Below are positions 1-32,693 of a stretch of DNA of 32,693 nucleotides, piece after piece. Origin of the DNA: Methyloprofundus sp. (lineage in GTDB: Bacteria > Pseudomonadota > Gammaproteobacteria > Methylococcales > Methylomonadaceae). Position numbers and translations under genes: made by a program. The notes beneath the pieces are model-generated. The model ran no database searches and had not been told where the DNA came from. It worked only from the letters and a program-made list of their open reading frames with translations. Numbering within the stretch: position 1 is the first letter of the stretch; each line of letters begins with the position of its first letter. The stretch covers positions 1-32,693 of the forward strand of contig JAQRMR010000058.1 in NCBI GenBank assembly GCA_028599115.1. The letters are read 5' to 3'.

Positions 1-743
1 GGCGCATGGTCCGAAAATCGCTCTTCTTTATAAATAGAGCTAGATAAGACTTTATCTTTAAGTGCTTCGCTAATAACATGGTAGTCAATGCGCCAGCCGG
101 TGTTATTTTTCCAAGCTTGTCCACGGTTAGACCACCAAGTATATTGTTCGGCTTCGTTATTAACTAGGCGAAAAGCATCATGCCAAGGATTTTTATAGAA
201 TAATTCATCTAACCAGGCGCGTTCTGCGGGTAAAAAACCAGAATTTTTTTGATTAGGCTTCCAGTTTTTTAAATCAATTTCTTTATGGGCAATATTCCAA
301 TCGCCACAAATAATGTAATCCCTGTTGTCTTTGGCGCGTTCTTGTAAAAATGGTAAAAACCGATCCATGACACTGTATTTAAACTCTTGGCGCTCTTCTT
401 TAGATGAACCAGAAGGGAGGTAAAGTGAAATAACGCTTAGATTACCAATTTGTACTTCTAAGTACCGCCCTTCGTAGTCAACATCATCAAACCCCATGCC
501 TTCAATGACTTTGTCGGGTTTGTGTTTGCTGTAAATAGCGACTCCGCTGTAGCCTTTTTTAACGGCGCTATGAAAATAGCTAGAATAGCCTTCGGGATGA
601 AATGCAGCGGCGGTTAGTTGGTCGGGCTGTGCTTTAGTCTCTTGTATGCAGATGACATCGGCATTTTGTTTTGCCATCCAAGGAAAGAAGCCTTTGCGCT
701 CTGCGGCGCGAATTCCATTTGTATTAACAGTGATAATGCGCAT
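1..743 (-). CDS. xthA: Exonuclease III / AP endonuclease, ExoA-Crc type (3' end cut off by window)
   Basis: This is a base-excision repair enzyme of the exonuclease III family, which cuts DNA 5' of abasic sites. I translated the minus strand from the ATG at 743; 247 codons are present and the frame leaves the window at position 1. Catalytic motifs are visible in order: QETKA near the N-terminus (metal-binding Glu), GDWNIAH in the middle (Asp and Asn) and SDHAP at the extreme end (Asp-His). The last should lie only about ten residues before the usual C-terminus, so little is missing. The overall sequence (start MRIITVNTNGIRAAERKG, plus SWW-like and GWRIDYH segments) resembles the branch that also contains Pseudomonas Crc. 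Crc has lost these catalytic residues; they are intact here, so I call an active nuclease rather than a Crc-like RNA-binding regulator. It is divergent from rpmE. Confidence 0.9.
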   Translation of the reverse strand, partial: MRIITVNTNGIRAAERKGFFPWMAKQNADVICIQETKAQPDQLTAAAFHPEGYSSYFHSAVKKGYSGVAIYSKHKPDKVIEGMGFDDVDYEGRYLEVQIGNLSVISLYLPSGSSKEERQEFKYSVMDRFLPFLQERAKDNRDYIICGDWNIAHKEIDLKNWKPNQKNSGFLPAERAWLDELFYKNPWHDAFRLVNNEAEQYTWWSNRGQAWKNNTGWRIDYHVISEALKDKVLSSSIYKEERFSDHA

Positions 744-760
744 AATTTGTAAGGGGTTAC

Positions 761-789
761 TTGCGAAATTTGGTATGATAAAGTATTAT
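761..789 (+). promoter_or_regulatory. Predicted sigma70-type promoter for rpmE
   Basis: TTGCGA (761-766) and TATTAT (784-789) are separated by 17 bp. This gives 4/6 and 5/6 matches to the -35 and -10 consensus. The site lies in the 97-bp gap between the divergent exonuclease III and rpmE genes, about 50 bp before the rpmE start. It is a prediction from sequence only. Confidence 0.45.
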
Positions 790-840
790 ACTCTGTTCTA
801 AATTGTGTTAGTCGATTTTTAGACATTTATTAAGGTCATT

Positions 841-1041
841 ATGAAACCAGAAATTCACCCAGAATATAGCCAAATCACTGTTACTTGTGGTTGTGGAAAC
901 GAGTTTATTACAGGCTCTGTACTAGGCAAAGATTTGAACATTGAAGTATGTTCAGCTTGTCACCCTTTCTTCACTGGTAAGCAGCGTGTTGTTGATACAG
1001 CTGGCCGTGTAGATAAATTCCGTAAGCGTTATAGCCAGTAG
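841..1041 (+). CDS. rpmE: 50S ribosomal protein L31, zinc-binding (C+) form
   Basis: This is a 66-residue protein of the large ribosomal subunit. The signature is clear: an N-terminal KPEIHPEY segment, then CGCGN and [13 protein letters not shown], then a basic tail. Four cysteines (C16, C18, C37, C40) form the zinc site typical of the RpmE type. The zinc-free paralogue (RpmE2/YkgM) lacks these residues. An AAGG ribosome binding site sits about 7 nt upstream of the ATG. gltA follows after only 41 bp with no hairpin terminator visible, so partial co-transcription with gltA is possible. Confidence 0.96.
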
Positions 1042-1082
1042 GTTATTTCGACGCTTCGTAAAAAAAAGCATAGGAAACATCA

Positions 1083-2378
1083 ATGACAGAAGAAACATTA
1101 ACCATACGCAATAATTCAACAGGAAAGGAAGCAGATTTTTCTTTGCTTAAAGGAACAATTGGTACGCCTGTTATTGATGTCAGTTCGTTGAACAAAAAAA
1201 TGGGGTTATTTACTTATGATCCTGGTTTTATGTCGACATCGAGCTGTAAAAGCGCTATTACTTATATAGATGGAGAGAAAGGGGTCTTGTTGTATCGAGG
1301 CTACCCTATCGATCAACTTGCTGAGAAATGTTCATTTCTTGAGGTTGCCCATTTGTTGATGAATGGCGAGCTTGCGAGCGATAGTAAGCAAGCAGAGTTT
1401 GAGCATGAAGTAGGGCAGCATGCAATGCTTCATGAAGCCATGCGTAGCTTTATTGATGGCTTTCATTATGATGCTCATCCGATGGCGATGATGGTGGGGA
1501 TTGTTGGTTCCTTATCTGCTTTCTATCATAGTGAGCTGGATATGAATGATCCAGAACATCGTAGAATTTCAGCGATGCGTATGCTAGCTAAAATGCCTGT
1601 GATTGCGGCAGCATGTTACCGACACTCAATTGGTTTCCCTTTTGTGTATCCTCGCTCAGATCTGAGTTATTGTGAAAACTTTCTTAATATGATGTTTTCC
1701 CTGCCGTCTCAGAAATATATCGATAAAGATAATTATATTGACCCTGTCGCGGTTAAGGCACTTAATTTATTATTTATTCTTCATGCTGATCATGAGCAAA
1801 ATGCGAGTACATCAACTGTACGCTTAGCAAGTAGTACTGGGGCTAACCCTTATGCTTGTATTGCTGCTGGTATTGGTGCGCTTTGGGGGCCTGCACATGG
1901 TGGGGCAAATGAAGCTGTATTAAGTATGTTGGAAGAAATTGGAACGGTTGACCGAATTCCAATGTTTATCGAAAAAGCGAAAGACAAAAATGATCCTTTC
2001 CGTTTGATGGGTTTTGGACATCGAGTTTATAAGAACTTTGATCCTAGAGCGACAATTATTCGTAAAGCTTGTTATGAGGTTTTAGAAGGCTTGGCAGGGT
2101 CAGAAAAAGATCCATTGTTTGAGCTGGCGCTAGAGCTTGAAAAATACGCATTGAATGATGAGTATTTTATTGAGAAAAAATTGTATCCTAACGTTGATTT
2201 TTATTCGGGCATTATTTATAAGGCACTGAATATTCCAGTTGATATGTTTACGGTTATGTTTACCATTGCAAGAACAGCTGGTTGGGTATCGCATTGGCTA
2301 GAAATGATGGCAGAACCTGGGCAGCGTATTGGCCGCCCAAGACAAATATATACAGGGCATGATATTCGTAATATATAA
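1083..2378 (+). CDS. gltA: Citrate synthase (type II, hexameric)
   Basis: Citrate synthase condenses acetyl-CoA with oxaloacetate to give citrate, the entry step of the TCA cycle. The 431-residue length and the extended N-terminal region match the long Gram-negative, NADH-inhibited form. The catalytic triad is visible as H272 ([10 protein letters not shown]), H313 ([14 protein letters not shown]) and D372 (NVDFYSG). The substrate-binding LHADHEQN segment is at 233-240. An AGGAAAC ribosome binding site precedes the ATG. A terminator hairpin follows about 55 bp after the stop. In a methanotroph this step serves mainly biosynthesis, because carbon enters through formaldehyde assimilation. Confidence 0.96.
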
Positions 2379-2433
2379 GATTTAAAATGTGATTGCTGAG
2401 ATGCTTCGTGAAGCTGTTCAGTAATAATAGTAG

Positions 2434-2460
2434 AAAAAGCAGCTGATGGCTGCTTTTTTT
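2434..2460 (+). terminator. Rho-independent terminator of gltA
   Basis: Stem arms AAAAAGCAGC (2434-2443) and GCTGCTTTTT (2449-2458) enclose a TGATG loop. The structure runs into a T tract ending at 2460. It lies 55 bp after the gltA stop. Confidence 0.85.
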
Positions 2461-2555
2461 ATGCCTGTTAGAAACAGGAGCGCAATGATGTTTTTATTGT
2501 TACCTTTGTCATTACACTAGCAAGTAGAGTATGCGCCTTAAGTTAAGCATTTTGC

Positions 2556-2625
2556 GTAGGATGTGCTGAGGCACGAAGCGCATCTTTGTATCGCTGGTGC
2601 GCTTCCTATCGTCAGCACATCCTAC
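2556..2625. repeat. Palindromic intergenic repeat (REP-like)
   Basis: The two ends are inverted copies. GTAGGATGTGCTGA opens the left arm (2556-2569) and TCAGCACATCCTAC closes the right arm (2612-2625). Both arms then reach an AAGCGC/GCGCTT block nearer the centre, with small differences between them. The element could fold into one long hairpin. GTAGG...CCTAC palindromes of this general kind are common dispersed elements in proteobacterial intergenic DNA. Only one copy is present in this window, so dispersal is inferred. Confidence 0.6.
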
Positions 2626-2686
2626 CTTTTTTCTGAATTTAATGGCTGTGAGGGTATGCTCCAAACTGCCTCAATAGGGTGTTATG

Positions 2687-2709
2687 AAAAAAGGGGGTGC
2701 GGTGCGCCC
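2687..2709 (-). terminator. Possible terminator of mrcA
   Basis: On the minus strand, GGGCGC (2709-2704) can pair with GCACCC (2700-2695) with one mismatch. A CC and a run of six T follow. The position, 37-60 bp after the mrcA stop, is right, but the stem is weak. Confidence 0.35.
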
Positions 2710-2745
2710 TCGACAGCTTATAGTCAGCATACGAAATGACATAGT

Positions 2746-5103
2746 CTAAAATAAAGCTTCCGTTGTTTGTGGTGTGTTTTCTCCTGAGCCATCTTTTTCA
2801 TCAATATCTAAAAGGGGGGTTGGCATGGGTGCATACTCAGTTGGAATATTTTCATCTCTAAAAAACTCCCAATAACTAAATTCAGAGGCTTTTTCTTCTT
2901 GGCTTAGTAAACTTGTTTTTTTATCCAGTAATATTTTAGTGATACCGGTTGGTGGTAAGAGTTCGTGCTCTGGTTTGTTTTGCAGTGCTACACGCATAAA
3001 ATCAATCCATAAAGGGAGAGCGGCTTTTCCGCCTGTCTCCCAAGGACCTAAGCTTTTAGAGTCATCCCTGCCAACCCATGCAATACCGACGATATCTTTT
3101 GTGTAGCCGTTAAACCAGGCGTCTTTTTGCTTATTAGTGGTGCCCGTTTTTCCTGCTAAATCAGTGCGGTTTAGTGCTTTAGCTTTAACTCCGGTACCTC
3201 GGCGTACAACATCACGAAGTAATGAATTCATTAAAAAATTGACGGGTTTAGATATAATGCGAGGTGCCTGACTGACTGTGTTTTGATTGGCGCAGTCTGC
3301 ACAGGCAAGTAAAGGGGAGGCTTGAAAAATGACATCTCCCTTTGCTGACTCGATACGGTCAATAAAATAAGGCTGAATTAAAAAGCCGCCATTAGCAAAA
3401 ACAGAGTACATACGAGCCATTTCTAATGGTGATGCGTAGCCGCTTCCAAGAGCTAAGGAAAGTTTTTGAGAGAGTTGTTCGGCGATGAAGCCAAAGCGGA
3501 GCGCAGTATCTGTTACGCTAGGTATGCCAAGTGAGCGTAATAACCGAATTGAGATTAAGTTGCGTGAAAGTCTAAGTGCTGTGCGTATGCTGGTGGGGCC
3601 GTAAAACTTATGGCTATAGTTTTCTGGTCTCCACTCGGTCGTTTGTGTGTTATCGCCAACAATAGGTGCATCGTTGATAAGGCTAGCCACGGTGTAGTTA
3701 TTTTCTAGTGCGGTGGTATAAATAATAGGTTTAAACCCTGAGCCCGGCTGTCTTTTTGCTTGTATCGCGCGGTTGTATTTGTTGTTAAAAAATGAATAGC
3801 CTCCTGAAAGGGCTAAAATAGCGCCATTATTTGGACTTAAGGCGACAAAGGCGCTTTGAGCTTCAGGTTTTTGGGCAAGCACCCAGGTGTCATTGTTTTT
3901 TCTAACTCGAAAAGTATCCCCTTGTTTGAGAATATCTAAAAAAGAGTGTATTTCTTGTTTGCGACTTTTATTTTGCGCAGTTGAAGTGCTATAAGGGGAA
4001 TCTTTCCAAAATAAAGTGATGGTGGTGTTATCTTTAAGTTTGGCGGTTAGTTTTTCTTTGTCTATGAAAGTGACTTGGGCGGCAAAGGTGTGGCCTATGT
4101 TAGGAGTATTAGTGAGTGCAATATTTTTTTCGCGGTTATTTCGGTAACTATAGCGCTCATCATAGTGATGTAAGTTTGTTCTCAAGCTGTTTGTTGCTGC
4201 GCCTTGTAGTGTTGAGTTAATCGTTGTATAAACTTTTAACCCAGAGGTATAAGCTGACTCTTCGCCATATAGGTTAATAATGTCGTTACGAACCATTTCA
4301 GCTATATAAGGGGCATAAAGCTCTCGTTGATTAGTATAGCGATGGGCGGTCACTTCTGCGGAGCTTGCTAGTGTGTATTCTGCATTGTTAATGTAGCCTA
4401 GCTCAAGCATGCGTCCCAGTACGTAATTGCGACGAATTAATGCGCGCCTGGGGTTTGATATGGGGTTGTATAGTGAGGGAGCTTTGGGGAGGCCTGCAAT
4501 CATTGCTAATTCGGCAAGTGTTAATTCTGCTAAGGGGCGGTGGTAATAAATATCAGCTGCTGCAGCAATGCCGTAAGACCTTTGGCCAAGATATATTTTA
4601 TTAAAATAAAGTTCTAATATTTCATGCTTAGTGAGTTCTGATTCAATTTTAAAAGATAGGATAATTTCTTTGATTTTTCGGGTGTAGGTTTTTTCGTTAG
4701 AGAGTAGAAAGTTTCGCGCGACTTGCATGGTAATAGTGCTGCCACCCTGTTTCTTTTTGCCAGTTAATATAAGCTGAATAACAGCGCGAGCTAAGCCTTT
4801 ATAGTCAACACCAGAGTGAGTAAAAAAGTTCGCGTCTTCAGAGGCGGTAAAGGCATTGATTAGTTGTTTAGGGGTGTTATTAATTGAAATTGGGCTGCGA
4901 ATTTTTTCACCGAACTGCTCAATGAGTAGCCCGTCTGAGCTGTAAACACTTAGGGGTTGGTTGTATGTGACACTTCTAAGAATCTGTGTATCAGGTAGTT
5001 CGTTACGCAGTTGCTGGTAAGCGATATAGCAAGTTACTAATCCAATAGCAGACAAACTAAGGAGCGAAATTAAGCCCCATTTTAAAATTTGTTTAAGAGT
5101 CAT
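2746..5103 (-). CDS. mrcA: Penicillin-binding protein 1A (bifunctional transglycosylase/transpeptidase)
   Basis: This class A PBP polymerises and cross-links peptidoglycan on the outer face of the inner membrane. The 785 residues show: a short cytoplasmic start and membrane helix (about 8-29); a GT51 glycosyltransferase domain with catalytic E89 in SEDANFFTHSG and the QGGSTITMQ motif at 119-127; an OB-like insert (about 310-405), as in PBP1A proteins; and a transpeptidase with S455-x-x-K458 (GSGFK), S513-R-N515 and K652-T-G-T655. All catalytic motifs are intact. The gene is divergent from pilM, the conserved arrangement in many gammaproteobacteria (mrcA/ponA next to pilMNOPQ). The ATG at 5103 has only a weak ribosome binding site. 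Confidence 0.95.
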   Translation of the reverse strand: MTLKQILKWGLISLLSLSAIGLVTCYIAYQQLRNELPDTQILRSVTYNQPLSVYSSDGLLIEQFGEKIRSPISINNTPKQLINAFTASEDANFFTHSGVDYKGLARAVIQLILTGKKKQGGSTITMQVARNFLLSNEKTYTRKIKEIILSFKIESELTKHEILELYFNKIYLGQRSYGIAAAADIYYHRPLAELTLAELAMIAGLPKAPSLYNPISNPRRALIRRNYVLGRMLELGYINNAEYTLASSAEVTAHRYTNQRELYAPYIAEMVRNDIINLYGEESAYTSGLKVYTTINSTLQGAATNSLRTNLHHYDERYSYRNNREKNIALTNTPNIGHTFAAQVTFIDKEKLTAKLKDNTTITLFWKDSPYSTSTAQNKSRKQEIHSFLDILKQGDTFRVRKNNDTWVLAQKPEAQSAFVALSPNNGAILALSGGYSFFNNKYNRAIQAKRQPGSGFKPIIYTTALENNYTVASLINDAPIVGDNTQTTEWRPENYSHKFYGPTSIRTALRLSRNLISIRLLRSLGIPSVTDTALRFGFIAEQLSQKLSLALGSGYASPLEMARMYSVFANGGFLIQPYFIDRIESAKGDVIFQASPLLACADCANQNTVSQAPRIISKPVNFLMNSLLRDVVRRGTGVKAKALNRTDLAGKTGTTNKQKDAWFNGYTKDIVGIAWVGRDDSKSLGPWETGGKAALPLWIDFMRVALQNKPEHELLPPTGITKILLDKKTSLLSQEEKASEFSYWEFFRDENIPTEYAPMPTPLLDIDEKDGSGENTPQTTEALF

Positions 5104-5424
5104 GTCTTTTGTGAATAATTTCGAAATTAAAATTTTAAATAAGTATATAGTAAATAGTTATAAAAGTTAGGGCGTGATATGCTCTAAATTAGTATTATTT
5201 CTAATGTACCTTGTTTTTCTTTGCTATTGAGAACAGAATAAAATAGAAGTAATGTTTATTTATTTAAGAGTTTTGAACAAATTTAGTAAGCTATGTAGCC
5301 AGGAGTACTTTGTTTGTATTTCATTGGTTTATGTGCAATACATGAAATCTACATTATGTGTGATTAGTGTTTTTTCGGGCATAATTAAGTGTACTCGTAA
5401 TGTTAATAAAGACAGAGTTATTAT
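5104..5424. other. Divergent promoter region between mrcA and pilM
   Basis: This 321-bp AT-rich gap must carry the promoters of mrcA (leftward) and of the pil operon (rightward). CATAAT at 5380-5385 is a possible -10 for pilM, but no good -35 stands 16-18 bp upstream. A TATACT-like string on the minus strand near 5145 is a possible -10 for mrcA. I saw no ORF, RNA fold or clear inverted repeat. Confidence 0.5.
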
Positions 5425-6483
5425 ATGAAATGGTTTAATCGTAAGTCTGAGCGTATTTTAGGGATTGATATAAGTACGGCAGCAATTAAGTTACTGGAAT
5501 TGAGCAAAACATCAGAAGGATATAAAGTTGAGAGCTATGCTGTTCGACCTATACCGGAAGGTGTTTTAGTAAATAATGACCCAGAAGATATGGAAGTTAT
5601 TTCTGAAACAATTCGTGATGTCTTGAAGCAAGCAAACACAAAGGTACGCAGTGCAAGTATTGCTATAGCCGAATCAGATGTATTTAGAAAAGTAATCACA
5701 ATGCCAGCAGGGTTCTCTGATTCTGAAATGGAAGAACAGATTATTATTGATGCTGATCAATATATCCCTTACCCATTAGATGAAGTCCGCTTTGATTTTG
5801 AAGTGATAGAAACAGATGAAAAAACGGATACTGCTGAAGTGTTGTTAGTTGCATCGAGAATGGAAAACATTGATGAGCGAGTAGCAATACTAGAGTTGGC
5901 CGATGTAGTGACGAAAGTGGTTGATTTAGAAACCTTTGTTATGGTTGACGCATTATCTTTACTTGCCAATGATTTACCTAATAAAGGGGCAGATCAAACC
6001 ATAGCAATGGTTGATATCGGTGCTTCTATTATTAGTTTAAATGTCGTTCGTGATGGGCGGTCTATTTATGCGCGTGATCAAACTTTGGGTGGCCGGCAGT
6101 TAACAGAGGAAATTCAACGAATTTATGGCTATTCATTTGAAGAGGCAGGGAGGGCTAAGAAAAGTGCTAATGCACCTGAAGGATATAATACAGAGGCATT
6201 AGAGCCGTTTAAGCGGGCAATTGTGCAGCAGATAGCAAGGGCGCTGCAAGTATTTTATTCATCTGCAGCAAGAGAGGATATTGATAGCATTGTTTTCTCT
6301 GGAGGTTGTGCGTCTATCGAGGGAATAGCGGAGCTAGTAGAAGTGGATCAAAAATGCCCTGTTTTAATTGCAAACCCTTTCCATAGCATGGCTGTAGCAA
6401 AAAATATAAATGAACAAAGCTTAAATGCTGATGCACCTGCATTGATGGTGGCTTGTGGTTTAGCGCTAAGGAGTTTTGACTAA
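5425..6483 (+). CDS. pilM: Type IV pilus assembly protein PilM
   Basis: PilM is a cytoplasmic actin/FtsA-like ATP-binding protein. It holds the short N-terminal tail of PilN and so links the cytoplasmic motor side to the PilNOP alignment complex. The 352 residues carry the actin-fold phosphate-binding segments: GIDISTAAIKLLEL at about 13-26, VDIGAS near 198 and FSGGCASIEG near 291-300. The length is normal for the family. Its TAA stop shares one base with the pilN ATG (TAATG at 6481-6485), which implies translational coupling. It is the first gene of the operon and is divergent from mrcA. Confidence 0.94.
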   Translation: MKWFNRKSERILGIDISTAAIKLLELSKTSEGYKVESYAVRPIPEGVLVNNDPEDMEVISETIRDVLKQANTKVRSASIAIAESDVFRKVITMPAGFSDSEMEEQIIIDADQYIPYPLDEVRFDFEVIETDEKTDTAEVLLVASRMENIDERVAILELADVVTKVVDLETFVMVDALSLLANDLPNKGADQTIAMVDIGASIISLNVVRDGRSIYARDQTLGGRQLTEEIQRIYGYSFEEAGRAKKSANAPEGYNTEALEPFKRAIVQQIARALQVFYSSAAREDIDSIVFSGGCASIEGIAELVEVDQKCPVLIANPFHSMAVAKNINEQSLNADAPALMVACGLALRSFD

Positions 6484-7049
6484 TGGCTCGAATTAACTTA
6501 TTACCGTGGCGAGAAGCGTTACGTAAGAAAAAGCAGAATGATTTCTTTGTTGGAATAGGGGGGAGTGCTATTTTTGCAATTGCTGTCGTACTTTCTTATT
6601 TATATTATTTAAACGGAGAGATTGAGACGCAGCAGAACATGCGAGCGAAAGTGGAACAAAAAACTAAAGAGCTGCGTTTAGTAACTAAGAAAATTAGGGA
6701 TATAAAAAAGAAGAAAACTATTATTGACGATAAAATGATGGCGATACAAAAATTGCAAAATAGCCGACAAGTTGTTGTACATTTTATGGATGAAGTAGGA
6801 AAGGTTATTCCTGATGGTGTGCACTTAACAGAAATTAAGCAAGGTGATGCACAGGTCTCGGTTAAAGGTAAAACCCAATCAAATGCACGTATTTCAGAAT
6901 TAATGAGAAATATTGATAATTCAGATTGGCTGGTCGCTCCTGAAATTAGTGTTATCGAAATGGGAAAAAAAGGAGCTAGTGGTAAGTTAAGTGATTTTAC
7001 ACTTACTCTTAAGCAACGTAAGAATGAAACCAAAGAAGAGGATCAGTAA
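6483..7049 (+). CDS. pilN: Type IV pilus assembly protein PilN
   Basis: PilN is a bitopic inner-membrane protein of the pilus alignment complex. Residues 1-9 (MARINLLPW) are the conserved cytoplasmic motif that docks into PilM. A single transmembrane helix follows at about 22-44. A lysine-rich coiled-coil stretch runs to about 85. The rest is a small periplasmic alpha/beta domain that pairs with PilO. The 188-residue length fits the family. Both ends overlap their neighbours by one base through TAATG junctions. Confidence 0.93.
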   Translation: MARINLLPWREALRKKKQNDFFVGIGGSAIFAIAVVLSYLYYLNGEIETQQNMRAKVEQKTKELRLVTKKIRDIKKKKTIIDDKMMAIQKLQNSRQVVVHFMDEVGKVIPDGVHLTEIKQGDAQVSVKGKTQSNARISELMRNIDNSDWLVAPEISVIEMGKKGASGKLSDFTLTLKQRKNETKEEDQ

Positions 7050-8212
7050 TGGATCTATCTGAAATTAATTGGGATATTAATGAGGCGGGTGGCTGGCCTG
7101 TTCCCTTGAAAATATCAGCTGGGCTACTTGTTTTTTTCTTAATCATTGGTGGGGGGCATTATCAATTTACCAGTGATAAATTAAATGATTTAAACAGAGA
7201 GAAGGTTGAACTGCAAACCGCTATAAATTCTTATGGAACTGAATGGCGCATGGCTTTAAATTTAAAACTACATCAACAGCAATATAAAACAATTGAGGCA
7301 GCACTGGCTGAAATGATGCGCTTGATGCCAAGCGAAGCTGAAATGGCTAATTTGTTGGTCGATATTTCACAAACAGGTGTATCAAGTGGCTTGGAGTGTA
7401 ATTTATTTAAGCCTGCTGGAAAAATCACTCGTGATGATGTTGTTGCTTTACCTATTAATATTAAAGTGCAAGGGATGTATAAGGAGTTAGGCGTATTTGT
7501 CGGGGGGCTAGCAGCCTTACCTAGAATTGTCACAATAAAAGACATTCAAATTTCTCCTTTAAAAGAGAACAGCCTATTAAAGATGGCAGCAACTATCACG
7601 ACGTACCAAGAAATAGAGGCAGGAGAAGAGCAGAAACCAGCGCTAATGGATAATAGTCACCTAGTGTGCTTTAAGGATGAAGGTTTGATTATCGAAGGGT
7701 GTACTAAAACAAGTGAAGTTAAGTTATCTGAGTTTCCTGAGTTGGCTCAACGATTAAAGAAGGAAAGGGAAGATTCGACTCCTATTCGTGTTGGCGAGAT
7801 TAAAAAAATGCCACCTCTTGAAGTGTTTACATTTAATCCTAAGGAGATAAGAGACCCATTTAGCTCAAAGGTTCCTGGCAAGTATGGGGAAGGAAATTTA
7901 GACCAAGAGAAAAGTGGAATATTTCCAGATTTTGATCGAAAAAAAGGTGTTTTAGAAAATGTATCGCTCGATACTCTTAAGTTAATTGGGACTATAAAAA
8001 AGAAAAATAATCCCATTAAGTGGGGTTTAATTAAAGTAGCAAGTGGGAAGGTTCATCGAGTAAAAAAAGGAAGTTACTTGGGGAAAAATTATGGAGAAAT
8101 TATTGACATTTCATCTGCTAAAATAGACATTATGGAAATTATTCCAAATGGGCAAGGCGGTTGGGAAGAAAGAGCGGCATCAATTGCTTTATCAAAAGCT
8201 GACGAGAAGTGA
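7049..8212 (+). CDS. pilO-pilP: PilO-PilP fusion protein (type IV pilus inner-membrane alignment complex)
   Basis: One 387-residue frame covers what are normally two genes. Residues 1-192 look like PilO: a cytoplasmic start, a membrane helix at about 21-37, a coiled coil, then a periplasmic alpha/beta domain ending in ATITTYQEIE. Residues about 225-387 look like PilP: a Pro-rich extended segment leading to TFNPKEIRDPFSS (261-273), then the beta-domain from LDTLKLIGTI (308-317) to the end. PilP is normally a separate inner-membrane lipoprotein of about 175 residues. Here no signal peptide precedes it; only a lipobox-like LIIEGC (213-218) in a charged context remains. A TAATG at 7644-7648, the same junction used between pilM/pilN and pilN/pilO, lies out of the PilO frame. 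Tethering would be supplied by the PilO helix. A true fusion is favoured, but a single-base error cannot be excluded. Confidence 0.85.
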   Translation: MDLSEINWDINEAGGWPVPLKISAGLLVFFLIIGGGHYQFTSDKLNDLNREKVELQTAINSYGTEWRMALNLKLHQQQYKTIEAALAEMMRLMPSEAEMANLLVDISQTGVSSGLECNLFKPAGKITRDDVVALPINIKVQGMYKELGVFVGGLAALPRIVTIKDIQISPLKENSLLKMAATITTYQEIEAGEEQKPALMDNSHLVCFKDEGLIIEGCTKTSEVKLSEFPELAQRLKKEREDSTPIRVGEIKKMPPLEVFTFNPKEIRDPFSSKVPGKYGEGNLDQEKSGIFPDFDRKKGVLENVSLDTLKLIGTIKKKNNPIKWGLIKVASGKVHRVKKGSYLGKNYGEIIDISSAKIDIMEIIPNGQGGWEERAASIALSKADEK

Positions 8213-8240
8213 TATAAAAATTAAACAAGGCGGGTGGGGT

Positions 8241-10454
8241 ATGGACAGGTTAAGTCGATGGGCATTAATGCATGTTTTTATGCTGAGCTGTTTGTTTTTT
8301 GGGCAGGCTATTGCTGCTGAAACTCAGGCTCAGTTGCTTAAAAATGTAGACTTTACTGCGCTGTCGGGAAATAAGGCTCGATTGGCTTTTGAAATGTCCG
8401 AAAAGGCAGTTAAGCCAAAGGTTTTTCAAATGAGTAAACCTGCAAGGATAGTTTTAGATTTTTCAGGGGTAAAAAGTGCGTTAAAGCAGAAAAAAAATAC
8501 GATTAATCAAGCAGGGGTTAATAGCTATATTGCTGTAGAGGCAGGTGATAGGTTGAGGGTCGTTGTAAACTTACGAGAAAAATTAACTTATACCCTTAAG
8601 CAAGAGGGCAAAAGGACGTTACTTGTTTTAACGCAAATTGAGACAGCAAAAAACTCGCTTAGCTCTACTGCAAATGATTTAGCTGATAAGCAGGTTAGTA
8701 TTGCAAAACAAGAAATTAAAAAAATAGATTTTAGAAGAGGAGCTAAAGGTGAGGGAAGAATTTTAATTTCTTTATCCAATAAAACTACTTTAGTTAAAAC
8801 ACAGCAAAAAGCGGGGAAAGTTGAATTACGCTTTATTAATACAAAATTGCCTGCAAATTATGCAAAACGTATGGATGTGATTGATTTTGCAACACCTGTG
8901 TCTATCATTGATGCAAAACAAAGTGGTGCAGATGTTAAAATTCTTATCACACCGATAGAGACAGAATATAAGTATTCAGTATTTCAGGCCGAAGGTTTAT
9001 TAACCGTTAAAGTAAGAGAAATTACTGTAGAAGAGAGCAAGGCGAAAAAGGCTGCATATAAGGGAGAAAGGTTGACCTTAGATTTTCATGATATTGAAGT
9101 ACGAAATGCATTTAAAATTTTAGCAGAAATTTCTGGCGAAAATATTATTGTTGATGATGCGGTGTCCGGAAACCTTACTTTACAGCTAGATGACGTACAT
9201 TGGGATCACGCATTTGCGCTCGTTTTAAAATTAAAAGGTTTAGCAAAGCGGCAAGTGGATAATGTCACCCTTGTTGCTCCTATGGAAAAAATCCGAAAAT
9301 TAGAAGAAGAAGAAATTGAAGCTCAAAAGGTTAATGAACGGTTAGAACCTTTAGTAACAGAATATATACCCATTAATTATGCACAAGCAGAAAGTTTTAA
9401 GGATATTTTAGAAGGGAATTCCTCGAGGGCTAGAGGAGGCTGTGCATTGATAGGGCTAGAGTTAGGCGGTAGTAGTGGGGGTTCTAGCGGCGGTAGTGGT
9501 GGTGCGAATATTGGAGGGAGTAATAATAGCTCGAATAATAACTCGAATAATAACGACGACGACGATGAAAATAATGCCTTATTATCTAAAAGAGGTACTG
9601 CACTAGTTGACCCTCGGACAAATACGTTAATTGTTAAAGATACCGCTAAGCAGCTAGAAGAAGTAAGAAAAATGTTAGCGTTATTGGACGTGCCTGTTAG
9701 GCAGGTTCTGATTGAAGCAAGAATTGTTATTGCAGAAGAAGGTTTCCAGCAAGACTTAGGGGTTAAGTTTGGTGCTTCTTATGCTGGAGGAGATGGGGCA
9801 AATACTGGCTTTGGAATAGGAGGGTCGACGGGAGGTTCAACGTCGGTAAATGGAGCTGACCCTATTTCATCGGTGGTTACTGGTTTGGCAGCAGCTAACC
9901 CTTATGGAGCATTAGGTATGACCTTAGTCAGTGGAGCTGATTATGTGTTGAACTTGGAAATATCAGCAATGCAGGATGATAGAAAAGCGGAATTTGTTTC
10001 CAACCCTAAAATTTTAACTTCTGACAGATGTATTGCAAGGATTGAACAAGGGGAAGAAATACCTTTTCAAACAACGAGCCAAGAAGGGACAACAACTATT
10101 TTTAAAGATGCTTCTATTGTATTAGAAGTTATCCCTCAGATAACACCGACAGGAAGTGTTATCATGAAAATAAAAATAACGAAAGACTCCCGAGGAGATC
10201 AAACGCCAGATGGTTTAGCCATTAATAAGCGTGAAATTAATACAAGTGTTCATATCAAAAATGGTGAGACAATTGTATTGGGTGGGGTGTATGAAGGTGA
10301 TACTTTACATACAGTAGAGTCGGTTCCTTGGTTTGCAGACTTACCTTTAGTGGGGTGGATGTTTAGGCGAAATATTGAAGGGGACTCAAAAAGAGAGCTG
10401 TTAATATTTATTACCCCAAAAGTAGTTAAAGATGTGATGCGAACCCAATCGTAA
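8241..10454 (+). CDS. pilQ: Type IV pilus secretin PilQ
   Basis: PilQ forms the outer-membrane channel through which the pilus exits. I place the start at the ATG at 8241, which gives 737 residues with a signal peptide (hydrophobic core about 8-22, cleavage near AIAAE). The open frame extends upstream to 8148, but that part overlaps pilO-pilP and would bury the signal sequence. Domains in order: two peptidoglycan-binding AMIN-type domains (about 25-260); an STN/N0 domain from LTLDFHDIEVRNAF (about 275-345); an N1 domain interrupted by a Gly/Ser/Asn/Asp-rich insert (409-445); and the secretin beta-domain with the C-terminal signature VPWFADLPLVGWMFRR near 694. A G-rich stretch before 8241 can act as the ribosome binding site. 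A terminator follows directly. Confidence 0.93.
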   Translation: MDRLSRWALMHVFMLSCLFFGQAIAAETQAQLLKNVDFTALSGNKARLAFEMSEKAVKPKVFQMSKPARIVLDFSGVKSALKQKKNTINQAGVNSYIAVEAGDRLRVVVNLREKLTYTLKQEGKRTLLVLTQIETAKNSLSSTANDLADKQVSIAKQEIKKIDFRRGAKGEGRILISLSNKTTLVKTQQKAGKVELRFINTKLPANYAKRMDVIDFATPVSIIDAKQSGADVKILITPIETEYKYSVFQAEGLLTVKVREITVEESKAKKAAYKGERLTLDFHDIEVRNAFKILAEISGENIIVDDAVSGNLTLQLDDVHWDHAFALVLKLKGLAKRQVDNVTLVAPMEKIRKLEEEEIEAQKVNERLEPLVTEYIPINYAQAESFKDILEGNSSRARGGCALIGLELGGSSGGSSGGSGGANIGGSNNSSNNNSNNNDDDDENNALLSKRGTALVDPRTNTLIVKDTAKQLEEVRKMLALLDVPVRQVLIEARIVIAEEGFQQDLGVKFGASYAGGDGANTGFGIGGSTGGSTSVNGADPISSVVTGLAAANPYGALGMTLVSGADYVLNLEISAMQDDRKAEFVSNPKILTSDRCIARIEQGEEIPFQTTSQEGTTTIFKDASIVLEVIPQITPTGSVIMKIKITKDSRGDQTPDGLAINKREINTSVHIKNGETIVLGGVYEGDTLHTVESVPWFADLPLVGWMFRRNIEGDSKRELLIFITPKVVKDVMRTQS
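9465..9575 (+). repeat. Low-complexity Gly/Ser-Asn-Asp coding repeat in pilQ
   Basis: The DNA runs through GGT/AGT-type Gly-Ser codons, then AATAATA-type Asn repeats with TCG interruptions, then four Asp codons GAC GAC GAC GAT. It encodes residues 409-445 of PilQ, a disordered linker inside the N1 region. Such simple repeats are prone to length change by slippage. Confidence 0.75.
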
Positions 10455-10469
10455 ATTTCAATTTCAGTT

Positions 10470-10495
10470 AAAAAAGGGCATAATGCCCTTTTTTT
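10470..10495 (+). terminator. Terminator between pilQ and aroK
   Basis: AAAAAAGGGCA (10470-10480) pairs with TGCCCTTTTTT (10484-10494) around a TAA loop and ends in a T run. It lies 15 bp after the pilQ stop and only 16 bp before the aroK ATG. It may therefore act as a partial terminator or attenuator for aroK-aroB. Confidence 0.85.
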
Positions 10496-10511
10496 ATGAG
10501 TAAAAAAATTA

Positions 10512-11030
10512 ATGAACAAAAAAAATATATATTTAATTGGCTTAATGGGCGCGGGTAAAACAACAATTGGCCGGCTATTAGCAAAATCCTTAGGGCTTCC
10601 TTTTTACGATAGTGATAAAGCGATAGAAGACGCTACGGGTGTCGATATTGCAACAATTTTTGAATTTGAAGGAGAGGATGGCTTTCGCCTGCGTGAAAAT
10701 AAAATGATCACAGAATTAACTGATATCGATGGCATTGTTCTGGCAACAGGTGGCGGTGTTATTTTAGATGCAGCAAATCGAAAGCAGCTAAAAGAGCATG
10801 GCTTTGTGGTTTATTTGCAATGTTCAGTAGAGCGATTAGTTGAGCGAACTTCTAGAAATTCACAGCGCCCTTTGCTAAACACAGAAAAGCCGCAGGCTAA
10901 AATTGAAGCCTTGGTTAATGAGCGTGAAGCTCTTTATAAAGAGTGTGCTGATTTTGTCATTGATAGCGGAAAAATGCAGAGTAAAGCAGTTGTTAATGAA
11001 ATTATCAAAGAATACACAGGTGAAGAGTAG
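10512..11030 (+). CDS. aroK: Shikimate kinase
   Basis: Shikimate kinase phosphorylates shikimate with ATP in aromatic amino-acid synthesis. The 172-residue protein has the Walker A loop GLMGAGKTT (10-18), substrate residues D35 (YDSD), R59 (GFRLRE) and the GGG at 80-82, and the lid arginine R119 (SQRPLL). The length is standard. The start has no clear Shine-Dalgarno sequence; only GAG at 10498-10500 is near. A terminator hairpin ends 16 bp upstream. aroB begins four bases after the stop, so the two genes are an operon. The pilQ-aroK-aroB order is conserved in gammaproteobacteria. Confidence 0.95.
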   Translation: MNKKNIYLIGLMGAGKTTIGRLLAKSLGLPFYDSDKAIEDATGVDIATIFEFEGEDGFRLRENKMITELTDIDGIVLATGGGVILDAANRKQLKEHGFVVYLQCSVERLVERTSRNSQRPLLNTEKPQAKIEALVNEREALYKECADFVIDSGKMQSKAVVNEIIKEYTGEE

Positions 11031-11034
11031 GTAG

Positions 11035-12108
11035 ATGGCGAATGTAATGCAGGTAGAGCTGGGGGATAGAAGTTACCCTATATATATAGGCGCGGGTAAT
11101 TTAGATAAATCCGAGTTATTAACTCGACATATTAAATCAAAGCAAGTTGTTGTTGTCACAAATGAAACAGTAGCACCGCTGTATTTAGAGCGAGTGAGCC
11201 GACATTTACAGGACTATCAAGTAGAGACAATTGTTTTGTCTGATGGTGAGCAGTTTAAAACATTAGAGACATTAAATATCATTTTTGATGCATTATTAGC
11301 CAAAAAATTCAGCCGTAATGCGACTCTAATTGCTTTAGGAGGTGGGGTTGTTGGTGACTTAAGTGGTTTTGCCGCTGCCTGTTATCAGCGTGGAATTCCT
11401 TTTATACAAATACCAACAACACTATTGTCTCAAGTTGACTCTTCTGTAGGGGGAAAAACAGGTGTTAATCACGCATTAGGTAAAAATATGTTGGGCGCTT
11501 TTTACCAGCCTCAAAGTGTTATTATTGACGTTGATGTTCTGGATACCTTAGATGATAGGCAGCTAGCTGCCGGGGTTGCTGAAGTTATTAAGTACGGCTT
11601 AATTCGAGACGCTAGTTTTTTCTTATGGATAGAGAGCAATATAGAAAAGATTATGGCGCGAGATAAAATGGCGCTGACGTATATTATTGAGCAATCTTGC
11701 CAAAGCAAGGCTGAAATTGTTGCTTCTGATGAGCGTGAATCGGGTATTAGGGCAATATTAAACTTAGGTCATACATTTGGACATGCTATTGAGGCTGGTA
11801 TGGGTTATGGGGAGTATTTACACGGCGAAGCTGTTGCAATAGGAACCTGCCAAGCGGCTGAATTATCCTGTGAATTAGGTTGGTTAAGTCATACTGATGT
11901 TACTAGGATTAAAACTCTTTTTCAAAATGCAGCTTTGCCAATAAAGGCGCCAAGTAGCTTAAGTGCGGAAACCTTTTTAGAGTTAATGGCTGTCGATAAA
12001 AAGAATGTGGATGGTGATATTCGATTGATTTTACTAAAGGAAATTGGCGAAGCAACTTTGCCCGTCGCGGTAGAGCAAAAGCAATTACTAAAAGTGCTAA
12101 ATAGTTAA
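11035..12108 (+). CDS. aroB: 3-Dehydroquinate synthase
   Basis: AroB converts DAHP to 3-dehydroquinate using NAD and a divalent metal, the second step of the shikimate pathway. The 357 residues contain the NAD-binding [13 protein letters not shown] (about 102-114), [21 protein letters not shown] (about 126-146) with substrate and phosphate contacts, and the metal-binding [11 protein letters not shown] near 243-253. The AGAGTAGGTAG stretch just upstream provides the ribosome binding site. A second ATG four codons in (11047) is an alternative start. The gene is coupled to aroK. Confidence 0.95.
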
Positions 12109-12199
12109 AAGGTAGTAAGGCACTAGTAATAAGTAAGAGAGTTGCCATTTGTATACGTAGTCTAGTCAAGTTTCATTGATATTTTTCAGGAAGGTAGGG

Positions 12200-13615
12200 A
12201 TGAAAAATTTGATCAGTATAGAGCAGAAAAAAAAGTTAGATTTACTGACTCATTTGGTAACAAATATTCAAAGTAGTGTGGTTTTACAAGGCCCTAAAGG
12301 ATCAGGTAAGTCAACTTTGCTGAAGGCTGCTGCAGATAAAGGGCTAGATAATAGCGATATTTTTTTGTTAAATGCGGAGTTAAGTTTAAGCTTTGAGTCA
12401 ATTCAATACGAGTTGCTACAGTTTTTAAACGACAAGTATCAATTGGATAGTCGGGCAATTACGGATGTCTTATTGGATTATGAAAAGCACGAGAAAAAGC
12501 TCGTTTTAATAATAGATGATGCTAATTTATTGCTGACAGGGTTGATTAATGCATTAATTAATTATGCAAAAGAATATAGTGCGCTAAAGCTAGTTTTCTC
12601 CTTAACTCCAGAGGAGGTCTTAGCCAAATCAAAGGCTGAAGGCATAGAGCATAGCTGTCATTTTGTTGACTTGGTGGGCTTGAGTTTCGCGGAGTCCTCT
12701 GTGTTTATTCGGCAACTAATAGCGGCTGGAAACACGAAATACACAGAAAGGGATATTAATGACTCGTTGTTACAAGCTATGTATAAACATAGCGCGGGTA
12801 ATTTAGAAAAAATTAGCTCTCTCCTAAAAGGTGAGCAAAAAAAATATATCACTACGGCCAATATTTTAATTATATTGGCCGTAGTGATAGCGATTGCTTC
12901 TACAGTGTTGAGCCTTTTTTTATGGCGAGACTCAAGTAGTAATAAAGTGATACCAAAGCCACTGCTGGAAAGTAAAAAAAAATTAGCTGTAGATATTATG
13001 CCTAAAAAGCACAAAGAAAAGGCTAATGTAGAAAAGGTGAGGGCTGCAAAGGAATTTACAGTAAAGAGTTTTTCGCATGAAATTTCTCCAGTTGTGAATA
13101 TACCTACTAAACCAGTTATTGAGGTGCCAATTGTTAATAGTCCAAAGACCGAAGTTCCAATTGTGCCGACACCAGAGTTAAGTGTTGCTAATAATCTTGA
13201 GAAGCAAGAGGAAGCAGCAACTTCTAGGGTGGCTAAAAAGCAGGTTGCTGTAAAGATAAGGGATAAGCAAGTAAAAAAAAGGGACTTGCAAGTTAGCGCT
13301 GAGCTTCCTTTAGCTAAAGACATTGATGATCGGGCATGGGTGTTAAGGCAAAAAAAGACTGCTTATTCGATGCAGCTAATGGCGTTATCGTCAAAAAAGT
13401 CGCTATTAGATGCACAAAAGGCATTTAAAAATTTGGGCTACAATACTTATTATTTACAGCATAGCCAAAATAAAAAACATAAGTACACGTTGTATTATGG
13501 TGTATTCGAGTCTATAGAAGAGGCGAATAATAAAGTTATAGAGCTGCCGGCAGCTATGAAAAAAGCATGGGTTAGACGATTTTCAGCGATAAGACAGAAT
13601 TTTTCAATTGAATAG
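12200..13615 (+). CDS. AAA ATPase with transmembrane helix and C-terminal SPOR domain (DamX-like position)
   Basis: I start this 471-residue protein at the ATG at 12200, because CAGGAAGG lies six bases upstream. A TTG at 12176 would place that site inside the gene. Domains: an AAA/ExeA-like ATPase with Walker A GPKGSGKST (31-39) and Walker B LVLIIDDA (101-108); a single transmembrane helix (about 219-242); a Lys/Pro/Val-rich low-complexity periplasmic linker (about 250-375); and a SPOR domain (about 388-462) that binds denuded peptidoglycan at division sites. Genes of this build follow aroB in other gammaproteobacteria (the damX position). E. coli DamX itself lacks the ATPase part. The codons for the start of the membrane helix form a perfect 17-bp inverted repeat (12848-12888). 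Confidence 0.88.
   Translation: MKNLISIEQKKKLDLLTHLVTNIQSSVVLQGPKGSGKSTLLKAAADKGLDNSDIFLLNAELSLSFESIQYELLQFLNDKYQLDSRAITDVLLDYEKHEKKLVLIIDDANLLLTGLINALINYAKEYSALKLVFSLTPEEVLAKSKAEGIEHSCHFVDLVGLSFAESSVFIRQLIAAGNTKYTERDINDSLLQAMYKHSAGNLEKISSLLKGEQKKYITTANILIILAVVIAIASTVLSLFLWRDSSSNKVIPKPLLESKKKLAVDIMPKKHKEKANVEKVRAAKEFTVKSFSHEISPVVNIPTKPVIEVPIVNSPKTEVPIVPTPELSVANNLEKQEEAATSRVAKKQVAVKIRDKQVKKRDLQVSAELPLAKDIDDRAWVLRQKKTAYSMQLMALSSKKSLLDAQKAFKNLGYNTYYLQHSQNKKHKYTLYYGVFESIEEANNKVIELPAAMKKAWVRRFSAIRQNFSIE
12848..12888. repeat. Perfect 17-bp inverted repeat inside the SPOR/ATPase gene
   Basis: ATCACTACGGCCAATAT (12848-12864) is the exact reverse complement of 12872-12888, with a 7-base TTTAATT loop. 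It covers codons 217 to 230 at the start of the transmembrane helix. There is no T tract after it, so it is not a standard terminator. Confidence 0.95.
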
Positions 13616-13692
13616 CTGTTGACTAGTTGTAATGAAAAATCATTTTATCTTAAGAAAGATAAGCAATTAATATTAAGGGATGAAGAAGAAAC

Positions 13693-14757
13693 ATGAGCGA
13701 GCTAAAAAACGATAGATTTATTCGTGCACTATTAAAGCAACCTGTGGATAAAACACCAGTATGGATGATGCGACAAGCGGGGCGCTACCTTCCTGAATAT
13801 AAAGCGACAAGGGCGGAAGCGGGAAGCTTTATGGATTTATGTACAAATCCTGAGCTAGCATGTGAGGTGACTTTACAGCCTTTAGAAAGGTTCGATTTTG
13901 ATGCGGCTATTTTATTTTCTGATATTTTAACAATTCCAGATGCGATGGGTTTAGGCCTGTACTTTAGCGAAGGTGAAGGGCCTAAATTTAAGTCCCCTAT
14001 TCGTACCGCAGCAGATATTGATAAGCTATTTATCCCGGATCCTGAGCAAGAATTAAAATACGTAATGGATGCGGTACGCCTAATTAGAAAAAACCTTCAA
14101 GGTCAAGTGCCATTGATAGGTTTTTCAGGGAGTCCGTGGACATTAGCAACCTATATGGTTGAGGGAAGTAGCAGTAAAACATTCTCAAAGGTAAAAGGCC
14201 TGATGTTTGAGCAACCAAAACTAATGCATAAGATGTTGGATAAGTTGGCTCAGTCAGTTGCTATGTATTTAAATGCTCAAATTGCAGCAGGTGCTCAAAC
14301 TGTCATGCTGTTTGATACTTGGGGTGGAGCCTTAGGAACAGAAGAGTATTTGGAATTTTCATTGCGTTACGCCGAGCAAGTTAGGGCACTATTACAAACT
14401 AATGTAAATGGCCAAGAAGTGCCTACCGTTTTATTTACAAAAGGTGGTGGCCAATGGCTAGAGTCAATGGCAGGTGCTGGCTATGATGCACTTGGCTTGG
14501 ATTGGCAGACAGATATTAAATTGGCAAGAGCAAAAGTTGGGGAGCGTGTGGCTCTTCAAGGTAATATGGATCCAATTACACTTTACGCTAACCCAGAAGT
14601 GATTAGGGAAAAAGTAGCCAGCATACTGAGTAAGTATGGCGCAGGCTCAGGACATGTTTTTAACTTAGGGCATGGCATACTGCCGGATATTAACCCAGAT
14701 CATGTAAAAGTAATGGTCGATGCGGTGCATGATTTCAGTGGTCAGTATCATAAATAA
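13693..14757 (+). CDS. hemE: Uroporphyrinogen decarboxylase
   Basis: HemE removes four carboxyl groups from uroporphyrinogen III to give coproporphyrinogen III in heme synthesis. The two family signatures are present: [15 protein letters not shown] (22-36) and [16 protein letters not shown] (about 143-158). The catalytic D77 is in [13 protein letters not shown]. The length of 354 is normal. The gene lies 77 bp after the SPOR gene. It may share its transcript or use its own promoter in the gap, which I could not identify. An AGGGATGAAG stretch precedes the ATG. Confidence 0.96.
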
Positions 14758-14769
14758 ACAGGTAAATTG

Positions 14770-15231
14770 ATGAAAAAGCTAATGGCGATTGTCGCACTGA
14801 TGAGTGTTTCCCTGTTGAGCTACGGTGAAGTAGAAAAGTTGTCCAAAAAAAACAATGAAATTACTGTTTATAGAAGCCCAAGTTGTGGTTGTTGTGGTAA
14901 GTGGGTTAAGCACCTAGAATCGAATGGTTTTGAGGTGACGGATAAAGTGACAGCCGATGTACAAAAAATAAAAGACAAATATGGAATTAATCAGTCATTA
15001 GCATCGTGTCATACAGCCATTATTAATGGTTTTGTTGTTGAAGGGCATGTGCCTGCAGATGATATTAAAGCCATGCTGCAAACTAAATTAAAGTTAAAAG
15101 GCTTGAGTGTACCAGGGATGGTAGTTGGTACGCCGGGTATGGAAATGGGCGAGCGTAAAGATCCATATAAAGTTGTGTCATTTGATGAAAATGGCAAGCA
15201 AAGCCTATATAAAGCGTACGAGAAATATTAG
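14770..15231 (+). CDS. DUF411 family secreted metal-binding protein (putative copper-binding)
   Basis: This is a 153-residue protein with a Sec signal peptide (hydrophobic core about 4-18, cleavage near residue 19-20). The mature part has the DUF411 signature YRSPSCGCCGKWVKHL with C39, C41 and C42, followed by the SLASCHTAIINGFVVEGHVP segment with a further Cys-His pair. Members of this family are usually annotated as CopG-like or copper-resistance proteins, and the Cys/His set suggests periplasmic Cu(I) binding. The biochemical role is not established. The start is the ATG at 14770, with AGGT upstream; a TTG one codon earlier is less likely. It follows hemE by 12 bp and its stop overlaps the glk GTG by one base. 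Its place about 1.8 kb from the copper enzyme operon pmoCAB is suggestive only. Confidence 0.85.
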   Translation: MKKLMAIVALMSVSLLSYGEVEKLSKKNNEITVYRSPSCGCCGKWVKHLESNGFEVTDKVTADVQKIKDKYGINQSLASCHTAIINGFVVEGHVPADDIKAMLQTKLKLKGLSVPGMVVGTPGMEMGERKDPYKVVSFDENGKQSLYKAYEKY

Positions 15232-16211
15232 TGATATTAGCGATTGATGTCGGGGGGACAAAAACTCTATTGGCTTTATACGCTAAAGAAAGGAGCGACT
15301 GGGTTTTATGCAAGGAGCAGGCCTATAAAAGCTCTGCCTTTAGCAGTATAAATGAGCTTATTAAAGATTTTTTAGCTGGAGATGCCGCTAATATCATGAT
15401 GGTATGTGCTGGTGTTGCAGGCACGGTTATAGAGCAAGAATGTAAGATTACTAATTTGTCGTGGCGTATTTCTGCAAAGGAAATACAGCAAGCAACCAGA
15501 GCGCAGAAGGTTTACCTATTAAACGATTTAGCTGCAACAGCTTGGGCTGTTGCGTTGGCGGATATGGAGTATGAAGAACTTAATACGGCAAGGAGGCTAG
15601 GTTCTGGTGATATTGCAATTTTATCAGCGGGGACGGGCTTAGGAGAAGCGATATTAATTCGCGAGCAAGCAGATTTTAAAGTTTTAGCGACTGAAGGTGG
15701 GCACACTAGTTTTGCTCCACAAAATAAAGAACAAGACCGCTTATTGGTATTCTTAAGAAATAAATATAACGGACATGTTAGTTATGAGCGCATAGTCTCA
15801 GGGATGGGCTTGCACAATATTTATCAGTTTCTAAAGCAGGATGGCAGGTTTCCCGAAAGAAAAGAACTTGCTGACAAAATGCAAAGGGCAAACCCAGCCG
15901 AAATAATAGGTTTAGAGGCCGTTCGAGGGAATGATAGCTTGTGCCTTGAGTCTGTTAGGATGTTCTGTGAAATTTATGCTGCTGAGGCAGGTAATTTGGC
16001 GTTAAAGTGCTTGCCGCAGGATGGGGTGGTTCTTGCTGGAGGCATTCCACCTAAGATACTTAGTCTGATAAAGCCGATTTTTATCGCCTCGTTTATAAAA
16101 AAAGGGCGATATAGTGATTACTTGGCTAAATTACCAGTTCGAATCTGTATGAATGAGCGAGCAGTGTTGCTTGGCGCTTTAGCTTATGCAAAGAGGCAGG
16201 TAAAAGAGTAG
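15231..16211 (+). CDS. glk: Glucokinase (Glk family)
   Basis: Glucokinase phosphorylates glucose with ATP to give glucose 6-phosphate. The 326-residue protein has the phosphate-binding motif DVGGTKT (6-12), GVAGTV (61-66), catalytic D99 in LLNDLAA, the adenosine motif SAGTGLGEA near 141, and EGGHTSFAP. This is the PF02685 type rather than the ROK type. Translation starts at GTG 15231, sharing a base with the stop of the DUF411 gene (TAGTG). With glycogen phosphorylase in the same window, it would help return glucan-derived glucose to metabolism. A hairpin spans its stop codon. Confidence 0.92.
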   Translation: MILAIDVGGTKTLLALYAKERSDWVLCKEQAYKSSAFSSINELIKDFLAGDAANIMMVCAGVAGTVIEQECKITNLSWRISAKEIQQATRAQKVYLLNDLAATAWAVALADMEYEELNTARRLGSGDIAILSAGTGLGEAILIREQADFKVLATEGGHTSFAPQNKEQDRLLVFLRNKYNGHVSYERIVSGMGLHNIYQFLKQDGRFPERKELADKMQRANPAEIIGLEAVRGNDSLCLESVRMFCEIYAAEAGNLALKCLPQDGVVLAGGIPPKILSLIKPIFIASFIKKGRYSDYLAKLPVRICMNERAVLLGALAYAKRQVKE

Positions 16212-16221
16212 TTTACCTGCC
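16195..16221. terminator. Hairpin at the stop codon of glk, between convergent genes
   Basis: GGCAGGTAAA (16195-16204) pairs perfectly with TTTACCTGCC (16212-16221) around a 7-base loop that holds the TAG stop. It lies between the convergent glk and unknown gene 16233-16673. No T tract follows on the plus strand and only a short TCTTT on the minus, so termination would be weak or it may be a 3'-end stability hairpin. Confidence 0.55.
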
Positions 16222-16232
16222 GTGCAGGGTCG

Positions 16233-16673
16233 CTATAAAGAAGATATTCCAGAAAGACCGCTAATATCCCAATTGTCAGAGTCTGTAACGCCGTTCATAT
16301 CGGAACCTTGGTCATATTGGATTTGACAGGCATATTTTCTGAAAAATGATTCACCTGAGGCTTTGGTTAGTTCAATGTCCGCATTGACAAGATACTTATA
16401 GTTCCCAAGAGACCAGGACTGAAGTGGCTCGGCAGGAAAACTGATAGAAAATTCCTCATTAATATCATTTCTAATGGCTATATTGCATTGGTTAAATGCG
16501 TGATTTGTCATTGGTGTGCTATTGGCAATGCGACTTCCTTCATCGCCGCTGTCTTCAAGAAAGATACCTGTTGATGCGATCCATTTGCTAAAAGGTAGAA
16601 CGGCTTCTTTTTGTAGAAAAATAAGCCCGATTAAGGCAGCTAAAAAGAGGAGGGGGAAAAGTTTTCTATACAT
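16233..16673 (-). CDS. Unknown membrane-anchored or secreted protein, 146 aa
   Basis: I do not recognise this gene. From the ATG at 16673 it has a basic start (MYRK) and a strong hydrophobic helix (about 5-20) that acts as a signal anchor or signal peptide. A polar, acidic domain follows with two cysteines (NQCNIAI and YACQIQY) that could form a disulfide, and it ends in a Ser/Gly/Asp-rich tail. The open frame extends upstream to 16742, but that extension would put 23 residues before the signal sequence, so I use 16673. It is convergent with glk and divergent from pmoCAB, with 352 bp between the starts. Confidence 0.6.
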   Translation of the reverse strand: MYRKLFPLLFLAALIGLIFLQKEAVLPFSKWIASTGIFLEDSGDEGSRIANSTPMTNHAFNQCNIAIRNDINEEFSISFPAEPLQSWSLGNYKYLVNADIELTKASGESFFRKYACQIQYDQGSDMNGVTDSDNWDISGLSGISSL

Positions 16674-16851
16674 TAGTGTGTGCCTGAAAATTAGGGGATA
16701 AAACAAGCTGTTTATTTTAGCAGGAAAAAGAGTCTGGTGCATAAAGTAGTCGGCTAAGGTCTTTTTATATTAAAAATAATGAGATTAAGTTTATTTTAAT
16801 AAAATGCTTATGGTGTTTGTGTTGACTCGAATATAATGTGGGTGTGTGTTT

Positions 16852-16908
16852 TTGACGCTTTTATTTAAGTTGATTGGATATTTTCTTGACACTTTTATTT
16901 AAGTTGAT
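16852..16908 (+). repeat. Tandem direct repeat of a promoter half-module upstream of pmoC
   Basis: Two 23-bp copies, 16852-16874 and 16886-16908, differ at one base (TTGACG versus TTGACA) and share the following CTTTTATTTAAGTTGAT. The period is 34 bp. Each copy has a -35-like hexamer plus spacer. Only the second is followed by a reasonable -10. Confidence 0.9.
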
Positions 16909-16913
16909 ACACT
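16886..16913 (+). promoter_or_regulatory. Predicted sigma70-type promoter of pmoCAB
   Basis: A consensus -35 TTGACA (16886-16891), a 16-bp spacer and TACACT (16908-16913, 4/6 match to TATAAT) form the best promoter before pmoC. Transcription would start near 16920, giving a leader of about 105 nt. pmo promoters of other methanotrophs are also sigma70-like. Confidence 0.6.
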
Positions 16914-16934
16914 TACTCGGCATATCAAATGGAA

Positions 16935-16958
16935 ATGATGTCATCATTATTTATGATG
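16935..16958. promoter_or_regulatory. Palindromic operator-like site in the pmo leader
   Basis: ATGATGTCATCAT (16935-16947) is a perfect 6+1+6 palindrome. Another ATGATG at 16953-16958 can also pair with the CATCAT half. It lies just after the predicted start of transcription, where a repressor site or leader RNA fold could act. No regulator is known to me for it. Confidence 0.4.
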
Positions 16959-16977
16959 TGACAGGATGTTAATAACG

Positions 16978-16998
16978 CTTTCAGCATTTTGTTGAAAG
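16978..16998 (+). promoter_or_regulatory. Hairpin in the pmoC leader
   Basis: CTTTCAGC (16978-16985) pairs with GTTGAAAG (16991-16998), with one G-U pair and an ATTTT loop. It stands 17 bp upstream of the strong AGGAGG ribosome binding site of pmoC. It could protect the 5' end of the mRNA. Confidence 0.45.
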
Positions 16999-17025
16999 GT
17001 TTAAATTTACTTTTAGGAGGTAATA

Positions 17026-17778
17026 ATGGCTGCTACTACTGATTCAGTGAAAGCTGATGCTTCAGAAGCCCCACTGCTAAATAAAGTTAACCTGTTCGCA
17101 GGTTTAATGCTTTACTTGGTATTCTACTCATTCATTCGTTGGTACGAAGGTATTTACGGATGGTCTGCAGGTTTAGATTCATTCGCACCTGAGTTCGAAA
17201 CATATTGGATGAATATGTTATACATCGAGCTTGTTGCTGAAGTATTTATCGCTTCTAGTTTATGGGGATGGCTTTGGAAAACTCGTGATCGTAATGTTAT
17301 GTCTATCACACCTCGTGAAGAGCTAAGAAGACATTTTCATCACTGGGTTTGGTTAGTCATGTACGGTTGGGCTATTTACTGGGGTGCTTCATACTTCACT
17401 GAGCAAGATGGTACTTGGCATCAGACTATCGTTCGTGATACTGATTTCACGCCAAGTCACATCATTGAGTTCTACTTATCATACCCAATTTACATCATTA
17501 CTGGTGTAGCTTCATTCCTATATGCTAAGACTAGACTTCCTGCTTATTCGGAAGGTCTATCACTTATGTATTTAGTGTCTGTGTTGGGTCCATTCATGAT
17601 TCTACCAAACGTAGGCCTTAACGAATGGGGTCACACTTTTTGGTTCATGGAAGAGTTATTCGTAGCTCCTCTTCATTACGGTTTTGTATTCTTCGGGTGG
17701 GCAGCTCTTGCTGTATTAGGTGTTGTGAACACTGAAGTTGATGCTTTAACTAAACTACTTAAAAAAGACCTAGCTTAA
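17026..17778 (+). CDS. pmoC: Particulate methane monooxygenase subunit C
   Basis: PmoC is a multi-spanning subunit of the intracytoplasmic-membrane enzyme that oxidises methane to methanol. In the 250-residue protein the copper ligands known from Methylococcus capsulatus (numbering there 28 higher) are all present: D128, H132 and H145 for the CuC site, and N199, H203 and H217 for the CuD site. These lie in DGTWHQ, TPSHIIEFY, LNEWGH and APLHYG. The protein starts after a perfect TAGGAGGT ribosome binding site. Compared with flanking genes, codon use shifts to TTC, TAC, AAC and CGT, as expected for very high expression. The order pmoC-pmoA-pmoB is canonical. Confidence 0.98.
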   Translation: MAATTDSVKADASEAPLLNKVNLFAGLMLYLVFYSFIRWYEGIYGWSAGLDSFAPEFETYWMNMLYIELVAEVFIASSLWGWLWKTRDRNVMSITPREELRRHFHHWVWLVMYGWAIYWGASYFTEQDGTWHQTIVRDTDFTPSHIIEFYLSYPIYIITGVASFLYAKTRLPAYSEGLSLMYLVSVLGPFMILPNVGLNEWGHTFWFMEELFVAPLHYGFVFFGWAALAVLGVVNTEVDALTKLLKKDLA

Positions 17779-17818
17779 TATTTAAAAAAAGCAAGTTTTA
17801 AAATAGTAGTAAGAACTT

Positions 17819-17874
17819 GTTATCTCCTTATCTTTCCGCTCCGTTTGGGGCGGAAAGATAAATAGAGAGATAAC
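17819..17874 (+). promoter_or_regulatory. Very stable hairpin between pmoC and pmoA
   Basis: The inner stem TATCTTTCCGCTCC (17829-17842) pairs with 17847-17860 around GTTT (one T-G pair). An outer GTTATCTC (17819-17826) pairs with GAGATAAC (17867-17874). About 23 bp are paired in total. It begins 41 bp after the pmoC stop. No T tract follows, which argues for an RNA processing or stability element rather than full termination. Confidence 0.85.
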
Positions 17875-17907
17875 GATAATAATAAAAATTTTTTTGGAGG
17901 TAAGCGA

Positions 17908-18657
17908 ATGAGTGCATCTCAATCAGCTGTACGTTCACGTGCTGAAGCGGTTCAAGTTTCACGTACGTTAGACTGGATGATTCTCTTTACATTATTCACT
18001 GTTATACTTGGTGGATATCATATTCACTACATGTTAACTGGTGGTGACTGGGATTTCTGGGCAGATTGGAAAGATAGACGTTTATGGGTAACTGTAGCGC
18101 CAATCGTATCAATCACTTTCCCTGCTGCTGTTCAAGCATGTTTGTGGTACCGTTACCGTCTTCCTTTTGGAGCGGTAGTTTGTGTTCTTGCTCTTATGAT
18201 CGGTGAGTGGATTAACAGATACTTAAACTTCTGGGGATGGACGTACTTCCCAGTAAACTTCTGTTTCCCATCTAACCTAGTTCCTGGTGCGATTCTTCTT
18301 GATGTTGTACTAATGCTTTCTGGCAGCTTTGTATTAACAGCTGTTCTTGGTGGTATGGCTTGGGGATTAGTTTTCTACCCAGGTAACTGGCCAATTATTG
18401 CTCCTTTACATGTACCTGTTGAATATAACGGTATGATGTTCACATTAGCTGATTTACAAGGCTACCATTACGTACGTACTGGTACTCCTGAGTACATCAG
18501 AATGGTTGAAAAAGGAACATTAAGATCTTTCGGTAAAGATGTTGCTCCAGTATCAGCATTCTTCTCGGCTTTCGTTTCAGTTATCATTTACTTCTTATGG
18601 CATTTCTTTGGAAGATGGTTTTCAAAAACTGACTTCATTGATGGCGAAGGCGTATAA
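17908..18657 (+). CDS. pmoA: Particulate methane monooxygenase subunit A
   Basis: PmoA is the membrane subunit most used as the methanotroph marker gene. The 249 residues show the family segments GGDWDFWADWKDRRLW (site of the common A189-type primer, DNA 18040-18058), GEWINRYLNFWGWTYFPVNF and GNWPIIAPLHVPVEYNG. It also has the LRSFGKDVAPVSAF segment used by the mb661-type primer. GGAGGT lies eight bases before the ATG. The sequence reads as true PmoA of a type I methanotroph rather than AmoA, judged by family resemblance; placing it in a genus needs a tree. Strong codon bias matches pmoC and pmoB. Confidence 0.98.
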   Translation: MSASQSAVRSRAEAVQVSRTLDWMILFTLFTVILGGYHIHYMLTGGDWDFWADWKDRRLWVTVAPIVSITFPAAVQACLWYRYRLPFGAVVCVLALMIGEWINRYLNFWGWTYFPVNFCFPSNLVPGAILLDVVLMLSGSFVLTAVLGGMAWGLVFYPGNWPIIAPLHVPVEYNGMMFTLADLQGYHYVRTGTPEYIRMVEKGTLRSFGKDVAPVSAFFSAFVSVIIYFLWHFFGRWFSKTDFIDGEGV

Positions 18658-18739
18658 ATAATAGTTTAGAAACATTATGTTTTTTATCTATTATTAATAA
18701 TAATAACGAAAATAAATTTCTCTAGTTTGGAGGAGATAT

Positions 18740-19984
18740 ATGAAAACAATTAAAGACAAAATAGCTAAGCTATCATTTGTCGCATTGCTATTGGCTGTAA
18801 CATCTGCGATGTTCTACACGCCTGCAGCATCTGCACATGGTGAAAAGTCTCAAGCAGCATTCATGCGTATGCGTACTATTCATTGGTTTGATCTTGATTG
18901 GTCAAAAGATGAAGTAGCTGTCAATGAGCAAATAACTATTTCTGGTAAATTCCACGTTTTCGCTGGATGGCCTGAAACTGTTGATAAGCCTGAAGTATCT
19001 TTCTTGAACATTGGTATTCCAGGGCCTGTATTTATTCGTCAAGGTTCTTGGATCGGTGGTCAATTAGTTCCACGTTCTGTAACACTAGAACTAGGTGATA
19101 CTTACGAATTCAAAGTTCTTCTAAAAGCACGTCGTCCAGGTGACTGGCACGTACATACTATGATGAACGTTGAAGGTGGTGGTCCAATTATTGGTCCAGG
19201 TAAGTGGGTAACTGTTACTGGTACAATGGGCGATTTCGTTAACCCATTAACTACTTTAACTGGAACTACTCTAGATTTAGAAGATTATGGGCTAGCTAAC
19301 ATATACTTTTGGCATGCTCTATGGATGTCAATTGGTGCTGCATGGATGCTATTTTGGATGAAACGTCCAATGTTTATTCCTCGTCATATCGCAGTTTCTG
19401 GTGGGAAAGCTGATACTTTAATCAGTGCTACTGACAAGAAAGTTGCAATGGGTTTTGCTGCTGGTACTTTAGGTTTACTTATGTTCTCTCTAGGAGCAAC
19501 TAACGAAGAGTACCCAATCACTACTCCATTACAAGCGGGTTTGATGCGTGGAATCATGCCAATTGAAATGCCTGAAAGTACTGTTTCTGTGAAAGTTGAA
19601 GATGCTACATACCGTGTACCTGGTCGTGCTATGCAAATGACACTTACAATCACAAACAATGGTGATTCTGCTATTCGTTTAGGCGAGTTCAACACAGCTT
19701 CTGTTCGTTTCTTAGATGCTGATGTTACTGAAGATGAATCAGGTTACCCTGATGACCTTCTAGCTGAAGAAGGTTTAACTCAATCTGATAATAGCCCTAT
19801 CGCTCCTGGCGAGTCTAAGACTATTGAAGTGACAGCTTCTGATGCAGCTTGGGAAGTTTATCGTTTAGCTGATTTAATCTACGATCCAGATAGTCGTTTT
19901 GCTGGTTTACTATTCTTCTTCGACGAAGATGGTAACCGTCAAATGACTATGGTAGATGCTCCATTAATTCCTTCTTTCATCTAA
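18740..19984 (+). CDS. pmoB: Particulate methane monooxygenase subunit B
   Basis: PmoB has two periplasmic cupredoxin domains joined by two membrane helices. In this 414-residue protein the signal peptide (about 1-32) would be cut so that H33 becomes the amino terminus. The copper ligands fall at the same numbers as in M. capsulatus: H33, H137 and H139 (GDWHVHT) for the CuB site, and H48 and H72 for the bis-His site. Membrane helices lie at about 187-206 and 233-252, and the second cupredoxin follows. GGAGGAG precedes the ATG. The gene ends the operon and is followed by a palindrome and a clear terminator. Confidence 0.98.
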   Translation: MKTIKDKIAKLSFVALLLAVTSAMFYTPAASAHGEKSQAAFMRMRTIHWFDLDWSKDEVAVNEQITISGKFHVFAGWPETVDKPEVSFLNIGIPGPVFIRQGSWIGGQLVPRSVTLELGDTYEFKVLLKARRPGDWHVHTMMNVEGGGPIIGPGKWVTVTGTMGDFVNPLTTLTGTTLDLEDYGLANIYFWHALWMSIGAAWMLFWMKRPMFIPRHIAVSGGKADTLISATDKKVAMGFAAGTLGLLMFSLGATNEEYPITTPLQAGLMRGIMPIEMPESTVSVKVEDATYRVPGRAMQMTLTITNNGDSAIRLGEFNTASVRFLDADVTEDESGYPDDLLAEEGLTQSDNSPIAPGESKTIEVTASDAAWEVYRLADLIYDPDSRFAGLLFFFDEDGNRQMTMVDAPLIPSFI

Positions 19985-20292
19985 TGATTGAATACTTAGT
20001 CTGACTAAGTAGGAATTAAATAGCGTTAAAACCTCTGTTACGAAAGTAGCAGGGGTTTTTTTTTGCGTAAAATAAATGGAAAAAATAGGGGGGGGATGAA
20101 ATATCTAAAATGGGTGTATGTAGCTTTGTTCGAAGATAGTTGGGCGTTGTAATGGTGTAAAAGGAATAAATGGTTTTGAAATAAATAAGAAAGATTAAAT
20201 TAGGTATAACACTGTTTTGTATGTATTTAACATGAAGAAACAGGATATAATTGCAATAATGTTTAATATAAATACACACGTAAGGTAGAAGG
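19985..20292. other. Intergenic region between pmoB and secA
   Basis: The region holds a palindrome TACTTAGT/ACTAAGTA (19993-20011) of unknown role, the pmo terminator (20028-20064), a G7 tract near 20090 and AT-rich DNA. A perfect TATAAT at 20246-20251 is a plausible -10 for secA, but no good -35 is at the usual distance. I saw no supported gene. Confidence 0.55.
20028..20064 (+). terminator. Rho-independent terminator of pmoCAB
   Basis: AAACCTCTGTTAC (20028-20040/41) pairs with GTAGCAGGGGTTT around a GAAA tetraloop, with one G-U pair and one mismatch. A run of nine T follows. It lies 44 bp after the pmoB stop. Confidence 0.9.
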
Positions 20293-23037
20293 ATGCTAGG
20301 TAAGCTTGCTAAATTTGTTGTTGGTAGTCGAAATGATCGCTTGGTTAAGAAAAAACGAAAACTTGTGCGTTTGGTTAATAAGCTTTCAGATGAGTATGAG
20401 CAGCTAAGTGATCCGGCATTACAGGCTAAGACGCAAGAGTTTAAGTCGCGCTTAGCAGAGGGGGAAGAGTTGAATAATTTACTACCAGAAGCCTTCGCTA
20501 CAGTTAGAGAAGCATCTTCACGTGTTTATAATATGCGCCATTTTGATGTGCAATTAATTGGTGGAATGGTCTTAAATGACGGCAAGATTGCAGAAATGAA
20601 AACAGGGGAAGGAAAAACCCTGATGGCAACATTAGCTGCATATTTGAACGCGCTCGCAGGAAAAGGTGTTCATGTTGTTACAGTAAATGACTACTTAGCA
20701 GCTAGAGATTCAGAATGGATGGGTCAGCTATATGGCTTCTTAGGGTTGTCTACAGGTGTGATTGTTAGTGGTCTAAGTCATACAGAGCGTAAGGAGGCTT
20801 ATGCGGCGGATATTACCTATGGAACGAATAATGAGTTCGGCTTTGATTACTTACGCGATAATATGGCGTTTAGTTTGGATCAAAAAGTCCAGCGTGAATT
20901 ACAATTTGCTATCGTCGATGAAGTTGACTCTATTCTAATTGATGAAGCAAGAACACCGCTCATTATTTCAGGACCTGTTGAAGATAGTATTGAAACATAC
21001 CAGAAAACGAATGAAATAGTTCCTTTTTTAACTAAAGTTGAAAGACAAGAAGGTGAAAAGGAAGGTGAAGAGCAAGGCCCAGGTGATTTTACGGTTGATG
21101 AAAAATCTAGACAGTTACATTTAACTGAAGCAGGGCATGAAAGTGTTGAAGGTTTATTAGTTAAACACGGGCTATTAGATGAAGGAAGCAGTTTATATGC
21201 GCCTGAAAATATAAGGTTGATGCATTATTTAAATGCATCACTACGGGCACATGTTTTATTTCAACGAGATGTTGACTACATTGTGCAAGGCAATGAGGTT
21301 ATTATTGTTGATGAGTTTACTGGGCGGATTATGCCAGGTAGGCGTTGGTCGGAAGGCTTGCATCAAGCGATGGAAGCAAAAGAAGGGACTAAAATACAAA
21401 GTGAAAATCAAACCTTAGCGTCTATTACCTTTCAGAATTATTTCCGCTTATATAATAAGTTGTCTGGTATGACGGGGACTGCGGATACTGAAGCTTTTGA
21501 GTTAAATAAAATTTATGGACTGGAAGTGGTTGTTATTCCAACTCATAGAAAACTAAGCCGTAAAGATAAGGGTGATTTGATTTATTTAACGGCGAAAGAA
21601 AAGTATCTAGCCATTACTGAAGATATTAAAGACTGTGTGAAAAGAGGGCAGCCTGTCCTCGTTGGAACAACTTCAGTGGAAAACTCAGAAATTATTTCAA
21701 ATATACTGATGCAAGCGAATATTACGCATGAAGTATTAAACGCTAAACAGCATGAACGCGAAGCACTCATTATTGAACAAGCCGGTATGCCAAAAGCCGT
21801 TACTATTGCAACCAATATGGCAGGACGTGGAACGGATATTGTCTTAGGTGGAAATGTTGATGCCGAGATTGATCGCCAAGGTGAAGAAGTTACCGAAGCA
21901 GAAATAGATAAATTACGAGGGCAATGGTTAGATCGACATGAGCAAGTCTTAGCGAGTGGTGGCTTACATGTTATTGGTTCTGAGAGGCATGAATCAAGGC
22001 GGATTGATAATCAGTTAAGAGGGCGCTCCGGTAGACAAGGGGATGCTGGATCAACACGATTTTATTTATCATTGCAAGATGATTTGATGCGTATTTTTGC
22101 ATCTGACCGTGTTTCGGGTTTGATGAAAAAATTAGGTATGGAAGAGGGCGAGGCAATTGAGCACCCGTGGGTTACTCGATCAATTGAAAATGCACAGAAA
22201 AAAGTTGAAGGTCGTAACTTTGATGTGCGCAAAGAAATATTAGCCTACGATGATGTTGCTAATGATCAGCGTAAAGTAATTTATCAGCAGCGTGATGAAT
22301 TAATGGCCTCTGATGATATCAGCGAAATTATTACGGCGATTAGAGCCGATGTTATTAATGATGTTATTACTAAATATATTCCTGCTAAAACAATGGAAGA
22401 GCAGTGGGATATTTCAGGTTTAGAAGAGCATTTACAGGATGAGTTTGAGGCCGATATTCCAATTGCAAAAATGCTTGAAGAAGATGGGGCATTGCACGAA
22501 GAGTCTTTGCGGACTGCAATTATTGACTTAATTAGTGTGGCATACAAAGAGAAAGAGCAAGAAATTACATCAGATGTAATGCGACATTTTGAAAAATCAG
22601 TTATGTTGCAGGTTCTTGATAATAGCTGGAAAGAACATTTAGCTGCGATGGATAATCTACGCCAAGGCATACACTTTAGAGGTTATGCTCAAAAAGATCC
22701 AAAGCAAGAATATAAGCGAGAGGGTTTTGATATGTTCACTGCCCTGCTAGACCAAATGAAATATGAAGTGATTGGTATTCTTTCTAAAGTCCAGGTTTCA
22801 ACTGAAAATGCAGATGAAATTGATGAAGAGCGACAAGTTGAGCAAGAAATGCACTTCGAACATGCCGATGCGGAAAGTGCTTTATCTGAGGCAGGTGCTG
22901 AAGAGTTGGAAAATATTGATGAAAATACACCAGAATTGGAAACCCCTTTTGTTAGGGAAGATAAAAAAGTAGGACGTAATGAGCCTTGTCCTTGTGGGTC
23001 AGGTAAGAAATACAAGCAGTGTCATGGAAAATTATGA
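20293..23037 (+). CDS. secA: Preprotein translocase ATPase SecA
   Basis: SecA drives protein export through SecYEG. The 914-residue length is typical for gammaproteobacteria. Features: Walker A MKTGEGKT (102-109); DEAD-type Walker [16 protein letters not shown] from about 208; the preprotein cross-linking domain (about 225-370), with an acidic [12 protein letters not shown] insert; the second nucleotide-binding domain with [15 protein letters not shown] and [11 protein letters not shown]; and a C-terminal SecB/lipid-binding zinc motif with C899, C901, C910 and H911 after an acidic linker. AAGG lies eight bases before the ATG. It appears to be a single gene, following the pmo terminator. Confidence 0.97.
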
Positions 23038-23133
23038 TTAGCTAACTCATCAAAAATAGTACATTAATTATGTGATTGGATGATTTTACGGATCTGGTCA
23101 CCATTCTAATAGTAATAGTGGACGAATAACAAA

Positions 23134-25632
23134 ATGCCAAATAGAAACTTTACTAAAAGTACACCGATACCTTCAATTACCGAGGTACCTAAATTAGGTA
23201 GCAATAAAGCTGATTTCATTAATGATTTTAAGCGGTACTATAGTCATAGGTTAGGTAGAGATGAATATTGTCGTTCGCCCTATTATGCCTACGAGGCATT
23301 GTCACTTGTAGTTAGTGACCGTCTAGTAGAGCGCTGGAAAAAAACATATAACACCTATAGAGAGCAAGACTGTAAGAAAGCTTATTATTTATCGATGGAA
23401 TTTCTTATGGGGCGTACCTTAAGTAATGCCATGTTAAATCTTGGCATTACAAGTAATGTTGCCGAGGCAATGTACGAATTAGGTTTAGATATTGAAGAGT
23501 TAATTGATACAGAGCCAGATGCAGGTTTGGGTAATGGCGGTTTAGGACGTTTAGCAGCTTGTTTTATAGATAGTTGCGCAACATTGCAATTACCAGTAAT
23601 GGGCTATGGCCTACGGTATGAATATGGAATGTTCGCTCAAGACATTGTGAATGGTGAGCAAATTGAGCACCCTGACCATTGGCTAAAAAATGGTAATGTG
23701 TGGGAAATTGAGCGCCCTGAATATACGCAGCGTATTAAATTTGGTGGCAGGGTTGAGCGGTTTATTGATGCAGACGGTACGCAACGGAAATGTTGGGTCG
23801 ATACGAATGATGTTTTAGCGGTTCCTTATGATACACCTATTCCAGGGTATGAAAATGGTACGGTTAATACACTGCGTTTATGGAAATCTACCGCTACTGA
23901 AGAGTTTAATTTACAAGATTTTAATGCCGGTGATTACGCAGAAGCCGTTGCAGAAAAAAATACCGCTGAAAATATTAGTATGGTGCTATACCCCAATGAT
24001 GCCAATGAGAATGGTAAAGCATTACGTCTACAGCAACAGTATTTATTAGCTTCAGCTAGTTTACAAGATATTGTTGCTAACTGGGTTGAGCGACACGGAA
24101 CTGATTTTACACATTTTGCCGATAAAAACTGTTTTCAATTAAACGATACACATCCGAGTGTTTCTGTTGCAGAGTTAATGCGCTTATTGATCGATGAGCA
24201 GGGCTTGACTTGGGATGATGCGTGGGCAATTACTAAGAAAACGATGGCCTACACTAACCATACCTTGCTGCCAGAAGCACTAGAGAAATGGCCTGTTAGT
24301 TTATTTGAGCGCTTATTGCCTCGAGTGTTGGAAATTATTTTTGAAATCAATGCACAATTCCTTGCTGTAGTTTCTGCGCATTGGCCAGGTGATACTGAGC
24401 GCTTAGCACGAATGTCATTAATTGAAGAGGCTGGAGATAAGCAAGTAAGAATGGCTTACCTAGCCATAGTTGGTAGTTATTCCGTTAATGGTGTTGCTGA
24501 ACTACATTCGAAGTTATTACAAGATGGTTTATTTAATGACTTTTACCAGTTGTGGCCAGAAAAATTTAATAATAAAACTAATGGCGTGACACCACGTCGC
24601 TGGCTTGCCAGTTGCAACCCTGAGCTAGCGAGTTTTATTACCGAAACAATCGGTGATAAATGGGTGACTGATTTATCAGAATTAAAAAAACTAGAAGGGT
24701 TTATCGGTGATAAAAAATTCTGTAAAAAATGGCATGCTTTACAAAGTAATGCTAAGCAAGTTTTAGCCGATTATAGTAAAGAAGAATACGATATTGATTT
24801 AAATGTAAATGCTTTATTTGATATACAAGTGAAACGTTTTCATGAGTATAAAAGGCAGTTACTTAATGTTTTGCATGTCATTCACTTGTATGATCGAATT
24901 AAACGTGGTGATACTGAAAACTGGACTAATCGTTGTGTTTTAATTGGTGGCAAAGCGGCTCCTGGTTATTACATGGCAAAACGAATTATTAAATTAATTA
25001 ATAATATTTCAGAGGTACTACGTAAAGATCCGGAAGTGGGAGACAAATTAAGCTTAGTTTTCTTACCAAACTATCGTGTTTCTGCTATGGAGAAAATTTG
25101 TCCAGCCGCTGATTTGTCAGAACAAATTTCTACGGCGGGTAAAGAAGCATCCGGTACAGGTAATATGAAATTCATGATGAATGGTGCACTGACTATTGGT
25201 ACTTTGGACGGAGCAAATATAGAAATTAGAGAAGAAGTGGGTGAGGATAACTTTTTTCTATTTGGTTTAACTGAAGACGAAGTTGAATCTTTACGCCCAC
25301 ACTATAACCCATTAGAAATGATTGATCAGGACGATGATTTAAAGCGTGTTATAAAGCTCCTGGAGTGTGGACATTTTAACCAATTTGAACCGAGTATTTT
25401 TAATGATGTTATTAATTCAATTAAAAGCTCCGATGACCCGTGGATGACTATTGCAGATTTTCGTAGTTTTGTTGATATGCAACAACAAGTAGAAGTTGCA
25501 TACCAAGATACAGATCGCTGGACGCGTATGAGTATTATGAATACAGCGAATAGCGGAAAATTCTCAACAGATAGAACGATTCAAAATTATAGTGATGAAA
25601 TTTGGGGTTTAGAGCCGGTTACTATTAAATAA
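23134..25632 (+). CDS. glgP: Glycogen/maltodextrin phosphorylase
   Basis: This GT35 enzyme releases glucose 1-phosphate from glycogen or maltodextrin using phosphate. The 832-residue protein has GNGGLGRLAACFIDS near 131-145, NDTHPS near 340, VKRFHEYKRQ near 567 and the pyridoxal phosphate site EASGTGNMKFMMNG with lysine K679. Type I methanotrophs often store glycogen, so this is a likely mobilising enzyme; glucokinase lies in the same window. No strong ribosome binding site precedes the ATG (ACGAATAAC). The 96-bp gap from secA has no terminator. A bidirectional-looking terminator follows. Confidence 0.95.
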   Translation: MPNRNFTKSTPIPSITEVPKLGSNKADFINDFKRYYSHRLGRDEYCRSPYYAYEALSLVVSDRLVERWKKTYNTYREQDCKKAYYLSMEFLMGRTLSNAMLNLGITSNVAEAMYELGLDIEELIDTEPDAGLGNGGLGRLAACFIDSCATLQLPVMGYGLRYEYGMFAQDIVNGEQIEHPDHWLKNGNVWEIERPEYTQRIKFGGRVERFIDADGTQRKCWVDTNDVLAVPYDTPIPGYENGTVNTLRLWKSTATEEFNLQDFNAGDYAEAVAEKNTAENISMVLYPNDANENGKALRLQQQYLLASASLQDIVANWVERHGTDFTHFADKNCFQLNDTHPSVSVAELMRLLIDEQGLTWDDAWAITKKTMAYTNHTLLPEALEKWPVSLFERLLPRVLEIIFEINAQFLAVVSAHWPGDTERLARMSLIEEAGDKQVRMAYLAIVGSYSVNGVAELHSKLLQDGLFNDFYQLWPEKFNNKTNGVTPRRWLASCNPELASFITETIGDKWVTDLSELKKLEGFIGDKKFCKKWHALQSNAKQVLADYSKEEYDIDLNVNALFDIQVKRFHEYKRQLLNVLHVIHLYDRIKRGDTENWTNRCVLIGGKAAPGYYMAKRIIKLINNISEVLRKDPEVGDKLSLVFLPNYRVSAMEKICPAADLSEQISTAGKEASGTGNMKFMMNGALTIGTLDGANIEIREEVGEDNFFLFGLTEDEVESLRPHYNPLEMIDQDDDLKRVIKLLECGHFNQFEPSIFNDVINSIKSSDDPWMTIADFRSFVDMQQQVEVAYQDTDRWTRMSIMNTANSGKFSTDRTIQNYSDEIWGLEPVTIK

Positions 25633-25651
25633 GCTAACAAAGCTTAACGGT

Positions 25652-25682
25652 AAAAAAGGCTGCAAGTTATGCGGCCTTTTTT
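25652..25682. terminator. Bidirectional terminator between glgP and trmL
   Basis: AAAAAAGGCTGCA (25652-25664) pairs with TGCGGCCTTTTTT with one G-T pair and an AGTTA-like loop. A/T runs stand on both sides, so it can end transcription of glgP (plus) and of trmL (minus). It lies between their convergent stops. Confidence 0.88.
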
Positions 25683-25687
25683 ATGCC

Positions 25688-26152
25688 CTATTTTCCACCT
25701 AAAAAATCATGCTGTTTCCATGCTTCATAGCTAACAATCGCAACCGTATTAGATAAATTCATACTACGGTTATTTGCTTGCATTGGAATTCTTAACTGGT
25801 GCTCTGCAGGGATGGCTTTTTGAACATCACTAGGCAGTCCTGCTGTCTCAGAGCCAAACAATAAAATATCCCCTTCTTGATAACGCATCTCAGCATAGGA
25901 AGCGGTTCCTTTAGTCGTAATGGCCAATATTCGATGTTCCTTCATTGCTATTAAAAAGGCGGCATAATTTTTATGCTGAGTGATATTTGCTAAATCAAGG
26001 TAATCTAAGCCTGAGCGGCGCAAACTTTTTTCTTCTAAATTAAAGCCAAGAGGCTCAATTAAATGTAAGTGGCAGCCATTATTGGCAATAAGTCGAATGA
26101 TATTTCCTGTGTTTTGAGGAATTTTCGGTTCAAAAAGAGCGATATTAAACAT
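25688..26152 (-). CDS. trmL: tRNA (cytidine/uridine-34 2'-O)-methyltransferase TrmL
   Basis: TrmL methylates the ribose of the wobble nucleotide of leucine tRNAs using S-adenosylmethionine. The 154-residue length is that of the single-domain SPOUT enzymes. Motifs: the N-terminal [15 protein letters not shown] (7-21), [11 protein letters not shown] (96-106) and the C-terminal [18 protein letters not shown], which forms the trefoil-knot cofactor site. It is the downstream gene of a two-gene minus-strand unit with the glycosyltransferase, 20 bp apart. Confidence 0.93.
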
Positions 26153-26172
26153 AATTGTGGAAGATTTATCGG

Positions 26173-27009
26173 TTAAAGTGATTCCTGAGAAGTGCTGTAA
26201 GTATCAATTAAGGACTGATAGTGATTAACAGACTCAAGTTTACCTCTTTTTTCTGCGCCTTTTTGAAAAATGCGTGCTTTTTTTAGTAGCATTTTAGTCG
26301 CAAGATCCTTGTTTTTATGGCTTAATTGCCCCTGTTTAAGCAGCTTATCGAGAGCCTGTATTCTAAAGCGATCCATGCCCCAGTGTTGATGGGATAATTG
26401 ATCTTCATGGCCGCCATACTTATTAATTAAGGGCTGTTCCAGAAAGAGCACGGGGAAAGCGTTACTGATGCGTAACCAAAGGTCATAATCCTCACAAGCT
26501 GGTAAGCTTTCATCAAAAAGTCCAAGCTCATCAAAAATAGAGTGATGAATCATGATAGAGGAGGGTGACATGGCGCACAAAGGTAGGCATTGTTCAAAAA
26601 TCCAACCACCCGATTTTTTGTGCTTATTCATAGCGTTAACACGAGTGCCATTACGAATCCAAATTTCCTCGGTATGACAAATTTTTATTTCAGGTGACTG
26701 CTTTAAACTAGATACTTGCATGACTAGTTTATCTTTTAGCCAGGTGTCATCAGAATCTAGTAATGCAATCCAACTGCCTGTTGAGTGTTGAATGCCAAGA
26801 TTTCTAGCACTGCTGACGCCAGCATTATCTTGATGCAGATAAATCACTTGTGGAAATAAATTACGTAACATTTCAGCAGTATCATCAGTAGACCCATCAT
26901 CAACAACGATGACTTCATCAGGCAATAATGATTGCTCAAAAACTGACTGTAGCGCTCGTTTTAACAAGTGTGAGCGGTTATAGCTGGGAATGATCAGAGA
27001 AATTTTCAT
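26173..27009 (-). CDS. Family 2 glycosyltransferase
   Basis: This inverting glycosyltransferase uses a nucleotide sugar. I start it at the ATG at 27009 (278 residues, [13 protein letters not shown]), the usual beginning of the fold. A TTG at 27030 would add seven residues and has no better ribosome binding site; neither start has a clear one. The GT-A signature is complete: [10 protein letters not shown] (about 35-44), [12 protein letters not shown] (61-72) and the metal-binding LLDSDDTW (83-90). Acceptor and product cannot be read from the sequence; a surface glycan is the usual role. It stands alone with trmL and is not in a polysaccharide cluster. Confidence 0.85.
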
Positions 27010-27200
27010 GGGCAGAGGTGGGTTAACCAAGAATTAAGACTTTATTATAATTAATGCATTGCTTTTATGGCTAAGAAAATAGAGTTTTTTTGAGAAATTA
27101 GAAGGATTTAGTCTGGGTAAAACTGTCATTCTAGGAAGATAGTATTTATTTTTGCTAATACTCTGTAAATCCCATAGAATCAGGAGGAGCATTAGGCTTG

Positions 27201-27245
27201 ATGAGAAAGGTTTATTTTATAATAATGAGGAGAAAGAATGAGTAA
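27201..27245 (+). other. Possible 14-codon leader frame overlapping the next gene's start
   Basis: An ATG at 27201 opens a 14-codon frame (MRKVYFIIMRRKNE) that ends at TAA 27243-27245, inside the first codons of the gene at 27238. TAGG stands close before it. It may be chance; if translated it would couple to the next start. Confidence 0.2.
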
Positions 27246-27615
27246 TATACAAAAATTAATGATAGCTGTTGTTGGGGTTTTTATTACTGGCTTTTTATTG
27301 GTTGGCTCTAATAAAGAAGAGTCAAATGAGTTCAAAGCGAATGCTGCAATGGTTCGAGCAGTCGCGGCTATGCAAACAATGGCTAACCAGAAGTGTCCGG
27401 CTGCCGTAAAAAAAGCAACTGGCGATGTGGTTTATTTTGCGACAGATACAGATACGGATAAAGAAACTTATGTTTCATTAACTTGGGATGCATCGAAGAC
27501 TCAAGATAAATATAGTTTCAAAAAAGCAAAATGTACTTTACACCTAACATTGGGTGGTATTTCTAAGTTAGTGATTGATGGAAAAACAGTGATTGAAAAA
27601 GAAGTGAAGTACTAA
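27238..27615 (+). CDS. Unknown small membrane-anchored or secreted protein, 125 aa
   Basis: I do not recognise this protein. It has a Lys-bearing start, a hydrophobic helix (about 7-23) ending in LLVGS, an Ala/Met-rich helix (about 34-50), and a mainly beta-type domain with cysteines C53 and C99 that could form a disulfide in the periplasm. A TDTDTDKE acidic stretch lies at about 69-76. A GAGGAG ribosome binding site lies before the ATG and a perfect 15-bp terminator-like hairpin follows the stop. The clean start and end signals support a real single-gene unit. Confidence 0.7.
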   Translation: MSNIQKLMIAVVGVFITGFLLVGSNKEESNEFKANAAMVRAVAAMQTMANQKCPAAVKKATGDVVYFATDTDTDKETYVSLTWDASKTQDKYSFKKAKCTLHLTLGGISKLVIDGKTVIEKEVKY

Positions 27616-27628
27616 TAAGTGCTACTTT

Positions 27629-27662
27629 AAAGCAGGTGAAGAATTTATTCTTCACCTGCTTT
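27629..27662 (+). terminator. Perfect 15-bp hairpin after the unknown gene
   Basis: AAAGCAGGTGAAGAA (27629-27643) is exactly complementary to 27648-27662 around a TTTA loop. A short T-rich tail (TTTAGTTTG) includes the end of the stem. It lies 13 bp after the stop. Confidence 0.8.
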
Positions 27663-27738
27663 AGTTTGTTAAAAAGAAAAGATTAAGTGATAGAGTCTGT
27701 ATTACCGAAAATTATGGCCAGAAAATAACAGGTGTTAA

Positions 27739-27891
27739 GCAAAGACGCTAAAAAAGGGTGGAGTCTGTTATTATGAACTCACTAGCAAGGTATTAGAGAA
27801 TCAGCGAAATGAAAAATTGCTAGCTGAAGCACTGCTGCCAAAGCTATTTAGGCCTTGGAGTTCAAGTGGAAATAAGAAAGAAATGAGCTGA
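27739..27891 (+). pseudogene. Possible gene remnant (50 codons, no start)
   Basis: Between TAA 27736-27738 and TGA 27889-27891 runs a 50-codon frame without ATG. Its translation is protein-like: a Leu/Glu/Lys-rich helical stretch (YELTSKVLENQRNEKLLAEA) then a Pro/Trp/Ser segment. I cannot assign it to a family. It may be the 3' end of a decayed gene, or chance. Confidence 0.25.
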
Positions 27892-27937
27892 GTTATAAGA
27901 AAGGCTTAAATTGTACATAACGAAAAAAGGTTTATTT

Positions 27938-28264
27938 ATGGCGACACAAACAGAAACAGGCACGATTGCAGCCTGGAAAGATGACCGTGGTTTTGGATTT
28001 ATTAGAACAGAAAGCAATAATAAAGAAAATGATGTATTTATCCATATTTCATCATTAAACAATATGAGTCGTCGCCCACGTATTGGCGATGTTATTCATT
28101 ACGATATAACAGAAGAGAACGGCAAAACAAAAGCGGTTAATGCTATTATTGAAGGGGTAGAACCATTTAGCGATGGCGGCGGTGGCTTTGGTATTTTAAC
28201 GCTGCTTGCTGTAGCGGTTGTATCTAGTGCTGCAACAGTACTGGTTATGAATAACCTTTCATAA
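27938..28264 (+). CDS. Cold-shock domain protein with C-terminal membrane helix
   Basis: Residues about 6-72 form a CSD/OB-fold nucleic-acid-binding domain with RNP1 DRGFGFIR and RNP2 DVFIHIS, as in CspA proteins. A Gly-rich linker (DGGGGFG) then leads to one hydrophobic helix (about 86-104) ending in MNNLS. This is a 108-residue membrane-tethered version. Longer relatives carry CSD plus a multi-helix DUF1294 domain; here only one helix is present, so it may be a short form or a truncated one. I use the ATG at 27938, with AAAAAAGG seven bases upstream; a TTG at 27911 is less likely. A terminator follows 12 bp after the stop. Confidence 0.88.
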   Translation: MATQTETGTIAAWKDDRGFGFIRTESNNKENDVFIHISSLNNMSRRPRIGDVIHYDITEENGKTKAVNAIIEGVEPFSDGGGGFGILTLLAVAVVSSAATVLVMNNLS

Positions 28265-28275
28265 AGCTATTTTTG

Positions 28276-28305
28276 TAAGGCGAGTGCAATACTCGCCTTA
28301 TTTTG
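28276..28305 (+). terminator. Terminator of the cold-shock gene
   Basis: TAAGGCGAGT (28276-28285) pairs perfectly with ACTCGCCTTA (28291-28300) around GCAAT, followed by TTTTG. It ends only about 10 bp before the start of the DUF3530 gene. Confidence 0.8.
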
Positions 28306-28313
28306 TTGTATTC

Positions 28314-29120
28314 ATGATTATAAAACTCTTCTTTTTCACACTTGCTAGTCTTTTTTATACATTAAGTTTCGGCTCTGATTTAGCTCGAGAGCAAGAAAAT
28401 GTAGATGAAATCAATGCGCTCCCCCAATATGGTAAATTAACGTGGTTGGGTGAAGGCTCGCAGCGTTTTGCTAGCCTTTATGCCGAAACGGAATCCAGTA
28501 CCAACTTAGGTATCGTTATTTTATTGCATGATATAGGCAGTCACCCAGATAAAGACCCGCTTATTTATGAGTTAAGAAGAAAGTTTCCAGAACGAAATTG
28601 GGGGACTTTAGCTTTGCAATTACCTTTGCGAGAGAGTGGGGCGACAGATGCTGATTATTATGAGTTATTGCCAGAAGCAACACAGCGCATCGTGACTGCA
28701 GTTCAGCACGTTGCTAAAACGAATACACAAATTGTTATTGTTGGCCATCAGCTTGGAGCTTTAATGGGCTTACACGCAGCTGGTACTGAAATTATGCCAG
28801 AGCTAAAAGCGATTATTACGATAGGGCTGAATGTGCCCAAAAATGAAAGTATTTATGCGCAAACAGAAGATTTAATTGCAAGAATTCAAATCCCCTTTTT
28901 AGACCTATATAGTGCATTAGGGTCGACAGAGGTTATTGCAACGGCAAGAAAACGTAGAATGGCCGCACGTAAAAACTTAAACTATCGACAAGACAAATTA
29001 AACTACTCCAACTCGCCTTATTGGGGTGATCATGCCTTAGTGATGAAACGTAGCTATAGCTGGTTGACGCGAGTTTCGAAAGATTTTCCGGTTTTAGTAA
29101 AGGAAAAACAAGATAATTAA
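28314..29120 (+). CDS. DUF3530 family secreted alpha/beta-hydrolase-like protein
   Basis: This 268-residue protein starts at the ATG at 28314, with a signal peptide (hydrophobic about 2-19). An in-frame GTG at 28284 lies inside the preceding terminator, so it is rejected. The fold looks like an alpha/beta hydrolase: GIVILLHDIGSHPD (66-79) is an oxyanion-loop-like segment, and IVIVGHQLGALMG (140-152) matches the nucleophile elbow. Q146 stands where a catalytic serine would be, so hydrolase activity is doubtful. It matches DUF3530 proteins by general layout; their function is unknown to me. No ribosome binding site is visible before the ATG. Its stop overlaps the stop of the convergent RND pump gene by three bases. 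Confidence 0.75.
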   Translation: MIIKLFFFTLASLFYTLSFGSDLAREQENVDEINALPQYGKLTWLGEGSQRFASLYAETESSTNLGIVILLHDIGSHPDKDPLIYELRRKFPERNWGTLALQLPLRESGATDADYYELLPEATQRIVTAVQHVAKTNTQIVIVGHQLGALMGLHAAGTEIMPELKAIITIGLNVPKNESIYAQTEDLIARIQIPFLDLYSALGSTEVIATARKRRMAARKNLNYRQDKLNYSNSPYWGDHALVMKRSYSWLTRVSKDFPVLVKEKQDN

Positions 29121-32100
29121 GTTTTATAATATTTTTTAGCTGTTCGATGAAAATAAGCTTTAATATCCTGATCTATTGCATATAAACAAGGAATTAATAT
29201 CAATGAAACTAAGGTGCCAAATACGACACCCCAAGCCATAGCCATTACCATAGGCGTTAAGAAAGGATTAGAGCCAGCAATGCCATAAGCAGTAGGAAAT
29301 AAACCAGCAGCTGTCGTTAATGACGTAATCACGATAGGCCGTAAACGTTGTGCTGCTCCTTGAGCAATAGTTACGACTGATATATTGCCTGAATTTAATT
29401 TATTTAAATTGTGGATCATCACTAAGGAATCATTCACCAGAACCCCAATTAACCCCAAAATACCAATTAAGGCAATAATACTAAGGGGTAAACCTTGTAT
29501 GGCAAAGCCAATAATAACGCCAGTTAAGCTAAAAGGAATAGCGATAAGAATTAAAAGCGGCTGAGTTAGGGAGTTAAATAAAACAACAAGAATAAAGAAG
29601 ACACTCATTAGGCAAAAAACAAATGCAATTTGCATATCACCCATAGAATCTTGTTGCTGCTCCAGCTCACCACCGTACCAAAGGCGTAATTTAGGGTGTT
29701 TTTGCAGTAGTCCTGATTCGCTTACATAGTCAGCAATAGCATCATTAATCTCTTGTACAGAAATGAGATCTCGATCAATTTCTGCATACAACGTCATACT
29801 ACGCTGGCCAAAATAATGTTTAATATTGGCTTCACCGGGGCGTACTTCTAACTCAGCAATGGTTTTTAAATAAATGCTATCACCCGTGGGTGTCATGATA
29901 ATAAGGTTTTCTAAGGTAGCTAATTTATTTTGTGATTCTCCGGTATATTTCAGGCGATATTTAATGCGCTCATCGAGTGTTTGTAATTCATCTATAATTT
30001 GTCCATCAAATGCTATTCTGACCGCTTGCGTAACATCTAAAACACTAATGTTCCTAGCTGCCATTAAAGTGTAATCAAGCTTTAGCTGAACAATATCTTT
30101 CCCGGTTTTATAGCTAGTCCAAACATCAGTTACTGCTGTTTGTTGCTGTAAAAATTGGCTGATTTTTTCTGCGACTTCATAGCGCCCTTCAGTATTACCA
30201 ATAATTTCCAGTTCAACAGGTTTTCCTGCTACCGGCGTATCTTTTAGTGGCTCAAAGATAATGCGTGCAAAGCCTTTTAGTTGAGCTGCTTCTTTGCGTA
30301 AATCAGCCATTAACAGGTTAGAATCAATAGTACGCTGTCCTTGAGGTAGCATATAAATACTAATGAGCGCCCAAGCAGGATTTCGGCCTTCGGTCACACC
30401 ATAAATATCGGTATCATGATGGCCAATACGAGTCACGATATTTAATAGCTCTTGTTCAGGTAGTTGTTGACGAATCATTGCTTCCACTTCAGCTGATTTT
30501 TTGATGGTTTTAGCAAATGAAGTGCCTTGGGGCAGCTCTATTTTGACATTAACAGTATCAATATCGACATCAGGGTAAAGGTTAAATTGCATCACGGAGA
30601 CGCCATAAGTAACAATAAGTGCGAAACTTAAAATAAACAAAGTAATGGTTTTGTAACGCTTTTGCAAAGCTCTTAAAATAAATTGATGATATTTCTGATG
30701 GAATTTTGTAAACCAAGGTTTTTCAGCTAATTTTTTAACAGGATAGCCATGTGCTAAATGCGCGGGTAGCATGAAATAACACTCAAATAGAGAAGCACCC
30801 AATACTAAAGCGATCATAACGGGTAAAGTCCAAAGAAACTCACCTTCTAAGCCACCTAAAAAAGCGACCGGTGCAAAAGCTAAAATAGTGCTTAAAGAGC
30901 TAACTAAAACAGGAGCAGTAATAGCCGTGGTGCCTTTAGTGCTAGCAGCCTGTAAATCATCACCTTGTTCTCGCCGGCTTTGAATACTTTCCGATGTTAC
31001 GACGGCATCATCAACTAACATGCCGAGTACTAAAATTAAGGCCATGAGTGAAAGAGAATCAATCGCTAGCCCCATTGTGGGCATTAAAGCAAAGCAGATC
31101 ATCACCGTTGTCGGCATGCCTAATGTAACCCAAAGTGATAAGCGCCAATGTAGAAATAACCATAAAACTAAAAAAACCAGAACGATACCAAGTAAAGCAT
31201 TACTGCCAAGAGCATCGATCATGTCATAGGTGAAACGAGAAATATCATTGACTAAAATAAGCTCAACCCCGGGCGGAAGATTAGCCCGGGCTTTGGTAAT
31301 AAAATCACGCAGAGCTTGAGTGGTTTGTAAACCATCGGAATGTTCTTTTTTTAACGCAGTAAGAGCAATACTGAGATTGCCATCGGTGCGGGATTGAATT
31401 TGCCAGTCTTGATAATCTAAAACAACTTCGGCAATATCACGAATTCGCACAGTATTACCTGCTTGACCGCTGCGAATAATAACTTCTTCTATTTCTTTAG
31501 GCGTTGCAAATTGCCCAATGGTTAAGACTTTTTTTTCTGCGACAAAAGATTCTAATGAGCCGCCGGAGTCACGTACATTACGACGTTGAATCGCATGAAT
31601 AATTTCTGCATAAGAAATGCCTAAATGCTGCATTTGCAATTGATTAAGCTGAATATGCACTTCTCGTGGCCGATAACCAATTTTTTCTATACCTGCAACA
31701 CCCTTTATCTCACGTAGGCCATCGCTTAGTTGGCGTGCAGTTTGGCGTAAAAGAGATTCAGGGACTGCACCTACAATATGCACTTCCATAATAGGAAATT
31801 TGAGGCTGGATAGTTCTTCTAATAAAGGTTTATCTTGTAAATCAACAGGCAGACGGGTGCTGGCGCGATCCACTGCTTTTTGTAGCTCATTGATAGTTTT
31901 TTGCAGGTCTTCTTGCTCAGGGTCAAGGCGTACACTGATAACAGAGATACCATCCATACTATTAGAGTTAAGCTTTTTAATACCATCAATTTTAAGAATT
32001 TCTTCTTCTAAAGGTAAGGTAATGCCTAACTCGATTTCTTCAGGGCCAGCACCGGGGTGAAAGGTAGATATTTTGACAATGCCCATTTCTATTTTAGGCA

Positions 32101-32212
32101 TCACCTCATATTTCATATTATTAAGCGCTAAGGCCCCAGTAAAAAAGGCAAACACCATTAATAGATTAACGAGTACTGGACGTTGTACAAAAAAGTAAAT
32201 AAGAGCGCGCAT
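29117..32212 (-). CDS. RND efflux pump inner-membrane subunit (AcrB/HAE1 type)
   Basis: This proton-driven exporter subunit would work as a trimer with an adaptor and an outer-membrane channel. The 1031 residues give the typical 12-helix plan: a first helix at about 11-30; a large periplasmic porter domain; helices 2-6 around 337-490 with the proton-relay D401-D402 in LGMLVDDAVVTSES; a second periplasmic domain; and a final helix block at about 855-1020 with LNDSLV-like LIGVLVNDSLVMIHN. Motifs fit the multidrug type more than the heavy-metal CusA type. The substrate cannot be told. Its ATG shares one base with the stop of the upstream adaptor gene (TAATG on the minus strand), so the two are coupled. 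Confidence 0.92.
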   Translation of the reverse strand: MRALIYFFVQRPVLVNLLMVFAFFTGALALNNMKYEVMPKIEMGIVKISTFHPGAGPEEIELGITLPLEEEILKIDGIKKLNSNSMDGISVISVRLDPEQEDLQKTINELQKAVDRASTRLPVDLQDKPLLEELSSLKFPIMEVHIVGAVPESLLRQTARQLSDGLREIKGVAGIEKIGYRPREVHIQLNQLQMQHLGISYAEIIHAIQRRNVRDSGGSLESFVAEKKVLTIGQFATPKEIEEVIIRSGQAGNTVRIRDIAEVVLDYQDWQIQSRTDGNLSIALTALKKEHSDGLQTTQALRDFITKARANLPPGVELILVNDISRFTYDMIDALGSNALLGIVLVFLVLWLFLHWRLSLWVTLGMPTTVMICFALMPTMGLAIDSLSLMALILVLGMLVDDAVVTSESIQSRREQGDDLQAASTKGTTAITAPVLVSSLSTILAFAPVAFLGGLEGEFLWTLPVMIALVLGASLFECYFMLPAHLAHGYPVKKLAEKPWFTKFHQKYHQFILRALQKRYKTITLFILSFALIVTYGVSVMQFNLYPDVDIDTVNVKIELPQGTSFAKTIKKSAEVEAMIRQQLPEQELLNIVTRIGHHDTDIYGVTEGRNPAWALISIYMLPQGQRTIDSNLLMADLRKEAAQLKGFARIIFEPLKDTPVAGKPVELEIIGNTEGRYEVAEKISQFLQQQTAVTDVWTSYKTGKDIVQLKLDYTLMAARNISVLDVTQAVRIAFDGQIIDELQTLDERIKYRLKYTGESQNKLATLENLIIMTPTGDSIYLKTIAELEVRPGEANIKHYFGQRSMTLYAEIDRDLISVQEINDAIADYVSESGLLQKHPKLRLWYGGELEQQQDSMGDMQIAFVFCLMSVFFILVVLFNSLTQPLLILIAIPFSLTGVIIGFAIQGLPLSIIALIGILGLIGVLVNDSLVMIHNLNKLNSGNISVVTIAQGAAQRLRPIVITSLTTAAGLFPTAYGIAGSNPFLTPMVMAMAWGVVFGTLVSLILIPCLYAIDQDIKAYFHRTAKKYYKT

Positions 32213-32688
32213 TAATCTACTCCTAGTTGTACTGGACTACCTTCCTGTATGTTTTCTAAACCCTCAACAATAAGTTGGTCACCTGCTTTTAGTCCACCTA
32301 GTACAGGAACCCATGCAGACATGCTGGCGCGTAATAACGGCTGTACTTGCTTGGCTTTATTGTCGATGAATAAATAGACCACCTTTTTTCGTTGCCTATC
32401 CACAATGGCGGTATCAGGAATTAGCAGGCTATCCGTTAAGCTTAAACCTGATAATTCTACATGAGCAGTCATACCGGGTCTCAGTAGTCCATTACGATTA
32501 CTTAAGCTGAGATAAATAGGAAAATTGCCTGTATGTTTATCTGCTTTAACACCAATAGATTCAATTAATGCACTGTGCTGTTTTCCTCTTAATGCAGGAA
32601 AAGAAACGCTTGCTGTATCGCCTTGTAATAAATAATTAACATCTTTTTCACTGATAAATATTTTTACTCTTGAGCCTCTTGCAAAACT
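32212..32688 (-). CDS. RND efflux adaptor (membrane fusion protein), 3' part, interrupted upstream
   Basis: The frame encodes the C-terminal half of a periplasmic adaptor. Segments in order: GSRVKIFISEKDVNYLLQGD (beta-barrel), RPGMTAHVEL and LLIPDTAIV (barrel end), VYLFIDNKAK and WVPVLGGLKAGDQLIVEGLENIQEGSPVQL (membrane-proximal domain). These are standard AcrA/MexH-type features. The lipoyl, hairpin and signal regions are not in the window. The frame is closed by an in-frame TAG at 32689-32691, only two bases from the window end. Either the gene is broken, or a one-base error lies in the A4 run at 32683-32686; removing one A would let the frame continue as LEFARGSRV. An internal ATG at 32472 would give a non-functional 86-residue piece. 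Confidence 0.75.
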   Translation of the reverse strand, partial: SFARGSRVKIFISEKDVNYLLQGDTASVSFPALRGKQHSALIESIGVKADKHTGNFPIYLSLSNRNGLLRPGMTAHVELSGLSLTDSLLIPDTAIVDRQRKKVVYLFIDNKAKQVQPLLRASMSAWVPVLGGLKAGDQLIVEGLENIQEGSPVQLGVD

Positions 32689-32693
32689 CTAAG

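Follow-up and report, generated by a model that had tools for sequence, protein, structure and literature searches.

The pilus operon in a contig of Methyloprofundus sp. raises the question of whether PilO and PilP, two proteins of the type IVa pilus alignment complex, are made there as a single polypeptide and, if so, what became of the signal of the lipoprotein PilP. The whole stretch of DNA that was analysed, 32,693 nucleotides long, is called the window below. Its pil genes, identified with Pfam, follow the order pilMNOPQ (5425-10454), and the fused gene sits between pilN and pilQ:

5425..6483, + strand: pilM (PF11104)
6483..7049, + strand: pilN (PF05137)
7035..7042, + strand: ribosome-binding site GAAGAGGA of the fused gene, 6 nt ahead of the ATG at 7049 (sequence)
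7049..8212, + strand: pilO-pilP fusion gene, 387 aa (open frame; Pfam PilO and PilP; kept in 15 genomes)
8242..10454, + strand: pilQ secretin, AMIN domains present (PF00263, PF11741; 8242 chosen from the conserved signal sequence)

The frame 7049-8212 contains no stop and reads from a complete PilO into a complete PilP. Its product has an N-terminal helix, a PilO domain (PF04350, residues 50-187, E 4.7e-36), and a PilP domain (PF04351, residues 239-381, E 4.8e-36), which score 124.5 and 124.3 bits against gathering cut-offs of 22 and 25.6, respectively. No second PilO or PilP was found in the genome of the window (G000, 2.29 Mb in 121 contigs). With both domains in a single open frame and no separate PilP, the gene is a fusion, which bears out the claim of one polypeptide made in an earlier note on this DNA. 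The frame of PilQ overlaps the end of the fused gene (8148-8242). Relatives have an ATG ahead of the IKQGG motif of pilQ and the window has none, so PilQ probably starts at 8242. PilQ also contains a low-complexity loop rich in Gly, Ser, Asn, and Asp (9471-9575), whose length differs among members of the genus. Further along the window, three successive open reading frames resembling pmoCAB (particulate methane monooxygenase, 17026-19984) were recognised by eye, which fits a methanotroph.

The window is a single contig of a draft assembly, where a spurious base might have joined two genes. The earlier note argued instead for an old, real fusion, and alignment with relatives agrees with it. The locus is present in 17 of the 18 genomes sampled from the genus (deep-sea methanotrophic symbionts of Bathymodiolus and their relatives, Methyloprofundus), and all 17 carry or once carried the fusion. 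The frame is intact in 15 of them, window included, and the other 14, from independent assemblies, are 44-82% identical to that of the window. They include the symbionts of B. platifrons and B. puteoserpentis, and a two-contig assembly (G068, first contig of 4.386 Mb). This recurrence of a two-domain fused frame across the genus is far beyond chance. One relative does have frameshifts, but the shared fusion refutes an error in the window, and one error could not also have deleted a signal peptide and kept two cysteines (see below). We thus regard a sequencing or assembly error as having practically no chance of explaining the locus. The 15 intact frames evolve under purifying selection, with dN/dS values mostly between 0.05 and 0.28 that are similar across PilO, the joint, and PilP.

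Two fusions are broken. In the symbiont of Bathymodiolus brooksi (G020), a one-base gap lies in a non-conserved part of PilP (about 2730-2745 of its locus, L045), and pilQ is frameshifted near a run of A (about 3440-3514); the damage represents either decay of the pilus in an endosymbiont or assembly errors. In G086, an insertion sequence lies inside the joint between the two domains (about 610-2470 of locus L041, reverse strand), flanked by an 8-base direct repeat, the target repeat TTAAATAA. This locus has more damage upstream in pilO and also in pilQ.

In the PilO tree, the fused members form a single clade with 100/100 support. Outside the genus, no other full-length stop-free match was found in 251 genomes of the order or in 369 of the class, where uniqueness is a lower bound, since these genomes were searched with the window protein and divergent fusions such as those of Pseudomonas need a nearer query. 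The candidate long frames outside the genus resolved into separate genes whose lipoprotein signals are normal. Further long "open frames" elsewhere were rejected as in-frame neighbours with a stop or as spurious GC-rich frames.

The fate of the PilP signal can be followed along the parts of the fused protein:

7100..7174, + strand: sole transmembrane helix, in PilO, and only membrane anchor (hydropathy; AlphaFold helix from residue 18)
7196..7609, + strand: PilO coiled coil and ferredoxin-like core (PF04350; 2rjz match, Z 16.5)
7610..7645, + strand: variable tail linking PilO to the joint, residues 188-199 (mean pairwise identity 0.26; zero invariant residues)
7646..7723, + strand: conserved cysteine joint of residues 200-225 at the former place of the PilP signal peptide, VC[LF]xx[DE]G[LM]x[VI]xGC (invariant C207 and C218, identity, dN/dS, pLDDT 82-89)
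7667..7669, + strand: codon of the invariant Cys207 (alignment)
7700..7702, + strand: codon of the invariant Cys218, in the column of the lipobox cysteine of unfused PilP (alignment)
7724..7861, + strand: PilP N-terminal segment with a helix, a Pro-rich stretch, and RDPF (alignment with separate PilP; function from PMC5805733)
7919..8191, + strand: PilP beta-domain, PilQ-binding and GspC-HR like (PF04351; 2y4x match, Z 15.5, rmsd 1.6)

The separate PilP proteins of the family carry a hydrophobic signal at their N-terminus, the last residues of which form a lipobox, e.g., LTGC. The corresponding stretch of the fused protein reads MDNSxLVCLxxDGLxVxGC. Its maximal 12-residue Kyte-Doolittle value, in the 22 residues before C218, is 0.97 versus about 1.7-3.1 in the signals of separate PilP, a comparison limited to those with a correctly placed lipobox (several unfused rows with a failed automatic lipobox were disregarded). 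Fused members have two to four charged residues among the last 16 up to C218, and K, E, or P frequently precedes GC. The start codon is not conserved either, since codon 200 is TTA, CTG, TTG, or TTT in 5 of the 15 members. Considering the low hydropathy, the charges, the K, E, or P before GC, and the variable codon 200, it is most improbable that this segment acts as a lipoprotein signal, and the PilP part lacks the features of a lipoprotein. The hydropathy also supports two proposals of the earlier note, namely that no usable signal peptide follows the ATG at 7646 and that the lipid anchor was lost, leaving the PilO helix as the only one. A separate PilP might still be made from this ATG, which is in frame (M200) and has a TAATG context. 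Yet such internal initiation is very improbable: a ribosome-binding site is missing at the expected spacing, five members have another codon, and the resulting protein would lack an export signal.

The stretch that took the place of the signal is well conserved. Mean identity between members is 63% in residues 200-225 versus 26% in residues 188-199 and 28% in residues 272-289, and dN/dS in the joint is 0.06-0.28 where calculable. Residues N202, V206, C207, G212, G217, C218, and S222 are invariant, and the two cysteines account for 30 of the 33 found across the 15 proteins (5,747 residues). MAFFT, unprompted, aligns C218 with the lipobox cysteine of the separate PilP proteins and follows it with an insert of about six residues. 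The stretch from M200 to C218 spans 19 residues, and the joint appears to derive from the former PilP signal peptide. The AlphaFold model, built on 68 sequences including separate PilO and PilP, has a mean pLDDT of 84; it replaced a poor model on 15 sequences (pLDDT 46). In this model the joint is predicted to fold with fair confidence (blocks 201-230 have pLDDT 82-89); residues 206-208 form a short strand and residues 230-242 a helix.

The earlier note described this region as decayed. The hydrophobic signal is indeed gone, but the segment replacing it is conserved and keeps both cysteines. A simple fusion whose signal peptide is relaxed and decaying and whose cysteines have no role would fit the lipobox-like GC, which holds the position of the lipoprotein cysteine. 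It is nevertheless an unlikely account of a segment in which seven residues are invariant while the flanks drift, C207 is without a counterpart in the aligned separate PilP proteins, and the model folds the chain. The Cys207-Cys218 pair probably forms a disulfide that closes the joint, and a disulfide-closed hairpin is the simplest reading of the segment; DsbB is encoded in the genome. We tentatively propose that the signal peptide freed by the fusion became a folded periplasmic joint, where the lipobox cysteine and a partner eleven residues upstream would form a disulfide setting how the secretin-gripping PilP arm is angled against the PilO core. The 15 joint sequences all come from one genus, and the cysteines could be kept for another reason.

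The origin of the fusion is best discussed from one short element at the beginning of the joint:

7644..7648, + strand: TAATG, either left over from a stop/start overlap or resembling one by chance; its ATG is codon 200 (sequence)

The same motif joins pilM to pilN (6481-6485) and pilN to pilO (7047-7051), and the TAA at 7644 is out of the PilO frame, as already pointed out in the earlier note. Where the family has separate pilO and pilP genes, the two often share the bases ATGA or TAATG and pilP lies in a different frame; one base gained, or two lost, just before TAATG would give xTA-ATG. The codon before M200 is xTA or xTG in all 10 members keeping M200 (CTA, TTA, TTG, GTA, or GTG), for which codon usage gives a naive probability of 0.016, and relatedness weakens even this value. 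An origin by a frame change at a stop/start overlap is plausible, and this pattern points weakly to it. The more specific proposal of a base gained in the GCGC at 7640-7643 finds no support, as this tetranucleotide is not common to the relatives and the event predates the genus. TAATG was also rejected as the exact site of the event, given the variation of the preceding codon and a flanking GCGC that is private to the window. Since the fused members make up one fully supported clade, a single event before the genus radiated is enough.

A few PilO-PilP fusions, which the earlier note did not take into account, were known in 2011, e.g., in Pseudomonas putida (UniProt Q88CU9), and the same 1:1 ratio as in the note was inferred (PMC3169554). 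We found the fusion in seven Pseudomonadaceae species (L101-L107), and our comparison is based on these, P. putida Q88CU9 being known here from PMC3169554 alone. They resemble the Methyloprofundus protein in having the PilO helix and core followed by an in-frame PilP beta-domain, no separate PilP beside them, and the PilO helix in place of the lipid anchor. In contrast, only about 30-50 residues separate the end of PilO from RDPF/RSPF in the Pseudomonadaceae, where the PilP signal and the N-terminal PilNO-binding segment are deleted and there is no cysteine joint or pair. Their PilQ is short and has no AMIN part, unlike that of the window. In L101-L107 it begins almost directly at the N0 part of the secretin, i.e., short-linker fusion and AMIN loss co-occur. 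In the PilO tree, the Methyloprofundus rows cluster within Methylococcaceae that lack the fusion (100/99 and 100/100), far from the Pseudomonadaceae rows, among which L107 has a very long branch. Judging from this separate placement, the Methyloprofundus fusion, with its different construction, is a variant that arose independently of those of Pseudomonas.

Systems with separate PilO and lipoprotein PilP (P. aeruginosa, 2rjz and 2y4x; other Methylococcaceae) have the same domains in the same order and the same pilMNOPQ operon. Their PilP has its own start, a hydrophobic signal, and a lipobox cysteine. In type II secretion, the HR domain of GspC is held by a transmembrane helix, not by lipid. 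GspC has its own helix, and GspM, the counterpart of PilO, is a separate protein, unlike in the fusion. The HR domain is homologous to PilP (PMC3169554).

We consider it likely that the PilO-PilP fusion encoded by the locus is functional and ancient, that it is part of the alignment complex of the type IVa pilus and is fixed in Methyloprofundus, and that its cysteine joint comes from the former signal peptide. The PilO helix would insert the single polypeptide in the membrane and the PilO core would pair with PilN. The fused protein retains both the N-terminal region of PilP (ELxxRLKEKR ... RDPF) and the beta-domain. In P. aeruginosa the N-terminal segment binds PilN/PilO (PMC5805733); here it would bind the PilN/PilO pair in cis, and the beta-domain would reach the secretin PilQ. 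Anchoring by Lgt/LspA would be superfluous, its role taken over by the PilO helix, and the remodelled signal peptide would form the short folded joint between the domains. Because the PilO C-terminus and the whole of PilP would be periplasmic, the fusion is topologically simple. The 1:1 ratio of PilO to PilP expected in the earlier note follows from the fused chain. Alternatively, the fused protein might be cut in the periplasm within the tail 188-199, with PilO and a soluble PilP acting separately. The tail is the least conserved stretch and adjoins the joint; still, it has no conserved cleavage motif, a freed PilP would lose its attachment to the membrane, and the short linkers of the Pseudomonas fusions have no such tail, which makes cleavage quite unlikely.

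The genome of the window encodes homologues of PilB, PilC, PilT, and PilU, so the pilus machine is probably usable. The pilMNOPQ operon with assembly and retraction ATPases identifies a type IVa alignment complex. Several loci of this genome (G000:C61:14870-16877, C54:27143-29505, C80:12473-13405, and C77:1286-3751) carry PilT/PilU-like ATPases, PilB-PilC, three N-methyl (pilin-like) proteins, and a GspE/GspF/GspG-like set. Among the four N-methyl matches in the genome, none could be clearly recognised as the major pilin PilA. Some endosymbionts of the genus were reported to have no pili (PMC8788690). The fusion is intact in the Bathymodiolus platifrons symbiont L049, yet in the platifrons symbiont assembly of the same study, pilus assembly received an absent score.

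The PilO-PilP fusion as such was already known, and what sets the present one apart is its independent origin and the architecture with a cysteine joint. It provides a second, independent natural case for a 1:1 ratio of PilO to PilP in the pilus alignment complex, and suggests that the lipid anchor of PilP is dispensable even when its whole N-terminal segment is kept. Crystallization of the three-protein complex of P. aeruginosa failed (PMC5805733), and a single chain could suit structural work better than such a complex. The cysteine joint, if the proposal holds, would allow the acquisition of a new role by a signal peptide to be traced.
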